Part shown: in pieces, positions 1 through 64,000 of the stretch
Position numbering within the stretch: position 1 is the first letter of the stretch
How the letters are laid out: every line of letters begins with the position of its first letter
Assembly: GCA_913061235.1 (NCBI GenBank)
Contig: CAJXTB010000001.1
Location: forward strand, 186,001 to 250,000
Length of the DNA stretch: 64,000 bases
Direction: 5' to 3'
From: an uncultured Pseudomonadota bacterium
Lineage (GTDB): Bacteria > Myxococcota_A > UBA796 > GCA-2862545
Translations under genes and position numbers: made by a program
Notes under the pieces: model-generated
What the model was told of the DNA's origin: nothing
Seen by the model: only the letters and a program-made list of their open reading frames with translations
The model's database searches: none

Positions 1-1
1 A

Positions 2-469
2 CAGCTGCTCAAGGAGTGCTTCGGCTCACTTCGCGGTGTACTCGACGGCAAGAAGGGTCCCCGCAAGCCCGGCGAATTGTCGACGACGTTGACCGAGCAC
101 CTCAAGACATCCGGCATTCTGCGCACCGCGCCATCCATCGGCATTCCGATCCTGTCAGCGGATGCCCGTACTCTGACTCGCGGTCCACGCATCAATGTGC
201 CCGAGCTGTCTGGCCTCAAACACTCGGTCAGCCTCGACAATGCTGACCAGGTGGGCGCCTGGGCGGAGAAGGGCTGGATTGACCTTCGCCCCATCAACAT
301 GGAGTGTTGGCTGGCTCGATTGGGACAGATGGTGGAAGCACGCCTCGAGCTGCGCGACCACGGCTCCGCCGCGGCCTCCATCCGCTCCTACCTGCCTACG
401 ACCTTCGAGATTGGTGAGGTTGTGGCCTGGATCTTCAACAATGAGATGGGCGGATACCGCGTCAAATAG
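2..469 (+). CDS. C-terminal part of an unidentified protein
   Basis: The frame is open from the first bases of the window to the TAG at 467-469, so about 155 residues of a longer protein are seen; its start lies upstream. I recognise no family. The visible part is soluble, without membrane segments or a signal peptide, and ends in an Asn-Asn-Glu-Met-Gly-Gly-Tyr-Arg-Val-Lys tail. Codon use resembles the neighbours. The last 8 bases overlap the 3' end of the convergent acetyltransferase gene. A dehydrogenase or synthase C-terminus is possible, but nothing diagnostic is visible. Confidence 0.6.
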   Translation, partial: QLLKECFGSLRGVLDGKKGPRKPGELSTTLTEHLKTSGILRTAPSIGIPILSADARTLTRGPRINVPELSGLKHSVSLDNADQVGAWAEKGWIDLRPINMECWLARLGQMVEARLELRDHGSAAASIRSYLPTTFEIGEVVAWIFNNEMGGYRVK

Positions 470-1040
470 TCGGCTTCGTCGCCAGCTTCGCGAAGACCAT
501 CGTGTCTTGCCACCCACCATCGAGCCACACATTGTCGCGCAGAGTGCCCTCGAGCTGGTAGCCGAGGCGCTCTGCCACAGCGACGCTGCGCACGTTGCGT
601 GGGTCGCAGCGAATCTCAATGCGGTGCATGCCCACATCAAACATGGCTTGTTCCACCAGGGCCACGGCTTCGCTAACGTAGCCAAGGCCTTCGAAGTCGC
701 CTGCAATCCAGTAGCCAAGCTCACAACATCCGTGTGCCCAACGGAGTTGATGTACACCGACGTTGCCGCAGAACACGCCATCGTCGCGACGCAAGATGCC
801 GAAATCGTACAGGCTGCCGTCTTTCCAGGTCTCTTGGGTGTGGCGGATGTACGACTGCTCATCCGCCAGCGTCAGCGTGGACTCCACCCAGGGTAGCCAC
901 GCCGCGAGCCGGCCGCGGTCCTCTTGCACAAGCGCAAACATCGCCTCGGCCCGGCTCAGCTGGTGCGGCTCCAGCACAATGCGCTGCCCGACCAAGGGGG
1001 TCGTTGGTGCTGTTGGGCGACCGCTAGGGGGACTCGACAT
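462..1040 (-). CDS. GNAT family N-acetyltransferase (RimJ/RimL type)
   Basis: The 192-residue protein resembles RimJ/RimL acetyltransferases, which transfer acetyl from acetyl-CoA to an amine, often a protein N-terminus. Visible signs are an N-terminal RIVLEP strand, the typical Trp-Leu-Pro-Trp segment near residue 50, a Glu-Leu-Gly-Tyr-Trp-Ile segment, the acetyl-CoA loop region (GLGYVSEA) and the C-terminal Arg-Asn-Xaa-Xaa-Ser-Xaa-Xaa-Val-Ala-Glu-Arg-Leu-Gly-Tyr signature. I chose the ATG at 1038-1040 because the similarity begins shortly after it. The frame extends upstream to 1181, but that stretch would be an implausible N-terminus and would cross the promoter region of the divergent dehydratase. 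The substrate cannot be predicted. Confidence 0.85.
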   Translation of the reverse strand: MSSPPSGRPTAPTTPLVGQRIVLEPHQLSRAEAMFALVQEDRGRLAAWLPWVESTLTLADEQSYIRHTQETWKDGSLYDFGILRRDDGVFCGNVGVHQLRWAHGCCELGYWIAGDFEGLGYVSEAVALVEQAMFDVGMHRIEIRCDPRNVRSVAVAERLGYQLEGTLRDNVWLDGGWQDTMVFAKLATKPTI

Positions 1041-1195
1041 CAAAACTCCATGCCCGAGTGTACCGGTAGCGAGCCCGCTCCAACTTTCGCCCCTGCTACA
1101 CCCCAGACAATGCCCCGGGAATTGTGTCAGTCCAACCCGGTACGAACGCGCCCACAGCGCAGATGTTATGCACGTTGCCATCGCTTGGAGGCACC

Positions 1196-3112
1196 ATGAA
1201 GCTCACTGGGAACGTCCTACACCTTTTGGAAGACTCGCTCCTCGTGCGCGCGCAGCTCGATGGGAACACTGTCGAGACAGACGGTCAGAGCTACCACTAC
1301 GGCGTGAACACAGACGCCATGATCTCGGGACAAGCCTGCACCCTCGGCTACACCCCGGTCATCTTGGGCCCGCACTTCCTGCGCAACTTCAAGGAAGTCG
1401 TTGTGGACTCTGCCGTTCAAGACGGTGGATTTCAGGTCATCGTGGGCGGAGACGCCTACGGTTCTGGAAGCTCGCGTGAAGTCGCTGTCGTCGCCCACGT
1501 GGGTGCCGGAATCGAGCTGGTCATCGCAGACAGCTTCCAGCGTATCTTCCAAGAGAACATGGTCTACGGCGGCATGCCCTTCACCACGGACCGAACCGTT
1601 CTCGACCGTCTGAAGGCCGGTGAAGAGCTCGATGTCACATCGCTCTACGCCGCACTGCCGCCCTTCTTCCGAGCCGTCAGCGAAGCCGGTGGTCTGATGC
1701 GCTACGGCACCCAGCTACTGGCCGGAGACATTGCGCCTACCTACGACGTCTCCCCTACCCCACGCGCCATGAACATCGCTGAGAAGTTGATTGCCAGGCG
1801 TGCTTGGGCCGGACACGGACAGCCTGTTGGCATCGCCAGCGTCAAACCTGGCGACCAAGTACTCGCCAATGCGGGCTTCCGAGGAATGCACGAGTACACG
1901 ACCGGCATGGTCGTGGACCTGTACCGGAAGGAGTGGGGCGACGCCCCGATGGCCGCACCTGAGCAAGTCGCAGCCTTTGAAGACCACTTCGTTCTCATTG
2001 ACCACCCGACCGTCCCCGACGCGGTGAAGAAGGCGCGGCTCGCTCCCGCCATGAACCTCACTCAAGAAATGGTGGAGGCCTGCGAACAGAACGGCATCCG
2101 TCTACACGGTCCAGGTCGCGCGTTCCCGCCCGGTGTCTGCCATCGCGTTGTGGTTGAAGACTACGCACTTCCTGGCGACGTTGTCGTGTTGACCGATTCG
2201 CACAGCCCCACCGCCGGTGTACTCAATGCCTTCGCTTTTGGCGTCGGCTCAACCGCCATGGCCTTCGCTCTGCGTACGGGCATGATTCCCGTGACGGTTC
2301 CCAAAGTGGTTCGTGTGGAGCTCACAGGTCGTAGCAACGGCGTGTTGTCCCCGAAAGACGTCATTCTGCACATCATCGGTGACCCCTACTTCCGCGAGGA
2401 GCAGTGGCGGAGCACGCCAACGGACACCTGCATCATTGAGTTTGGTGGCGACGCCTTGGAGCACTGGTCGGTCGATGAGCTGTCCGTGCTGACGAATATG
2501 ACTGTCGAAGGCGGCCTGATGACCGGCATCGTCGAGCCCTGCTCACCGATCACGACATTCCTTAAGGAACGGCGCGGCGTCGACGCGGAAGCGCTGTTCG
2601 TACACCCCGACCCAGGTGCCACCTACGAGCGCGTATGGAAGCTCAACTTGGACGACATTCCACTGACCGTCGCCACACCCGGCGACTCTCGCAACCGGGC
2701 GCCTCTGAACGACCACACGGACGAGGCCATTCACAACGTCGTCATCGCGTCGTGTACCGGGGGCTCACTTGCTGACCTTCGCGCCGCCGCAGAGGTGTTC
2801 CGAGGACGTACGCTGGCCGATGGCGTCCGCGTGACCATCACACCGTCGTCGACCCCAGTGGCTGAAGATGCCGAGAAGGAGGGGCTCTTGGACCTCTTCC
2901 GTGAACTCGGCTGCGTCGTCAGTGAGCCCGGCTGTGGTTCTTGTATCGGAAACGGTCCAGGCATTCCGTTTGATGGTGAGACCACCGCTTCGACCACCAA
3001 CCGGAACTTCGCCCGTCGTATGGGTGCCCCAGGACCGGTATTCTTGGTCTCTCCTGCCGTCGCCGCCGCAAGTGCTGTGACCGGAAAGCTTACCGACCCC
3101 AGGACTCTGTGA
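1196..3112 (+). CDS. Aconitase-superfamily hydro-lyase, swivel domain first
   Basis: A 638-residue [4Fe-4S] dehydratase of the aconitase/isopropylmalate isomerase superfamily. The small swivel (LeuD-like) domain comes first, with the Tyr-Gly-Ser-Gly-Ser-Ser-Arg-Glu loop at residues 88-95. The three-part catalytic (LeuC-like) region follows, with a Thr-Asp-Ser-His motif near 335 and three cluster cysteines at C520, C580 and C583 (CGSC). This is the domain order of AcnB without its HEAT-like N-terminus, and the reverse of mitochondrial-type aconitase. The start is the ATG at 1196 behind GGAGG at 1187. The stop overlaps the exonuclease start as TGATG, so the two are translationally coupled. A canonical aconitase is encoded at 9180-11447, so this enzyme probably has another substrate (isopropylmalate, homoaconitate, methylcitrate or similar); the sequence does not decide which. 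Confidence 0.88.
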   Translation: MKLTGNVLHLLEDSLLVRAQLDGNTVETDGQSYHYGVNTDAMISGQACTLGYTPVILGPHFLRNFKEVVVDSAVQDGGFQVIVGGDAYGSGSSREVAVVAHVGAGIELVIADSFQRIFQENMVYGGMPFTTDRTVLDRLKAGEELDVTSLYAALPPFFRAVSEAGGLMRYGTQLLAGDIAPTYDVSPTPRAMNIAEKLIARRAWAGHGQPVGIASVKPGDQVLANAGFRGMHEYTTGMVVDLYRKEWGDAPMAAPEQVAAFEDHFVLIDHPTVPDAVKKARLAPAMNLTQEMVEACEQNGIRLHGPGRAFPPGVCHRVVVEDYALPGDVVVLTDSHSPTAGVLNAFAFGVGSTAMAFALRTGMIPVTVPKVVRVELTGRSNGVLSPKDVILHIIGDPYFREEQWRSTPTDTCIIEFGGDALEHWSVDELSVLTNMTVEGGLMTGIVEPCSPITTFLKERRGVDAEALFVHPDPGATYERVWKLNLDDIPLTVATPGDSRNRAPLNDHTDEAIHNVVIASCTGGSLADLRAAAEVFRGRTLADGVRVTITPSSTPVAEDAEKEGLLDLFRELGCVVSEPGCGSCIGNGPGIPFDGETTASTTNRNFARRMGAPGPVFLVSPAVAAASAVTGKLTDPRTL

Positions 3113-3882
3113 TGCGTGTTGCGACATTCAACGTCAACTCCCTCCGTGTGCGTCAGCAGATCTTGCTCGACTGGCTTGAAGAAGCGCAGCCAGACGTAGT
3201 GTGCCTTCAAGAACTGAAGATGAAAGACGAGAAGTTCCCCGCCAAGGCCATTGCCGAAGCCGGGTACGAGCATCAAGTCGTGTGGGGACAAGCGACCTAC
3301 AACGGCGTGGCCATGATCTCGAAGACCCCCATTGAGAACAGCCACACCGGCTTTCGCGTGGGTCCGAAAGACAAACAAGCGCGCTTGGTCCAAGGCACCG
3401 TGAACGGCGTGCGCATTCTCGGCTGCTATGCGCCGAACGGAACCAAGCTGTCCACAGACAAGTTCGCCTACAAGCTGACCTGGTACGCCAGGCTGATGCG
3501 TGAACTGTCCGTAGGGACCACCAACGCAGACGACGTCTTAGTCTGTGGGGACATGAACATCGCCCACACCGCCAACGATGTGAAGAACCCGAACGAGAGC
3601 GCCGGTCGCCTCCACTACCACCCGCTCGAGCACGACACGTTCAACCGCCTGCTGGCCTGGGGCCTTGTCGATGCGTACCGCAGTCGCAATCCAAAATCGA
3701 AGGACTTCACCTGGTGGGACTACCGGATGGACGCCTTCAATCGCGACATGGGCCTACGCATTGACTACATGCTAGCCACCGAGTCGCTCAACAAGCGCAT
3801 CACGGACGTGACCCAGTGGAAGGGCCCGCGGGCGCTTGAGAAGCCCAGCGACCACATCCCCGTCACCATCGACATCGCGTGA
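3112..3882 (+). CDS. xthA: Exodeoxyribonuclease III (AP endonuclease family)
   Basis: A 256-residue enzyme of the exonuclease III/EEP fold. It cleaves DNA at abasic sites and removes 3'-blocking groups in base excision repair. Family motifs are clear: RVATFNVNSLR at the N-terminus, the metal-binding Glu in VCLQELK, the GDMNIAH motif, RIDYMLAT, and the C-terminal SDHIPV with catalytic Asp-His. Length matches the family (about 255-270). The ATG at 3112 overlaps the upstream stop in TGATG, and the stop overlaps the GTG of the methyltransferase gene, so the three genes form one translation unit. A second family member lies at 55587-56357. Confidence 0.95.
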   Translation: MRVATFNVNSLRVRQQILLDWLEEAQPDVVCLQELKMKDEKFPAKAIAEAGYEHQVVWGQATYNGVAMISKTPIENSHTGFRVGPKDKQARLVQGTVNGVRILGCYAPNGTKLSTDKFAYKLTWYARLMRELSVGTTNADDVLVCGDMNIAHTANDVKNPNESAGRLHYHPLEHDTFNRLLAWGLVDAYRSRNPKSKDFTWWDYRMDAFNRDMGLRIDYMLATESLNKRITDVTQWKGPRALEKPSDHIPVTIDIA

Positions 3883-4673
3883 TTCACCAGGTTGTTGTAC
3901 GCGGTGTGCCCGAATGGGTGGACGCCGGCAAGCTCCTTGGGCAACCGTTCACGTCTGAGGATGACGCCTTCACCGCAGAGCTGGACACCGAGGCCGCTGC
4001 GGACCTCGCCGCACGTCTACGCAATGTTGGCGTGGGCGGTGCGTTACTGAGCGTTCAGTTTCGTCCGCGACTGAAGCGTCCGGCCATTCGTGCAGGACGC
4101 ACCCGCGACGCCCGGGCTCGACGCGACACAACCCCCGGGTTCACGCAGCCGGGCGCTCAGTGGGACGATGAAGGCCGATACTCACTGACCCCAGAAGCCC
4201 TGGCCTTGGTCATGGGAAAAGCAGCCAACAAGCGAGATGTCACAGACTTGGGCTGTGGTGTGGGCGGCAATACCATTGGCTTCGCACGAGCCGGCTGCAC
4301 CGTTGCGGCCATCGAACGCGACCCGATCCGCCGAAGAATGGCACTGCACAATGCGTCGGTCTACGGAGTCCGAGACCGAGTGACCGTCGCCACCGAGCTG
4401 TCAGACGACGCAACGGGTGACCTGCTGTTCATCGACCCGCCATGGGGAACCGAGTGGGACCGCGAGCGCACCGTCGTCAACGACTTCCCACTGCTGGTCA
4501 CATCACTCGAACGCATTCAGCGGGCAGACTTCACTGAGCTGTGGGCGAAACTTCCACCGAGCTTCGACCCCACCAGCGTACCCAACGCAACGGCCCAAGC
4601 TGTCTTCGGGACACGCCCGGGGGATTGTCACCGAATCAAGTTCGTCTGGCTCTCTGTTCGACCCCACGCCTAG
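3879..4673 (+). CDS. Class I SAM-dependent methyltransferase, TGS1-like
   Basis: The 264-residue protein has a Rossmann-fold methyltransferase domain in its C-terminal 165 residues. Motif I is DLGCGVGGN (residues 123-131), an acidic residue follows in AIERDP, and motif IV is Ile-Asp-Pro-Pro-Trp-Gly (185-190). The GVGGN plus DPPWG combination is typical of the trimethylguanosine-synthase/RsmD-like group acting on guanine N2 or adenine N6 of nucleic acids; the true substrate is unknown. The N-terminal 100 residues form a separate basic module of unknown fold with an RAGRTRDARARR patch, plausibly nucleic-acid binding. It starts at GTG 3879, overlapping the exonuclease stop (GTGA). The stop shares four bases with the convergent MYXO-CTERM gene. 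Confidence 0.8.
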   Translation: MIHQVVVRGVPEWVDAGKLLGQPFTSEDDAFTAELDTEAAADLAARLRNVGVGGALLSVQFRPRLKRPAIRAGRTRDARARRDTTPGFTQPGAQWDDEGRYSLTPEALALVMGKAANKRDVTDLGCGVGGNTIGFARAGCTVAAIERDPIRRRMALHNASVYGVRDRVTVATELSDDATGDLLFIDPPWGTEWDRERTVVNDFPLLVTSLERIQRADFTELWAKLPPSFDPTSVPNATAQAVFGTRPGDCHRIKFVWLSVRPHA

Positions 4674-5956
4674 AGCGAGCGGCGACGCCGAATACCCATC
4701 AGCCCAAGCAAACCGAAGAGCGCCAAGCCACCGGTCGCCGGGGAGGTCGACTGACACCCGCAGCTCGAGACCGTCGCGCTTCCGCCGCCACCGGGCTCCG
4801 GGTCTGGATCTGGGTCAACTCCCGGCTGCGGAAACTGAATTCCCTCACCCGTGAGTGGGATGCGGACCTCTACGATGCTCGGGTCGTTGGTCTCTACGAC
4901 CAACACAGCCGTTGTCTGACCAATCGCTTCAGGGGCGAAGGTCACGACCACACCGTCAGCGTCGTCTGGAAGCGCGTAGGCAACATCCGGGAAGACTCGG
5001 AAGGAGTCACTGCCTTCAATGCGGAACGTGCCCTCTACAGGCAAGTCACCCAGGTTCTCAACCGGCACGTCGAGGGTGCTCTCGGTGTTCATGTACACGC
5101 CGCCAAAGTCATGGGTCCGGGGCAGTTCTTCCATGCGTGGCAGCGGGTGGCGGTAGTTCTCCAGCATGCGGAGCTCAGATGTGTACGAGCCAAGCGGAAG
5201 GTCAATGTCGAAGCTTGCCAGCTGAACACAACCCACGATGGTGATGCACAGCTCGGCGGACGGCGTGACCACAACGTCGAGCGACGCCTCCAGCTCCCCG
5301 GTCCACGCTGTTACATGTCGGGTCTGGGAAAAGGTCGGGACTTCCACATAGACCGTGTCATCGATGGACGTCACAAACGCATCGTCGGTCTCCAGTCCCC
5401 ATCCAGTCAGCGTGGCTTCCGCGACAGGGGCGGCCTCTGCATTGAACACTAAGCTCACGCCAGTGAACAAGTTCAGCGTGGTGGAGATGGGCCCCAGCTC
5501 GCGACCACGGCTCGAGATGGTGGCAATACCGTCAGGGTCGTCGGGTAGCAGCATGTCGTCAAAGAGCACCGAGCCATCGAAGGCCTCGGTCTCATTCCAG
5601 ATGCCGTACTCAAGGATTCCGAGATCGATAGCGTCTAGGTCCAACACCGCGGCCACATTCAGCGACAGCTGAGTGTCCAGGGAGAACTCACCGCCGTCTT
5701 CGTAGCCCATGAATCCGTGGGTCAGCGCTTCTGGCCACCACAGCTCGGACTCGCCGAGAATGCTCGTAGAGGCCCCACCGCGGGAGTTGGTGTAGATCCG
5801 TACGCCCACCGGGCTGTTGGCCGGCAAGATGCCACTGTCGTACTCAAACTGCTCAAACACGTCCGTGCGGTTCGAGAACTCAAGCTCAACGGGTTCACTG
5901 TCCCAGGCCAAGGCCACAGACGGCAAGAAAGCAAAAACCAGTACAAGTGTGCGCAT
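4670..5956 (-). CDS. MYXO-CTERM surface protein with ASH-like domain
   Basis: A 428-residue exported protein. It has a signal peptide (residues 1-17, ending ALA), a long beta-rich body of unknown function, an ASH/choice-of-anchor-type domain around residues 290-375 (HDFGGVYMNTES ... VTFAPEAIG ... ETNDPS), a Pro-Asp/Gly linker, and a tripartite tail. The tail has SCGC, a hydrophobic stretch and a terminal Arg cluster (IRRRRSL), matching MYXO-CTERM sorting signals, which in myxobacteria are thought to be processed and lipid-anchored at the surface. I start at ATG 5956, where the signal peptide begins; 14 extra in-frame residues upstream do not fit a signal peptide. Ligand and role are unknown. 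Confidence 0.85.
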   Translation of the reverse strand: MRTLVLVFAFLPSVALAWDSEPVELEFSNRTDVFEQFEYDSGILPANSPVGVRIYTNSRGGASTSILGESELWWPEALTHGFMGYEDGGEFSLDTQLSLNVAAVLDLDAIDLGILEYGIWNETEAFDGSVLFDDMLLPDDPDGIATISSRGRELGPISTTLNLFTGVSLVFNAEAAPVAEATLTGWGLETDDAFVTSIDDTVYVEVPTFSQTRHVTAWTGELEASLDVVVTPSAELCITIVGCVQLASFDIDLPLGSYTSELRMLENYRHPLPRMEELPRTHDFGGVYMNTESTLDVPVENLGDLPVEGTFRIEGSDSFRVFPDVAYALPDDADGVVVTFAPEAIGQTTAVLVVETNDPSIVEVRIPLTGEGIQFPQPGVDPDPDPEPGGGGSATVSSCGCQSTSPATGGLALFGLLGLMGIRRRRSL

Positions 5957-6013
5957 AGGCCGCGAGTATGCCTCACTCAGAGGGCATCCACCACCCAAAA
6001 GCCTGCGGTTGTC

Positions 6014-6592
6014 TTAGCTGAACGACCAGCTGCTGCTTGGCTTGGTGTCCTGGTCGTCCTTCGCTGTGTCCTTGACCGGCTTCGCAGCACGATGGGAAGG
6101 CTCCGAAGAACGCTTGAACGGCTTCGCAGCGGGCTTCTCTGTGGTGTTCGATGGACGCTTAAACGGCTTGCCCGAGTCCATGTCGGACTTCGTTGAAGAC
6201 CTAGAGGACTTCGTTGACGGCCGAGAGGACTTCGTTGACGGCCGAGAGGACTTCGTTGAGTGCCGAGTAGGCTTCGTTGACGGCCGAGAAGATGTCGTGG
6301 CGGGCTTCGCAGACTTGTTGCGAACACCCGGCTTGGAGATGATTTCCACGTAGACCGTAGGGTCTCCGGCGTCGAAGACCGCTTCAATCAGATTGGTCAC
6401 CTCTGAGATGTGAACGTCTGTGGCGGTCTCCTCAGTCTCCCCGACCTTGCAGGAAAAGTCCCAAAAATCCACACCCTCAGGCAGTGGTTTCCGACGTTCG
6501 CGCTTGACATACTTGCGGACCCGGTTCTTCAGTGCAGCAAGTGCCTGCGGTGGCTTGTGCGTGGATTCGGCGAACGTAAACGTCTGGCGCAT
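6014..6592 (-). CDS. DUF6172 family protein with basic repeat tail
   Basis: The first 95 residues match the small conserved family I know as DUF6172: MRQTFTF start, RKYVKRERRKPLPEG, VDFWDFSCKVG, and a C-terminal YVEIISKPG strand. Its function is not established. Here the usual ~100-residue protein is extended by about 95 residues of Lys/Ser/Arg/Pro/Thr-rich sequence containing five 7-residue units (KSSRPST type) and further basic clusters, ending WSFS. The tail resembles DNA- or RNA-binding disordered extensions. Start is ATG 6592, preceded by an AAGAGGA ribosome site; codons upstream do not continue the similarity. It may be cotranscribed with the MYXO-CTERM gene 57 bp downstream. Confidence 0.8.
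   Translation of the reverse strand: MRQTFTFAESTHKPPQALAALKNRVRKYVKRERRKPLPEGVDFWDFSCKVGETEETATDVHISEVTNLIEAVFDAGDPTVYVEIISKPGVRNKSAKPATTSSRPSTKPTRHSTKSSRPSTKSSRPSTKSSRSSTKSDMDSGKPFKRPSNTTEKPAAKPFKRSSEPSHRAAKPVKDTAKDDQDTKPSSSWSFS
6186..6290 (-). repeat. 21-bp tandem repeat, five units, in coding sequence
   Basis: The plus-strand string GACTTCGTTGA begins at 6186, 6207, 6228, 6249 and (with one change) 6270, an exact 21-bp period. The repeat encodes seven-residue KSSRPST-type units in the DUF6172 protein. The middle units are nearly identical and the outer ones degenerate, as expected for growth by slippage. The unit is a multiple of three, so copy-number change keeps the frame. Confidence 0.9.
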
Positions 6593-6855
6593 GGAGAAGT
6601 CCTCTTGGTGTTGGTGAATAGCGCAATCACACGAGTTCACCCAACGCGAATCCACGCGACGCATACAGCGAGCCCGATCGCCGCTGCTCTGAATCGGGCG
6701 TGCTGGGACGTGGACGGAAGCCACACCATCAATGCCTCAACATCCAAACACCGAAAAACCCAGTAAAGCCCACTATTTATGAGCGAGTTTCACGCAGCTG
6801 GAGCCGGGTTCTGGACAGTCTGCGGTCTAGGTCACGCTTCAGCCAAGGGCTCGGC
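6593..6855. other. Non-coding gap between DUF6172 and lipase genes
   Basis: About 260 bases lie between two minus-strand genes. They must hold the promoter of the DUF6172 gene and the end of the lipase transcript. Apart from a short AT-rich stretch around 6765-6785, I see no convincing hairpin, repeat or promoter pair. Confidence 0.4.
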
Positions 6856-8154
6856 CTACAGTCCCTGCGTCGCCAGCCACTGCACTTCGTCCCGGTAGAA
6901 CGCCACATGGTCCCAGCCGGGAGCGGTCAGTCCGCCGATCTGCCCCACCTCATCGGCGTGGTCGGCAGGAATGGTCCCGCGGACCGTTCCCCAGGCAGCA
7001 CTGTCCACCGACACCAAGCCATCACTCGGGCCTTCAAACCAGCTAACGAGCAGTCGACTGGTGCCAAACAAGGGCGAGACGACTTCACCGGCGTTCTCCC
7101 GTTGGCATTGGAACTGAAAGGCACCACAGGTCACACCCGCCCAGCTCGCATAGATGACGTCTTCGCGGTCGGGGTTGTCCAGATTAAACTCGGCCATGTT
7201 TGTCGTGGAAAACTGGCTCATCTGGGCCACGATGTCTTGGTCACTGTCTAGGCCGTAGAACAGGGCCAGGCCGTCGAACAGCGAATCCACGATGAACGAC
7301 GTGATTCGTGCGTCATCGAGCACACCAGAACTCGCGTCACTCACGGCCGTCCCCCGATGTGGCGTTCCAATAGTGGTAATGGAGCGAATCCGCCCCAACG
7401 GGTCGAGCTGGCTCGCGACGTACCGAGCATCCAGCCCCCCTTGGCTGTGCCCAACAAGATTGAAGCCGCGGTGATGTCCTTCGGCCGCCGTTTCATCCAG
7501 CATTGCAGCCCAGTCGACGGCCCGAACCTCGGTGCTCTGGAAGGGGTCGACCGTACCAATGACCAGCTCAATGCCCCGTGGCTCAAGGTCATCTTGGATG
7601 CCAAAGTAGTAGTCGAGAACACCAATAAACTGGTCTGTTCCTGCCATTCCGTGCATGAGAACAACAGGGTATCGGGTCCACATGGCGTCGCAGCCAGAGC
7701 GGCACTCCCGTGACAATGCCCAGTCGGATGGACCATCGTCGCTCGGTCGTACGGAGACCAAGAACTCCCCTGACCACGGCAAGACAACGGTGACGACGCC
7801 TGATTGCACAACGCTTTCGCGATGCAGTTCCTCACCACTGACCGTTGTGATGACCACGTCAGCAGGCGCATCTCCGGTCCACTCATTGACCACCAAGTCA
7901 ATCACCGCGTCACGCGGCCCTCCAAAGGCATGAAGGGCCCCATCGCAGCGGGAGAGACTTCCAGCCAGCGTGGTGTCTAAGTACTCGCCTTCGACAGCGT
8001 CAACCGGAACACAGTCCACCACCCCCTCGGTGTCCAAGTCCGTGTCCCCAACGCCAGACGTATCAACGTCCACGTCGCCTGTGTCCAGCTCAACAATCGT
8101 CGCCCCCGAGTTGCAGGCGGAGAGCAGGACAGCACAAAAAAGAAGTCGATTCAT
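6856..8154 (-). CDS. Secreted triacylglycerol lipase, lipoprotein
   Basis: A 432-residue alpha/beta hydrolase. It has a lipoprotein signal (LLSAC, lipidated Cys14), an Asp/Thr-rich linker, a ~110-residue beta-rich domain, and then a catalytic domain of the Pseudomonas/Burkholderia lipase type starting at YPVVLMHGMAG (oxyanion region). The nucleophile is Ser237 in GHSQGG. The likely acid is Asp378 in PSDGLVSVDSA and the base His416 in WDHVAFY, in the order expected for the family. It should hydrolyse long-chain acylglycerols outside the inner membrane. No foldase (Lif) gene is adjacent. The extra N-terminal domain is unusual; its role is unknown. Confidence 0.87.
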   Translation of the reverse strand: MNRLLFCAVLLSACNSGATIVELDTGDVDVDTSGVGDTDLDTEGVVDCVPVDAVEGEYLDTTLAGSLSRCDGALHAFGGPRDAVIDLVVNEWTGDAPADVVITTVSGEELHRESVVQSGVVTVVLPWSGEFLVSVRPSDDGPSDWALSRECRSGCDAMWTRYPVVLMHGMAGTDQFIGVLDYYFGIQDDLEPRGIELVIGTVDPFQSTEVRAVDWAAMLDETAAEGHHRGFNLVGHSQGGLDARYVASQLDPLGRIRSITTIGTPHRGTAVSDASSGVLDDARITSFIVDSLFDGLALFYGLDSDQDIVAQMSQFSTTNMAEFNLDNPDREDVIYASWAGVTCGAFQFQCQRENAGEVVSPLFGTSRLLVSWFEGPSDGLVSVDSAAWGTVRGTIPADHADEVGQIGGLTAPGWDHVAFYRDEVQWLATQGL

Positions 8155-8225
8155 GCGCGGAAACTAGCACATCAACAAGCATCCCCGCGATGCCACAAAA
8201 TGCGCCCCCGGCCGCCACGGTGGCT

Positions 8226-8510
8226 GCTGGGCAAAGAGCAAGCCACCCGAAGCGTACTCCCCGTACGCGAGGGCCGCACAAGGCAAAGCCAGCAAGCCCG
8301 ACTCCACGACGAAATCCGCTTCGAGAGTGCGTGCAGGACAAGGAAAGCCCGCCACAGCGTACCCGAGGGTGTAGTTGGAGTCAGAGGGCCAGAAACAAGC
8401 CCCAAATCCCCCTTCTCCGAACAACCAAATCGGCCGCGGGAGTGCGTACTAGGCAAGGAGCAAGCCCCCGAAGCGTACGTCGGTACGCGAGGGGCGCAGC
8501 AACGCAGCAT
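8226..8510. repeat. Intergenic cluster of three ~60-bp imperfect repeats
   Basis: The 377-bp gap 8155-8531 holds no convincing gene but three related segments: 8226-8290, 8325-8374 (most degenerate) and 8440-8510. Shared elements in order are GGCAA(A/G)GAGCAAGCC, CCGAAGCGTAC, a 4-5 base spacer, and GTACGCGAGGG(C/G)CGCA. The core GCGTAC...GTACGC is an inverted repeat, so each unit could form a short hairpin. Two units are preceded by the same GAGTGCGT string. This looks like a genome-dispersed palindromic repeat family inserted several times. The spacing is irregular and no leader or cas gene is present, so it is not CRISPR. Confidence 0.75.
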
Positions 8511-8531
8511 AGTGCGTGCTATCGCGGTCGA

Positions 8532-9176
8532 TCAGCCGCTCTGCCACATAAAGTAGGCAGCTTCTGGGCTTACATCATTGGGGTCCAAGAAGATGTACCC
8601 CATACCACCCGGCGTGATGTCGAAGCTCACCACATCCGTGGTGAACTGCACCGCCAAGCGCATGTTGCCGGGGCCGGTCTTGCTCTTGGGCGTATCTTCG
8701 CCCTGAAGCCACACAGCGCCACCGCCGACCTTGTCGTGCTTAATCGAGGACAGCGCCTGGGACATGGTCAACTCATTGGCCTTGACCCGACGCATCAGGG
8801 CGAGCTCATCCACAGGTTCCCCTGGGACAAGTCGCGTCCGACGATACACGCGAACGGTGGGCGGGCCGTCGTACAGCGTGTCGTCTTTCTCAGCATGCAA
8901 GAGCACCTTGTTGGCGCCCTTGTTTGGATTCCAGTCTTCACACCGCCCACCAGTGGCGTGACAGATGAAGACGCTCATCCGCTCATAGCCACCCAGATCA
9001 ACCGCGAGACCCGCGTCAATCTGCATCATGTGGCACATGGGCGCCCCACACACCGCACATCGGGGCCAAAGGTTCGCACGAATACCGCGCGGATGCCCTC
9101 CGTAGAAACCGATGTTCTCACCGCCTCCAGACCCCTTAAGGATCTGGCGAGACGTCCAGTTGGTGCGTGAAGTCAC
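8532..9176 (-). CDS. DUF1963/YwqG-like protein
   Basis: The 214-residue protein resembles the YwqG/DUF1963 family of unknown biochemical function. Family-like features are a central Cys-Ala-Val-Cys...Met-Met-Gln-Ile-Asp segment, a Phe-Ile-Cys-His strand, and the C-terminal GGxGYIFLDP plus a terminal Trp-containing strand. The paired cysteines (CAVC, then C and C downstream) suggest a structural metal. Translation starts at GTG 9176, three bases after the aconitase stop, with GGAG inside the aconitase 3' end, so it is almost certainly in the aconitase operon. Why it accompanies aconitase is unclear. Confidence 0.75.
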   Translation of the reverse strand: MTSRTNWTSRQILKGSGGGENIGFYGGHPRGIRANLWPRCAVCGAPMCHMMQIDAGLAVDLGGYERMSVFICHATGGRCEDWNPNKGANKVLLHAEKDDTLYDGPPTVRVYRRTRLVPGEPVDELALMRRVKANELTMSQALSSIKHDKVGGGAVWLQGEDTPKSKTGPGNMRLAVQFTTDVVSFDITPGGMGYIFLDPNDVSPEAAYFMWQSG

Positions 9177-9179
9177 TCG

Positions 9180-11447
9180 CTAGACTCCGGCGTCGGTACG
9201 AATCTTGTTCAGGGCCGAACCAGCCTTGAACCACTCAATTTGGTCATCGTTGAGTGTGTGCGCCAGAGGCACATTGTCGACCGTGCCATCCGCGTGCTTC
9301 AGCTCAAGGATGACTTCGCTTCCTGGAGCCAAGTTGGCCAGGTTGCGAACAGCCACGACATCGTCCACGAGGGCCTTGTCGTAGTCAGCTGGGTTCTTGA
9401 AGGTGAGCGGCAGGACACCCTGCTTCTTGAGGTTCGTCTCGTGGATACGAGCGAAGCTACGAACCACAACGGCACGGGCTCCCTGAAGACGGGGCTCCAT
9501 GGCTGCATGCTCACGCGAGCTTCCTTCACCGTAGTTCTCGTCACCAATAGCAACCCACTGCTGACCCGCCTTGCGGTAGGCAATGGCCAAGTCCGGAAGT
9601 GCAGTGACAGCATTGTCTGCCAGCAAGTTCACGCCCATGCCTGGCTCTTTCGCAAACGCGTTGTTTGCGGTGAGGAACATGTTGCGGGAGATGTTGGTGA
9701 GGTGACCCCGGTACTTGAGCCACGGCCCTGCGGGCGAGATGTGGTCGGTGGTGCACTTGCCAGTGGCCTTGAGCAAGATGCGCAGGCCTTCGATGTCGCT
9801 TCCGTCCCATGCGGCGAACGGGGTCAAGCGCTCAATCCGCTCGCTCGTCTCGCTGATGTCCACGCTGATGTCGCCACGCTTGTCTGCGGGAGGCGGCTCA
9901 ACAAGGCGGCCGAGACCACCCAAGAAGCCCTTCTCGGGAAGGATGTCACCGGTAGGAGCCTCGAACTTGAAGGACTTGCCGTCCGGCGTCTCGATGCTGT
10001 CGGTGAGCGGGTTGAAGTCGAGGCGACCGGCGAAGGCCATGGCCACGGTGATCTCAGGGGAACCGATGAAGCCGAGGGTCGCAGGGTTCGCGTCATTGCG
10101 GCCACGGAAGTTGCGGTTGAACGACGTAACGATGCTGTTGCGCTCGCCCATCTTGACGTCGTCACGCTTCCACTGACCAATGCATGGGCCACAAGCGTTC
10201 GCCAGCACGGTAGCGCCAACGCTCTCGAGGGCTGCCATCTGACCATCACGCTGGATGGTCTCGTGGATGCGGTCAGAACCCGGGGTAACCATCAACGGCG
10301 ACTTGGTCGCCGTGATGCCAGCAGCCATGGCCTGCTCAGCGAGGTTTGCAGCGCGGCTCATGTCCTCGTAGGACGAGTTCGTGCACGAGCCAATCAGCGC
10401 GTAGCTGAGGGTCTTCGGGTAGTCGTTCTCGGTTGCACGCTCAGACATCTTGCTGATGGGGTGTGCGAGGTCCGGGGTGAACGGTCCAACCAAGTGTGGC
10501 TCGAGGGTCGACAGGTCGATTTCGATGACGCGGTCGTAGTACTTTTCAGGGTTGGCGTAGACTTCTGGGTCACTGCGCAGCATGTCCTTGTGCGCGTCTG
10601 CCATGTCCGCGATGTCCGAGCGGTTGGTGGCACGCAGGTAGCGGCCGTGGGCCTCGTCGTACGCGAAGATGGAGGTCGTTGCACCGAGCTCAGCACCCAT
10701 GTTGGTGATGGTGCCCTTGCCGGTACAGCTGATGGATTCGGCGCCGGGTCCAAAGTATTCGACGATGGCGTTGGTGCCGCCCTTGACCGTGAGGATGTCG
10801 AGCACCTTGAGGATGACGTCCTTGCTTGCGGTCCATCCGGTGAGCTTGCCGGTGAGCTTGACGCCGATGATCTTCGGGCAGAGAAGCTCCCAAGGCAGTC
10901 CGACCATGACGTCCACGGCGTCAGCGCCGCCAACACCAATGGCTGCCATTCCGAGTCCACCAGCGTTTGGCGTGTGGCTGTCCGTGCCGATCATCAGGCC
11001 ACCAGGGAACGCGTAGTTCTCAAGGACAACCTGGTGAATGATGCCAGCACCAGGCTTCCAGAAGCCCATGCCGTAGCGCTCGCCTGCTGAGCGAAGGAAG
11101 GCGTAAACCTCATGGTTTTCACGCATGGCCGTGTCCATGTCTTCGTCCACGCCCTTGTGGGCACGGATGAGGTGGTCACAGTGAATCGTGGTTGGGACGG
11201 CGACTTCGTCCTTTCCAGCAAGCATGAACTGAAGAATGGCCATCTGTGCGGTGGCGTCCTGCAACGCCACACGGTCCGGGTTCAGCTCCAAGTAGCTCTT
11301 GCCACGGATGAACTCTTGGTTCTCGGGGTCCACCAAGTGACCGAAGAGAATCTTCTCCGACAGAGTGATGGGACGGCCAAGGCGGCGACGAGCGATGTCG
11401 TGGCGGTCGGCGAGCTTGGAGTAGAGGTTCCGGGCGAGTTCTGACAT
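9180..11447 (-). CDS. acn: Aconitate hydratase, mitochondrial type
   Basis: A 755-residue aconitase converting citrate to isocitrate in the TCA cycle. The [4Fe-4S] ligands are C355 (GSCTNSS), C419 and C422 (CGPC). Other hallmarks are TDSHTPNAGG near 155, SFNRNFRGRND, and the swivel-domain loop NYGEGSSREH near 640, followed by RSFARIHETNLKKQG. Length and motifs match the mitochondrial (ACO2) subfamily rather than AcnA (~890) or AcnB. Start is ATG 11447 with CGGAG upstream; the in-frame extension to 11615 has no family similarity. It is followed after 3 bp by the YwqG-like gene and is divergent from the BlaI-type repressor gene, whose operators lie 140-190 bp upstream of this start. Confidence 0.97.
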   Translation of the reverse strand: MSELARNLYSKLADRHDIARRRLGRPITLSEKILFGHLVDPENQEFIRGKSYLELNPDRVALQDATAQMAILQFMLAGKDEVAVPTTIHCDHLIRAHKGVDEDMDTAMRENHEVYAFLRSAGERYGMGFWKPGAGIIHQVVLENYAFPGGLMIGTDSHTPNAGGLGMAAIGVGGADAVDVMVGLPWELLCPKIIGVKLTGKLTGWTASKDVILKVLDILTVKGGTNAIVEYFGPGAESISCTGKGTITNMGAELGATTSIFAYDEAHGRYLRATNRSDIADMADAHKDMLRSDPEVYANPEKYYDRVIEIDLSTLEPHLVGPFTPDLAHPISKMSERATENDYPKTLSYALIGSCTNSSYEDMSRAANLAEQAMAAGITATKSPLMVTPGSDRIHETIQRDGQMAALESVGATVLANACGPCIGQWKRDDVKMGERNSIVTSFNRNFRGRNDANPATLGFIGSPEITVAMAFAGRLDFNPLTDSIETPDGKSFKFEAPTGDILPEKGFLGGLGRLVEPPPADKRGDISVDISETSERIERLTPFAAWDGSDIEGLRILLKATGKCTTDHISPAGPWLKYRGHLTNISRNMFLTANNAFAKEPGMGVNLLADNAVTALPDLAIAYRKAGQQWVAIGDENYGEGSSREHAAMEPRLQGARAVVVRSFARIHETNLKKQGVLPLTFKNPADYDKALVDDVVAVRNLANLAPGSEVILELKHADGTVDNVPLAHTLNDDQIEWFKAGSALNKIRTDAGV

Positions 11448-11585
11448 GGGGGCTCCGACGTAGGCGGGACGATGGCAAAGGAATGGCGCCACCTGTAACC
11501 GCTGTCTGCAACCTGCGCTGGGGTGGAAACGGGCGTGGGGCAAACCGCTACACGATCCTCTAAGAAGCGGCATCTCCGAGCAAAC

Positions 11586-11638
11586 TACGAAAAACTTCGT
11601 GCAAGTACGAACCATTTCGTATTACGAATGTCTTCGTA
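11586..11638. promoter_or_regulatory. Three tandem TACGAA-N4-TTCGTA palindromes (operator)
   Basis: Three 16-bp inverted repeats lie directly upstream of the BlaI-type gene: 11586-11601 (TACGAA-aaac-TTCGTG), 11606-11621 (TACGAA-ccat-TTCGTA) and 11623-11638 (TACGAA-tgtc-TTCGTA). Centres are 20 and 17 bp apart. Half-sites are conserved while the central four bases vary, which is what a dimeric repressor site looks like; BlaI/MecI relatives bind TACA/TGTA-type dyads. The last site ends just before the ribosome site (CAGGAG, 11641-11646), so bound repressor would block expression of its own gene. Effect on the divergent aconitase gene is possible but unproven. Confidence 0.85.
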
Positions 11639-11651
11639 ATCAGGAGCACCC

Positions 11652-12029
11652 ATGACTGACGTCCCGACACCAACACCAGCAGAACTCACACTGCTCAACC
11701 TGCTGTGGAAGCACGGCCCAAGCACCGTACACGACCTGATTAACGCCATGCCCGAGCGTGAAGTCGGCTACACAACCGTGCTCAAGACGCTTCAGATCAT
11801 GGATGCCAAGGGCCTCGTCGCGCGGGACTCCTCGAGACGTCCTCATGTGTTCAGGCCAGCCATCGAACAGACCGCCACACAGCGGTCTCTCATCGGTCGG
11901 TTGGCGGACCGCGCCTTTCATGGTTCCACGGCGTCTCTGGTCCTCAACGCGCTGGGCACGGGACGCACCACAAAGACCGAACTCGCCGAAATTCGCGCCA
12001 TGCTCGACCGCCTTGACGGAGACGAGTGA
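11652..12029 (+). CDS. BlaI/MecI/CopY family transcriptional repressor
   Basis: A 125-residue winged-helix repressor. Family features are TPAELTLLNLLWKHGPSTVHDL, GYTTVLKTLQIMDAKGLVARD (recognition helix and wing), RPHVFRPAIE, and a C-terminal dimerisation helix region. In this family a partner M56 membrane protease triggers cleavage of the repressor to lift repression. The gene starts at ATG 11652 after CAGGAG and immediately follows three palindromes that are its probable binding sites. Its stop overlaps the start of the M56 peptidase gene (TGATG). Resistance genes are not adjacent, so the regulated function is unknown; autoregulation is likely. Confidence 0.93.
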   Translation: MTDVPTPTPAELTLLNLLWKHGPSTVHDLINAMPEREVGYTTVLKTLQIMDAKGLVARDSSRRPHVFRPAIEQTATQRSLIGRLADRAFHGSTASLVLNALGTGRTTKTELAEIRAMLDRLDGDE

Positions 12030-13633
12030 TGCTCGAAACCCTCGCCTGGACCCTGGTTCACTCGCTCTGGCAAGGCCTGGCCGTTGGGGCAGTCGCCGCG
12101 ATTGCACTGTCCACTGTGCCCCACAAGCCGCGCGTCAGACATGCAATCGCCATGCTCGCCTTGCTGACCCAGTTCGCCGTCAGCATTGCAACCGCCGTCA
12201 GCGGTCTCACAACGCCGATTCCATCTCCCATTCTGGTGGAGGGCACGCGCATTCTGCGGGCGGTCGCCAACCCCGTTTGGATGCAGTGGATTGTGGTCGC
12301 GTGGGCCGTCGGCGTGCTCGTCATGGCCAGTCGTTTGGCGCTGGGCATCCGGGCCAGCCGAAGCGTTCGTCAGCAGGTGCAGGCACTACCTCAAGATGTC
12401 TCGTCCGTCGTCAGTGCCCTCGCCCAGCAACTCAAACTATCGAACGTTCACGCAGCGCTCAGCGAAGCGGTTGTAGGGCCACAGGTCGTCGGCGTTTTGC
12501 ACCCGGTGTTGCTCATCCCCACAGCCACACTTCTCCAACTTTCGCCCGAGCAGCTTCGCGCGGTGTTGGCCCACGAACTCGCCCACCTTCTTCACCACGA
12601 CCCGCTCACCCAAGCCGCCCAGGAGGCCGTTGCCATGCTCTTCTTCTACCACCCCGTGACCTGGTGGCTCACCCAAGTCGCACGCCAATCCCGTGAACAT
12701 GCCTGTGACGACGTCGCGGCCCAAATAGTGAGCAAGAAGGCGATTGCGACGGCGCTGTTTGAGCTGGAGACGCACCGAGTCGACGCGCTCGCACTCGCCG
12801 CTTCTGGTGAATTGGCTTCACGCATTCAACGGCTAGTTCAACCGCCTCGTCGGCATCAGCCGAACCTTGCGGGTGGCTTCGCTGCGGCAGCCGTGGCTCT
12901 GATGGTCGCAGCCCCTGCTCTCGCTTCTGACCGACAGGCCGAACGCGCATTCCGAGAGTTGGAACGGCGAACCGAGGTCCTCATTTCCTTGTCTATTGAA
13001 GCGCCGGACGGCGCGGATAGTGAAGAAACAGACGAAGCACTGCACGCCGCTGCGAAGGAAAAGGCTGACGCTCTAAAGGCAGTGGTTGAGGCATCCGCAG
13101 ACCTGGTGGTGCATGGGTCCAACGAATGGAATGCCGCAGGCTTTACCCTCGTAGGTACCGCGTACGAGGACATGGCTGTAAAGACGGTCGAATCCACGAT
13201 TCCCACCTATCTGAACGCGGAGCAAGTCGACGCGTACCGCACGGCGCTCAGTGACCAAGCCTCCGCCATGCTCGAAATTGCGCAGTCGGGGTACGAATCC
13301 GCCATCGGGCAAGGTCACGATTCGGAGTGGACAGCCGAAGCGGAGCGTCGATTAGTGGCGATGGACGCACTGCGCGAACGACTCACCTACGTGCCGACTC
13401 CAAGTCCTCCAGGCAACCCCGTCCAGTACAACGCCGACTTGCTCACCGCACAGACGCAAGTCACCGCGTTCCAACAGCGTTGCGGCGCCGAACCCGAACT
13501 CGACATGCTGATGGAGCAATTGCGTTCGGTCGCCACCGTGAAAGATCTGAACGAACTCGGGGAGTGGCAGGAATCACTGACCCAGTTCATCGCGTTGACC
13601 ACAGCAACATCGGCGTGCGAAGAAGACGAGTAA
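12029..13633 (+). CDS. M56 family (BlaR1/MecR1-like) membrane metallopeptidase
   Basis: The 534-residue protein has hydrophobic segments near residues 5-30, 38-60 and 85-105. The zinc protease motif is HELAH (H182, E183, H186), with a likely third ligand in REHACDD (E223). Another membrane segment lies near 280-300, followed by a ~235-residue extracytoplasmic domain. In BlaR1 the outer domain is a penicillin-binding fold. Here it is a predicted helical, Glu/Ala-rich domain with no Ser-Xaa-Xaa-Lys active site I can see, so the signal sensed is probably not a beta-lactam. It is translationally coupled to the BlaI-type gene, which it presumably inactivates on sensing. It ends CEEDE before a terminator hairpin. 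Confidence 0.9.
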   Translation: MLETLAWTLVHSLWQGLAVGAVAAIALSTVPHKPRVRHAIAMLALLTQFAVSIATAVSGLTTPIPSPILVEGTRILRAVANPVWMQWIVVAWAVGVLVMASRLALGIRASRSVRQQVQALPQDVSSVVSALAQQLKLSNVHAALSEAVVGPQVVGVLHPVLLIPTATLLQLSPEQLRAVLAHELAHLLHHDPLTQAAQEAVAMLFFYHPVTWWLTQVARQSREHACDDVAAQIVSKKAIATALFELETHRVDALALAASGELASRIQRLVQPPRRHQPNLAGGFAAAAVALMVAAPALASDRQAERAFRELERRTEVLISLSIEAPDGADSEETDEALHAAAKEKADALKAVVEASADLVVHGSNEWNAAGFTLVGTAYEDMAVKTVESTIPTYLNAEQVDAYRTALSDQASAMLEIAQSGYESAIGQGHDSEWTAEAERRLVAMDALRERLTYVPTPSPPGNPVQYNADLLTAQTQVTAFQQRCGAEPELDMLMEQLRSVATVKDLNELGEWQESLTQFIALTTATSACEEDE

Positions 13634-13651
13634 GGCCCGCGAAGTACATTC

Positions 13652-13680
13652 GGCCACGCCTTCTCGAGTTGGGTGTGGCC
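13652..13680. terminator. Hairpin between convergent genes
   Basis: GGCCACGCC (13652-13660) pairs with GGTGTGGCC (13672-13680), 9 bp with one G-U, across an 11-base loop. It sits between the convergent M56 peptidase and methyltransferase genes and can serve both. The following plus-strand bases (GTCTTCGTGT) are only modestly T-rich. Confidence 0.6.
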
Positions 13681-13694
13681 GTCTTCGTGTGCGC

Positions 13695-15212
13695 CTAGTC
13701 CTCGTCAAACCAGCTATAGACTTCCAAGGCATCGTTGTCTTCTGGGTCGAACGCAACCGCCTGGATAGCGGCCGAATGTGCCGCCTCGAGGTCGCCGCAC
13801 TGAAACGTGGCTGCGGCGAGATTGGTCCACGACGGCGTGGAGGTCGGCAAAGCGTCTGCGCTTCGTCCGAAGTAGTGACGGGCAAGCTCCCAGTCCTCCA
13901 AGGCGTAGGCCAGTCGCCCCATGTCGAAGTCCACATCGTACGGCTCGGGTAGGTAGGACGTCGCCTCCACGCGCTCCAACACCCCTAGAATTGTGGCGGC
14001 GTCGACTTCACCCGCCAAGATCCCCTCTTCCAGTACATCTACGGTCAGCTCCAACCCGCTCGGCTCGTGGCCGCACAGTCGGAGCAAGGTCAGCGCCTCG
14101 CCAACGTTCGACGGCGCGTTCGAGCTGGCCATCTCCCAGATGGTTCCGTAGGTTCCAGCGTCCAAGTCAGCCCAACGGGCGAACGCACGGTTCAACGCCC
14201 GCGGCTGCACACCTCGCGACATGACAATCGTGTCCAGCCCCTCACCGGGATGCCAGCACGACAGCGAATTTCCGCCAATGTGCTCATTCCACCAGGCAAG
14301 GCTGTGCAGATTGACGTTCATGGAGATGCTGCCGTGACGCGAAATCTCCTCCGGTTCGTCACGAGCGACTTCATCGAGGCGACGGGGTCCTTTGTCCGCC
14401 ACAACGACCAGACTTGCAGGAGTCAGTGCGCGAATTCGGTCGATGAACGCCAACCCTGCGACCGGAAGCGTAAACGTCCCTTCCACAGACGCCTCGTAGT
14501 ACCGCAAGAGCGGTTCGTACGACACACCGTCTGGAACGTCCACAACATCCCAATGAACGGCAATCTGGTCGAGAAGACGAGCGTCTTGGGGGTCCGCATC
14601 CGCAGGGATACTGATGCCCATAGCGAGCGCCTTCAGGCCATCTTCGACGCTGTACGCATCCGTGGGAACACCGTCGAAACAGTAGTTCGCAAGCACAACC
14701 ACAGGACCATCTATGGGCACCGGGACTTCATCGGCGCACAGGTCCCAGGCGGCAAACCGGACCCGTCCCTCCTCGGCCGCCTTCACAAACCACGGCTGCC
14801 GACGCGCAGCATCGAGATTCGCTTCGACCAGATCCGTCAGGACCAGCTGAATATCGATGTCTTCGAGCTCCGACTCGGCCAACAACGCCTGCAGACAGCG
14901 GTCGATGTGGAAGGCCGTCCGTCCTGTCCCAGAAGCCAACTCCAGAACGGTGACTCGGCCATCCCGACCGAGCTTGCCTTGAGCGACGAGGTCCTGGACA
15001 AAGCCGAAGATGAGCTCGGCCTGAATCCGACCATTCCACGTGCTGGTGGTCACGTAGTCGGGCACTTCTTCCCAAGCGGCGGGCCCTCGAGCCAAGAAGT
15101 AGCGCCCGTTCAGGTCCCAGAGGGCGGAGGTGGACAAGGACGTGGGTTGCTGAAGAACAACACGCTCGGCAAACGGAGGCGCGCAGACAGGCACCGTATC
15201 GGACACTTTCAT
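13695..15212 (-). CDS. SAM-dependent methyltransferase with C-terminal TPR
   Basis: The 505-residue protein starts with a methyltransferase domain whose SAM loop is LELASGTGR near residue 90, followed by an acidic strand LVLTDL. The middle holds a SRHGSISMNVNLHSLAWW segment typical of a MidA-like group. The last ~120 residues form two or three TPR-like helical pairs (DVDFDMGRLAYALEDWELARHYFGRS and AATFQCGDLEAAHSAAIQAVAFDP). MidA/NDUFAF7 relatives methylate protein arginine, but the target here is unknown; the TPRs suggest a protein partner. I use ATG 15212; a TTG 36 bases upstream is an alternative. It is convergent with the M56 gene across a terminator. Confidence 0.75.
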   Translation of the reverse strand: MKVSDTVPVCAPPFAERVVLQQPTSLSTSALWDLNGRYFLARGPAAWEEVPDYVTTSTWNGRIQAELIFGFVQDLVAQGKLGRDGRVTVLELASGTGRTAFHIDRCLQALLAESELEDIDIQLVLTDLVEANLDAARRQPWFVKAAEEGRVRFAAWDLCADEVPVPIDGPVVVLANYCFDGVPTDAYSVEDGLKALAMGISIPADADPQDARLLDQIAVHWDVVDVPDGVSYEPLLRYYEASVEGTFTLPVAGLAFIDRIRALTPASLVVVADKGPRRLDEVARDEPEEISRHGSISMNVNLHSLAWWNEHIGGNSLSCWHPGEGLDTIVMSRGVQPRALNRAFARWADLDAGTYGTIWEMASSNAPSNVGEALTLLRLCGHEPSGLELTVDVLEEGILAGEVDAATILGVLERVEATSYLPEPYDVDFDMGRLAYALEDWELARHYFGRSADALPTSTPSWTNLAAATFQCGDLEAAHSAAIQAVAFDPEDNDALEVYSWFDED

Positions 15213-15343
15213 CACACCCCGTGGGTCGACACCGCAATTCGCAGGCAAAGACGCCCGCCGCGTATCGCCAACCCTCGCCGTCCGGCACTCGAAACCCGCG
15301 TAAAACGGCCCAGCCTAGCCCCTGCGTAGGCAGTCTCGTAGGT

Positions 15344-15610
15344 TCAACCCGTAGTTGCAGAGCACAGCTGTAGGGTTGTGTCCAGCTCCAGAGTCACCTC
15401 CTGACCCTCCACATGACCCTCGTCGCCGGTGACAGTCATACTTGTGCTGTCGGCGAACACACAGGCAGGGTCATTCGGGTCTTCCATCTCGAAGCTCGCG
15501 GTGATGACGAACTCGCCTTCGGTCTCAAAGGCGGTCAGGAAGCCAGGACACGGGCTGCGTTCGCTGATGTCCGCTTCGCAGAGAGCTTCTTGTTCAGCGC
15601 CCCCGTCCAC
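15344..15610 (-). pseudogene. Possible remnant of a small exported protein gene
   Basis: A frame of about 88 residues from a GTG at 15610 to a stop at 15344 reads like the end of a beta-rich, Cys-containing exported protein (four cysteines; FVITASFEMEDPNDP and TMTVTGDEG-type strands). It lacks an ATG, ribosome site and signal peptide. The frame remains open upstream for 10 codons before a stop, and the sequence before that (15640-15727) contains stops in all useful frames. The 516-bp gap 15213-15727 is otherwise empty, so this looks like a decayed lipoprotein gene whose 5' end was lost. It could also be spurious. Confidence 0.35.
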
Positions 15611-15727
15611 AGTGTAGGTGACGTCCGAACCAACAAGACCCTAGCCGATGGCGGATGCCGCTACTTAGGACTTCGTCATGCGCATCCGGCCGGCCTCATA
15701 GCCGGTTTGCCGGACATCTGTGTCCGA

Positions 15728-16843
15728 CTAGCCAATGTCTCCAACCAACACACGCACTGGAATACCGCCGGTCTGAAAGGAGGCGACTTCTTCGAGCTCT
15801 AGGAACGCCATCGAGCGCTTCGCGTGCGGTGGAACGACCAACGCCACACGCCATCCCTTCCACTTGTCGCGCAGAATGCGGGCCATGGCGGCCCAGTCTG
15901 TGTGTCCGCCGTCAACTCGCTCACCATACGGTGGGTTGCACACCAACAGTCCCGTTTCGGGAGGGGGGACACGCTTTCCAAAGGAGACGTTGTCGATGGA
16001 CAATGCGCTGAGCACACCGGCTCGTTTGGCGTTCGCGGTCGTCGCTTTGATGGCGCCGGCGTCGCGGTCGCCACAGATGAAGAGGCTGTCTTCGTCCAGC
16101 GGCTCCATCTCTCGGGCCTCCCGGCGCAGTGCCGTCATCAGGGCCTTGTCGAAGGTTGGCCAGCGCTCAAACGCGAACGGACGGTCCGCTCCAGGAGCGC
16201 GTCCCAGGGCAATGGTCGCCGCTTCAATACAGAACGTTCCACTGCCGCACATGGGGTCGACCAGCGTCTCTCCCGGCTGCCACTCTGCCAAGTGGAGCAT
16301 GGCCGCAGCGTAGTTTTCGCGAATCGGAGCTTTCGCCGTTGCTTGACGCCAGCCGCGCTTGTGCAGCAAATCGCCAGAGCTATCCACCGTCACCCGAGCC
16401 GTGTCGCCTTCGACCAGAATGTGCACCTTGGCGGCCTGTCGTGGTGCGCGAGGACCTGGCAGGCGCGGTCCACGCAGTGCGTCGGCAATGGCCAGCGAGA
16501 CCTTGTTGGCAACGGCATTGCGACCGGGCAACTTGGCGCGAATAACCGTGGCACGGACCTCGACTGGTTGACCAGGCCACACGTACCGTTTCCACGGTGC
16601 CGCCTTCACACCATTGTGGATGGCCTTGAGGCTATTTGCCTTGGTCCGGCAGACTTCGACCGTCACACGACCGGCCAGACGGCTGAACAAGTTGACCGCG
16701 TAGAGATCCTCCGCGCCCACCTCAATACCAACACCACCTGGCTGCCGGTCCCCACGCACGCCGAGTTGTTTCAACTCGCTGAGCAGAGGCATCTCGAGGC
16801 CAGGGGCAATGGCGACAAAGGCACGGTATTTGGGGCTTCCCAT
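15728..16843 (-). CDS. THUMP-domain RNA guanine-N2 methyltransferase (RlmL-like)
   Basis: A 371-residue enzyme like the N-terminal methyltransferase half of RlmL, which makes m2G in 23S rRNA (G2445 in E. coli), or related tRNA enzymes. The N-terminal ~170 residues form a ferredoxin-like plus THUMP RNA-binding module (AIAPGLE start, GVGIEV, AARVTVDSSGDLLHKRGWR). The catalytic part has DPMCGSGTF near 196, GDRDAGAI and motif IV NPPYGER near 308. The RlmK half is absent, so the exact rRNA or tRNA site is uncertain. Start is ATG 16843. It is divergent from the Ser/Thr kinase operon, about 150 bp apart. Confidence 0.9.
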   Translation of the reverse strand: MGSPKYRAFVAIAPGLEMPLLSELKQLGVRGDRQPGGVGIEVGAEDLYAVNLFSRLAGRVTVEVCRTKANSLKAIHNGVKAAPWKRYVWPGQPVEVRATVIRAKLPGRNAVANKVSLAIADALRGPRLPGPRAPRQAAKVHILVEGDTARVTVDSSGDLLHKRGWRQATAKAPIRENYAAAMLHLAEWQPGETLVDPMCGSGTFCIEAATIALGRAPGADRPFAFERWPTFDKALMTALRREAREMEPLDEDSLFICGDRDAGAIKATTANAKRAGVLSALSIDNVSFGKRVPPPETGLLVCNPPYGERVDGGHTDWAAMARILRDKWKGWRVALVVPPHAKRSMAFLELEEVASFQTGGIPVRVLVGDIG

Positions 16844-16991
16844 AAGATACGGCTCGCGGCGGTGAGGGCTGACCCGCGTTCATTGCAGGTGAGAGGCCGG
16901 CACATAGCGCACCCTCGAAACGGCGCACGCGCCGAACCACTTCGACGTGACGAAACGGCACGTGGTATGTTGGACCCTTACAGGAGCGTTG

Positions 16992-18434
16992 TTGAGCGAA
17001 AAGGCAGCCAATCCCCGCCAGCGCGACAAGGAAGCGCGCTCGGGAACCGTAATTGCGGGCCGATATGCGGTCGAACGGCTCATTGCGCGTGGAGGAATGG
17101 CCACGGTCTACCTGGCCTCTCAGGTGGGCCTCGATAGAGCTGTCGCTATAAAAGTGCTGGCCCCCCCTCCAGACGCAGACCAAGAAGCGTCTTTTGAGGA
17201 GCGTTTCCGCCTAGAAGCGAGCACGCTAGCGGCGCTAGACCACCGCAACATCGTCACCGTGCACGACTTTGGCGAGACCCCAGACGGCCAATACTTCATT
17301 GCGATGGAGTTTGTGGACGGGCCCCGCCTGTCGGACTTGCTGCGTGCCGGTCCTCTAGACCCTGACCGTGCGGTTCGACTAATGCTTCAGGTGTGCGCCG
17401 CCCTGCGCTACGCCCACCGCAAGGGCGTCGTTCACCGGGATATCAAGCCTAGTAACCTTCTCATTCGTAAGGATGACAACGACGACGATGAGATCAAGGT
17501 CGTCGACTTTGGTCTGGTGAAGCTGGCAGAGCACGAGCAGACGCTCACACGGGCCGGACTCATCCTAGGTAGCCCCCACTGTATGGCTCCTGAGCAGATT
17601 CGCGGCATGGACGTTGACCACCGGGCCGACATCTACGCTGTCGGTGTAGTGCTGTACCGCTGCCTCGTCGGCAAGTACCCCTTCCATGGGGAAAACAGCA
17701 CGGCAACCATGATTGCCCACCTCAACGACCCCGTGCCCACGTTCGCTGACCACGCCCCGAACCGCTCGTATCCACCGGACCTGGAAGACATCGTCCTGCG
17801 CTGCTTGGGTAAGAAAGCTGCAGAGCGCTTCGACTCCACGCAAGAGTTGATGGAAGAGCTGGCTACCTGCGTAAACATTCCAATTGACCACTACCGATTC
17901 GCGTCGCAGACTCACTCAACCATCACGCGGGCGACCACGACCAATGACCCGGCATTGCGCACCACTCAGGGCGGAGGCAAGGAGTCGCGGAAGTTCTTGA
18001 TTCTGGCTGCCCTCATCAGCGCTGGACTGATGATTGCCTTGACTGTGTCGGTCGTGGCCCTGGTCATTGTGCTGTCCCGAGCAGACCTCAGCGGAAGCTC
18101 TCCCATCACAGCTGACCCCGTGCCAGTGCAAGATCTGACCCCAATACCGCAGCCTGTGGTCCCCGACCCCGTCGTTGAACACCCCCCCGTTCCCGAGCCC
18201 GTGGTCCCCGACCCCGTTGAAGAGCCAGCTCCGGTAATCGCTGCCCCCCAGCCGCAGCCGGTCGTCTCACCACCGCCACAACCCGTGGTCTCGCCACGAC
18301 CACAGCCACGTCCAGACCCCGTCGTTGCCGCTCCCGAGCCAGTGCCAGAGCCAGAGCCTGTCACACCCGTGGAAGACGCCCCAGTAGAAGACGACGCACC
18401 AGCCGGCTACCTCGGCTTCCCGGAAGACTTTTGA
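16992..18434 (+). CDS. Membrane Ser/Thr protein kinase with Pro-rich periplasmic tail
   Basis: A 480-residue Hanks-type kinase. The kinase domain (about 24-295) has the Gly loop IARGGMATVY, catalytic Lys54 (VAIK), HRDIKPSN (H148, D150), DFG (172-174) and MAPE (198-201), so it should be active. A single hydrophobic span (about 334-361) is followed by ~120 residues made almost entirely of Pro, Val, Glu, Asp and Gln (PEPVVPDP, QPQPVVSPPP type), ending GYLGFPEDF. That tail has no PASTA or other sensor fold and resembles the periplasm-spanning region of TonB. I choose TTG 16992, five bases after AGGAG (16982-16986); 15 upstream codons are open but lack a ribosome site. The stop overlaps the receptor gene's start (TGATG). 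Confidence 0.92.
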   Translation: MSEKAANPRQRDKEARSGTVIAGRYAVERLIARGGMATVYLASQVGLDRAVAIKVLAPPPDADQEASFEERFRLEASTLAALDHRNIVTVHDFGETPDGQYFIAMEFVDGPRLSDLLRAGPLDPDRAVRLMLQVCAALRYAHRKGVVHRDIKPSNLLIRKDDNDDDEIKVVDFGLVKLAEHEQTLTRAGLILGSPHCMAPEQIRGMDVDHRADIYAVGVVLYRCLVGKYPFHGENSTATMIAHLNDPVPTFADHAPNRSYPPDLEDIVLRCLGKKAAERFDSTQELMEELATCVNIPIDHYRFASQTHSTITRATTTNDPALRTTQGGGKESRKFLILAALISAGLMIALTVSVVALVIVLSRADLSGSSPITADPVPVQDLTPIPQPVVPDPVVEHPPVPEPVVPDPVEEPAPVIAAPQPQPVVSPPPQPVVSPRPQPRPDPVVAAPEPVPEPEPVTPVEDAPVEDDAPAGYLGFPEDF

Positions 18435-20968
18435 TGCCCAGACAACGCTGGTTGCTGCCTATCTGTGGGCTCCTCGCCCTGGCCCTACCGTTCACCGCTC
18501 AAGCGGACCCCAAGGATGATGCTCGACGCCACTTCCGCGCCGGTCTCGAAGCTGCACGCGAAGGTGACTTTGACGGCGCGCTCGAACGCTTCATGGCCGC
18601 TCAGGACACCTATCCCCACCCCGTCACCATCTACAATATTGCCCGTGCTTACCAAGACATGGGCGATCTCGACAACGCCCTTGAGTACTACGAGCTGTAC
18701 CGCGACGCAGACCCGTCCAAGGCAGACGATGTAGACCCGGTGATTGCGGTCATTCGTGCCAGACGCGATGCACAGAACACACCCGTGGAAGCCGAAGCCA
18801 CCACTCCGGCAACAGCCCCCACCACCACGGCATCCTCTGCAGATGTAGCCAGACTGCGCGCACTCGTCGGAGAAATGGAAGCGCTCGTCGAGCAGATCAC
18901 TGCCGAGCCCGACCCTGCTGTCGCCGTCGTCGCCCCCGAAGGCCCGAGTGACGGTCCAACCGACACCGTCACGGACCCCGCAGCAGACCTGCTGATCGTT
19001 GACGCACCGTCCTTCCAAGACGACGCATACGAGCGCGTTGTTGTGACCGCCTCGCGCTTTGGCCAGAGCCCGCTTGAGTCACCGAGTACCATTGGCGTCA
19101 TCACCGCCGAAGACATCCGGCTGTCAGGACTGACAACCATCCCTGACCTACTCCGACGTGTCGCAGGGGTGGACGTCATGGCCAAGTCCGCGGGCCACTC
19201 CGACATCTCCATTCGCGGCTTCAACCGTGAGCTGTCGAACAAGGTGCTCGTGCTCGTAGATGGCCGCTCAACCACCCTCGACTTCCTCGGGACCACCCTG
19301 TGGAATGGCCTGCCGATTAGCGTAGACGAGATCGACCGCATTGAGGTCATTCGCGGACCCGGCTCTGCTGTCTACGGTGCCAACGCAATGACCGGCGTGG
19401 TGAACATCATCACCCGCACCCCCGGCGACGGTGGCAATACCGTCTCGTTCAATGCCGGTACACCTGGGATTGTCGGCGGCTCTGCCCTGCTCACAGGGCG
19501 CAACGAGAACGATGCTTGGCGACTGTCTGTGGGCTGGCAGGAGCATGACCGCTGGGGCAGCGAAGTAGACTTGGATGCCACCACGAGCCGGGTTGGCTTC
19601 CTAGAAGACACCGACACCGCCTACCGCACACTGCGGGCCAACGGGCGCGTCGACCACAGCTTCCTCGACAAGGGCCTCGCCTCCTTCAGTGGCTCCTTCT
19701 CGGACTCGGATGTCGAGATCTACAACATTGGTGTTCTCGGCAACTTTGGCACCGAAATCCTTCAGACGGTGCTTCGTACAGACGTCGGGTACGGCCCGGT
19801 TCTGCTGCGTGCATTCTGGAACCACGACGTTGGACGAACGGGCCCGTGGGTGGCACCGCTCAACCCCGCTCAGTCCCTGGACACCCCCTTTCGCGCCGAC
19901 ACCTTCGACGTAGAGCTGTCCGGCAACGGGGACTACACCACCGGCCCGGTAGAGCATCGGACCTTTGGCGGCGTTGGCTACCGGCGCAAAGAGCTTCGCG
20001 ACTTCCTGTACATGGGAGACGACGCTCCAACCATCACCCAAGACCACTTCAATGCCTTCGTCAACCACGAGTCGACGGTCGGTGTGGTGAAGCTGGTAGG
20101 CTCGCTTCGCGCAGATGCCCACCCACTCATTCCCGTCTCCCGGACCATCTCGCCACGTGCCGCGGCCATCGTTCGTATTGATGACGACCGAGCCATTCGG
20201 GTCAACGGCGGAAGCGCCTTCCGGGGACCAACGCTCATTGAGTCGTACATGAACTTCCGCATCCCCACCGGGGTGGACGGCGTGTACATCCGCGACTTCG
20301 GCTCTGAGACCCTGCTACCCGAGCGCATTCTCACCGCAGAGGTCGGCTACCACGATGAGTCGAGCGCACTACACACCGCCGACGTTGTGGTCTACGTCAA
20401 CCAGATCACCAACCTCATTGGCCTGGACAGCGTGACCCCGACCGCCGAGCCCTATGAACCGGGCGGCCAAGGCTGGGAAGCAGGACGAACCGGCTGGGTC
20501 AACACCGACCCGAGCTACTTGGGCTGGGGAGTGGAGGCCGAAGGCGAACTGTTCCCCGTAGACGGCGTGGACCTGTACGGCACGGTCAACATCAGCAGCG
20601 TCATCGAGCGCGAAGCCGGCGTCGCTGTCGCTGACCGCAGCACATCGTTGTTCAAGACCACAACGGGTGCCTCCTGGCGTACTCCCTGGCGAACAGACAT
20701 CTCCGCAGACCTTCAGGTGTACTCAAACCAGACCTGGCGCCTGCGTCAGTTCGACAGCGCCGGTCAGATCGGCGTTTCCCCGAGCCCCATCGGTGCTCGG
20801 GCCATCCTGTCCGCACGCATCGCCTTCCGGCCCCTGCCGGACGAGAAACTGGAGCTGTCTGTGCAAGGCTGGAACCTCGGTGCCTTGGCCAGTGATGGCT
20901 TCCGCGAACACCCCACTGGCCAGCGCGTGCGCAGCCGACTCACCGGCGCTCTGCGCTACACCTTTTAG
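18434..20968 (+). CDS. TonB-dependent outer-membrane receptor with N-terminal TPR domain
   Basis: An 844-residue receptor. Residues 1-24 are a signal peptide (ending AQA). About 26-100 form TPR-like helical repeats (AREGDFDGALERFMAAQ, YQDMGDLDNALEYYELYR). About 110-195 are an Ala/Thr/Pro-rich linker. ERVVVTASR at 200-208 is a good TonB box and starts the plug (IPDLLRRVAGVDV, ISIRGFN, RIEVIRGPGSAVYGANAMTGVVNIIT). The remainder is a beta barrel ending in the aromatic residue of ALRYTF. Most such receptors lack a periplasmic TPR module ahead of the TonB box. The ligand is unknown. It is coupled by a one-base overlap to the Ser/Thr kinase gene and followed after 9 bp by a lipoprotein gene. Confidence 0.93.
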   Translation: MPRQRWLLPICGLLALALPFTAQADPKDDARRHFRAGLEAAREGDFDGALERFMAAQDTYPHPVTIYNIARAYQDMGDLDNALEYYELYRDADPSKADDVDPVIAVIRARRDAQNTPVEAEATTPATAPTTTASSADVARLRALVGEMEALVEQITAEPDPAVAVVAPEGPSDGPTDTVTDPAADLLIVDAPSFQDDAYERVVVTASRFGQSPLESPSTIGVITAEDIRLSGLTTIPDLLRRVAGVDVMAKSAGHSDISIRGFNRELSNKVLVLVDGRSTTLDFLGTTLWNGLPISVDEIDRIEVIRGPGSAVYGANAMTGVVNIITRTPGDGGNTVSFNAGTPGIVGGSALLTGRNENDAWRLSVGWQEHDRWGSEVDLDATTSRVGFLEDTDTAYRTLRANGRVDHSFLDKGLASFSGSFSDSDVEIYNIGVLGNFGTEILQTVLRTDVGYGPVLLRAFWNHDVGRTGPWVAPLNPAQSLDTPFRADTFDVELSGNGDYTTGPVEHRTFGGVGYRRKELRDFLYMGDDAPTITQDHFNAFVNHESTVGVVKLVGSLRADAHPLIPVSRTISPRAAAIVRIDDDRAIRVNGGSAFRGPTLIESYMNFRIPTGVDGVYIRDFGSETLLPERILTAEVGYHDESSALHTADVVVYVNQITNLIGLDSVTPTAEPYEPGGQGWEAGRTGWVNTDPSYLGWGVEAEGELFPVDGVDLYGTVNISSVIEREAGVAVADRSTSLFKTTTGASWRTPWRTDISADLQVYSNQTWRLRQFDSAGQIGVSPSPIGARAILSARIAFRPLPDEKLELSVQGWNLGALASDGFREHPTGQRVRSRLTGALRYTF

Positions 20969-20977
20969 GGAGATGTG

Positions 20978-22243
20978 ATGCGAACACTCACCGTCCTCCC
21001 ACTGCTCGCCCTCGTGGCATGTGACGAGACCATCCCAACCGACCCCGATTTTCCGAGCCCCGACAACACCATCTCTGGTGCGGTTGTGGTCAGCTTTCCG
21101 GGTGAACCCGCCACGGCCATCATCTTGGCGGGTCGCGCCGACAATCCGCTCCCACCCAACGGAACCGGTCGACCAGTGACGCTGACGACCGTGCCAGCTG
21201 CGGACTTTTCACAGGCGAACGGCGTTCAGTCGGCGGACTACGCCATGAATGGCCTACCAGATGGTGATTGGTTGCTGTCTGGGCTCATTGACGTAGACGG
21301 GGACTTCCACCCGAACATCGACGCTCTCGGCGGCGCCACCTGCGGAGACATTGTCGGTGGACACATCGTCTCGCTCACCGACACCACCTTCGCGGCTATC
21401 TCGGTCGATGGCGGCAATGAAGCCACGGGAATCACCGTGACGCTGGCCTCGACCCTTCCCGTCGAACGACCGGCCTTCTTCCCGCTGACCGCTACCGGCG
21501 CGCCCGGCATTCCCATCGTCGAGCGTGACCGGGCCGCAGAGCCACAAGGCTTCGCCCTGCAGACCACCGGTGTTCACGCCGCGCTGCGCAGGCCAGACGG
21601 CACGCCATCCATCTCCTACGACCTCGAGGGTCCGTACACCGTAGATCCGGAAAGTCCCGCCGAAGGCAATCCCTTCGGTCTGGCCCCCTCACCGGTGTAC
21701 GACGTGTTCTCACCCAGCTGCGACACCGCCTTCTTCGTTCAGTTCTTGGACGACGACGCGGACGGCATGCCCGACCCCCACCCAACGGTGCCCGGCGTGT
21801 TCAACAGCTGGCCCCAGATTGGCCTGACCTGGGTTGGAGTTCCGGTGGACACCAACGCCGACGGCACGCCCGATGCGTTCTCACGCGAGGGCCACGAGAC
21901 CGAAGAGTGGGCTGCCCTGTCCGTGGTGTCCCCTACCTTGCTCCAGGCGGGCGTCCCCGTCGGCATCCCAGTGCTGATGTCGCAGCTTCCTGTGGTGTGG
22001 GTCCCGGCAGCACAACGCAGCACGCCATCGACCGAAGCGGACTGCACGGGTACATGGGCCAACGACGTCTGCACAGAGCTCGTCACTACTCCGGCCGCCC
22101 TGCCTACGGGCGCCTGGGCCATCACCGTCATTGAATCCACAGGTCAGACATGGACCGTTCCAAATACCCTCGCCACCAGCTCATCCACAGACGCAGCCGG
22201 TTTCATCCCCGCACTGCAAGGCAGCTTCTTGCTCGTGGAATAA
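20978..22243 (+). CDS. Lipoprotein of unknown function in the kinase/receptor operon
   Basis: The 421-residue protein has a lipoprotein signal (LALVAC, then Asp-Glu) and a beta-rich body. The N-terminal third resembles a carboxypeptidase-regulatory/prealbumin-like repeat (ISGAVVVSF ... YAMNGLPDGDWLLSGLIDVDGDFHPN). The middle has a calcium-loop-like segment (DDDADGMPDPHP) and a DTNADGTPD motif. I recognise no named family. It begins at ATG 20978 after AGGGAG, ten bases behind the receptor stop, so it belongs to the same transcript. A Glu or Asp after the lipid Cys can mean inner-membrane retention in E. coli, but sorting rules in Myxococcota differ. It may be a co-receptor or cargo-binding partner. 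Confidence 0.8.
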   Translation: MRTLTVLPLLALVACDETIPTDPDFPSPDNTISGAVVVSFPGEPATAIILAGRADNPLPPNGTGRPVTLTTVPAADFSQANGVQSADYAMNGLPDGDWLLSGLIDVDGDFHPNIDALGGATCGDIVGGHIVSLTDTTFAAISVDGGNEATGITVTLASTLPVERPAFFPLTATGAPGIPIVERDRAAEPQGFALQTTGVHAALRRPDGTPSISYDLEGPYTVDPESPAEGNPFGLAPSPVYDVFSPSCDTAFFVQFLDDDADGMPDPHPTVPGVFNSWPQIGLTWVGVPVDTNADGTPDAFSREGHETEEWAALSVVSPTLLQAGVPVGIPVLMSQLPVVWVPAAQRSTPSTEADCTGTWANDVCTELVTTPAALPTGAWAITVIESTGQTWTVPNTLATSSSTDAAGFIPALQGSFLLVE

Positions 22244-22650
22244 CGGTCCTTAGCCTCACCCTCACCGCATGTGGGGGCAGTTCTCCGGATCTGACACAGC
22301 TGTCATGGCTCGAAGGCTGCTGGGACAGCGTGTCCCCCGAGATGACCGTGTCCGAGTGCTGGCTGCCCGATGGCGACACATTCGTTGGCCAAGGCCGCAT
22401 GGACGACCGTGTGTACGAGAACACCGTGATTGGTCTGACCTCGAACGGCCCCCAGTATGTGGTCACCAAGAACGACGGGACCACGACCACATTCGCCATC
22501 ACACGGGCCACGTCGTCTGAAGCGCGATTTGAGAATCCCCTGCACGACAGCCCCAAGTGGATTCAGTACACGAAGGTCGGAGACGACATCATAGCGACCA
22601 TCGGAAACGATGCGACGCCAGACCACGAATGGCGCTTTACCCGTCGGTAA
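22150..22650 (+). CDS. DUF6265-like lipoprotein
   Basis: The sequence from residue 46 on matches the DUF6265 pattern (LSWLEGCWDS, VSECWLPDGDTFVGQGR, RFENPLHDSPKWIQYT), a small beta-barrel family of unknown function often found as exported proteins. A lipobox (LTLTACGG) precedes it. The start is uncertain. The only in-frame ATG is at 22150, which overlaps the preceding gene by 94 bp and gives an unusually long basic N-region (about 30 residues); no standard start lies nearer the hydrophobic segment. The 3' end overlaps the convergent AraC gene by 14 bp. It is probably the last gene of the kinase/receptor operon. Confidence 0.75.
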   Translation: MDRSKYPRHQLIHRRSRFHPRTARQLLARGITVLSLTLTACGGSSPDLTQLSWLEGCWDSVSPEMTVSECWLPDGDTFVGQGRMDDRVYENTVIGLTSNGPQYVVTKNDGTTTTFAITRATSSEARFENPLHDSPKWIQYTKVGDDIIATIGNDATPDHEWRFTRR

Positions 22651-23491
22651 CGGCCCCGGAGTCGAGTGCTCCTCCATCCCGCTGGGCACGTCTCCACGCT
22701 GCCGGTGTGGTCCCAAAGGCCTTCTTGAACTGACGGATGAAGTGGGTCGTGTCACGCCATCCGACGTGCTCCGCGATTTCGGCAATGCGGTCGTCTGTGT
22801 GGGCCAGACGAGCCGCAGCTTCCGCCACACGCCCTGACGTAATCCACTCCCCAACCGTGTAGCCCGTCGCCGTCTTCACCTGGGTGGCGACGTGAGCCGG
22901 GGTGCGATGCACGGCGGCGGCGACGTCTCGCAGGGAAATCGGCTGAAGACAACGGCTCTGGATGAACGCCAGCGCGTCTCCGACCAGTGAGCCCGCCACG
23001 GAGTGGCGTTCGAGGCGATTCTGTCCGCGACGGACCTCCCCGAGCACCAGCAGCAGAGCAGCCCGAGACAGGACAAGCGACGTGGAATCCGTTGTCTGAA
23101 GCTCCTCGTTCAGGGTGCTGAGCAGTCCGACCAAGCGTTCACGGCGGTCTTGGGCAATCTCGACAACCGGGAAGGCTCCCAACCGTGCGTCATGGAAGGG
23201 CTCCATGAGGGCCTGATGCTCGTCCAAGGAAAGGCAGCCGGCACAGAAGGAGACCAGCCAGATCTTGACGTCCGTCCCGCTAATGACCCGATGCGGGACC
23301 CCGGCCGGTACCAGCGTGACACAGCCGGCTTCAATCTCCACCGGGCCGCCGTGCTGAACGCGAATGCTTCCAGCAACGAGGAACGACAGCACATGGTCGG
23401 TGTGCGTCACCTCCTCGTACGTTTCGAGCGTGGGAGAGGCCCAGTGGAACGCCGTAATGGGTCTGCCATGGTGATGGTCGGGAGATTTCAT
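22637..23491 (-). CDS. AraC family transcriptional regulator
   Basis: A 284-residue regulator. The N-terminal half is a cupin-like sensing domain (HTDHVLSFLVAGSIRVQHGG, CVTLVPAGVPHRV), and the C-terminal ~100 residues form the double helix-turn-helix: ISLRDVAAAVHRTPAHVATQVKTATG and then IAEIAEHVGWRDTTHFIRQFKKAFGTTPAAWRR, the classical AraC signature. It is divergent (152 bp) from a methyltransferase/flavoprotein cluster that it may control. Its 3' end overlaps the DUF6265 gene. The effector is unknown. Confidence 0.92.
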   Translation of the reverse strand: MKSPDHHHGRPITAFHWASPTLETYEEVTHTDHVLSFLVAGSIRVQHGGPVEIEAGCVTLVPAGVPHRVISGTDVKIWLVSFCAGCLSLDEHQALMEPFHDARLGAFPVVEIAQDRRERLVGLLSTLNEELQTTDSTSLVLSRAALLLVLGEVRRGQNRLERHSVAGSLVGDALAFIQSRCLQPISLRDVAAAVHRTPAHVATQVKTATGYTVGEWITSGRVAEAAARLAHTDDRIAEIAEHVGWRDTTHFIRQFKKAFGTTPAAWRRAQRDGGALDSGAVTDG

Positions 23492-23643
23492 GGCCGCAAC
23501 ATACCCGCTTTTCGTCCAGATCAGAAGATCAGCCGATAGACCCCAAAGACGGCCGCTACCCAGCCTACACCCAGATGCCTATCCTGAAGGTGTACAGAGT
23601 CGGAGTTCACCAACTCGCACTATGCCCTGGACTGGAGCGCAAT

Positions 23644-24231
23644 ATGAGTGACTGGAATGCGGAAACTGCCGAGTGGTACGCTGAGAAATACGGTGAGTAT
23701 GCAACCAACCGTCTAGCGGTCGAACAGCTCGTTCTATTGCCGGATTGCTCGGTTCTCGACATTGGCTGCGGGACGGGCTCTGCACTCCGCCATGTGGCGA
23801 AACTCGCCAACAAAGGCACCCTTGTCGGTGTAGATATCGTTCCGCGCATGGTGGAGATTGCAGAGGAACGCCGAGGTCGCAGCGCGGCTGCCAATCGGCT
23901 TTACTTTCGGACGGGGGCCGCAGAGGCCCTCCCAGTCGGCGATGCAGAGTTCGACGTCGTGCTCGCCTTCGACTCATACGACCACTGGAACGACCCCGCA
24001 GCAGGACTTGCCGAGGTGCGAAGAGTCATGCGCCCAGGTGGACTCTTCTGCGTAGTGAAAGACGGTGGCGTCCAGTCTCTTCGGACCTTTCGCGAACAGG
24101 CAACGGCCAACGGCTTCACCGTCCAGAGCGAAGAACACATCGAAGGCGACGGGGTGACGTTCACCCTGTGGCAGTGCCGTCTCGCCAACCGCACCAACAC
24201 ACCAAACACCGATGAGAAGAGCCATGAATAG
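23644..24231 (+). CDS. Class I SAM-dependent methyltransferase
   Basis: A 195-residue small-molecule-type methyltransferase (Methyltransf_11 style). Motif I is LDIGCGTGSA, then GVDIVPRMVEIA, the post-I region GAAEALPVGDAEFDVVLAFDSYDHW, and RVMRPGGLF. I start at ATG 23644, behind GGAG; the frame extends upstream to 23575 without similarity. Its last codons overlap the start of a truncated flavoprotein gene (ATG at 24224), a methyltransferase/FAD-oxidoreductase pairing that I know from other genomes. Since the partner is broken here, the pathway may no longer work. Confidence 0.85.
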   Translation: MSDWNAETAEWYAEKYGEYATNRLAVEQLVLLPDCSVLDIGCGTGSALRHVAKLANKGTLVGVDIVPRMVEIAEERRGRSAAANRLYFRTGAAEALPVGDAEFDVVLAFDSYDHWNDPAAGLAEVRRVMRPGGLFCVVKDGGVQSLRTFREQATANGFTVQSEEHIEGDGVTFTLWQCRLANRTNTPNTDEKSHE

Positions 24232-24364
24232 CGTAGACATCATCATCATTGGCGGAGGGCCGGTTGGCATGAGTGCAGCACTGGTCACGGGCCGTGCCGC
24301 GACCATGGCGGGTATCGTCCTCGAATTGGCTACTGAACGCTGGGTGGTGACTACAAATGGCTAG
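24224..24364 (+). pseudogene. 5' fragment of an FAD-dependent oxidoreductase gene
   Basis: From ATG 24224, eight bases before the end of the methyltransferase gene, the frame encodes MNSVDIIIIGGGPVGMSAAL..., the textbook beta-alpha-beta FAD-binding start (GxGxxG) of thioredoxin-reductase-like flavoproteins. The similarity stops after about 25-30 residues, and the frame ends at a TAG (24362-24364) after 46 codons. A real enzyme needs about 300 residues, so most of the gene has been deleted. The following small frame at 24357 starts inside this relic, which suggests a deletion junction around 24300-24350. Confidence 0.8.
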
Positions 24365-24593
24365 AGCGAAACCGAAGGATGTGGCCGCGTTTCACGCCGA
24401 GAACGACACCCAAACCGACCATCGACTCCACGTGTTTGACGCGGTCTCCCAGGCGGTTCCGCAAGGACCTGTGCTGTATGCAGGCAGCTACGTCGACATC
24501 GCTCCGTCCGTGTTCTTCGACGATGTCCGCTACGTGGATACCGACAAACGTGCCGCACGCTTCTTCTCAGAAAAAGAGGCCGTCCTCACCTGA
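24357..24593 (+). CDS. Small protein of unknown function, probably truncated
   Basis: A 78-residue frame starting at ATG 24357 inside the flavoprotein relic. It reads like the N-terminal part of a longer soluble protein: RAKPKDVAAFHAE at the start, then a PVLYAGSYVDIAPSVFFDDVRYVDTDKRAARFF segment in two strands, which resembles the beginning of a methyltransferase-like Rossmann domain. It stops abruptly after SEKEAVLT. I cannot name the family. Given the neighbouring flavoprotein relic it is probably a 3'-truncated gene. The 260 bp that follow (24594-24853) show no gene or clear signal apart from the next gene's ribosome site. Confidence 0.5.
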   Translation: MARAKPKDVAAFHAENDTQTDHRLHVFDAVSQAVPQGPVLYAGSYVDIAPSVFFDDVRYVDTDKRAARFFSEKEAVLT

Positions 24594-24853
24594 ACGAGGA
24601 CGCCCCCATCAGGATGCACGGACCCAGCCAAGCTCGACATCTCGGCACAGTGACACGCTCCCGCCTCCCGCGCCGCACACAAACAACGCGACTGGAGAAC
24701 AGCCTGTGGAGCGGTGCGTGGCGAAGGCGGGCCGTCAGGGCGCTGCAGCTGTCGTTCGCCAGCCCCCGACGGACAACCAGAATCGCCACCATGGCTTCGG
24801 TGCTGTCATTCGACCCGAGCGCTTGGTATCCTCTGCGCCTGACTGGAGTATCC

Positions 24854-26122
24854 ATGTGGAAGACCCTGACTATTGCAGCACTGCTGGGCGTTGCGCCCGC
24901 GTTGGCCGCAGACGTCTCACTGACCTACCAAGCGCGCATCTTGGACACAAATGGCCAGGCCATCAACTCGCTGTCGTCCATCGAAGTGTCCGTCTGGGAC
25001 GACTTGGCTGACCCCGACCCAGCCCATCAACTCTGGACGCACACCTACTCCATGACGCCAGACGGTGGCTACGTCACGTTGGCACTCGATGGCCTGGACA
25101 GCACGTGGTTCGCGTCCCCTGTGTACGTACAGACAAGGGTCGGCGGCAATATCCTAGGCTCACGTCAGGTACTTCGGGGCGCTCCAACCGCCGCCCACGC
25201 GACCACCGCAGCCGCAATCACCGTGTCCACAAGTGCACCGGCCAACGGGTGCGCAGACGGCGCACTCATCCTCGACCAATCCGTCGGAGGCGCGGGTGTG
25301 CTTCGGGCGTGCTCGGGTGGCGTGTGGAATCCGCCGGTCGCCGACGGCCTGACGCAAGCCACCGCCGCTGTGAACTGCAACAGCCTGCACACGCAGTTTC
25401 CAGCTCTCGGCGATGGTGTGTATTGGATCGATCCAGACGCCAACGGCTCACAAGCCGCATTCCCCGCATACTGTGACATGACGACGGCCAACGGTGGCTG
25501 GACACTGTGCCTAAACAGCGAGTTCACGGCGGCGGCAGGCTCCCTGTTCGACGAGACCTACCAGCCCATCTACCCGCGCAACGATGACCCGTTCGGGTAC
25601 TACGACTGGTGCTCCACCACTCACAACGAGTACCTGTTCTCCCTCGCAGACAACGTAGCGGACACCACCTACGACCTGAAGACCGCCACGGTTCATCTTT
25701 GGGACACCACCCCGTTCAACAGTGGTGGGGAATGGACAGAGATTGGTGTGCAGACCGAGCACGCCAACACGAACTGGATTCATGCAGACGGTCTGAACGT
25801 AGGATGCATCGACAGCCATCTTCAGGTCTCGCTCTTTCAGCACATCGACCCTGACTACCGTGGCCTACGAGGCCGGAAGCGCGGCCATATCCGCTGCACG
25901 GTCGCGAGCGGAAACCCCGGTAATACACTCGTTATCGGCTCGGGTTGCAACTACTCATCATGCAAAGCCAAGGGCTCGGGTCCATCCCAAGAGTGGGACA
26001 CCAACGTGTATCCAACCTACTCCCAGTGGACGTGGCGCTTGACGGCGACGGCCGGTAATGGCAACAACACTTGGAACAACGGTCCCTTCCAAGAGGACCG
26101 GACCCTGATGTTCTTCCGCTAA
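24854..26122 (+). CDS. Exported fibrinogen-like domain protein
   Basis: The 422-residue protein has a signal peptide (to about residue 18, ending ALA), a ~120-residue beta-rich N-terminal region (VSLTYQARILDTNGQAI, common in myxobacterial surface proteins), and a fibrinogen-related part. The latter is marked by DGVYWIDPDANG, AFPAYCDMTTANGGWTLC, many Cys/Trp residues, and a terminal FQEDRTLMFFR strand. Such bacterial fibrinogen-like domains are thought to bind glycans or surfaces. I start at ATG 24854 with GGAG at 24845; the open frame runs upstream to 24614 but without signal peptide or similarity. It is convergent with the beta-helix protein gene, 16 bp apart. Confidence 0.85.
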   Translation: MWKTLTIAALLGVAPALAADVSLTYQARILDTNGQAINSLSSIEVSVWDDLADPDPAHQLWTHTYSMTPDGGYVTLALDGLDSTWFASPVYVQTRVGGNILGSRQVLRGAPTAAHATTAAAITVSTSAPANGCADGALILDQSVGGAGVLRACSGGVWNPPVADGLTQATAAVNCNSLHTQFPALGDGVYWIDPDANGSQAAFPAYCDMTTANGGWTLCLNSEFTAAAGSLFDETYQPIYPRNDDPFGYYDWCSTTHNEYLFSLADNVADTTYDLKTATVHLWDTTPFNSGGEWTEIGVQTEHANTNWIHADGLNVGCIDSHLQVSLFQHIDPDYRGLRGRKRGHIRCTVASGNPGNTLVIGSGCNYSSCKAKGSGPSQEWDTNVYPTYSQWTWRLTATAGNGNNTWNNGPFQEDRTLMFFR

Positions 26123-26138
26123 TGAGACGAGCCCGCGT

Positions 26139-27512
26139 CTAGTCCAAGTACGTGGGGTACGACAGCGTGGTCCACTCGGACCAGTCGGCTTTCGCTGAGT
26201 CCGGCCAGCTGTCGCCTTGGGGATTCCCAGCACCACACACAGCGAACACCTGATGGTCATTCGCCGTGGGCTTGGTGTGTACAAAGACTCCGATGTCCAC
26301 TGTACCGGAACCAGTGCCTGTCGAACCTATGTAGTTGCGTGGGATGGACAGCTCGCTCACGCGGTTGCCTGGGAAGCCGGCGTAGTTGCTCCAGGTGTTG
26401 ACGTCTTGGCAGGAAGAGCCGTTGTTCGGGCAGTAGTAGATGTCGTTGGAGCGGGAGAACGTCACCGCGTAGTCCCAGGTGTCGTCGCCTAGGCCAAACT
26501 CGTAGGCAAAGTAGGTGCCGTTGGTGTTGAGCGTGTCTGCATTGCGGAACACAACGCTGATGAACGGTCCCCCGCCATTGCGGCCTAGGCTACCGTCCAT
26601 AGAGATGTCGGTAATCGCAATGTGAATGTGGGTGTCATCGACAGACGCGTAGATGCGACCGTCCAGTCCGCCGCACAGCGGATTGCCAAAGTCGATGGGG
26701 TCCCCATCAATCGTGATGGGTCGAATCGCCGGCACACCGAACACTGCATCTCGCTCGGTTCGGTCGCCTGAGGTCACGGTGTGGTTCGCATAGACGCGCG
26801 TCCCCGGTGACACGATGGCGTCTGCCTCGATGGTGGCGGCGGTACCAATGCGGACGTCTCGGCCAACACGAACATCGTCTTGCAGCGTGGCGAAGCGATG
26901 CACGGTGCTGCGCTTACGAATGCGGACGCCCGTTCCCGTACTCACGCCCAGTTCCACACGCGACTCCGGCCCCATCACCGAGTTGGCACCTAGGGTCGCG
27001 CCAGCAACAAGCCCGCCACGGGCGACCACCACGCCGTCTCCTAGGGTTGCGCCGTCCCGCACCGTCACACGCGACCCAAGCACGACCGTCGCCCCCGTCT
27101 GACTGCCACCGATGACGCTGGACAGGTAGCCAAGCGCACCGTCAGCGCCCAAGCTCGAACCTGCCTCCACTCGGGCCTGGCGTGCGACGATAGCGTCCTG
27201 TCCAACTGTAGCTCCGGCTCCAACGAACGCATTGCGGCCCAAGACTACGCCGTAGCCAATCTCGGCACCAGACTCAACGACCGCTCCTGCCGCAACATAC
27301 TGGGGGGCGAACACCGTCACAGTTCCAATTGTTGCCGACGGGTCCACACAGGCGTCTCCAAAGCCGTCACCGCCAGGGTCTTCCTGGCCTGGATTTGCAA
27401 CGGCGATGCAGTTGTCCACCAGGTCGTCTACACCATCCGAGTCCGAATCGGCCGCGAGTGCGGCGAGTGGAAGCCCCAGCAACAAAGACGAGACAAAGAC
27501 AGTGCGGCGCAT
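26139..27512 (-). CDS. Exported thrombospondin-type-3 / left-handed beta-helix protein
   Basis: A 457-residue exported protein. It has a signal peptide (1-20), a thrombospondin type 3 calcium repeat (DSDSDGVDDLVDNCIAVAN... GDACVD, about 22-55), and a long left-handed parallel beta-helix with hexapeptide repeats (about 60-285; GAVVES, GAEIGY, GVVLGR, NAFVGA-type units). The C-terminal ~165 residues form a beta-sandwich resembling DOMON/CBM9-like domains (DGRIYASVDDTHIHIAITD, DTWDYAVTFS). Hexapeptide helices usually belong to cytoplasmic acyltransferases. Here the helix is exported, lacks an obvious acceptor active site, and probably serves as a structural or adhesive rod. Start is ATG 27512 with GGAG upstream. 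Confidence 0.85.
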   Translation of the reverse strand: MRRTVFVSSLLLGLPLAALAADSDSDGVDDLVDNCIAVANPGQEDPGGDGFGDACVDPSATIGTVTVFAPQYVAAGAVVESGAEIGYGVVLGRNAFVGAGATVGQDAIVARQARVEAGSSLGADGALGYLSSVIGGSQTGATVVLGSRVTVRDGATLGDGVVVARGGLVAGATLGANSVMGPESRVELGVSTGTGVRIRKRSTVHRFATLQDDVRVGRDVRIGTAATIEADAIVSPGTRVYANHTVTSGDRTERDAVFGVPAIRPITIDGDPIDFGNPLCGGLDGRIYASVDDTHIHIAITDISMDGSLGRNGGGPFISVVFRNADTLNTNGTYFAYEFGLGDDTWDYAVTFSRSNDIYYCPNNGSSCQDVNTWSNYAGFPGNRVSELSIPRNYIGSTGTGSGTVDIGVFVHTKPTANDHQVFAVCGAGNPQGDSWPDSAKADWSEWTTLSYPTYLD

Positions 27513-27590
27513 GGTGACCTCTCCGGGTCCAACAACTTGCCACGGTTCTAGGGCCCTGTCACGTGAGAACTCTTGCAGGCCGCGTACCGC

Positions 27591-28568
27591 TCAGACGCCG
27601 CTGATGTCGCCCACTGTTGGCGTTGCACGACAAGGGAGCTTGGTCCCAATCCATCGACCTGCACGCACCCACTCTGAGTGGCTGTACAGCGCTGGGTACA
27701 TGGCCAACGAACAGATGGCGAACGGGCCAACATCCATCAATAGGGTGAGCCAGAAGTGGAAGATGAGCCCCAAGACTAGGTAGATCTCACGCACATGCAG
27801 GCGATTGAACCAATGACGTAGCCGACCAGGACGCTCGGCGGTCCGCGCGTACCACCACGACAACAACCACAACGGGGCACTCACTTCCCAGAACCACGAC
27901 GTCGCCGTGCCCAGCTGGGTCAGCGGGTAGACATACGCTGTCCATCCGTGGTCCCAACGCTGCCACGTGGGCTGCTGAAGAATGTAGTACAGCGCTGAGA
28001 ATCCCCCGCCCGGTACCCAATGGGCGCTGACCTTCTGCAAGCCCGTGGTCCAGTACATCAAGATGAGCTGCCACAGCAACAAGAAGCGCACCCAGCCGGC
28101 GACTGGCGTCTCGTCCTGCCATGCACCCGTGCGAAGCCGACAATCGAGCGACAGTGTGCGGGTAGACGGCGCGAGTAAAACCAGCCAGAGAACGTTGGAC
28201 AGCACCTCGTCGTACGAGCCGCCGGTGTGGCCGTTGGCATCTGTTGTGGACAAGATGAGCTGCAGAGTGACCAGCGCAGTGAGCCGTCCGCCAAGCCCAA
28301 CCATCAGCAACAGGCTCGACAGCATTCCGGCAATGACCACCCCGGTCATGACCGTTTCAGTGGGGCCGCCGAGTAGCTGGACGAACCAATCGCCCTTGAT
28401 GGGCCGATAGCCGCCGTTGTCCGCAGACGTCCAGATGAGACGAATCAGGTCGTGACGCCAGACTGTCTGAAGGGTCAGAAAGCTAGCGAGACCCGCAATG
28501 ATACGCACCAAGGCGAGCGGAGTAGCTGGCTCTTTCACGTCGAAGAAGGCAACGAGACGGGACCACAT
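27591..28568 (-). CDS. HTTM domain membrane protein
   Basis: A 325-residue polytopic membrane protein with the HTTM domain, related to the transmembrane half of vitamin-K-dependent gamma-carboxylase. Typical signs are the N-terminal TPLALVRIIAGLASF, the NGHTGGSYDEVLSN loop, LILMYWTTGLQKVSAHWVPGG and the late HFWLTLLMDVGPFAICSLAMYPAL segment. The catalytic carboxylase function is not established for short HTTM proteins. Its ATG overlaps the preceding gene's stop by one base, making it the last of four tightly overlapping genes (27591-31144). Confidence 0.85.
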   Translation of the reverse strand: MWSRLVAFFDVKEPATPLALVRIIAGLASFLTLQTVWRHDLIRLIWTSADNGGYRPIKGDWFVQLLGGPTETVMTGVVIAGMLSSLLLMVGLGGRLTALVTLQLILSTTDANGHTGGSYDEVLSNVLWLVLLAPSTRTLSLDCRLRTGAWQDETPVAGWVRFLLLWQLILMYWTTGLQKVSAHWVPGGGFSALYYILQQPTWQRWDHGWTAYVYPLTQLGTATSWFWEVSAPLWLLSWWYARTAERPGRLRHWFNRLHVREIYLVLGLIFHFWLTLLMDVGPFAICSLAMYPALYSHSEWVRAGRWIGTKLPCRATPTVGDISGV

Positions 28569-29254
28569 CAGGGCTCGTCCTTGTGCCGCAGGTCGTCCAG
28601 CTCAATCACGCGACGGCCCTGTTGGCGCCCTTGTAAGGCCACTCCTGCGCGCGTGTCTTCCGGCGACAACGTGCGGTACTTCCAGTAGTACGCACGCAGA
28701 TGGGTGGCCTCGGGGAACTCGGTGGCGGCTTCCTGGGCGAACCAACTGCTAAACCTGCGCCAGTCACGTCGGTAGCTAGACCACGCGTAGCGGAACATGC
28801 CCGAGCGCGTGCGGTCGTGGTCCAGCAGGTTGCCCTTCCAGGTGAATTCGGAGCTCCCTTCCACATACAAGGGGCGCCACTCGCCGTTCTCTTGTATTTC
28901 GAAGTGAAGAATCGCCGGGTTCCGGTGAGGAGCTACGAACATGCGCCAGGACTGCTGGGTACCGCAGTAGCGGTAGTAAGGGCGGAACGGCTTGACCACG
29001 ACGTTCACGCCATCTTGGTAGGTCTTGGCCACGGTCCACAGCTGTTCTTCGAACTCTTCGGCGGTGTACTCCACTCCCCACCCGGAGAGTCGCTCACGCC
29101 AGGCGTCGAACTCTGCGGTGACTGTTGGGTCCGACCACGCCGAGCGGTTCAGTCCGCTTCCCGGAGCCGGCATGGCCAAGACCGAGATGGCAAACAGGTG
29201 AACAAGGATGAGAACGGCCCGCAGGTGGGGCCACACGCGTTTGACCACTGTCAC
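28568..29254 (-). CDS. Membrane-anchored protein paired with the HTTM protein
   Basis: The 228-residue protein has one N-terminal hydrophobic span (LRAVLILVHLFAISVLAM) and an exported, Trp/Arg/Tyr-rich domain (VVVKPFRPYYRYCGTQQSWRMF, RYAWSSYRRDWRRFSSWFAQE). I know such proteins only as partners encoded beside HTTM genes. I place the start at GTG 29254, one base after the upstream stop; a GTG six bases later is equally possible, while the longer in-frame start at 29305 would overlap the upstream gene by 50 bases. The stop overlaps the HTTM start. Confidence 0.75.
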   Translation of the reverse strand: MTVVKRVWPHLRAVLILVHLFAISVLAMPAPGSGLNRSAWSDPTVTAEFDAWRERLSGWGVEYTAEEFEEQLWTVAKTYQDGVNVVVKPFRPYYRYCGTQQSWRMFVAPHRNPAILHFEIQENGEWRPLYVEGSSEFTWKGNLLDHDRTRSGMFRYAWSSYRRDWRRFSSWFAQEAATEFPEATHLRAYYWKYRTLSPEDTRAGVALQGRQQGRRVIELDDLRHKDEP

Positions 29255-29255
29255 G

Positions 29256-30230
29256 CTAATCCCGACGTTCGAGACGCAGACCGGGAATCCACTCACCCTC
29301 CGCATCTCGTGCGCTCATGGGCAGACAGTACGGCTCACCATCCGGACAGGGCACGCACTCAGCACCAAAGCCAGCGGTGATGTTGCAGGCGGCATTGGGG
29401 TTGCTGCCTTGATTGAGCACCGGGCCCAAATAGCGTGTGTCGCCCAGACCACTCACCCAGCCACCGCCCATCGTGGAGCCGTCGGCCGAGAAGGTGGCCG
29501 TGAGCTGGAAGTTGTAGATGATGAGCTGAACATCGTTGAAGTCGATGGTGATGGAGGGCGCAGTAGCGGCAAAGTACGGGGCGGTATTGAAGTCCGCAAT
29601 CGGGAAGTCCCATGTGGGCTGACGCGTGTACTGGACCGTCTCGCCGTCGTCCGTGACCAAGGCTTGGCCCCCCAGAAGGTCGAGCACATCATCACTCGAC
29701 CACTCCACGCCAATGACGATGGGGTCGGAGAAGTACAGGTTCATCAGCGCACCAATGCCCGGCGGCTGCTCCCACCGCGCGCGCCCAATGTCCACCGCAT
29801 AGGCGCGACCGGTCAGCTCCGAGGTGGGTACATCGAGCGACTGTCCCAGCGTGCCAGTGCGAAACGCGATGTCCTGACGGCCTAGGCAGTCTGTCGTGCG
29901 CAGGGTGAAGTCCGCGTTGGCGGTCAGCGGCTCAGCCAGGTCCAGAACCAGCTGAGTGCCTGTCCAGCGCGGCGATGTTTCTACCGTATTTCCGTCAGCG
30001 TCGAGAAGGACGGCCGCGTAGTCTTCTTGGTCATCTGTGGCGACCTGAACCACCGGCGGGCTGCGCCAGTACCAGTCGTCGTCACCCGCAGACGGGAACG
30101 TGGTGAGCACAGTGTCGGAACACTCAGGATTGACCGGCTCGGTGAACCAGCCGGTATCCACGGTGGGGCCACTGTCCGCCGGGGTCCCGTTGCACCCTGC
30201 AAGGAACGCGCATGTGAGGAAGAACCGCAT
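29256..30230 (-). CDS. Lipoprotein of unknown function (HTTM operon)
   Basis: The 324-residue lipoprotein has a lipobox (FLAGC followed by Asn-Gly) and a beta-rich body with several Cys, ending in a Cys-rich segment (CNITAGFGAECVPCPDGEPYCLP) and LRLERRD. I recognise no family. Its ATG overlaps the preceding lipoprotein stop by one base (TGATG on the minus strand), and the next gene's start follows its stop at once, so expression is coupled to both. Confidence 0.8.
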   Translation of the reverse strand: MRFFLTCAFLAGCNGTPADSGPTVDTGWFTEPVNPECSDTVLTTFPSAGDDDWYWRSPPVVQVATDDQEDYAAVLLDADGNTVETSPRWTGTQLVLDLAEPLTANADFTLRTTDCLGRQDIAFRTGTLGQSLDVPTSELTGRAYAVDIGRARWEQPPGIGALMNLYFSDPIVIGVEWSSDDVLDLLGGQALVTDDGETVQYTRQPTWDFPIADFNTAPYFAATAPSITIDFNDVQLIIYNFQLTATFSADGSTMGGGWVSGLGDTRYLGPVLNQGSNPNAACNITAGFGAECVPCPDGEPYCLPMSARDAEGEWIPGLRLERRD

Positions 30231-31144
30231 CACTCCGCTCCCTTTAGGTCAACCGACAACGTGTACCAGTGGGCGAAGCTACCGCGTGAGTTGCGGTCGA
30301 CGACCTTGACGAACCACACCGTGTCTCCCGCAGTGGGACGCTCATCCGCCGGGTCGCCGGTCGTACCGTCCGCCGCACTCAAGATGGTGCCCATGAAGTT
30401 CAGATCCGTGCTCTCGTACAGCTCCAGGCGAATGTCGGCGGGAGAGCCGTGCTGAAGCGCCTCAATGACCAACTCCACGCTCGCGGTGTCTGCTGGAATC
30501 GGAATTTGGTACCAGTCGGTGTCTTCGGGCTCGAAGAAAGTGCCAAACACAACATCGTCGTCTTCTAGAATCTGGGCATCTACCGCTTGTTCCGCGTCTA
30601 TCTCCACCACATTGTACTCAACGGGCTGCTTGGCCTCGCCAACGAGCAGCTCGTAGAAGTAGTCGTCTGGACCGCCCTGTAGGTTTTCGTCGACCACCAG
30701 CGCGGTGTACTCGCCGAGCGGTGCTGGGAAGATGAGCTCGACGTCTTGCTCGCCAGAGTCGCGGTTTCGGACCTCGATAGACACGTCGTCTTCGTCGATC
30801 AGAATGAGGGCGACGTCGGACAGTGAGCCGATGCTCGTAGAGTGCAGGTACACGCCCATCCACTGGGTGACGGGGACATCAAAGACCCAGTTGTCTGTGT
30901 CGAACAGAGGGTCAATGTCTCCACATGCCTGTATTTCTAGGGGGAGGAAGCCCGCTTGTTCGAAGCCATTGTTCGGCTCCTCTTCCGGCAAATCGCACGG
31001 AGGAGGAGGGGCGGTGTCGACTGGGGTGTCTGTTCCACGGTCCTCAGAGTCCTGTTCGGTGTCCGAATCAGGCAGTTCTGGGTCGCAAGAGCGGCAAGGG
31101 CCGCATCCCGTCATCATGAGCAGTAGGAGGGTTTTGTGCTTCAC
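30230..31144 (-). CDS. PPC-domain-like lipoprotein (HTTM operon, first gene)
   Basis: The 304-residue lipoprotein has a short signal peptide and lipobox (LMMTGC), an acidic linker, and two PPC-like (pre-peptidase C-terminal) beta domains. Their markers are EPNNGFEQAG...GDIDPLFDTDNWVFDVP and FFEPEDTDWYQIPIPADTASVELVIEAL. PPC domains are usually appended to secreted enzymes; here they stand alone. The GTG at 31144 gives a normal signal peptide; an ATG at 31174 adds ten residues and is possible. This gene heads the four-gene operon and is divergent from the ASH lipoprotein gene. Confidence 0.8.
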   Translation of the reverse strand: MKHKTLLLLMMTGCGPCRSCDPELPDSDTEQDSEDRGTDTPVDTAPPPPCDLPEEEPNNGFEQAGFLPLEIQACGDIDPLFDTDNWVFDVPVTQWMGVYLHSTSIGSLSDVALILIDEDDVSIEVRNRDSGEQDVELIFPAPLGEYTALVVDENLQGGPDDYFYELLVGEAKQPVEYNVVEIDAEQAVDAQILEDDDVVFGTFFEPEDTDWYQIPIPADTASVELVIEALQHGSPADIRLELYESTDLNFMGTILSAADGTTGDPADERPTAGDTVWFVKVVDRNSRGSFAHWYTLSVDLKGAE

Positions 31145-31234
31145 GACGCCAAGCGTACCTCGCAGCGAGTGCATTCGCCCGGTGGCGAACCCGTCAGCTG
31201 TCTACTACCCTCCCCGGAACGGAGACGATTCGCC

Positions 31235-32677
31235 ATGCGTGCTGCCCTTCTTCCCTTGTCCTTGCTGGTCCTTGCCGGGTGTCCTCAAGACGTCGTGGTC
31301 AACACGCTCGTGCCCGAGATTGTGATCACACCGGGCGAACTGGCCTATGGCGAGCAAGCGGTTCCGGTTCCCGTCGCGCAAGACCTAATCATCAGCAACG
31401 GCGGCCGCGCAGACCTACAAGTCGACCTGGCCTTCGAGGGAGACGGCGCATTCACGTTTGACCCGATGACCCTCACGATCCAGCCGGGTGAAGCCCAGGT
31501 AGTGCTCGCCACATTTACGCCCGATACCTTCTTGGAGTTCACCGGTACGCTGACCGTCACGTCGAACGACATTGAGACCCCCACCGTAGACGTCGCCGTC
31601 TCTGGAACCGGTGTGGACCTGCCTGTACCGGACATCGACTTCTCGTCGCGCGTGCTGGACTTTGGCACGGTGGACGTGGACAGCTCGGCCTCAGACTTCT
31701 TCTTGTTGCGAAACGCTGGCGAGGCCACGCTGTCCCTCGAAGCGGTCGACCAGAGTGGCTCGGGAGCCTTCAGCCTAATCACGGACCCGAGCAACACCGA
31801 CATTGCCGGTGGCGGCGAAGTCCCGGTCCTCATTCAGTACGCGCCCACCAACGCAGACGGCGACGGCGGAACCTTGCTGTTCACGTCCAACGACCCCGAC
31901 GAAGGCACTGTGGAGGTCGCACTTCTGGGCAACGGCGGCGGTGACTTTGACTGGCCCGAGGCCGTCATCAACTGCCCGGGAAGTGCCGAGCCACCCGAGA
32001 ACATCAGCCTAAACGGCGACGGCTCCAACGACCCCGGTGGCAACCTGCCGCTGAGCTACGAGTGGTCGCTGACCGAGCGGCCTCCGGGCTCACGCGCCGA
32101 GCTGCAGAACTTGGTGAGCGTCGATACCCGCTTCTTCGCCGACATTGCCGGCACCTTCGAGGTCCAGCTCATTGTGGAGAATGCCCAAGGCGTGCGCAGT
32201 GCTCCAGACCGCTGCGAGATTGCCGCCATTCCTACCGACGAGCTGCACGTTGAGCTGACCTGGGACACCTCGCGTGCCGACCTCGACCTGCACCTCCTGC
32301 AAGAAGACGGCGTGCTCTTCGACAACAACACGGATGCCACCTGGTGCAACCCGCGGCCCAACTGGGGCGGCGCTGGAACTGCTGACAATCCAAGCCTCGA
32401 CATTGACGACCGCGGCGGCTTCGGCCCCGAGAATATCAACATCGAAGCACCGGCAGATGGCGAGTACACCGTAGCGGTTCACTACTTCGAAGAGCACGGA
32501 GATGACGCGGTCACAGCAACGGTGCGTATCTACAGCTACGGAGTGCTGGAGCTCACACGGTCGCGGATTCTGAGTCGCAATGAAGTATGGAATGTGGCGC
32601 AGGTAAACTGGCCAGAAGGGACCGTTGGGGTGCTGTCGCAAGAGCCTGAAGCGGCGACGGCGAGGTCCTGCAACTAG
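31235..32677 (+). CDS. Lipoprotein with two ASH-type domains
   Basis: The 480-residue lipoprotein has lipobox LAGC (Cys16) and two ASH/choice-of-anchor-D repeats (about 30-125: LAYGEQAVPVPVAQDLIISNGG...ATFTPDTFLEF; about 130-230: LDFGTVDVDSSASDFFLLRNAG...IQYAPTNADGDG). A PKD-like domain follows (INCPGSAEPPENISLNGDGSNDPGG...YEWSLTERPPGS). The C-terminal domain carries the DLDLHLL motif found in exported beta-sandwich proteins. Start is ATG 31235; the open frame upstream to 31136 lacks a signal peptide. It is probably an outer-membrane or surface structural protein. Confidence 0.85.
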   Translation: MRAALLPLSLLVLAGCPQDVVVNTLVPEIVITPGELAYGEQAVPVPVAQDLIISNGGRADLQVDLAFEGDGAFTFDPMTLTIQPGEAQVVLATFTPDTFLEFTGTLTVTSNDIETPTVDVAVSGTGVDLPVPDIDFSSRVLDFGTVDVDSSASDFFLLRNAGEATLSLEAVDQSGSGAFSLITDPSNTDIAGGGEVPVLIQYAPTNADGDGGTLLFTSNDPDEGTVEVALLGNGGGDFDWPEAVINCPGSAEPPENISLNGDGSNDPGGNLPLSYEWSLTERPPGSRAELQNLVSVDTRFFADIAGTFEVQLIVENAQGVRSAPDRCEIAAIPTDELHVELTWDTSRADLDLHLLQEDGVLFDNNTDATWCNPRPNWGGAGTADNPSLDIDDRGGFGPENINIEAPADGEYTVAVHYFEEHGDDAVTATVRIYSYGVLELTRSRILSRNEVWNVAQVNWPEGTVGVLSQEPEAATARSCN

Positions 32678-32695
32678 GGGCGCCCGCCGGGTCTT

Positions 32696-33274
<579 letters not shown>

Positions 33275-33487
33275 AGTACACTCCAGGTAGGTCTTGGTAC
33301 CGGGCGAGTATGTGCCGGTGATTCGACATGACGCAAGGGACGCGGGGTTGTTTCGGACCGCCGCGGTATCGGTCAACGAACATTTGGGGGAGCACCAAGC
33401 ACACCCGCCGGGCCCAGCACACTCGCTGACTGAGCGGACCCGCTTCGCGTACTTAAACAACCGGACAGATGACCCGATTGGCTCATC

Positions 33488-34066
33488 ATGCGAACCTTCC
33501 TACTCCTACTGTCCCTCGCCACAGTCGGCTGCGGCGCCCATCGTGGCTCCATCTCCGGCAACGCGTACTACGCTGACCAGGACCTGGAACCCGTCTTTCG
33601 CGGTCGCCTAGAACCGGTCGTCGAAGCCTACCGCCAGCTCACTGAGAACGAGGTGCCGGCAAGGCATCTCGCGGCGGTCGAGTGGCTTCAGCACAAGCCC
33701 GACCAAGTGGCGACCTTCGAGCAGCTCGCACGAGCAGCTGCCGCCTCCGGGTCCGCCGAAGAGGCAGCGGGCGCCTGGCTGCTAATGGGTCACGCATGGC
33801 TGTACGTCGCCGAAAACGGCCGTCGTCTTCCACCCCCAGCCTACTCTGACCAGCAGGGCGCACAGATCTGGGACGAGGTGGTCAGCCGCCTCATCGACCC
33901 ACGGTTCGATGACCTGGAGTCACAAGCGGTTGACCGGCTACGACGCGTCATGGAGCTGGCAGAGCCGCGGTCGAGATACCGTCAAGCGGCCGAACAGACC
34001 CTCACCCAGATCGAAGTTCGACGTGGCGTGGTGGGTGTAGCGACAGACCGTTTCGCGCCTCGCTAG
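33488..34066 (+). CDS. Lipoprotein of unknown function, alpha-helical
   Basis: The 192-residue lipoprotein has lipobox TVGC (Cys15) and a predicted mainly helical body rich in Ala, Glu and Arg, with possible TPR-like helix pairs (FEQLARAAAASGSAEEAAGAWLL, SQAVDRLRRVMELAEP). I recognise no family. Start is the ATG at 33488. It lies 30 bp before the PhoD-like gene on the same strand and is probably cotranscribed with it. Confidence 0.75.
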   Translation: MRTFLLLLSLATVGCGAHRGSISGNAYYADQDLEPVFRGRLEPVVEAYRQLTENEVPARHLAAVEWLQHKPDQVATFEQLARAAAASGSAEEAAGAWLLMGHAWLYVAENGRRLPPPAYSDQQGAQIWDEVVSRLIDPRFDDLESQAVDRLRRVMELAEPRSRYRQAAEQTLTQIEVRRGVVGVATDRFAPR

Positions 34067-34096
34067 CGCGCTATAGGGTCGCCAGCCGGAGCCCCT

Positions 34097-35779
34097 ATGC
34101 GTTGCCCACTGCCGTCCCTACTGCTCATCGCCCTTGTCGGCTGTCCCTCACCGGACACCGACACATCGGGTGTGGACGATGACACCGACACGAGCGCAGA
34201 CTCGGACACCGTACTTGAGACATCGGAGGGCATTGACCTCGTCCACATCTCCGTCCGCACGGGCCCTGGACTGTTTGACGGCACAGACGCACGCGTAGAA
34301 CTGTGCCTGAGCGACTCAGGTTGCTTGTCACTGAACCACCCGGAGTTCAGCGACCGCGAACGGGGGGGCCTGGACACCTACAGCTTTGAAGGCCTGGATT
34401 GGCGGAGAGAGGACCTACAGCAGGTGACACTCCGCATGACGGATGGTGCAGACAACCAGTGGAAGCCTGTCTGTGTGGACGTTCGCATTGGCGGTTCTCC
34501 CGTGCACTGCCGGGACAATCTGACCATCGAGCTCAATGAAGACAGCCCTACATGGACGGACCCCGACGGACTGGCTGTCAACTGCCAGACCTGTGCTGCA
34601 TCCACGCTGACCCATGGTCCAATGGTGGGTGCGCTAACGCCTGACTCCGCCCGAATTTGGCTGCGAACCGATGCCTCCCGGCCCGTGGAGCTCGTGGTCG
34701 CGCCGTCCGACCCGACCGTGCCTACGCCTGTCGTTCCCACTGCCGCCCGCCCACAAGCCAACGCTGACTTTGTCGCCATTCCCACGGTCACCGGTCTACA
34801 ACCAGCGACCGAGTACCGCTACAGCGTCACCGTAGACGGCCAACCCGGCGACACCTACACCTTCACCACACCCCCGCTCGCCACCACACCGGCCCACCAT
34901 CGCTTCGCCTTCGGGTCCTGCGCAAAGCTTGAAGACCAGCCTATCTTCGATGCCATTGCAGCCTACGACCCCGAGCTCTTCCTGTTCGTTGGTGACAATC
35001 ACTACGGAAACACCACCACGCTGTCCGACAGCCGTCAGTTCTACCGCTGGAGCCGGGAACGACCCGAGCGCGCCGACTTTCTCCATGACCGCTCCATCCT
35101 GGCCATCTGGGACGACCATGACTTTGCCGGCAACGGCAGCGACGCTAGCTCACCCGCACGGGACACCGTCCAGCGGACCTTCCTAGAAAACTGGGCAAAT
35201 CCACGCCTTGAAGACCCCTTCCCCCAAGGAATCTACTTCCAACACAGCTGGGGCGACGTCGACCTGTTCATGCTCGACACCCGCTACCACCGCGGAGTGG
35301 ACGGCTCGCTCTTAGGGGCCGCCCAACAACGCTGGCTGCTCGACGGCTTGCAGGCGTCGACGGCCACCTTCAAGCTCATTGCCAGCGGTACCCAGTTCAC
35401 GTCGGACGGATCGAACGACTCCTGGGCGTCTTTCCCGGCGTCACGCAGCGCACTGCTCGATGGCATCGTGTCTCGCGACATCGATGGGGTTGTCCTGCTC
35501 TCAGGAGACATCCACCGCACCGAGTTCCGCCTTCTTCCGGGGGCCACCGCAGGCTACAGCATCCCGGAGCTGACCAGCTCTCCCCTCGCAAACTTCAGCA
35601 TCCTTCCGTGTGGAAGCGACAGCGAGCAGCAGTTCTGCGAGTCCGGCGACAACTTCTTTGTGGGGTTGGACATCGACACCACCTTGTCCGACCCAACGCT
35701 GACAGCCACAGCATTCAACGAGAGTGGTGAGGTGCGGCATGTGTGGACGATTGCTCGAAGTGCGCTGACGCTTCCGTAG
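34097..35779 (+). CDS. PhoD-like alkaline phosphatase, lipoprotein
   Basis: A 560-residue exported metallophosphoesterase. It has lipobox VGC (Cys16), an Asp/Thr linker, a ~130-residue beta domain, and then the PhoD architecture: a fibronectin-like N-domain (THGPMVGALTPDSARIWLRTD ... YRYSVTVDG) and the catalytic domain with FAFGSCAK, FLFVGDNHYG, AIWDDHDFAGN, MLDTRYHRG and LLSGDIHRTEF. PhoD enzymes use Ca/Fe and release phosphate from mono- and diesters outside the cell. The GDNHYG and GDIHR motifs supply metal ligands. The ribosome site CGGAG precedes ATG 34097. Confidence 0.9.
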   Translation: MRCPLPSLLLIALVGCPSPDTDTSGVDDDTDTSADSDTVLETSEGIDLVHISVRTGPGLFDGTDARVELCLSDSGCLSLNHPEFSDRERGGLDTYSFEGLDWRREDLQQVTLRMTDGADNQWKPVCVDVRIGGSPVHCRDNLTIELNEDSPTWTDPDGLAVNCQTCAASTLTHGPMVGALTPDSARIWLRTDASRPVELVVAPSDPTVPTPVVPTAARPQANADFVAIPTVTGLQPATEYRYSVTVDGQPGDTYTFTTPPLATTPAHHRFAFGSCAKLEDQPIFDAIAAYDPELFLFVGDNHYGNTTTLSDSRQFYRWSRERPERADFLHDRSILAIWDDHDFAGNGSDASSPARDTVQRTFLENWANPRLEDPFPQGIYFQHSWGDVDLFMLDTRYHRGVDGSLLGAAQQRWLLDGLQASTATFKLIASGTQFTSDGSNDSWASFPASRSALLDGIVSRDIDGVVLLSGDIHRTEFRLLPGATAGYSIPELTSSPLANFSILPCGSDSEQQFCESGDNFFVGLDIDTTLSDPTLTATAFNESGEVRHVWTIARSALTLP

Positions 35780-35816
35780 CTCTCTCGTAGGGTCGTGAGG
35801 AATCTGGGAGGTTCTG

Positions 35817-35972
35817 GAGGTCAGAGGACAGAGGACAGAGGTCAGAGCGTGCGCCCTTCGGCGCCAGCGTTCGATGAGACGTTGGCCGAAGTTCTAATAG
35901 GATCTGAAGCCCTAGAAACGCACCCGGCGCGAGCCGGTTGCTCTGACCTCTGACCTCTGAAATCTGAAATCC
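35817..35972. repeat. Fold-back element: inverted repeats around a hairpin
   Basis: In the 210-bp gap after the PhoD gene, GGTCAGAGGACAGAGG-type sequence (35817-35847) is mirrored by CTCTGACCTCTGACCTCTG (35941-35972), each itself made of short direct repeats. Between them a strong hairpin (35856-35891) pairs CTTCGG with CCGAAG and GCCAGCGT with ACGTTGGC across a 7-base loop. The whole could fold back on itself. It may end transcription between the convergent PhoD and glyoxalase genes, or be a small non-autonomous mobile element. Confidence 0.75.
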
Positions 35973-35990
35973 GTCCTACCGAATTCTCCG

Positions 35991-36839
35991 TCACACGCCT
36001 TTGTGCGGGCCCATATTCTTGTAGTTCCGCACTGCCGTAAACACGTCAGCTGGCTGGTTGCTCTCTGTGAGCAGTCCAGCGGTTCGCATGGCCGCCATGA
36101 TCTCTGGCGAGCCAGGCCGCAAGAACGGGTTCGTCGCCTGCTCCATGCCAATCGTGCTGGGAACCACGCATTCGCCCAGTGCTCGGCGCTCGGTCACGTC
36201 CGCCACGCGTGCCATCAACGCCTCATTTCCAGGCTCGATGAATGCGGCGTAGGCCAGGTTGTCGGTTGTGTATTCATGTGCACAGCAAATCCGGGTCTCC
36301 GGCGGAAGCCCGGCCAGACGCATCAGGCTGTTGTGCATGGCTTCCGGGGGACCGTCGAAGAGAAAGCCGCAGCCGCCCGCGAACAGGGTGTCTCCGCAGA
36401 AGATGACGTCGTCGAACACATAGGTGATGTGCCCGTTCTGGTGACCATCTGTCCGCCAGACCTTGGCGGTGACGTTGCCGACTTGAACGGTGTCTCCGTC
36501 ATCCACTGCACGGGTCAGTCCAGGAATCGCCAGATTGGCTCCTTTGGACGCGACCACAGCGAGCGACGCCAGACGTCCCTTCTGTGCGAGCAGTACGTTG
36601 ATGCCAATGTGATCGGGGTGGGTGTGCGTGTTCCACACCGCGGTAATGTTGGCATCTAGGGCATCAATCGCGGCAAGCATTTGCTCGTCTGGAGGGCCGT
36701 CAACAATGACCGCTTCGCCAGTTTCCACGCACTGTGCCACCCAGACCAGGTTGTCTTGATCTGCTGGAATGCAGTGGACGCGAAGCGCGCCATCGCATGC
36801 GAGGAATGGCTGTGGAAGGACAGTGACGACGTGGGCCAT
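35991..36839 (-). CDS. gloB: Hydroxyacylglutathione hydrolase-like MBL protein (glyoxalase II)
   Basis: A 282-residue metallo-beta-lactamase-fold hydrolase with glyoxalase II hallmarks. The first metal motif is H72-Xaa-H74-Xaa-D76-H77 (THTHPDHIG), then GHQNGHITYVF, CGDTLFAGGCGFLFDG and CAHEYTTDNLAYA. Glyoxalase II hydrolyses S-D-lactoylglutathione to D-lactate and glutathione in methylglyoxal detoxification. The C-terminal substrate-binding domain is present (NPFLRPGSPEI). Length is slightly above the family's ~255. It lies 54 bp from, and divergent to, the HelD-like helicase gene. Confidence 0.88.
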   Translation of the reverse strand: MAHVVTVLPQPFLACDGALRVHCIPADQDNLVWVAQCVETGEAVIVDGPPDEQMLAAIDALDANITAVWNTHTHPDHIGINVLLAQKGRLASLAVVASKGANLAIPGLTRAVDDGDTVQVGNVTAKVWRTDGHQNGHITYVFDDVIFCGDTLFAGGCGFLFDGPPEAMHNSLMRLAGLPPETRICCAHEYTTDNLAYAAFIEPGNEALMARVADVTERRALGECVVPSTIGMEQATNPFLRPGSPEIMAAMRTAGLLTESNQPADVFTAVRNYKNMGPHKGV

Positions 36840-36893
36840 GGCGGTCCTGGGTGTGTGCGTTAGTGGCGACGGCTCGCTCTAGGAGTGCCTACC

Positions 36894-38972
36894 GTGCCGT
36901 ACCCCATCGTAACCGAAGAGCTCGACCTACTTGGCCGTGTCTCCACCTTGCTTCAAGAAGTGCCGTACATTGTGCCGCCGAAAGAAGCGGACATCCTCAA
37001 GGACCTCGTGACGCTGCGCGAGGAGATGGCCCAGGCCAAGTCCGAGGACAAGGGCTCCCTGCTCACCCAGTACGACGCAAGCTACGCGTTGCTCAAGCAA
37101 CTCCGTTCCACACGCGAACGGCCCGACGTCGACCCGGACTCCCCATACTTTGCTCACCTGCGCCTCAACGAAGGCGGAAAGGTTCGCGACGTCTGCATTG
37201 GCAAGGCCACGCGTATCGCTCGCGGCGTTCGCGTCATCGACTGGCGAAATGCCCCGATTAGCCGGGTTTTCTACGCCTACAAAGAAGGCGAAGAGTTCGA
37301 AGAAGAGGTTGGCGACACCTACATTGAGGGTGTTGTCGAAGCACGCCGCACCATCTCCATCCGTCGCGGCAAGCTTGAACGGATTGACGCGCCACAGGGC
37401 ATCTGGATGACCGCTGGCGATGGCGAGTGGGTCGAACGCGAGCGTGAAGCACCGCAGATGGCCGGTGGTCAAGGCTCGGCAACGCGCTTCCACGACGAGA
37501 ACGCCGCCCGTGGCCGTAGCCTGGGTACCGACATGCAGAGCAACCGTCGCCGGGCGGACAAGCGTCTGCCAGACATTGCCTCGCTCATCGACCCCGAACA
37601 GTTCGAGCTCATCACCCAGCCCAGTAGTGGCTTTGTGGTCATTCGCGGTACGGCCGGCTCTGGCAAGACCACCGTCGCGCTGCACCGAATCGCCTACTTG
37701 GCGTACGAAGACCCGCTGATTAACGGCCCAGCTACGCTGTTCTTGGTGTTCAGTAAGGCGCTTCGCGACTACGTCTCCCACGTGCTTCCTGCGCTGGGTG
37801 TTCCCAAGGTCACCGTGTCGACCTTCCGCGAGTGGGCGCTACAGCTTCGTCAGCGCCACTTCCCCCGTCTGCCTCGGGAAGTCCGCGACACCACTCCCGC
37901 TGCCGTCGTCCGCCTGAAGCTTCACCCGCTCATTGGTGAGGCCCAGCAACGTCACGTAGACCGCAAAAAGGGCTCTGCCAACGGCGAACAAGCAATGGAC
38001 GACTGGATGAGCGTCCTGACCGACCCCGACCTGCTGTGGGACGTGTTCAACGACGGCGCTCCCGGAGCCTTTGACCGCGCAGAGCTCGAGAAGGCCTGTC
38101 AGTGGTGCCAAGACCGCTTTGAAGAGATGCACGCCAAGTGGGACGGCGACAAGCACGCCCCCGCCGCACTCGACCTGGAAGACGACGCCTTGCTGCTTCG
38201 CGCCTGGCAGCTCCGTGTTGGACCCTTGCGTGGCAAGGGGCGGGTACCGTTGCAGTACCGCCACGTCGCAGTCGACGAAGTGCAGGACCTCTCCCCTGTT
38301 GAAGTTCAGGTCCTCTTGGGCTGCTTGGACCGTCGCCAGTCCATCACCCTGGCCGGCGACACTCAGCAGCACGTTCAGCAAGACGGTGGCTTCACCAGCT
38401 GGTCCGACTTCTTCGCCAAGCTCGGCCTGCAAGGCACCCACGTCAACACCCTCAAGATTGCGTACCGCTCGACCCGTCCCATTGTGGAGTTCGCGGTCAA
38501 GGTGCTCGGTCCGTTCTGGGAAGACGACGCCATGCCGCTCACCACCCGTGACGGCCCGCCGGTTGAGCTGTTCCGCTTTACCGAGCACGGCGCCTGCGTG
38601 GCCTTCTTGGCCGACGCTCTCAAGGTGTTGATGAAGGAAGAGCCCATGGCATCCGTCGCGGTCCTCACCCCTTCTAAGCACCTCTCTGGCCAGTATTACA
38701 AGGGCCTCGACCGCGCCGAGCTGCCGCGACTTCGCCAGGTTCACAACCAAGACTTCGAGTTCGCACCCGGCGTTGAAGTCACGGAAGTGGCCCAAGTCAA
38801 GGGCCTGGAGTTCGACTACGTGGTGCTCGTAGAGGTCAGCGCCAACGCCTACCCAGACACACCAGAAGCGCGTCGGGTACTGCATGTTGGCGCCACACGG
38901 GCCGTCCATCAGCTGTGGGTCACCACTGTGGGAAGCCCGTCCCAGATGATTCGCGAAGACGCTGAGGTCTAG
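36894..38972 (+). CDS. HelD-like superfamily 1 helicase
   Basis: A 692-residue SF1 ATPase of the HelD type. HelD binds RNA polymerase and helps release it from stalled or non-productive complexes. Diagnostic features are the N-terminal helical arm (about 1-75), PDSPYFAHLRL, CIGKATR and VIDWRNAPISRVFY (the HelD VDWRAP hallmark), Walker A GTAGSGKTT near 252-260, the Walker B region VDEVQDLSPVE, AGDTQQ, and the late motifs VAQVKGLEFDYVVLVE and GATRAVHQLWV. The start GTG 36894 is eight bases after AGGAG (36881-36885); a GTG at 36885 overlaps that site and is unlikely. Confidence 0.88.
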   Translation: MPYPIVTEELDLLGRVSTLLQEVPYIVPPKEADILKDLVTLREEMAQAKSEDKGSLLTQYDASYALLKQLRSTRERPDVDPDSPYFAHLRLNEGGKVRDVCIGKATRIARGVRVIDWRNAPISRVFYAYKEGEEFEEEVGDTYIEGVVEARRTISIRRGKLERIDAPQGIWMTAGDGEWVEREREAPQMAGGQGSATRFHDENAARGRSLGTDMQSNRRRADKRLPDIASLIDPEQFELITQPSSGFVVIRGTAGSGKTTVALHRIAYLAYEDPLINGPATLFLVFSKALRDYVSHVLPALGVPKVTVSTFREWALQLRQRHFPRLPREVRDTTPAAVVRLKLHPLIGEAQQRHVDRKKGSANGEQAMDDWMSVLTDPDLLWDVFNDGAPGAFDRAELEKACQWCQDRFEEMHAKWDGDKHAPAALDLEDDALLLRAWQLRVGPLRGKGRVPLQYRHVAVDEVQDLSPVEVQVLLGCLDRRQSITLAGDTQQHVQQDGGFTSWSDFFAKLGLQGTHVNTLKIAYRSTRPIVEFAVKVLGPFWEDDAMPLTTRDGPPVELFRFTEHGACVAFLADALKVLMKEEPMASVAVLTPSKHLSGQYYKGLDRAELPRLRQVHNQDFEFAPGVEVTEVAQVKGLEFDYVVLVEVSANAYPDTPEARRVLHVGATRAVHQLWVTTVGSPSQMIREDAEV

Positions 38973-38976
38973 GGCC

Positions 38977-39004
38977 AAAAATCACCTTTCTCAAAAAAAG
39001 GTGA
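38977..39004 (-). terminator. Rho-independent terminator (minus strand)
   Basis: TCACCTTT (38982-38989) pairs with AAAGGTGA (38997-39004) across a 7-base loop, and the minus strand continues with five T residues (38981-38977). It ends transcripts coming from the ABC exporter side and may also weakly serve the helicase transcript. Confidence 0.8.
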
Positions 39005-39310
39005 CGATGCCCCTAAAGTGAGAGGCACGCCGGTCCGATAACCTTGGCATGGCACGGTAACCCGGGCCACACGCCGTATCCTCCGGCACTGTTCTCCCCC
39101 GAACGACTTGTCCCGGTCTCCCCATTTGTGTGGGAGGCCGGGCTTGTTCGTTGGGGCGTGATGCACGAGAGACGGTCGATCCAACGCCGAAGCCGTCGTC
39201 GCTGCGGTGGCCACGGACAGGAGTCCAGTGGCCACCTAGCTCCTAGCCCTCGACGTCGCCTCCACCGCCTCTCTATCACGCCCTGTACGGACATAGAACC
39301 CGAGGCCATC
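38977..39310 (-). ncRNA. Candidate structured RNA or long 3' UTR, family unknown
   Basis: The 352-bp gap 38973-39324 has no credible gene but several long helices. GGGCGTGAT (39154-39162) pairs with ATCACGCCC (39275-39283). Next to it 39167-39176 pairs with 39264-39273, perfect on the minus strand because one A-C plus-strand mismatch becomes G-U. Enclosed is a 9+4-bp hairpin (39206-39236; GGTGGCCAC/GTGGCCACC, then GGAC/GTCC). A further long hairpin lies at about 39096-39156, and a minus-strand terminator at 38977-39004. The RNA would be either the 3' UTR of the ABC exporter or an independent ~330-nt RNA. I see no RNase P, tmRNA, 6S or SRP signature. Confidence 0.5.
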
Positions 39311-39324
39311 CTGCTAAAGGATAG

Positions 39325-41064
39325 TTAAGCAGCGCCGAATTGCCGTTCGACGAGCTTCTTGTATAGACCGTCGGCGTCAATGAGCGCGTCATGGGTGCCT
39401 TGCTCGGCGACCTTGCCGTCCGCCAGAACAACCACACGGTCGGCGTCGCGAACGGTGGACAGGCGATGTGCAATGACCAGCGTTGTACGGCCTTCCATGA
39501 GCCGGTCGAGGGCCTCCTGGACCAAGTGCTCGCTCTCGGAGTCCAGTGCGCTGGTCGCTTCGTCCAGAACCAGGATTGCAGGGTCCTTCAACACCGCACG
39601 GGCAATCGCGATTCGCTGTTTCTGACCTCCGGATAGCCGCACGCCGCGCTCACCAACCAGGGTGTCAAAGCCTTCCGGGAAGCCATCGACAAAGTCGATA
39701 GCGTTTGCGGCGAGGGCGGCTGCACGGACTTCGTCTTGCGTGGCATCCGGCTTGCCATAGCGAATGTTCTCGGCAATCGATGCCGCGAACAAGATGGGCT
39801 CCTGGCTGACCACGCCCACGTGGTGCCGCAGAGACTTCGGATTGAGCGACGTCAGATCCCGACCATCAATGCTGATGACGCCGGAGTTCGGGTCGTAAAA
39901 GCGCGACAGCAGCGCAGCGACAGTCGACTTTCCCGAGCCCGAAGGCCCGACCAAGGCCACCACCTCGCCTGCACCCAGCGTCAGGTCCAGCCCCTGCAAC
40001 ACAGGGGCGTCTGTGCGAGTTGGATAGGCGAAGTGCACGTCAGACAGCACCACATCACCGCTGACACTCTGTAGAATCTCACCAGACTCGGTCTCCAGGT
40101 CGCTGTTTCGGTCCATCAGCTCAAACACACGCTGCGAGGCGCCGATAGCCCGCATAAAATCGCTGTACAAACCGGACAGAGCGCCTAGAGACACCGCAAT
40201 AAGTCCGGTGTAGATGAGAAACGCGGTCAGGTCGCCAACACTCATGCGGTCTTCGATGACCAGCGAGCCGCCCCACCACACCACCAGAGCAATGGTCGAG
40301 AAGCCGGCGAATCCGAGCACGCTCTGAAAGATGCCCATGGCCAAGGCTCGCCTGGCGGCCAGCTGGTACGAGGTCTCGACAGCGGCAGCGTAGCGCTCCC
40401 CTTCGGCCTCTTCTCGGGCGAAGGCCCGCACGGTGCGAACACCGGAGATGGCTTCCTCAGCGATAGAGGTCGACAAGGCCAAGGCGTCTTGCACTTTGCG
40501 CGACAGCGAGCGTAGCCAACGGCCGTACACCGCCGCACTGACTGCAATGATCGGAACCACGGCAATGGCCACGACAGTCAGGCGTGGACTCATCCACAGC
40601 AACATGATTGTGCCGCCAACAGCGCCAACAATGTAGCGCAGCGCCATGGAGACGTTCACGGTCACCGTGTTCTGAAGCACCGTGGTGTCGGACGCGAGCC
40701 GATTGGTCAGCTCACCCGTCCGGCTCATGTCGAAGAAACCAATCTCCTGCCCCAGAATCGACATGAACAGTCGGTTCCGCAGCCGAGCCACGACCCGCTC
40801 ACTGGCGACGGTGAACAACCATGCCCGGATGGCGCCAAACACCGCTTGAACGATGAACATCACGACCAAGGCCATGGCTGCGTAGTTCAGTACGGACGCG
40901 TCGCCGTCCGTAACGATGGTGTCGACGAGCCACTTGATGGCCTGCGGGTACACCAGGGACATGCCTGACGAGATGAGCAACGCCGTGGTCGCAACCGCGA
41001 GAAGGCCTGCCTCCGGTCGAGCGAGGGACAGGAGACGACGTGTAGTGCTTGGGCTTTCGGACAT
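39325..41064 (-). CDS. ABC transporter, half-size exporter (ABCB type)
   Basis: A 579-residue half-transporter with a fused membrane domain (six predicted spans, about 20-300) and ATPase domain. The latter has Walker A GPSGSGKST, the Q-loop (VVSQEPILFAASIAENI), signature LSGGQKQR, Walker B ILVLDEATSALDSE and H-loop VIAHRLSTV. Sequence style (FFDMSRTGELTNRLASDTTVLQ, HFAYPTRTDAPVLQGL) matches the ABCB10/MsbA-like homodimeric exporters, which move lipids, peptides or drugs outward; the substrate is unknown. Start is ATG 41064. The stop at 39325 is followed by the structured stretch and terminator. Confidence 0.93.
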   Translation of the reverse strand: MSESPSTTRRLLSLARPEAGLLAVATTALLISSGMSLVYPQAIKWLVDTIVTDGDASVLNYAAMALVVMFIVQAVFGAIRAWLFTVASERVVARLRNRLFMSILGQEIGFFDMSRTGELTNRLASDTTVLQNTVTVNVSMALRYIVGAVGGTIMLLWMSPRLTVVAIAVVPIIAVSAAVYGRWLRSLSRKVQDALALSTSIAEEAISGVRTVRAFAREEAEGERYAAAVETSYQLAARRALAMGIFQSVLGFAGFSTIALVVWWGGSLVIEDRMSVGDLTAFLIYTGLIAVSLGALSGLYSDFMRAIGASQRVFELMDRNSDLETESGEILQSVSGDVVLSDVHFAYPTRTDAPVLQGLDLTLGAGEVVALVGPSGSGKSTVAALLSRFYDPNSGVISIDGRDLTSLNPKSLRHHVGVVSQEPILFAASIAENIRYGKPDATQDEVRAAALAANAIDFVDGFPEGFDTLVGERGVRLSGGQKQRIAIARAVLKDPAILVLDEATSALDSESEHLVQEALDRLMEGRTTLVIAHRLSTVRDADRVVVLADGKVAEQGTHDALIDADGLYKKLVERQFGAA

Positions 41065-41209
41065 CGCGCACAACTACGCACAGCTTTGCCCGACGCAACC
41101 CAGCAACCACCAGACCGGCCGCTACGAGAGCGTCTTCACAAAACGCGGGTCATGTTGCGCCTTCGTAGTGTGGGATGTATTTCCGCGACTCACCCCTGGA
41201 TACTCCGCA

Positions 41210-41962
41210 ATGCAAACCGTCATCATTACCGGCGCTTCTTCAGGTCTTGGCGCAGGATTGGCCGAAGAATTCGCCACCCGTGGGTATGCCGTGGGCATCC
41301 TGGCTCGGCGCGAGGCAGAGCTGCAGGCTGTTGTGGCACGCATTGAACAGGCCGGAGGCACCGCCGCCTACCGTGTGAGCGATGTCACCGATAAGGACGG
41401 TCTTGCCACGGCCATCACGGAGCTAGAGGCGGAGCTAGGCGTTTGCGACCTGCTCATTGCGAACGCCGGTGGAGGGCATCCCATGCCGGCGTCCGCCTTC
41501 GACCCCGACATCATCAGCCGGATGATGCGGGTCAACTTCGACGGAACGGTCAATGCCATTGCCGCCGTTCTTCCCGCCATGTTGGAGCGCGGCAGCGGAC
41601 ACATTGCTGCCACCAGCTCGCTCGCGTCCTACCGGGGACTCGCTCCAGGCGGTCCGTACTCGGCGGCAAAAGCAGCGGTCTCCACCCTCATGGAGTCCCT
41701 CTCGGTGGAGCTTCGGCCCCAGGGCATCGCTGTCACCACCATCCATCCGGGGTTTGTTCGCACGCCGCTGACGGACACGAACGACCACCCCATGCCCTTC
41801 CTGATGGACCTAGACGACGCCTGCCTGACCATGGCCGACGGCTTGATTGGCCGTCGTAGAGAAGTGAACTTCCCGTGGACCACCGCAACGCTGATGCGTG
41901 CGGTACGTCAGCTTCCGCGTTGGGTCTTCGAGCCGCTGCTCAAGCGTGTGGCGAAGCTGTAG
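41210..41962 (+). CDS. Short-chain dehydrogenase/reductase
   Basis: A 250-residue classical SDR. The NAD(P)-binding TGASSGLGAGLAEEF is at the N-terminus, the Arg in ILARRE favours NADPH, NAG appears in LLIANAGGG, and the catalytic Ser (ATSSLA) is followed by Tyr-Xaa3-Lys (YSAAK) and HPGFVRT. The C-terminal ~30 residues (LMRAVRQLPRWVFEPLLKRV) form an amphipathic, possibly membrane-associating helix, as in lipid-acting SDRs. I start at ATG 41210; the upstream open frame overlaps the divergent ABC gene and has no similarity. The substrate is unknown. Confidence 0.92.
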   Translation: MQTVIITGASSGLGAGLAEEFATRGYAVGILARREAELQAVVARIEQAGGTAAYRVSDVTDKDGLATAITELEAELGVCDLLIANAGGGHPMPASAFDPDIISRMMRVNFDGTVNAIAAVLPAMLERGSGHIAATSSLASYRGLAPGGPYSAAKAAVSTLMESLSVELRPQGIAVTTIHPGFVRTPLTDTNDHPMPFLMDLDDACLTMADGLIGRRREVNFPWTTATLMRAVRQLPRWVFEPLLKRVAKL

Positions 41963-41966
41963 CGGT

Positions 41967-42326
41967 CTACTCGCCGTCTTCGCTGTCGACGGCTGCAACA
42001 CCGTTGGCCAGGTTCTCCGCGGTCAGGGTGAACCCAACAACCACAGAGACGACGCCGGCGTACCAGCCCAGGCCAGAGATGATGTCTCCAATCACGCTCA
42101 CAGCGCGATTGGCTAGGCCGTAGTCCAGAAAGCCTTCAATGAGATTGAGCGGAATCGCCAGAACGGGAATGACCCCCAAGAGGGCTAGACCAATCGCAAC
42201 GAACAGCAGCTTACCGAGCTTCGGCGACTTGGACTTCTGCAGGAAGACGAACACCGCTAGGCCCAAGAAGACCAGGGCGGTGATGAGCGTACCGGCAACG
42301 CCAGGCAAGATATAGGACATGGTCAT
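41967..42326 (-). CDS. Small membrane protein of unknown function
   Basis: The 119-residue protein has three or four hydrophobic segments (ITALVFLGLAVFVFL, LLFVAIGLALLGVIPVLAI, YAGVVSVVVGFTL) separated by short loops, with a basic patch after the first (QKSKSPKLGK). No family is recognised. ATG 42326 is preceded by GAGG at a good distance; a second ATG two codons later is possible. It lies 54 bp downstream of the large exported-protein pair on the same strand and is likely the third gene of that operon. Confidence 0.72.
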   Translation of the reverse strand: MTMSYILPGVAGTLITALVFLGLAVFVFLQKSKSPKLGKLLFVAIGLALLGVIPVLAIPLNLIEGFLDYGLANRAVSVIGDIISGLGWYAGVVSVVVGFTLTAENLANGVAAVDSEDGE

Positions 42327-42380
42327 GGAAACCTCGATTTGGGAGATGCCGGACCTTAGCAGAGTCCGACCCCTCACTGA

Positions 42381-44207
42381 TCAGTCGTCCAGCTTGCGGA
42401 TGTCGAAGGACACGCTCAAGGTCTCGTCCAGCGCGAGCAACTTCTCAAAGAAGACGGCCTGCCCCTGAAGCGGCAAACTGACGGCCACCGGAGTGGCGCC
42501 TTGGCCTAGCGACCCTGAATTGCCCTGCACAACAGCGCCGTTCTGCATCTGCGGAGACAGCGTATCGATGGTGTAGACATCGCCGCGCGAGATGGGGTTT
42601 GCCAGGCGCTCGACCCACCGAAGCGAGCCTTCCGCCTTCTTGCCCTTGACCTTGGCTTCGTCCGGCACAAACACCGTCCATGCCACGTACGTACTCGGCA
42701 CATCTGCGGTCGGCAGGGTGGACGAGAACCGCGCCGAGGGTCCGTCAGCGGCGTCTGTGTCTTGCACGTACACCACTTCCACGTCGAACGCCGCGAGGGC
42801 ACCACCTTGGGCTTGTGAGCGAATCAACGGCAGCAACACCCGACCGTCCGCGTCTTGTGCAGGCTGAACCGCGCGACCGCCGACCGAAGCCGACCACAAC
42901 ACCGCATCATCTGGCAGGTCGAGTCGCAGGTACTGCTTGCGGTTGTTGCGCACTTGGTACACCACGCTGGTCAGTTGGCGACCGTCCGGGGTCCACATGG
43001 TGCGCGCTTGAGTCTGGTCGAGCAGAGTGACCAAGACGTCGACCTCTGCATGCTGGGTGACCACAAGCGGGATCTGGGCGCCGTCACCCAGGTACTTGTA
43101 GCCGAGCAAGACGGGCTGATCCGTGATTCCCAGAATGCCGGCGGGCAAGGCTCGCACGTCGACCGGTGTTGCAGAGACCACGTTTCCAGCATCGATCTCT
43201 AGGTTTCCGCGCGACTCCACACCCACCCAGCCCTTGCTGCGTTCTACACCCGTGGGCACGACAATCGGTGCACTTGCAGTGGCGCTTCCGTCGCCAATCA
43301 CCTGCTCCAAGCTCAGGGTGAGCGGGTAGCTTCCTTCGGCCAAGTAGTTGAGCTGAACCGTCAGCAATCCATCTGCGACCGACCAGTCGCGGATACCCGA
43401 CCCTTGGACGTCTAGCAGCGTGGAGCCATCTGGAATCTGTGCGGTGAGGGCGTCCACGCCCGCAAACAAGATGGTGTGGTTGATGGTGCTGGTGGCCTGC
43501 AGAAGACCGTCGCCAATACCCACCAAGGTGTAGACCTCCGCGTACACCCGTGGCTCGTCTTCTACCGCTGTGTCCGACTGCGCTCGCTGCCACGTCAACG
43601 CCAGAGAGCCTGAAGACGGCAAGGACGCTTCAACCACGCGCTCGCCACCCCGGATCTGCACATCTTGCAGGCGTGCATTGGCGACCTCGAACGACAGGTC
43701 TTCGTCGTCTGGCACAACCAAAGAGACTTGGGTTGCACCGGCACTTGGCATCTCAAAAGCGAAGCCCGACTGACCTGAGGTGGTCTGAACATCCACCGCG
43801 AAATCGATGGTCAGCTCGAACGGTCCCTTCTTGTCTGTGAGCAAGGTGTACTTGCCGTTCTCAATGTCGATTGGCGCGGGTCGGCCGTCAATGCGAGCTC
43901 CGCTGACGGCAACGGACAACGGCAACAGTGGAACGCGAACCAGCGGGTCATCGCTGTACGCTTCAATGCGGTAGGTCGCGCGGAAGGTCGCGGCGGTCGG
44001 GACATCACCGTCCATGACTACGCGTCCTTCGTAGGTTGCGTTGGAGATACCAAAGTTCCACGGCGCGTCTGGTTTCGGGGTCGGGCGGATGCGCGACGCC
44101 TCGTACAGCTGCAAGAACTCTGGCAGCGTCATGGTGACGATGTCAGGGTCTTGCGCGTGAGCGGGCAACGCGACCAGAAGGCAGACAGACAGAAGCAGTG
44201 GCCTCAA
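42381..44207 (-). CDS. Large exported protein of unknown function (operon gene 2)
   Basis: The 608-residue protein has a signal peptide (to about residue 18, PAHA|Q) and is otherwise predicted beta-rich with no transmembrane segments or catalytic motif I recognise. Segments such as TFRATYRIEAYSDDPLVRVPLLP and FELTIDFAVDVQTTSGQSGF suggest repeated beta-sandwich domains. Starts at TTG 44207: GGAGG lies six bases upstream, and the stop of the preceding gene overlaps it (TTGA), so it is translated together with the 822-residue partner. Probably a periplasmic or outer-membrane-associated complex component. Confidence 0.75.
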   Translation of the reverse strand: MRPLLLSVCLLVALPAHAQDPDIVTMTLPEFLQLYEASRIRPTPKPDAPWNFGISNATYEGRVVMDGDVPTAATFRATYRIEAYSDDPLVRVPLLPLSVAVSGARIDGRPAPIDIENGKYTLLTDKKGPFELTIDFAVDVQTTSGQSGFAFEMPSAGATQVSLVVPDDEDLSFEVANARLQDVQIRGGERVVEASLPSSGSLALTWQRAQSDTAVEDEPRVYAEVYTLVGIGDGLLQATSTINHTILFAGVDALTAQIPDGSTLLDVQGSGIRDWSVADGLLTVQLNYLAEGSYPLTLSLEQVIGDGSATASAPIVVPTGVERSKGWVGVESRGNLEIDAGNVVSATPVDVRALPAGILGITDQPVLLGYKYLGDGAQIPLVVTQHAEVDVLVTLLDQTQARTMWTPDGRQLTSVVYQVRNNRKQYLRLDLPDDAVLWSASVGGRAVQPAQDADGRVLLPLIRSQAQGGALAAFDVEVVYVQDTDAADGPSARFSSTLPTADVPSTYVAWTVFVPDEAKVKGKKAEGSLRWVERLANPISRGDVYTIDTLSPQMQNGAVVQGNSGSLGQGATPVAVSLPLQGQAVFFEKLLALDETLSVSFDIRKLDD

Positions 44208-46672
44208 CGGGACCTCCGGGGGTGGGTAAGTTTGGCGTCGATATCGACAGCGAATTCAGTATTTTCGGGGAGAAGAAGGCGCTGGTAGCGCACGATTTGG
44301 CCAGCGACGGGGATGTCGAGTGACAGGGCAGAGGCGTGGACGTCGACCGAGTTGAAGTCCATGGCAGCAGCGCTCTTGCTGCGACCGAACAACCCACCAC
44401 CCCGTCGACCACGACGTCGACCACGACGATTGGAGGACAGCGAATCCGAATCGGCACTCATCATGTCGGCAGAGATTTCGACCGATGCGAACCCGTAGCT
44501 GCTGCCGGAGGCCCCGCCTACAGCGGTGCCGACAGCACCGTAGCCAACCGCTCCAGCACTCGAGCCGCTGCCGTATCCGCCACCACCAGCACCCGATCCG
44601 TACATCCCAAGACCCCCTGATTCCTCTTCGAGGAACCAAGGCACGCCCTCCACCTCAAAGGGTGAGTCCGACGGGACCTGCCAGGGCAGCTCATCGGTCT
44701 CTGGAATGCCGCTCCATCGGCCGGCATCTTCGGACGCTTGTCGCAGCTGCACGCGAAGGCGCTCAACCTCCTCAAGCTCCTGCTTCAACACGGCGTTGCC
44801 GCTGCTGACCTCAACGCCATCACTCTCGAGCAAGGACAGGGTGTCTCCCAGCTCCACAGCGGTCTGGTAGTAGAAGCCCGAGGTCGCGTAGTCCCCGCGC
44901 TGCTCCGCTTCCCGCGCCATCACCGTGGCATCGACCCAGGCGCGTTCTTGCACCTGTGAGCGGGCGCGGGCTTGGTCGCGAATCCGCCGTGCCATGGACT
45001 CGTCTGCATCTTCGGAGTCTCCCAGGACCACGAAAATATTGGACGACAGACGGTCGATGTTGGGATTGCTGGCGCCGAGCGCCTCGAGCCCCTTCAGCTT
45101 CTCTTCCGCCCCGCGAAAGTCGTTGCTCATCCAGGCGTCTACTGCGTCTTGGTACAGCGCGTCTGCCTGTGCAATCCCAACGTCGCCGACTCCGAATCCG
45201 TAGGTAATTCCCTGCCCTTCACTAAAGGCTTCAATGCGGTCGCCGCCGTCATCGTCGCGGTCTCGGTAGTTCGGCGGCAACACCAGTGTGACGCGCGCCA
45301 CCTGAACAGGGGCCTCGACTGTTGGCAGGGCCAACGACCGAAGTTCTCGGGTCTGCCAGTCGGCGTTCTGTCCAAGGAGCGACACCTCCACCGGGAAAGA
45401 CAACAGGCCTTCCACGGTCTCAATGCTCCGGTTGAGAGGAACCAGCCATGCGTCGCCATCTGCGATCGGCAGGGCCGGTTCGTTTCCAACCTGAACACCA
45501 AACAGCCGCATCCCAGGGGGAGGAGAGATGCGAAGATGGGAGGCGCGCTCGTTTCGGACTTCGAGCAGACCACGAACCAACGAACGGCCTTCTTCGGTGG
45601 TCGCGAGCCGCCAGTCGGCGACGTCTACAATCACGGGCGGACCCGGAACTGGAGTGAACGTGAGAAGCGTCATGGTGCCGGACAGTGCGCCGCCACCGAC
45701 AAAACTGGTCTGCGGTGCGCCGTCCGTGAGCCCCCTGCCCCACGTCGGAACGTCCGACCGAGGAACAGCCCGCCACCCGTTCATGTCCGTGGAGACTGCT
45801 ATGTCTCCGGTCCGCGCAAGCTGGAGGGCGGACTCTGTTCGGAAGACGTCGAGCACTTCGATCTGAGGCAGCGGCAGTGTAGGCGCCGCGTTTACGGTCC
45901 ACCGAACATCCACCGTTGCAGAGTCTGTGACTGCGTCCACCAGCGGAATGGTGAGTACATCTCCCTGACGGGTCCACTCGCCAAGATTGGATCCACTCAC
46001 TTGAACGTCAGACCCAAGCCCCGCAACACGCACGCGAATGCGGTCGATGCTCCCGGAACGAACCACTGATCGCACCCTTGAAGAGCCCACAATCGCGCCT
46101 TCGTCGACAGTCAGGCCAATGGCGACTTGCCCGGTCGCGAGGTCACCACGCTGTTGGCTCACAACAGGGGTCGGGCCAATCGAGAGCTGCTCAGCACCGG
46201 TGTAGGCGACACCATCGACGGTCACCGCGAGTCCAGCGGCAGTGGAGATGGACGACGACGCATCCAGACCACGAACGGTTCCGGCTCCCGCTGCGAGCAG
46301 TTGAATATCCGCGTTCTGGGACACCCATCCGGACACAACTACGGTGTGTTCGCCTACACCTTGAACCACCGCGGTGGCCGTTGGGGTGGCGAGACCCGCT
46401 GGTGTGACGCCATCGATGTGCATTGTCTGTACGTGAACATCGCCCGAAGAAAGTTCAATCGAGTGCGGCGAGTTGTCCCAACAGATCACCTGCCACGTGG
46501 CCAAGACCTGGGTGCCGTCGTCCACAACAGACAGCTCAACATCGCGTGATGCCACCACAAAACCAGACGCGAGCACTTCCTGCGTTGGCTCTACCGATAG
46601 CGCTCGCAGCGTGGTTCCATCCATCTGGACAGAGCCCGCAAACGCCAACGTCGCTGACAACAAACCCCACAC
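44204..46672 (-). CDS. Large exported protein with Gly-rich and Arg-rich segments (operon gene 1)
   Basis: The 822-residue protein has a signal peptide (FAFAG region at about residue 10-13), beta-rich domains over about 20-480, and a helical, TPR-like region (about 480-620, DALYQDAVDAWMSNDFRGAEEKLKGLEAL). A Gly/Ser/Tyr-rich stretch follows (about 680-730: GMYGSGAGGGGYGSGSS), then an Arg cluster (NRRGRRRGRRGGG) and a final beta strand region ending LTHPRRSR. Of several possible starts I choose GTG 46672, eight bases from GGAGG; GTG 46678 and TTG 46687 are alternatives. No family is recognised. Its stop overlaps the start of the 608-residue partner. Confidence 0.75.
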   Translation of the reverse strand: MWGLLSATLAFAGSVQMDGTTLRALSVEPTQEVLASGFVVASRDVELSVVDDGTQVLATWQVICWDNSPHSIELSSGDVHVQTMHIDGVTPAGLATPTATAVVQGVGEHTVVVSGWVSQNADIQLLAAGAGTVRGLDASSSISTAAGLAVTVDGVAYTGAEQLSIGPTPVVSQQRGDLATGQVAIGLTVDEGAIVGSSRVRSVVRSGSIDRIRVRVAGLGSDVQVSGSNLGEWTRQGDVLTIPLVDAVTDSATVDVRWTVNAAPTLPLPQIEVLDVFRTESALQLARTGDIAVSTDMNGWRAVPRSDVPTWGRGLTDGAPQTSFVGGGALSGTMTLLTFTPVPGPPVIVDVADWRLATTEEGRSLVRGLLEVRNERASHLRISPPPGMRLFGVQVGNEPALPIADGDAWLVPLNRSIETVEGLLSFPVEVSLLGQNADWQTRELRSLALPTVEAPVQVARVTLVLPPNYRDRDDDGGDRIEAFSEGQGITYGFGVGDVGIAQADALYQDAVDAWMSNDFRGAEEKLKGLEALGASNPNIDRLSSNIFVVLGDSEDADESMARRIRDQARARSQVQERAWVDATVMAREAEQRGDYATSGFYYQTAVELGDTLSLLESDGVEVSSGNAVLKQELEEVERLRVQLRQASEDAGRWSGIPETDELPWQVPSDSPFEVEGVPWFLEEESGGLGMYGSGAGGGGYGSGSSAGAVGYGAVGTAVGGASGSSYGFASVEISADMMSADSDSLSSNRRGRRRGRRGGGLFGRSKSAAAMDFNSVDVHASALSLDIPVAGQIVRYQRLLLPENTEFAVDIDAKLTHPRRSR

Positions 46673-46826
46673 GTTCACAACCTCCAACCGCGATGCAACG
46701 CTAGTGACAGCAGGTACTTACATCGGTTTCAAAAATTAGGGTGCCAACCCGTCAGCATTCCGTAAACGGCAACCCTCACATCCCTCGCCCATAGGCTAAG
46801 ACGCCCTCGATTCAGAGGGAGCCCAA

Positions 46827-48140
46827 ATGGCCATCGACATCGCAGCAGTTCTAGACGGATGCGAAGACCTCGCAGCTCGCACCCCCAACGCGCTCGCACG
46901 CGGCATGGAGGGGTCAGCGATTCTAGCGATTGCCAGCGCAGTAAACGTGCTCGCCGCCCGAGGCGTGGACATTGCCAATTTCACTGTAGGCGACTTCAAG
47001 CCGAGCCAGTTCAGCATTCCCCCGGCACTCGCAGACGGCATCACCAAGCATCTCGAGGCGGGTAATACCAACTACCCTCCCGCCATTGGCATCCCAGAGC
47101 TGCGCGCGGCGGTTCGTACCGTTTACAAGCGCGACCTTGGCCTGGACTACCCGGAAGGGTGCGTGCAGATTGGCTCAGGCGCGCGTCCCCCGCTGTACGC
47201 GGCATTCGCCACGGTTCTAGAGCCCGGCGACATCATGGTGTACGGGATTCCAAGCTGGAACAATCCGTACTACGCCTACCTCAACGGAGCGAAGGCGGTC
47301 GGCGTGGAGACCAAGGCAGAGAACGGGTTCTTGCCAACGGTTGAAGACCTTGAGCCGCACATGCGCCAAGCGCGACTCATCTGTCTGAACAGCCCGCTCA
47401 ACCCGGCTGGCACCGCCATGAGCAAGGAACAACTCAAGGCCATCTGTGACGCCATCGTTGGTGAAAACCGTCGACGTTCCGCCATTGGCGACCGTCCTCT
47501 CATCCTGCTGTACGACCAAGTGTACTGGCAGCTCGTGTTTGGCGACACCGAGCACTTCACACCCGTGGGCTTGGTTCCAGAGATGGCCAAGTACACCGTG
47601 TTCATCGATGCCATCAGCAAGTGCTGGGCGGCTACCGGCGTACGCCTGGGTTGGGCAGTCTGTCCGCCATGGATGCGGGACCGTATGAAGCCTCTGATCG
47701 GTCACATGGGTGCCTGGGCAGGACGCGCCGAGCAACACGCCACCGCCGAGCTCTTGGCTGAGCCCGAGCGTCTGGGCTCTTGGCCAGCCGAGTTCACCGA
47801 ACAGGTCCAGGCTCGCCTCACAGCACTCAGTGACGGTCTGTTGGCCATGAAGGCAGACGGGCTCCCCGTAGATGCGTTGGAAGCCCAAGGTGCGCTGTAC
47901 TTGACCGTCAAGTTCGACCTGTTGGGCAAGACCCTGCGCGGCCAGTCCATCTCCTCTGACGACGACATTCGCCGCTACCTGCTCGAAGAGACGCACACCG
48001 CCATTGTGCCGTTCACAGCCTTCGGAATGACCAAGGACAGCGGCTGGGTGCGATTCAGTATCGGTGCCGTCTCGGTCGCTGATATCGAAGCCAGCTTGGA
48101 CCGAATCCGCACTGCGCTCGTCAGAGACCTACCCGCATAG
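46827..48140 (+). CDS. PLP-dependent aminotransferase, class I/II
   Basis: A 437-residue fold-type I aminotransferase (aspartate aminotransferase family). It shows NFTVGDFKPSQF near the N-terminus, the GSGARPPLYAA cofactor-binding turn, LNSPLNPAGTAMS (the NPxNP motif), LLYDQVYWQLVF, and the PLP lysine in DAISKCWAATGVRLGW. C-terminal VPFTAFGMTKDSGWVRFSIG carries the substrate-carboxylate arginine. It is more distant from AspB than the enzyme at 52654-53841, so a different amino acid is likely. Ribosome site GAGGGAG precedes ATG 46827. Confidence 0.9.
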   Translation: MAIDIAAVLDGCEDLAARTPNALARGMEGSAILAIASAVNVLAARGVDIANFTVGDFKPSQFSIPPALADGITKHLEAGNTNYPPAIGIPELRAAVRTVYKRDLGLDYPEGCVQIGSGARPPLYAAFATVLEPGDIMVYGIPSWNNPYYAYLNGAKAVGVETKAENGFLPTVEDLEPHMRQARLICLNSPLNPAGTAMSKEQLKAICDAIVGENRRRSAIGDRPLILLYDQVYWQLVFGDTEHFTPVGLVPEMAKYTVFIDAISKCWAATGVRLGWAVCPPWMRDRMKPLIGHMGAWAGRAEQHATAELLAEPERLGSWPAEFTEQVQARLTALSDGLLAMKADGLPVDALEAQGALYLTVKFDLLGKTLRGQSISSDDDIRRYLLEETHTAIVPFTAFGMTKDSGWVRFSIGAVSVADIEASLDRIRTALVRDLPA

Positions 48141-48177
48141 TCGCGGGCCGCAGCGCAATCTTACCGTTGCTCGTTGG

Positions 48178-48903
48178 CTAGATCTTCCGACGCTTGGACG
48201 CGGCAGCGGAGACTTCAGCCAGCGCGCGCGAACGATTCTTCGCATCTGACTCTGCCTGCTGGAGCTCTTCCAGCGGCAGACGGTCGGACTTGGCGGCTTC
48301 GAGGGCCAGGTTCCCAAGGCGGTCAAGGACCTCGGCCGCCTGCTCATCAATGACGAGCCGGGCTTCGTCTGCCTCCTCATCCAGACCTGCGGCACCTTGC
48401 AACAACTCGCTACGCCGCTGTAGGGCGACGAGGTGCTCAACAGCGCGCTGGGCGACGTTCCCCTGCCCCATCTCTTCGAGCATATGAACCAGCGACATCG
48501 CGGCTCGGATGTTGTCATTTCCGCCGGTGGCGTGCCACAGGTTGACCCGTGCCGCGAGCTGACGCCGCTCTGGAGCCACCTCTGTCGCGTTCGTCCGCAG
48601 TCGCATCCAGCTCATGGCGCCCGGAAGAGTACACACCGCCACAAAGAGCAGTGTGGCAACCAGCGCGACCGCACTGACTCCAACGCCAACCAGCAGATTC
48701 TCGGGGGTGGTCGGTGCTCGCCACGCAATGAGCATGGACACAACGAACGGCGAGATGGACAGAAACCCACCCGTTAGCAAGGCGACAATGCCGGCAGTTA
48801 CGGCCCCTGCCATTCTCACCTGGTCCACTGTCGCTGCCTGAGCAATGTCTGCCAAGCGCTCCATGTCCCGCCCAATGGCACGCGGTGGATTGTCCTTAGG
48901 CAT
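48178..48903 (-). CDS. Membrane protein of unknown function, paired with STAND regulator
   Basis: The 241-residue protein has two hydrophobic spans (about 32-62 and 72-98) followed by a long, charged, helical cytoplasmic region rich in Ala, Glu and Arg (coiled-coil-like: LQQAESDAKNRSRALAEVSAAASKRRKI). No family is recognised. Its ATG (48903) lies inside the end of the STAND ATPase gene (8-bp overlap), so the two are coexpressed and probably work together; a membrane anchor or signal input is a natural inference. Confidence 0.72.
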   Translation of the reverse strand: MPKDNPPRAIGRDMERLADIAQAATVDQVRMAGAVTAGIVALLTGGFLSISPFVVSMLIAWRAPTTPENLLVGVGVSAVALVATLLFVAVCTLPGAMSWMRLRTNATEVAPERRQLAARVNLWHATGGNDNIRAAMSLVHMLEEMGQGNVAQRAVEHLVALQRRSELLQGAAGLDEEADEARLVIDEQAAEVLDRLGNLALEAAKSDRLPLEELQQAESDAKNRSRALAEVSAAASKRRKI

Positions 48904-51178
48904 CGTTGTTGTCCCGTCGAATCTCTACATCTGTAGAGAGGCTGTATCCATCTTCGTCTTTGCAGATGATCTCAGACAGCCCCAGCGTGCGGAGCGACGA
49001 GACGGCTACCCGAACGCGATGTGCAGCGGAGTCTCCACGAATCGCTTGGTCCGGCCACCCAATGGTGAACAAGTCGTCGGTCTCTAGGGCATCGCCACCT
49101 GCGACACGTCGTTCGACCAGGGCATCCAAGATGCGACGCATGGCACCACGGCGAGACAAGTCGATCTCTTCGCCGTCTGGGGTACGCACCCAGCGCGAGT
49201 CCGCGCCAACCACCCACGCACTGGGCGCTCCAGAGCCATGAAGCATGGCTCGAATCACGTCTACGATGCGTCCTTCAACGGTCCGCGCCCGCCCCGGTGC
49301 CTCGTCGGGCTCGGTCACGAGCAAGCTCCAGCGCGCCAACACTTGGTGAGCTGCAGCCGGAGCCGAAGGACCGACCGCGCGGTGAGCGTCTTCCCAGGCA
49401 TCGGTGTCCCCAAGGGCCGCTCGAAGTGCCAGTGCGAGACCGTGACGCCAGCCGCGAACGTCTAGGGCGGCGGTCGCAGCGCTGGCAGCCTCGGGAAGTT
49501 CCCCCGACAGCCAATGAATAGCGGCCAGCAAGCGATGAGCGTCCGCGCGGTCAGGCACCGACTCTGGGCCCTCCAACAGCTCAATGGCGTCCAAGCAGCG
49601 CGCACGAGCCGCGACCAAGTCCCCCTTGAGCACCGCTATCCGCGCCAAGTCGGCGTAGACCGCTCCTCGCACGTCGTCATCTGCTGCGTGCAGGCCGGAC
49701 AGCAAGGACTCGCCATCTTGCGGGCGGTCGCACAGAATGAGCACACGAGCGAGCTCACGAACCACGTCGGGGTCCGCTGGCGAGAAGGCAGCGCCGCCTC
49801 GGGCGAACTTGAGGGCAGACGTCCGGTCGTCCTCGGCGAGCAGCACAGTGGCGCGCCGGGCGTGCACCGCGCTGACCAACGCTTCATCGTCACCGACCAA
49901 CGCGAAGGCGTCTTCGAGCGCATCACCGGGGGTGAGGATGGCGCGGACCAGACGGCCACGGACCCGCAGAACAACCGGGCAGGCGTCATCGTTGGCCAAG
50001 GCTTGCTGCAGACGCTGCTTTTGGTCGGCGAGTGTGCCCGCAAGGTGCGGAACGCGGGCCAGCAGAACCGTTGCCGCAAGGAAGGCGGTTCGGCCTGCCG
50101 GGTCCCCGCCGGAACGCTGCAAGATGGCGAACAAGTGATGCCGATTGTGCGCTGTCCACGCCAAGGTCCGGTCCAGAGCGGCCACAGAAGCGAAGTGCTC
50201 GGAATGCCGCCGGTGGATGTCTTCCGCGTTTAGGTGGACGTCTAGCAGCGGTCGAACGAAGTCCCGAACCGCTTCGTACAGCCGGTAGCGCACGCCGCCC
50301 AGACCGTCTGGAGCCACGTGAACCAGGGAGTCGTCGCACAGCGCTTGCAAGGCATCTGACGCCTCTGCGCCGAGCACGGCTTCCGCCGCCTGTAGATCAA
50401 AATCCCCGGCAAAGACGCCACAGCGCACCAGGGCCGACCGCTCGTCTTCGTCAAGCAGGTCCCAGGACCACGCAATCGCGGCCTGGAGCGTGGCCTGTCG
50501 GGCGGGAAGGTCCAAGCTGTCGTCATGTAGAGGATCGACGGCAGCCCCAATGCGGTCCAAGATTTCCCGTGGCCCCATGGAGGGGGTGCGTCCCGCGGCG
50601 AGGGCCAGGGCCAACGGTAGACCATCGAGGCGTCTGACCAGCTCGATGACGGCATCGGCATCTTCTGCGAGCAAGTCTCGACCGCAAACGGCCATGGCGC
50701 GGGAGGCAAACAGACGAACAGCGTCGCTCTTGGCACCGTTCATCGGCATGGGCCCCACCGGCACCACCTGCTCTTCAGGCAACTTCAGACGAGTACGGCT
50801 GGTGATCAAGAAGCGCACATCTGGCGCTGCCTCACGCCACTGCGGCAATAGTTCTGCCGCGACCTCGGCCACCTGCTCCAAGTTGTCGAGCACAACGAGC
50901 AACTTGCCGGCAGACGCGAGCCCATCTACCGCTTCCGCTTCGACGCCAAGCGCCTCTTGCACCGCACTACCGAGCGTGTCGGCATCTCGGGCTTCGGCGG
51001 CATCTACCCAGGCATGGCGTGCCTGGAACGACGCATAGCGCTGGGCAAGACGAGTCTTTCCCGCGCCTGCAGACCCGCGAAGGGTGACAACACGATGGCC
51101 AGCAAGGAACGCGCGCCGCAGATGGGCGAGTTCTCGGGTGCGACCGACAAACGGAGTGGCTTCAGCAAGACGAGTCAT
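48896..51178 (-). CDS. STAND (NB-ARC-type) ATPase regulator with C-terminal winged-helix-like domain
   Basis: A 760-residue signal-transduction ATPase. The N-terminal PFVGRTRELAHLRRAFL leads into Walker A GSAGAGKT (36-43), Walker B LLVVLDNLEQ near 100, the sensor segment RFLITSRTRLKLPEE, and RLDGLPLALALAAGR (the GLPLA motif). A TPR-like helical region spans about 330-640. The last ~90 residues look like an OmpR/SARP-type winged helix (SRRGAMRRILDALVERR ... HRVRVAVSSLRTLGL ... DGYSLS). AfsR-like proteins carry that domain at the N-terminus, so the order is inverted here. Start is ATG 51178. It overlaps the membrane-protein gene downstream. Confidence 0.88.
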   Translation of the reverse strand: MTRLAEATPFVGRTRELAHLRRAFLAGHRVVTLRGSAGAGKTRLAQRYASFQARHAWVDAAEARDADTLGSAVQEALGVEAEAVDGLASAGKLLVVLDNLEQVAEVAAELLPQWREAAPDVRFLITSRTRLKLPEEQVVPVGPMPMNGAKSDAVRLFASRAMAVCGRDLLAEDADAVIELVRRLDGLPLALALAAGRTPSMGPREILDRIGAAVDPLHDDSLDLPARQATLQAAIAWSWDLLDEDERSALVRCGVFAGDFDLQAAEAVLGAEASDALQALCDDSLVHVAPDGLGGVRYRLYEAVRDFVRPLLDVHLNAEDIHRRHSEHFASVAALDRTLAWTAHNRHHLFAILQRSGGDPAGRTAFLAATVLLARVPHLAGTLADQKQRLQQALANDDACPVVLRVRGRLVRAILTPGDALEDAFALVGDDEALVSAVHARRATVLLAEDDRTSALKFARGGAAFSPADPDVVRELARVLILCDRPQDGESLLSGLHAADDDVRGAVYADLARIAVLKGDLVAARARCLDAIELLEGPESVPDRADAHRLLAAIHWLSGELPEAASAATAALDVRGWRHGLALALRAALGDTDAWEDAHRAVGPSAPAAAHQVLARWSLLVTEPDEAPGRARTVEGRIVDVIRAMLHGSGAPSAWVVGADSRWVRTPDGEEIDLSRRGAMRRILDALVERRVAGGDALETDDLFTIGWPDQAIRGDSAAHRVRVAVSSLRTLGLSEIICKDEDGYSLSTDVEIRRDNNDA

Positions 51179-51281
51179 GCGGCCATTGTAGTCAACTCCT
51201 GGCCACAACGCGCGTCATCGGGAGCCAACCGGAATGCCAAGGCCTTCCCACGTGCTACCGTCCCCGTCCCTTGGAGGCCTC

Positions 51282-51863
51282 ATGATCTGGACCTTACTCG
51301 CTGTCAGTGCCCTGGCTGCACCCCCCGATTTTCGTGAAACACGCACCGATGTCGCAGACGGGTGCACCCTGTTCCTGGGGCCGGCAGACGCAAGCGGCGT
51401 GGTCCCCATGCGTGCTGAATGCACCTGGCCCGACGTCACCGTGGACCAGTTCAAGGCCGCGTACGGCGACTGGGCTCGCCATGACGACATCTACACCAGC
51501 GTGGGCACGTCCGTCGTCTTGTCGACCTCTGGAAACACGGCAGAGGTTCGTCAGACCTTCGAAGCGAGCGGCATCAAGACGCGCGAGATGATCATCGACG
51601 GCACCACGGCGGACCTGCCGAACGGCATTCGCTACAGCTGGACCAAGCACCCGGGCGACCAGGGCATCACAAGCGGCAACGTTGAAGTGGAGCGCAGCGA
51701 CGGCTTCTGGGAAGTCACCTCACGCCCCGCAGGCGGCGTTCTCGCCGTTCACCAAGTCAGCTACGCTCCCGGTGGACGCGTGCCCGGATTCCTAATTCGC
51801 TGGTTCCAGACAGGCGGTCTTCAGGAGATTGCCGAGGATACCCGCAGGGCCGTCCACCTGTAG
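51282..51863 (+). CDS. Exported START/SRPBCC-like protein
   Basis: A 193-residue protein with a short signal peptide (MIWTLLAVSALAA) and a domain resembling START/SRPBCC lipid-binding folds (DVTVDQFKAAYGDWARHDDIYTSV, VRQTFEASGIKTREMII, VSYAPGGRVPGFLIRWFQTGGLQEI). Exported START-like proteins may carry hydrophobic ligands. ATG 51282 has GGAGG five bases upstream; a longer open frame upstream lacks both. It is divergent from the STAND gene. Confidence 0.75.
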   Translation: MIWTLLAVSALAAPPDFRETRTDVADGCTLFLGPADASGVVPMRAECTWPDVTVDQFKAAYGDWARHDDIYTSVGTSVVLSTSGNTAEVRQTFEASGIKTREMIIDGTTADLPNGIRYSWTKHPGDQGITSGNVEVERSDGFWEVTSRPAGGVLAVHQVSYAPGGRVPGFLIRWFQTGGLQEIAEDTRRAVHL

Positions 51864-51890
51864 AATGCTCAGGGGCGAGTCGGCTTCTTG

Positions 51891-52559
51891 CTACCAGGGA
51901 ATGGCGCTGCCGTCGCGGTCCATGAAGCTGCCGGTGTTCTGCAGATCAAGGCCATCTACGGTCTTCAAGATGCACGCAGCAGAGTCGTCCACTTCGAGCT
52001 GCGCGCTGTCGCCGCCCATGTCCGTCTTGACCCAGCCCGGGTGAATACCGACCACGGTCACTCCGGCGTCCTTCAGATCCACGGACGACACGCTCACGGC
52101 CATGTTCAGGGCCGCCTTGCTCATGCGGTAGGCGTACATGCCGCCGCTGTCGTTCTCTTCGATGGAGCCCATGCGGGATGTGATGTTGACCACCTTCGCG
52201 CCGCCATTCGACTTCACCTGCGGAAGAACGGCCTGCAGAACGCGCAGCGGACCAACGGTATTGGTATCGAAGACAGCCTTCATGCCGTCAAAGTCCAGGT
52301 TGCCAAGCCCATCCCGAATCGCCATGCCCGCGTTGTTGATGAGCACGTCAATGGACTCGTTGCCAAGGGCCGCAGCGAACGCCGCAACACTGTCGTCATC
52401 CTGCACGTCCAACGGCACAACCCTGCCGCCGAGCGCCACAAGCTCCTTGGCGTCTGCTGGATTGCGAGCCGTCGCAATGACCTCTTCGCCACGCTCAGTG
52501 AGCTGACGCGCCAGCGCTAGACCAATTCCCCGATTCGCTCCTGTAATGACCCAACGCAT
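51891..52559 (-). CDS. C-factor (CsgA)-like short-chain dehydrogenase
   Basis: A 222-residue SDR of the C-factor/sniffer group. It shows WVITGANRGIGLALARQL, IDVLINNAGMA, NITSRMGSI (catalytic Ser), YAYRMSKAALNM (Tyr-Xaa3-Lys) and HPGWVKTDMGG. Myxococcus CsgA, whose SDR activity supports developmental signalling, is in this group, but so are many housekeeping enzymes. Start is ATG 52559. It is followed upstream by the aminotransferase gene on the same strand (94 bp). Confidence 0.9.
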   Translation of the reverse strand: MRWVITGANRGIGLALARQLTERGEEVIATARNPADAKELVALGGRVVPLDVQDDDSVAAFAAALGNESIDVLINNAGMAIRDGLGNLDFDGMKAVFDTNTVGPLRVLQAVLPQVKSNGGAKVVNITSRMGSIEENDSGGMYAYRMSKAALNMAVSVSSVDLKDAGVTVVGIHPGWVKTDMGGDSAQLEVDDSAACILKTVDGLDLQNTGSFMDRDGSAIPW

Positions 52560-52653
52560 ACCGACTCCAGTGTGAGACGGAACGCTAACGGCCTCATGGT
52601 TTACAGGTCGACGTGGCGACCAAATTCCATGGAGCCGCCAACGACTCGGCAGC

Positions 52654-53841
52654 TCACTGCTCGCCGTACTGAACAATCGCCTTCGCCAACAGTTCACCCG
52701 CACGACGCAGGCGGTCTTCCGAGATCACCGCAGCCAAGCGAATCTGAGTCTGGCCGCGCGACGGCTCGGAATAGAACCCGCCCCCGGGTGCCACCACCAC
52801 ACTCTGACCGTTGTCGCGGAAGTCGGTGACGAGCCAGCGAGCGAACGCTTCAGCGTCGTCTACTGGAAGGTCGACCATGAAGTAGAAGGCACCTTCCGGC
52901 TTGTGCGTCGTAATTCCAGGCACGTCTTTGAGTGCACCGTACAAGGCATCTACGCGGCTCTTGTAGATGGAGCGGACGGTCTCATAGTACGACTCTGGCA
53001 TGGTCAAGGCAGCGATACCTACGGCCTGAGCGAGGGGTTGTGGTCCAAGACGAGCCTGTCCCAAACGCTCTACTTTTTCCATCAACTCCGCATTGCGGCT
53101 GACCAAGAACCCAAGACGCACGCCACATGCAGACCAGGTCTTCGACAACGAATCAACCACCACAACACGGTCTGCGTACGCATCCAACTCCAACATGGAC
53201 GTTGGCGGCGTGGTGAACCAGATGCGCCGGTACACTTCGTCCGAGATGATGAACAAGTTGTGTCGCTTGGCCCATTCTGCAAGGCGAATCAGCGCCTCGC
53301 GACCGTACACACCACCGGTAGGATTGCCCGGGTTCGAGAAGACAATGGCCTTGGTCCGATCGGTGACGAAGCCATCGAGGACGTCGTCCGAAGGAATCGC
53401 AAAGCCATCCGCCAAGGGGGTCGGCACGGGGGCAATCTTGGCCCCGGCGACCGTCGCAAAGCCGTTGTAGTTCGTGTAGTACGGCTCTAGGACGATGATC
53501 TCGTCTCCAGGATCGCAAATTGCCGTGAACGCAAACAGAAGCGCCTCGGAGCCTCCCGTGGTGACCGCCACATCGAACGGTCCGAGATCACTGCACCACC
53601 GGCGCATGTAGTTGGCCGCTGCTTCACGACACGGCATGGTCCCTGACGCGGGCCCATACGCAACCACCTCAGGCTGAAACGCGGCCATCGCGTCGAGCAT
53701 CGGCTGCGGCGTGGGGACATCGGGCTGGCCAATGTTCAGGCGTAGAAACTCGGTATCGGTCTGCTGGGCAACCACAAGGTCGAGCTTACGAATGGCGCTC
53801 TCTTGCAGGATGAGAGCGCGCTTGGACAACTGCGGGACCAT
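52654..53841 (-). CDS. Aspartate aminotransferase family enzyme
   Basis: A 395-residue PLP enzyme of aminotransferase subgroup I. Hallmarks are LNIGQPDVPTP, TTGGSEALLFAFTAICDPGDEII, FSNPGNPTGGVYG, ISDEVYRRIWF and the PLP lysine in VDSLSKTWSACGVRLGF. C-terminal residues include PEGAFYFMVDLP and QIRLAAVISEDRL with the carboxylate-binding Arg. It probably interconverts aspartate or aromatic amino acids with their 2-oxo acids. Start is ATG 53841. It lies downstream of the GSII gene on the same strand but is separated by a strong terminator. Confidence 0.93.
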   Translation of the reverse strand: MVPQLSKRALILQESAIRKLDLVVAQQTDTEFLRLNIGQPDVPTPQPMLDAMAAFQPEVVAYGPASGTMPCREAAANYMRRWCSDLGPFDVAVTTGGSEALLFAFTAICDPGDEIIVLEPYYTNYNGFATVAGAKIAPVPTPLADGFAIPSDDVLDGFVTDRTKAIVFSNPGNPTGGVYGREALIRLAEWAKRHNLFIISDEVYRRIWFTTPPTSMLELDAYADRVVVVDSLSKTWSACGVRLGFLVSRNAELMEKVERLGQARLGPQPLAQAVGIAALTMPESYYETVRSIYKSRVDALYGALKDVPGITTHKPEGAFYFMVDLPVDDAEAFARWLVTDFRDNGQSVVVAPGGGFYSEPSRGQTQIRLAAVISEDRLRRAGELLAKAIVQYGEQ

Positions 53842-53960
53842 GGGGAACCTCCGACGAGATTTGCCCCCGGTAGCGCGTTTGTCGCGCGTTGGTCTGTGTG
53901 CGGAGAGTCAGGAGTTGAGCGACGTGGCGGTGCCCCGGAAAAAGGCAGCTACAAACAACA

Positions 53961-53988
53961 ATGCCCCGCCAGAAAACTGACGGGGCAT
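53961..53988 (-). terminator. Terminator after the GSII gene
   Basis: ATGCCCCGCCAG (53961-53972) and CTGACGGGGCAT (53977-53988) form a 12-bp stem (one wobble) with a 4-base loop. The minus strand continues TGTTGTTTGT. It insulates the glutamine synthetase transcript from the aminotransferase gene. Confidence 0.85.
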
Positions 53989-54008
53989 CCATCGATTAGT
54001 CGCGGGAA

Positions 54009-55004
54009 CTAGTCGAGGATAGTTTCCATGAGCAGACGGCCCACCAAATAGGGATCGATGTTCGCGCATGGACGACGGTCTTCAAGGTAGCCTTTGCCAT
54101 CTTGAGCGACGCCGAGCGGAATGCGAACAGAAGCTCCCCGGTCGCCAACGCCATAGCGGAACTCGTTGTACGCACAGGTCTCGTGCTTGCCGGTCAGACG
54201 CGCTTCAATGCCGTCACCGTAGTTGCTGATGTGCAGTGCTGCGCGTGCTTCGAGCTTCGGCATTGCCGCTTCGATAGCCTTGATGCCGCCGTCTTCGCGC
54301 ATCGCCTTGCTGCTGAAGTTGTAGTGACAGCCTGCGCCATTCCAGTCGCCGCGCATGGGCTTAGGGTCTAGACGCATGTCCACGCCGTAGTCTTCGCCGA
54401 TACGGTAGAGCAGCCAGCGAGCGACGACCATGTGGTCTCCCTGCTCGAGTGGGCCTGCGGGACCGATCTGGAATTCCCACTGACCGGGCATGACCTCAGC
54501 ATTCACGCCGGAAATCTTGAGTCCCGCGTCGATGCAGGCTTCCATGTGCTCTTCAACGATGTTGCGGCCGTAGACTTCGTCTGATCCAACGCCACAGTAA
54601 AACGGTCCCTGGGGTGCCGGGTAGCCGTTCTTCGGCCAACCTAGCGGCCGACCGTTTTGGTACATGGTGTACTCCTGCTCCACACCAAACCAGCAGTCGT
54701 GTGCAGCATGACGCTCAGCAGTAGCACGCATGGCGGCGCGCTCATTGGTCCGGTTCGGCGTGCCGTCTGCATTGAAGACTTCGCACACCACCAAGATGTT
54801 GTCGCCGCCGCGAATCGGGTCGGGGCAGGTGAAGACCGGACGCAGAATGCAGTCGGACGCAGCGCCTGGGGCCTGATTCGTGCTCGACCCGTCATATCCC
54901 CACTCGGGTGGCTCACTGCCGTCATGAATGACCTTGGTCTTCGAACGCAGCTTTGGGGTGGGGTCGGTTCCGTCTACCCAGATGTACTCGGCTCTGATTG
55001 CCAT
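54009..55004 (-). CDS. glnII: Glutamine synthetase, type II (eukaryotic-like)
   Basis: A 331-residue GSII making glutamine from glutamate, ammonia and ATP. Clear hallmarks are the start MAIRAEYIWVDG, EWGYDGSSTNQA, FGVEQEYTMY, YCGVGSDEVYGR, GVNAEVMPGQWEFQIGPAGP, GDWNGAGCHYNFSS, and the C-terminal GVGDRGASVRIP...YLEDRRPCANIDPY. Length fits GSII (about 330-370) rather than GSI (~470). No adenylylation loop is expected. ATG 55004 has GGAG upstream; 21 further open codons lack similarity. I saw no clear sigma-54 site in the 93-bp upstream gap. Confidence 0.97.
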   Translation of the reverse strand: MAIRAEYIWVDGTDPTPKLRSKTKVIHDGSEPPEWGYDGSSTNQAPGAASDCILRPVFTCPDPIRGGDNILVVCEVFNADGTPNRTNERAAMRATAERHAAHDCWFGVEQEYTMYQNGRPLGWPKNGYPAPQGPFYCGVGSDEVYGRNIVEEHMEACIDAGLKISGVNAEVMPGQWEFQIGPAGPLEQGDHMVVARWLLYRIGEDYGVDMRLDPKPMRGDWNGAGCHYNFSSKAMREDGGIKAIEAAMPKLEARAALHISNYGDGIEARLTGKHETCAYNEFRYGVGDRGASVRIPLGVAQDGKGYLEDRRPCANIDPYLVGRLLMETILD

Positions 55005-55097
55005 GAAATCTCCAGTTGTCTTCGAAAAGTGTGTCTGCGGTTTAATACTTGGTCGCACGATGTCCAACCCGTCGACCGGGTCTTTGTCACGCCAAGA

Positions 55098-55484
55098 TCA
55101 GTATGTGTCGCCGGTGCCAAATTCCTTCTCTAGCGCGTCTGCTGCGGTGGCAACGGAGGTCATAAAGAAGGTGAAGTCGTCGTTATCAATGTGCTCAAGC
55201 GGCGCGTTGTAGACGACAAAGTAGACGTCTCCCGCGAGCGCAATGGTGGCTAGAGGCATCTCTGCGCTCTTGGCCAGAAGCACAGTGGCGTCTGGGCTCT
55301 TGCCCTTGGCGAAGGCGCTCTTGATCTCGACCATGTCGCGGTCGTGCAGCTTGAAGTGCTTGATGACGACCTTCTGGGTGCGGTCGTCGGCCAAGGTCCA
55401 GACAATCGAGAGCAGCTCACCCTCGTCATCTTCGAGCTTGTACGTTGTGCGAAGGCGGTCACGAACTTCATTCCAGCTGGGCAT
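55098..55484 (-). CDS. Small cytosolic protein of unknown function
   Basis: The 128-residue protein begins MPSWNEVRDRLRTTY. Its alternating strands (LLSIVWTLADDRTQKVVIKHF, VYFVVYNAPLEHID) and final helix resemble YbjN/type III chaperone-like alpha-beta folds, but this is only a pattern impression. ATG 55484 is well placed; the longer open frame upstream overlaps the exonuclease gene and has no similarity. It precedes the GSII gene on the same strand by 93 bp. Confidence 0.7.
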   Translation of the reverse strand: MPSWNEVRDRLRTTYKLEDDEGELLSIVWTLADDRTQKVVIKHFKLHDRDMVEIKSAFAKGKSPDATVLLAKSAEMPLATIALAGDVYFVVYNAPLEHIDNDDFTFFMTSVATAADALEKEFGTGDTY

Positions 55485-55586
55485 ATCAGAGCTTCTCCAT
55501 TCACGGTGCTCACGCCCTACCCGATGCAACACACGGCTACAACCGAGCGCTTGACGCATCCATCCATAGACGTGATGTCCGGCCGC

Positions 55587-56357
55587 ATGAAAGTCACAAC
55601 GTGGAACGTCAATGGCATGCGCGCAGCTCTCCGCAAGGGGTTCGACACGCACCTTCGCCGCATCAAACCAACGGTCTTGCTGTTGCAAGAGACGCGAGCG
55701 CTGCCAGAACAGCTGCCGCCAAACCGCGCCAACCCACGCAACTGGCACGTTCACTGGCACAGCGCTGAGAAGAAGGGCTACGCCGGGACCGCCATCTGGT
55801 CGCGCCACCCGATCGAAGTGTTGAGCACCGGCCTAGACGCTTCAGACCCCGAAGGTCGCGTGCTTCGCGTGCGGACCGGGGGAATCCAGGTGGTCAGCGT
55901 GTACCTCCCTTCGGGCTCACGCTCCGAAGAAGCGCAGGTTCGCAAAGATGCATGGATGGCCGACTTTGCCGACTGGATGCGCGAGCTCAACAGCAGCTCT
56001 GAGCCCGTTGTGGTTGGCGGTGATTTGAACATCGCCCACACGCCCGACGACATCCACAACCCAACGGGCAACAAGAAGACGTCTGGCTTTCTTCCACACG
56101 AACGGGAGTGGTTCACCGAGCTGCTCGCTCAAGGCTGGAACGACACCCAGCGCGCCAGCGTCGGTCCCGGCAAGGGCCCCTACTCCTGGTGGTCGAATCG
56201 CGGAAAAGCCAGAGAACTCAACCGCGGCTGGCGTATCGACTACCTGCTGACCAACCCCGCCTGTCCCGCAGTCCTGGACGTCAGTACCGATAGAAAAGCG
56301 GGACTGGCCTGTAGCGACCACGCGCCTGTCACCGTCACCCTCGACCACGAGTTCTAG
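55587..56357 (+). CDS. xthA: Exodeoxyribonuclease III, second paralogue
   Basis: A 256-residue member of the exonuclease III family. It shows MKVTTWNVNGMRAALRKGF, LLQETR (metal Glu), YAGTAIWSR, VVGGDLNIAHTPDDI, SWWSNRGKARELNRGWRIDYLL and CSDHAPVTV. It should act on abasic and 3'-blocked DNA. It differs clearly from the copy at 3112-3882 (RAALRKGF and GNKKTSGFL segments), so the two are not a recent duplication. An ATG 12 bases upstream is an alternative start. The last four bases overlap the convergent pseudouridine synthase gene. Confidence 0.93.
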   Translation: MKVTTWNVNGMRAALRKGFDTHLRRIKPTVLLLQETRALPEQLPPNRANPRNWHVHWHSAEKKGYAGTAIWSRHPIEVLSTGLDASDPEGRVLRVRTGGIQVVSVYLPSGSRSEEAQVRKDAWMADFADWMRELNSSSEPVVVGGDLNIAHTPDDIHNPTGNKKTSGFLPHEREWFTELLAQGWNDTQRASVGPGKGPYSWWSNRGKARELNRGWRIDYLLTNPACPAVLDVSTDRKAGLACSDHAPVTVTLDHEF

Positions 56358-56995
56358 CGGGCCCACTCGGGTAGAGGCACCGCATCCGTCCCCCACCCGT
56401 TCGCATCTACAAGTCCGACGTGGTGCAGGTAGAACTCAACTCCCTGTGGAGCATTCTCTGGGGTAGGCCCGCCGCCATAGCGACGGTCACCGAGCAGAGC
56501 AATGCCCAAGAACGCAGCGTGCACACGGATTTGGTGCATGACACCTGTGTGCATGGTCACCTCAAACAGCGTGCCCTGCAGTCGACGAAAACCGGTCTTG
56601 GCCGGATACCAGCGACCTCGATGCGGTGTGTTCTCCCCTCGCTGAACGACCATGCGTCCTTTGCGACGGCGGTCATGGCCAATGGCGTGGTCCGTCTCGT
56701 TGACGTCCCACACCGGTGACTTGGCCACACGCATCCGGTAGGTCTTCACCAACTGCTTGGATGCGAAGCAGGTCCGCATCCGGGCAAGCTCCTCTGGGGT
56801 GTCTGCCACCCACAACGCTCCAGAGGTGGAGATGTCGAGCCGGTGCGCAATGCCTGCTTCAAATCCCTTTGGCCAGTCTAAATCGGCGCGATGTGGCTCG
56901 GCCAAGAGCAAGCGTCGCAGCACACAATCGCCATCTGGGTCTGCATGCGGCGGAAAGACCGAAATCCCTGCCGGCTTGTCAACCGTAGTCGCCAC
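56354..56995 (-). CDS. RluA-family pseudouridine synthase
   Basis: A ~213-residue RNA pseudouridine synthase without S4 domain. It has VDKPAGISVFPP, the catalytic motif HRLDISTSG (Asp essential), KTYRMRV, HTGVMHQIRVHAAFLGIALLGDRRYGG and a C-terminal LHHVGL. Target (rRNA or tRNA) is not predictable. The start is uncertain. GTG 56995 gives the shortest normal family N-terminus, with a weak AAGG site; ATG 57067 or 57091 would overlap the start of the divergent TPR gene. Confidence 0.88.
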   Translation of the reverse strand: MATTVDKPAGISVFPPHADPDGDCVLRRLLLAEPHRADLDWPKGFEAGIAHRLDISTSGALWVADTPEELARMRTCFASKQLVKTYRMRVAKSPVWDVNETDHAIGHDRRRKGRMVVQRGENTPHRGRWYPAKTGFRRLQGTLFEVTMHTGVMHQIRVHAAFLGIALLGDRRYGGGPTPENAPQGVEFYLHHVGLVDANGWGTDAVPLPEWAR

Positions 56996-57065
56996 GTCTT
57001 GCCCTTGGTTACTCGGGACGTACCCTGACACATCAGCGGCGCCAACCAAGCCCGCGGAGGACTGC

Positions 57066-57626
57066 ATGTCATCTGAGGACAAATCCCCCAAGAACCCCTT
57101 TGAGGGATTCCGCGTTCAAATCGACCCTGAGAAGATTGAGGAGACGCTTGCCGGGATTCGAGACCGCGCCTCGGCGGCATTCAAGGACGGCCGATACACC
57201 AAGGTGCGGTTGTCCTACAAGGGCAAGACCCTGCTGCCGGACATTCCCCTCGCCATCTTCCTGGCCACGGAAGGGGTTGCCTTCTGGATTGTCAGTCCAC
57301 TTCCTGCGCTCTTGGTCAACCTGGGCGCCAAGGCATTCTTGGACGTAGAGTTCATTCATGAGACCGACGAGCTCGTCCGTGAGGGGCTCGCACTGTACTT
57401 GGACGGAGAGGTCGACCAAGCGGAAGCCAAGTACCGCAAGGCATTGGACCGACGCCCAGATGACTGCTCAGCTCACTACAACCTAGGCACACTGTTGCGG
57501 GTCACCGGTCGTGCCGACGAAGCACGGGCGTCGTTGCAGCGCGCGGCCATGGGTCCAGAAGGCCACCCCGACGTGGTGCGGGCCTCCGAAGCACTGAGTC
57601 GGATGGACGGCCTACGTACGCTGTAG
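57066..57626 (+). CDS. DUF4342-like domain plus TPR protein
   Basis: A 186-residue protein. About 15-95 resemble DUF4342-type proteins (IEETLAGIRDRASAAFKDGRYTKVRLSYKGKTLLPDIPLAIF, then a hydrophobic stretch FWIVSPLPALLVNLGAKAF). About 100-180 are two TPRs (LVREGLALYLDGEVDQAEAKYRKALDRRP, AHYNLGTLLRVTGRADEARASLQRA). The hydrophobic stretch may touch the membrane. GGAGG at 57054 precedes ATG 57066. Confidence 0.8.
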   Translation: MSSEDKSPKNPFEGFRVQIDPEKIEETLAGIRDRASAAFKDGRYTKVRLSYKGKTLLPDIPLAIFLATEGVAFWIVSPLPALLVNLGAKAFLDVEFIHETDELVREGLALYLDGEVDQAEAKYRKALDRRPDDCSAHYNLGTLLRVTGRADEARASLQRAAMGPEGHPDVVRASEALSRMDGLRTL

Positions 57627-57635
57627 GCGAACGGA

Positions 57636-58163
57636 CTACGGAACGACGATGACCTCGGTCATTGCAGCAGCGGCCCCTACTTGGGCGCTGATGTAGGCCG
57701 TTCCCACGCCGACACCGGTCACTTGACCGTTCGCTGAGACACGCGCAATGGCGGGGTCCGAGCTCACCCACTGAACGCCGTCTGCGGAGCCCTCAACAAC
57801 CACCGACAGCTCGAAGGTTGCTCCGACCGCAATGTGTTCTGGCGCGCTGGCAAACCGAATCGCTGTCGGCAGTTCTACCACCGCAGTCCAAGTCAGCGAG
57901 TGACCTTGCCACTCGCCCACGAGAGTCGCCTCACCTGCGCCGATTGCACTAACATCCATGCCGTCTACAGTGACAACGGTGGAATCTGTGGTCTCCCAAG
58001 ACACCGGAACCGCAGCGCCATCTACGTGCACACTCGGCGCCGGAACAGGGCCAATCGCCTGAACCCGCACCACAGATTCACCGTCTAAGACGGGCTCTGA
58101 AGTTGTTGTTGACTCCGAACAGCCCGCAAGCAGTCCCAGAGTCGCCCAGCCGACGACACGCAT
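57636..58163 (-). CDS. Lipoprotein with bacterial Ig-like (Big2) domain
   Basis: A 175-residue lipoprotein with lipobox LLAGC and one or two Ig-like domains. The second is a Big2-type fold (IRFASAPEHIAVGATFELSVVVEG, VQWVSSDPAIARVSANGQVTGVGVGTAYISA). Probably a cell-surface structural or adhesive protein. Start is ATG 58163. It is convergent with the DUF4342/TPR gene. Confidence 0.85.
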   Translation of the reverse strand: MRVVGWATLGLLAGCSESTTTSEPVLDGESVVRVQAIGPVPAPSVHVDGAAVPVSWETTDSTVVTVDGMDVSAIGAGEATLVGEWQGHSLTWTAVVELPTAIRFASAPEHIAVGATFELSVVVEGSADGVQWVSSDPAIARVSANGQVTGVGVGTAYISAQVGAAAAMTEVIVVP

Positions 58164-58248
58164 TCACACTCCATGCGGCCCGATAACTACCAACCCGCAC
58201 ACAGGTGGCCCCGATGACGTGACGTGAAGAAAACTGGCACCCATTGGG

Positions 58249-59391
58249 CTACCGAACCTCAAGCACTTCTACGCGAGACCCTACCGCCCGTCCCAATCCC
58301 TCCCAGGGACGGGCTTGAAACCGTGGTGATAGCGGCAGATGGACCGGGCTTGCGATGCGCTGACCGAGTGTTGGATCCACAGGCACCTCTCCCACACCAG
58401 GCACCGTCACAACCGCCCACGCATGCGGTACCCAGTTGCCCGACGGCAGTCCGACCCACCCAACGACCGGCTGTGCATGGAGGCCTAAGGCCGTTGCCAC
58501 TTCAATGAACAGAGCCACATGCTCGGTACAGTCACCGCGGGCGCCGTGTAGTGCAGCCCGTGGATCAGCCACCGGTGTGGGGCTGTAGCGCACGCTGCGA
58601 GGCACCTGCACCGCGAGCGCCTCCAGCACATCCCGCAGGCCAAGCCCCACGAGAGCACCTGCAATCTCTGCGGCGAGCGGAGTGGTGGCTGGAACTCCAG
58701 GTGTCAGCTCGCCATTCGGAATCTCTTCCCAAAGTGGACGCCGAATCTCTACACGTCCATCGGAGGACTCTACCAAGTCCAGCACGTCTCCCTGCACCTG
58801 GACCCGTGCGAAGAGCTGGCCCTGGGTCGACAGCGGCGCCGATCCCGCCAGCCCTAGGACCACAGCGGGGTCGATTGCGGTCCACTCGTCAAGCGCCCCT
58901 TCTTCTCGGCTGACACGCACACTGTCTGCGCCATAGGCGACCATGTCGTCATCCCCGTGCTGCACCCACCAATGCACGTCGTCATCGGTGAACGAGTGCA
59001 GGTCTCCTGCGACTGCAAAAAGCCCAACGCGCACCACGCTGGCGCTAGGGTCAAACACACGACCCGGCCCGGGTGTCAGGCGAGCGAAGAGATTACGCGG
59101 CAACGGCTGGGACATCGTCACGCGGGCGTCGGCGGACTGCCATGCGACCACATCGTCTCCGACCACCGTCCACTGCGACGACGCCTCAAAGGCCACGACC
59201 TCGTCACCAAGCAGCATCGAGTACGAACGCTGACTCGTCCATCCGTCAGAGCTGTCGACCCGTCGCTCCTGTCCGACCGTGTGACCGGCCAACGAAATCC
59301 GCCAAACCGTACCGGGCACCTCTGAGGAGCAGCCCATCAGGTACCCGCACAAAGCACTCCATCCGCATGCACCCAGCCAAACCCGCGACAC
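58249..59391 (-). CDS. Exported transglutaminase-like protein
   Basis: The ~380-residue protein carries a transglutaminase-like cysteine peptidase core near its C-terminus. The Cys is in HGARGDCTEHV, the His in WVPHAWAVV and the Asp in VPVDPTLGQ, in the canonical order. The N-terminal 220 residues are beta-rich and unrecognised. A signal peptide with a possible lipobox (LMGC) precedes it. The start is uncertain; GTG 59391 gives a reasonable signal peptide. Such exported proteins are often proteases or cross-linkers of envelope proteins. It is divergent from the cyclic-nucleotide-binding gene, 49 bp away. Confidence 0.82.
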   Translation of the reverse strand: MSRVWLGACGWSALCGYLMGCSSEVPGTVWRISLAGHTVGQERRVDSSDGWTSQRSYSMLLGDEVVAFEASSQWTVVGDDVVAWQSADARVTMSQPLPRNLFARLTPGPGRVFDPSASVVRVGLFAVAGDLHSFTDDDVHWWVQHGDDDMVAYGADSVRVSREEGALDEWTAIDPAVVLGLAGSAPLSTQGQLFARVQVQGDVLDLVESSDGRVEIRRPLWEEIPNGELTPGVPATTPLAAEIAGALVGLGLRDVLEALAVQVPRSVRYSPTPVADPRAALHGARGDCTEHVALFIEVATALGLHAQPVVGWVGLPSGNWVPHAWAVVTVPGVGEVPVDPTLGQRIASPVHLPLSPRFQARPWEGLGRAVGSRVEVLEVR

Positions 59392-59440
59392 CAAGCCCCC
59401 CACCACCGCCAGCCTGTCTATACTCCCGTGTGGAGTTGAA

Positions 59441-60676
59441 ATGAACGTACAGACGGCAACAGTGTTCGCCCCGGGGGCAGCCAATCATGCATGGCCGGGT
59501 CAAATCGTACGCGACGACTCGCTTGGGCTACTCGCGATCGGGTCTCCGTCGGGGATTAGCGACGCCCACCAAGCGGCCACCCAGATCGCCCTAGACGCCG
59601 TTCGCACACACGTGGAACGCAACGCCGACATTCTGCGGAGATTCCGCAGTACAGCGACTCCTGGACTGCGCGACCGCATTCTACAAGTGCTCGGTGAGGG
59701 CCTGCGTCGCGCGGCCCACGAGACCTTCGCGTTCGCCCGTCGCCACGACAACCTGACAGTGTCACTAGACGTGCTGCTTATCGTCGGAAAAGAAGCGTTC
59801 ATAGCGCATGTTGGGGATGGCAGAGCCTATCTCATCCGGCGGGGCATCCTGCACCAACTGACCGTCGATCATGTGGACCCCTCCACCACGCCCCACACCC
59901 TATTGCATGCCTTAGGGCCTCGACCCGCAGCACATGTAGAAACACTGTGTATGGAAATTGCGAACGGTGACCGCTTTCTGGTTGCAAGCGTTTCGCTGTG
60001 GGGGGCCCTCGCCGAAAAGGACCTACTTCACGCGATAATCAACGGCCCTCCAAGAGAACTCGTACGACGCTTGGCAATCCCGCTACCGCAGCATCCACTG
60101 GTAGCCGCCACCGCAGTCGTCGGGGACCCCGCAGCTCAGGACACCGAGACGGAACTACTCCGTATTCTGGCTCCGATGCCGCTATTCATGCACTGTACAG
60201 ACGTGCAGCTGCGCCAGGTTGCGCAGGCCACACACCCCAGACGCTTCGGAATGGGAACCGTCCTGTTTCACCAAGGCGACCCTGGCGCCGAACTGTATCT
60301 AGTGATCGAGGGAAAAATCCGTATTGAACGAGACGGCCAGCACATCGTCACCATTGGCCCAGGCTCCAATTTCGGTGAGATGGCCATGCTCGATGAACCC
60401 CTCCGTTCCGCCACTGCAGTCGTACAACAGCCCTGCGAACTGTTGGTGATCAAGAAGGAGGCGTTCTTTTCGCTACTGCGTGGAAACCCACTTTTGGCAG
60501 TAAAAATCCTCTGGAACATGCTGCTGACTCTCTCGTCCAATCTGCGACGAAGCACTGCACTACTGGCAGAAGTGACGGGTGATGCAACAGTGCCTCGTCC
60601 GCCAACACCAGACCAACCGTTGGAGCTTGGAAACATCTACCCGGAAGACTTCACAGAGACGTTGAGTGGCGAATAG
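59441..60676 (+). CDS. Degenerate PP2C domain fused to cyclic-nucleotide-binding domain
   Basis: A 411-residue cytosolic fusion. About 1-230 follow the PP2C/PPM fold: GDGRAYLIRRGILHQLTVDH (125-144) is the well-kept motif. The metal-binding aspartates are lost: the usual ADGMGG is AIGSPSG (32-38), SDGL is ASVSLW (182-187), and the final DN is absent (VAATAVVGD). It should be a pseudophosphatase. About 245-370 form a cNMP-binding domain with a phosphate-binding cassette GSNFGEMAMLDEPLRSATAVV (G312, E313, R322), so nucleotide binding is plausible. No HTH is present, so it is not a CRP-like regulator. Confidence 0.87.
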   Translation: MNVQTATVFAPGAANHAWPGQIVRDDSLGLLAIGSPSGISDAHQAATQIALDAVRTHVERNADILRRFRSTATPGLRDRILQVLGEGLRRAAHETFAFARRHDNLTVSLDVLLIVGKEAFIAHVGDGRAYLIRRGILHQLTVDHVDPSTTPHTLLHALGPRPAAHVETLCMEIANGDRFLVASVSLWGALAEKDLLHAIINGPPRELVRRLAIPLPQHPLVAATAVVGDPAAQDTETELLRILAPMPLFMHCTDVQLRQVAQATHPRRFGMGTVLFHQGDPGAELYLVIEGKIRIERDGQHIVTIGPGSNFGEMAMLDEPLRSATAVVQQPCELLVIKKEAFFSLLRGNPLLAVKILWNMLLTLSSNLRRSTALLAEVTGDATVPRPPTPDQPLELGNIYPEDFTETLSGE

Positions 60677-60689
60677 CAAAGGCGTGATC

Positions 60690-60717
60690 TTGAGTTGATG
60701 CACAAAACGGGTATACT
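60690..60717 (+). promoter_or_regulatory. Sigma-70-like promoter
   Basis: TTGAGT (60690-60695) and TATACT (60712-60717) are separated by 16 bp, close to the housekeeping consensus, and lie 28 bp before the start of the IS630-type HTH gene. It is the clearest promoter pair I saw in the window. Confidence 0.65.
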
Positions 60718-60745
60718 GACTCGTCCCTGTCCATCGAGGTAAATA

Positions 60746-61174
60746 ATGCCAGGTCCGCACCCTGTAGCTATGAGAGAAAAGGTAGTTAAAACCTACCTTA
60801 AAGGAAAATTGTCCTACCGCCAAGTCGGTGAAAGATTCGGTATCGGTGAAGCCACCGTCAGCCGCTGGGTCTCACTTCACCGACGAACCGGCTCCGTCAA
60901 ACCCAAAGAAATGGGCGGTAGCCGTCGTCCCCGTGCAATCAGCCCGGATCAAGAGACCTTCATTGCGCAGATTCTCATTGATGTTCCAGACGCGAGCGGG
61001 CCCGAGATCACCAAGTGGCTGATCGAAGAATACGGCAAGACCGTGAGCACGTCCTCCGTAGTGAAGACTCTGCATCGAATGGGGTACACCCGTCGGTACG
61101 GCAATCCAAAGACCGAGCACGAGCCTGACCGCATGTTGTGGCGCAAGCCGAGGGTCCGTAAGAGCGCCAAGTAG
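60746..61174 (+). CDS. Stand-alone IS630-type DNA-binding protein
   Basis: The 142-residue protein equals the N-terminal DNA-binding half of IS630/Tc1-mariner transposases. A first helix-turn-helix (about 9-45: REKVVKTYLKGKLSYRQVGERFGIGEATVSRWV) is followed by a GGSRRPR linker and a second winged helix (about 65-115: WLIEEYGKTVSTSSVVKTLHRMGYTRR). The DDE catalytic domain is absent; the frame ends in a basic tail (RKPRVRKSAK) rather than at a broken edge. No terminal repeats flank it. It has its own promoter, ribosome site (GAGG) and terminator, which suggests a retained, perhaps domesticated DNA-binding protein. The first ~25 codons are more AT-rich than surrounding genes. Confidence 0.85.
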   Translation: MPGPHPVAMREKVVKTYLKGKLSYRQVGERFGIGEATVSRWVSLHRRTGSVKPKEMGGSRRPRAISPDQETFIAQILIDVPDASGPEITKWLIEEYGKTVSTSSVVKTLHRMGYTRRYGNPKTEHEPDRMLWRKPRVRKSAK

Positions 61175-61192
61175 CTCGACCCATCGTGCACG

Positions 61193-61228
61193 AAGCCCGG
61201 CTGATTCCTACTGGAATCGGCCGGGCTT
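61193..61228 (+). terminator. Strong terminator hairpin
   Basis: AAGCCCGGCTGATTCC (61193-61208) and GGAATCGGCCGGGCTT (61213-61228) form a 16-bp stem with one wobble and a TACT loop, followed by TCGCGTTTC. It ends the IS630-type gene and, convergently, the signal peptidase gene. Confidence 0.9.
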
Positions 61229-61272
61229 TCGCGTTTCAGACCACGTTCGGGCGACTGTCCAGCACCGCTGGG

Positions 61273-62007
61273 TCAGTCAATGCCCTTGAAGAAGCGGTCG
61301 CCGCGAGGTGTCGGTAGGCCGTTGCACATGTCGAGCGACAACACCACAACGTGCGCCTTGCCCTTAATTTGGTCAAACCGGACCAGGCCCCAGTCTCGTG
61401 AGTCCTGGCTGTTGTCGCGGTTGTCTCCCATCACGAAGACATGCCCGGCCGGAATCTCCCGCACCGGCTTGTTCGCCAGAGGCCCTGGGCGCAGTCCGAC
61501 CAAGACGTCATGAGGCACACCGTCGAAGGTCTCAATGTTCCGACGCTGAACGCTGGCCCGACATTCCGAGTTCACGAACGAGTACGCGTCTTCAGCAAGT
61601 TCCCAGCCTTGAACTTGGCCATTCAAGATGATCTGGTTGTTCCGCACTTCAATCGTGTCACCCGGAATCGCCACAACACGCTTGATGTAGTTCTGGGCTT
61701 CATCCTTGGGATAGCGAAAGACGATGACGTCTCCCCGCGAGGGGTCGCCAAGGTCCACCACTTCCTTGTGCACGAAGGGCAGCCAGATTCCGTAGCTGAA
61801 CTTGGTGACGGCGACGAAGTCGCCAATCTGGAGCGTAGGGACCATCGAGCCCGACGGAATCCGAAACGGCTCAAAGATGAAGGTCCGAATGAACAACACC
61901 GCAGCGATGGGTGGGCCCCACGTGCGGATTAGGTCGACAAACCAGTTGGATGACCGGGTGGGCTTCGCGGGCGTACCCGGTCCGATGTTGGACCCATCTG
62001 TGCTCAT
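61273..62007 (-). CDS. lepB: Signal peptidase I
   Basis: A 244-residue membrane peptidase that removes signal peptides from exported proteins. A single N-terminal span (about 29-45) precedes the catalytic Ser54 (FRIPSGSMVPTL). The general base Lys109 lies in NYIKRVVAIPGD, and box E is GDNRDNSQDSRDWGLV. An insertion (about 140-190) separates the two beta domains. Start is ATG 62007. Many exported proteins in this window would be its substrates, except those with lipoboxes. Confidence 0.96.
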   Translation of the reverse strand: MSTDGSNIGPGTPAKPTRSSNWFVDLIRTWGPPIAAVLFIRTFIFEPFRIPSGSMVPTLQIGDFVAVTKFSYGIWLPFVHKEVVDLGDPSRGDVIVFRYPKDEAQNYIKRVVAIPGDTIEVRNNQIILNGQVQGWELAEDAYSFVNSECRASVQRRNIETFDGVPHDVLVGLRPGPLANKPVREIPAGHVFVMGDNRDNSQDSRDWGLVRFDQIKGKAHVVVLSLDMCNGLPTPRGDRFFKGID

Positions 62008-62124
62008 GCTCAGTCCCTAGTTGGCGGCCTGCGTATCGGGTGCCGTCACGACTGGCCATGCCGGGCCCGGTCCAAGGCGAGTCAAGTGCCACACTTACAC
62101 GGATGACACGCGCTAAGTCGTTGC

Positions 62125-62724
62125 ATGCAGCTCACAGTAGACCGGCTCCGCAACGCCGTCAGCGCCCCTCCCCGCACCCACGACGCGCCACAGGTTCGCC
62201 GTGCTGCGGTCACCATGATTGTGGACCCCCAGTTCAATGTGCTGCTCATGCAACGCGCTGAACGCGAAGGAGACCCGTGGAGCGGACACCTGTCATTTCC
62301 CGGCGGTCACGTCGAAGATGACGACGGCGGCGACCTCGCGGCGGCCATTCGCGAGACCCATGAGGAGATCGGCTTGGTGCTCACCCACAGCCAATTGCTG
62401 GGTGCCTTGGACCCGATTCAGACACGGGGCCGCGGAGTGCCGCGACGCGTCATTGCACCGTTCTTGTTCGTTGTGCCGCAGCTCCCTACCGTCCGTCCGA
62501 ATGATGAAGTCGCTGCCGTGCACACGATTGGCCTAAGCCCGCTGCTTTATGGCTCTGGCCGCTCGCACTTCACACTCACCCACGCGGACCAACCGTGGCG
62601 CCTGCCGCAGGTCCACTTTTCTGGTGGCAAGTTGTGGGGCCTCACGCTTCAGATCGTCGATGACCTTCTCAACCGCCTAGATGGCCGAGGAACTGGACTG
62701 GAACGTCCCGTGGAGACTCCATGA
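62125..62724 (+). CDS. Nudix hydrolase, CoA pyrophosphatase type
   Basis: A 199-residue Nudix protein. The Nudix box runs from GGHVEDDDGGDLAAAIRETHEEIGL, and the pattern VRRAAVTMIVDPQFNVLLMQRAEREGDPWSGHLSFPGG is typical of the CoA pyrophosphatase (NudL) group, which cleaves CoA to 3',5'-ADP and phosphopantetheine. The box here carries extra acidic residues (EDDDGGD), so spacing is a little longer than the consensus. Its stop overlaps the start of the metalloprotease gene (ATGA). Confidence 0.9.
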   Translation: MQLTVDRLRNAVSAPPRTHDAPQVRRAAVTMIVDPQFNVLLMQRAEREGDPWSGHLSFPGGHVEDDDGGDLAAAIRETHEEIGLVLTHSQLLGALDPIQTRGRGVPRRVIAPFLFVVPQLPTVRPNDEVAAVHTIGLSPLLYGSGRSHFTLTHADQPWRLPQVHFSGGKLWGLTLQIVDDLLNRLDGRGTGLERPVETP

Positions 62725-64000
62725 TTTCCCTACTTCTCGCTCTTGCAACCGCCGGTGAGTGCGACGTTGTCCAGCCCTGTGGAACCGGTCACGCCTTCGA
62801 CCTGCACCACAACGCCTTGCAAGACCCAGACTGTGCAGCGCTCCTTCCGATCCGTCGACTGCCCGACGCCATTCCGCCCTCGCTTCGCGGCGTCGAAAAG
62901 CGCACACGCGACAGCTTCGCCACCTTTCCCAACTCCACCGAGACAGACAACTTCATCGTCAAGTGGGGCGTGCAAGACCGCGACATCAGCCAGCAGAACG
63001 TCGACTCGCTCATCGCTGCTCTCGAAGCGAGCTGGGACAAGTACATCGACGAGTGGGGCTACACCGCCCCCAACGGCTCTGACACCTTCAAGTTCAACGT
63101 GTACGTCGGCAACAGCGGCTCGGGCGCTCCAGATGACCTGGGAGCCGGCGGCTACTACTGGACAGATGACGAAGGCTACCCCATGGTCGTGGTCAGCCAA
63201 GACGGCCTGTCAGACCCCGGTTTTATCGGCACGCTCGCGGCACACGAGTTCTTCCACGCCATGCAGGACTCAAACGGAGGATTTGCCTACGACGACATCA
63301 GCGGCTGGTGGTGGGAAGCGACCGCCATGTGGGTACAGCACGAAGTCTTTCCAGAAGATGAGAACTGGCCCGTCTTTCTGTACTGGTTCGCCATCCGGCC
63401 CCAGCTGTCCGTCGGCTACTTCGAGTACCCAACCACCGGTACTCCCGAACAGTTCCACCAATACGGCGCCTTCGTCTACGTCGCACATCTTGCGGAACGC
63501 CACGGAGGTCCAGGTCTTGTGCAGGAGTCCTTCGCGCGGTCGTTCGACGGTGACACCCCAATGGAGGTCCTCGAGGAGCTCATCACCGAGTCCGGAGACG
63601 ATATCCGTACAAGCTTCGGTGAGTTCGTTCTGCGCAACGGCACCTGGGACTACCCAACCGAGGACTGGTTCGAGTACTACATAGACATCTACGGTGGCTA
63701 CGAGACCCCGCAGGCAGACCGCATCAGCGGTACCGTCAACACCCAGACCGTCAACAACGACAACGACGACTGGGTCGCGCCCCGGGGCAACCTGCCGCAC
63801 ACATTCGGCGCCAACTACTGGCGATTCCGCGCACCACCGGGCCGATTCGAGCTCGAGTTTGAGGGCGAGTCCGACATTCAGTGGCATGTAGGCGTTGCCA
63901 CACAGACAGGGACCACCCATGACACCCACTCGGTGCTGATCACAGACGGTGTCGGCAGCGCAGAAATCTCGGGGCTCGACGGCGTGGATGAAGCCTGGAT
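62721..64000 (+). CDS. Secreted zinc metalloprotease-like protein (3' end outside window)
   Basis: From ATG 62721, overlapping the Nudix stop by four bases, the frame is open to the end of the window (426 codons seen). Translation gives a short signal peptide (MISLLLALATAG), then a domain with WGVQDRDISQQNVDSLIAALE. The zinc motif is LAAHEFFHAMQ (H-E-Xaa-Xaa-H), followed by WWWEATAMWVQHEVFPE, whose Glu is a likely third ligand. Similar exported metalloproteases (MXAN_6640-like, as I recall) are common in myxobacteria. The C-terminal part seen is beta-rich. Total length and C-terminal domains are unknown. Confidence 0.85.
   Translation, partial: MISLLLALATAGECDVVQPCGTGHAFDLHHNALQDPDCAALLPIRRLPDAIPPSLRGVEKRTRDSFATFPNSTETDNFIVKWGVQDRDISQQNVDSLIAALEASWDKYIDEWGYTAPNGSDTFKFNVYVGNSGSGAPDDLGAGGYYWTDDEGYPMVVVSQDGLSDPGFIGTLAAHEFFHAMQDSNGGFAYDDISGWWWEATAMWVQHEVFPEDENWPVFLYWFAIRPQLSVGYFEYPTTGTPEQFHQYGAFVYVAHLAERHGGPGLVQESFARSFDGDTPMEVLEELITESGDDIRTSFGEFVLRNGTWDYPTEDWFEYYIDIYGGYETPQADRISGTVNTQTVNNDNDDWVAPRGNLPHTFGANYWRFRAPPGRFELEFEGESDIQWHVGVATQTGTTHDTHSVLITDGVGSAEISGLDGVDEAW

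Follow-up and report, generated by a model that had tools for sequence, protein, structure and literature searches.

Di Nocera et al. (2013, PMC3733652) described REPs that carry a CGTC tag and have no dedicated transposase; the REPs of that paper lie less than 20 bp from an ORF end. The CGTC-tagged ones include RPE-4 and RPE-6 of Rickettsia and dRS3 of Neisseria, and are found in several phyla. No dedicated transposase is known for them, and how they move has been an open question since their description (PMC3733652). The background given there also covers ERIC, NEMIS and other MITEs, which are about 70 to 300 bp long, form hairpins and are intergenic, often beside genes. Geobacter genomes, for their part, are reported to contain multicopy intergenic sequences, some of them palindromic (PMC2700814, PMC2996986).

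The locus studied here belongs to a 64-kb window (the whole stretch of DNA that was analysed), in which a first-pass annotation had proposed a single structured RNA gene of about 330 nt, with its own terminator, in an intergenic gap of 352 bp (38973-39324). We find instead that about 130 nt of this gap alone are conserved, as one copy of a dispersed hairpin repeat of 110 to 130 bases, and not as a one-off RNA gene. The features concerned are collected in Table 1.

Table 1. Features of the gap and of the repeat family within the window
Feature	Position	Strand	Basis or remark
UvrD/HelD-like (helicase-like) ORF	stop ends at 38972	+	left neighbour of the gap
Terminator-like hairpin with 5 U, weak	38977-39004	-	sequence and fold; outside the repeat
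Second hairpin	39100-39150	-	fold; single copy in the genome, outside the repeat
Repeat copy, one long hairpin (outer stem 39264-39283 with 39154-39176)	39154-39283	-	R1 146 bits, R2 86 bits
Core 3' strand (AGCGACG)	39197-39203	-	nearly invariant
Inner hairpin, 13 bp, UCCU loop, one bulged base	39206-39236	-	double changes keep pairs among copies
Core 5' strand (CTAGGAGCTAGG)	39235-39246	-	AGGAGC nearly invariant in 40 copies, several phyla
ABC-transporter ORF	39325-41073	-	right neighbour of the gap
Decayed partial copy, 5' of the second copy	8226-8289	+	R2 21 bits, E 0.0057
Second family copy	8426-8535	+	R2 95 bits, E 2.4e-22; placed by R1 at 8415-8548

The structure that had been described for the gap was borne out. 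Compared with dinucleotide shuffles, the minus strand had a minimal free energy of -185.2 kcal/mol (z -7.69, none of 100 shuffles folding as well). The plus strand also folded strongly, since the sequence is palindromic, yet less so than the minus strand (-161.2 kcal/mol, z -6.73). The long-range helix, announced as some 20 bp, has 19 pairs: ten between 39264-39273 and 39167-39176, and nine between 39275-39283 and 39154-39162, the two parts being divided by a 1x4 internal loop. Both the 13-bp hairpin inside this helix and the second long hairpin could be located, and the G.U pair predicted for the minus strand only is present at 39268/39172, where the plus strand has an A.C mismatch, a bias that holds family-wide. 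As for the U-tract terminator, the hairpin (stem 38982-38989 / 38997-39004) and the five U following it at 38981-38977 on the minus strand are real, but the signal is weak and was not called by a terminator scan. Because the stop codon of the ABC-transporter ORF lies 42 nt upstream on the same strand, this hairpin is more simply read as, probably, the 3' end of the transporter transcript. No sigma-70-type promoter was called in a scan of the gap, and no tRNA or tmRNA was found within the window. In agreement with the statement that no known RNA class was recognised, Rfam gave no family over the gathering threshold, either for the gap or for the family copies, and a permissive threshold returned chance matches only; 6S, twister-sister and skipping-rope RNAs were rejected as identities, being without an Rfam match.

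In a Blast comparison of the gap with its own genome (7.18 Mb, 72 contigs), five places other than the gap itself were matched, and all five of these matches fall in query bases 41-172, that is, window 39153-39284. Neither the flanking second hairpin nor the U-tract hairpin recurred with the repeat in this search. A covariance model made from the six own-genome copies (R1) detected about 20 copies in this genome and 24 in another genus of the same family. A wider model (R2), made from 40 copies of which a part had been picked with stem complementarity in view, detected at least 30 copies in the own genome and at least 120 in a genome of the same family, G001. The second copy present in the window abuts, by its 3' end, a minus-strand ORF at its stop codon (about 8532-8534); this codon and the centre of the core are 53 nt apart. 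The decayed copy, in which the inner hairpin GCGTACTCCCCGTACGC is still legible, lies about 200 bp before this full copy, which is itself behind the minus-strand ORF. The window also contains tandem arrays, namely a seven-copy TCGCTG hexamer (33123-33166) and a five-copy 21-bp unit (6185-6289).

When copies were aligned and compared, the centre proved constant and the arms variable. The constant centre reads CNAGGAGCNAG along its 5' strand and NAGCGACGNNG along its 3' strand (the core pair is also given as CNAGGAGCNAG / NAGCGACG), and the inner hairpin held within it often ends in GTAC-NNNN-GTAC. Judging from the letters of the core, the GA of GGAG could face the GA of CGAC as a possible tandem G.A between two asymmetric internal loops. 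The outer stem, about 25 to 45 bp long, differs in sequence from copy to copy while its complementarity is kept. A second version found in G001 has the same kind of long stem with a 3-4-nt loop in place of the inner hairpin, and often sits about 118 nt 5' of a full copy.

Covariation, which the first-pass annotation had proposed to look for, was present: pairs are kept by double changes across copies. The six own-genome copies form a single hairpin in which 17 of 49 pairs are changed on both sides in some copy. For the 40 copies, the covariation value was 0.472, compared to 0.170 for column shuffles and at most 0.172 for all slid-partner controls, and compensating cells numbered 386 versus 171 in shuffles. 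Non-canonical pairs indicated the strand. Curated copies had 153 G.T versus 53 A.C. As the presence of a stem had been a reason to retain some of the 40 copies, pairs were counted again in a set for which the core pattern was the sole criterion. The outer stems of this set had 68 G.T versus 12 A.C (p 1e-10), with more G.T in 23 copies and more A.C in 4; a second, smaller set pointed in the same direction, below significance (12 versus 4). A count made with a loose core expression and forced alignment (896 G.T and 1020 A.C over 198 sites) gave no signal, because most of these sites are not copies. The excess of G.T over A.C means that the folding strand is the AGGAGC...GCGACG strand, as RNA or as single-stranded DNA. 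No U-tract follows the repeat stem of the window copy on either strand, so that it does not qualify as an intrinsic terminator. Overall, what stands of the first reading of this gap is a structure selected on the minus strand, covarying and absent from Rfam; the lone RNA gene does not.

The family resembles the CGTC-tagged REPs in being dispersed, palindromic and mostly outside genes, and, by the description of the REPs in PMC3733652, in lying near ORF 3' ends, in occurring in several phyla and in having no dedicated transposase known. The core is also alike: short repeats that combine this core with a C/T-GTC tag, an AT stem foot and a CC tail were common in IMG/VR contigs, and AGGAGC-NNN-GCGACG is common to them and to the short-loop copies of G001. 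This likeness of the core, AGGAGC-loop-GCGACG, is judged on such short CGTC/TGTC-tagged repeats, which fit the description in that paper. The family differs from the REPs by its length (about 110-130 bp, compared to 20-40 bp) and by its freely varying stem of about 25-45 bp, whereas the REP stem is fixed at 8-9 bp with a loop of 4-5. It usually has an extended inner hairpin, its ends have no constant CGTC/TGTC/CCTC tag or CCA tail, its stem feet vary without a fixed AT, and it keeps a fixed orientation to the neighbouring stop codon. As the core is common but size, stem and tag are not, we do not count the family as a member of the CGTC-type REP kind, but file it as what appears to be a variant of that kind with a long stem. 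It shares with MITEs such as ERIC and NEMIS its size, its hairpin and an intergenic position beside genes; however, what a transposase recognises in MITEs is a pair of constant inverted repeats at the termini, whereas our family is constant in its centre and variable at its ends. The Geobacter 'multicopy nucleotide sequences' likewise form intergenic families scattered over the genome, some of them palindromic, and come from the bacterial order in which some of our copies lie, but they are not known to have been described with a structure, strand or stop-codon rule. Our Geobacterales copies may belong to them.

A scan for the core alone, with no stem required, was carried out on the genomes of 84,980 species, and 29 stretches matched. 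The carriers were Geobacter sp. OR-1, the Verrucomicrobia assembly GWF2_51_19, Acidobacteria, a Thermoanaerobaculia and a Thermoleophilia, together with several Deltaproteobacteria, a Myxococcales MAG, the 'Proteobacteria' DTSAM18 and a Bacillota MAG. Since contamination is possible in metagenome bins, single matches in a phylum are weak. With R2, at least 111 copies were found in the 1.3-Mb assembly GWF2_51_19, and at least 41, 21 and 17 in three Geobacterales. In the window's phylum, 36 of 285 genomes had an R2 match at E 1e-6. The Myxococcales record (L059) is the same, letter for letter over the element, as a locus of a same-family genome (L039), and the window's family therefore probably belongs to Myxococcota. 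The core pattern with the GTAC loop was not found in viral contigs, and a literature search for the core sequence found no publication.

About half of the copies, across phyla, start close to the point where an opposite-strand gene has its stop codon. In 29 of 59 copies the distance from such a stop codon to the core centre was 50-76 nt, compared to 3.2% of random positions. In a second set (Geobacterales, Verrucomicrobia and one Deltaproteobacterium), 26 of 46 copies had an opposite-strand stop at 45-80 nt, and 6 of 46 had a stop codon on the other side of the element. The foot of the stem lies at the stop codon, or a few bases from it, in many of these copies. As a simple long-ORF method supplied the ORF ends, single cases may err, yet the clustering itself is clear. 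An exception is the window copy at 39154-39283: no stop codon abuts its 3' side, and the HelD stop is 181 bp off. The anchor genes include those for ribosomal protein S1, a chaperonin, Hsp70, Omp85, EF-Ts, ThrRS, PurL and NAD kinase; to judge from this list, there may be a bias toward highly expressed genes.

Some copies were seen beside RNA genes. At locus L033 (1402-1498 and 1501-1633) the copy starts 3 nt behind a tRNA-Sec gene, and copies seemingly beside tRNAs were also noted at L018, L024 and L067. At L061 (4972-5346 and 5361-5408, minus strand) a copy lies on the strand of an RNase P RNA gene and overlaps the 5' edge of this gene, possibly within its P3 helix. On contig G085:C1 (L135-L145, L195-L214), most copies whose strand could be called are opposite the G-rich (leading) strand, an observation confounded by gene orientation. 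An origin on the lagging-strand template is disfavoured, since the element strand in G085 is mostly not on that template, with the same confounding.

Presence and absence could be followed at an orthologous site of the Geobacterales, between nadK (named from Pfam) and recN (identified by reading), by searching with the copy that lies behind nadK in Geobacter OR-1. This query itself had dispersed matches by the dozen, of which the better ones reached 72-87% identity. The site holds a family copy in four genomes (L090, L091, L092, L095) and is empty in L094, where about 26 nt separate the nadK stop from the next start, and in L099; in other Geobacterales it is partly deleted. Two stem positions are changed on both sides among the four filled sites, with pairing kept, which fits both selection in place and replacement by a new copy. 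TTTTTT follows the copy in L091 only, among the nadK copies examined. Several nadK-recN sites contain different long hairpins that start near the same stop codon; thus L097, L098, L101, L102 and L103 have unrelated ones (of an AT-rich TTGAATTATGAATTTTGAG type and a CGAGG type) directly behind the nadK stop, as if this spot were a general hot spot for hairpin repeats.

The reading we favour, with a probability of roughly 70%, is that 39154-39283 is a copy of a non-autonomous, mobile, REP-like hairpin repeat; its mobility and the enzyme acting in trans are what we infer from the distribution of the copies and their structure. The core CNAGGAGCNAG ... NAGCGACG, capped by the inner hairpin or by a 3-4-nt loop, sits in the middle of an outer stem whose sequence is free and whose pairing is maintained on one strand. 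That strand would fold as RNA or as single-stranded DNA, and would then be recognised and copied by an enzyme provided in trans, the copies inserting or persisting chiefly just behind stop codons. Copying that depends on folding would account for free arms with kept pairing, for amplification in some lineages and for empty sites elsewhere. It leaves the stop-codon siting and the antisense orientation unexplained, and no target-site duplication was established.

Candidates for a common mobilising enzyme were rejected in turn. The Y1/RAYT transposase (PF01797), which would make these repeats RAYT-mobilised REPs or REPINs, is absent from the own genome, and two are present in G001. Two genomes rich in copies lack reverse transcriptase. 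Copy number is not tracked by integron integrase either. The own genome encodes a full one (G000:C18:126549-127493, 445 bits to TIGR02249), and G001 also carries the enzyme, while six other carriers have none over the cut-off; 17 of 58 relatives have it, 15 besides the own genome being over the cut-off, and many of these relatives lack element matches. It was not found over the cut-off in Geobacter OR-1, nor in the Verrucomicrobia genome with at least 111 copies. None of the three enzymes, therefore, fits all carriers.

The main rival, which we consider distinctly less probable and which may be compatible with mobility, is that the hairpin serves the neighbouring gene, for instance at the mRNA 3' end, in insulation from antisense transcription or in relief of supercoiling, and that copies are kept for that. 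The siting behind stop codons across phyla and the compensating changes at the orthologous nadK copies would fit such a function in place, and this explanation also draws on the housekeeping nature of many of the anchor genes listed above, on the copies by tRNA-Sec and at the 5' edge of the RNase P RNA gene, and on the unrelated hairpins at the same nadK site of other species. It has to contend, however, with the empty nadK sites of L094 and L099 and with the many relatives without any copy. Moreover, the paired strand is antisense to the gene, so that the gene's own mRNA folds less well, and a T-tract is found behind only one nadK copy.

An independent structured RNA gene of about 330 nt with its own terminator would agree with the strong fold of the entire gap and with the U-tract hairpin, but it is very improbable: 130 nt alone recur while the remainder is single copy, no promoter was called, and copies elsewhere come without the second hairpin. 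The repeat family makes such a gene unnecessary. Also very improbable is an attC-like integron site, that is, a bottom-strand hairpin directly behind a gene, for although siting and bottom-strand folding are similar and both the own genome and G001 carry an integrase, this enzyme does not follow the element among the relatives and fails to reach the cut-off in both Geobacter OR-1 and the copy-rich Verrucomicrobia genome, the attC end motif is not apparent in the copies, and the neighbours include ordinary housekeeping genes.

Within the reading as a mobile hairpin repeat, we put forward, as a speculation that is probably wrong, that this is a widespread element folding as a single strand which, in antisense, targets highly expressed genes and tRNAs at their stop codon or 3' end, by a mechanism tied to gene 3' ends (for example, abundant RNA 3' ends). 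If true, such targeting would be a new way to place mobile hairpins, and the missing mobilisation route of the CGTC-type REPs. A covariance model now exists for a repeat family that is lacking in Rfam, and whose members would go on turning up in de novo RNA searches as supposedly new non-coding RNAs. Exceeding 100 copies in some genomes, oriented in a fixed way to stop codons, present or absent at an orthologous site and folded on a single strand, the long-stem variant is a tractable system in which to find the enzyme and to separate selfish spread from a role at gene ends.
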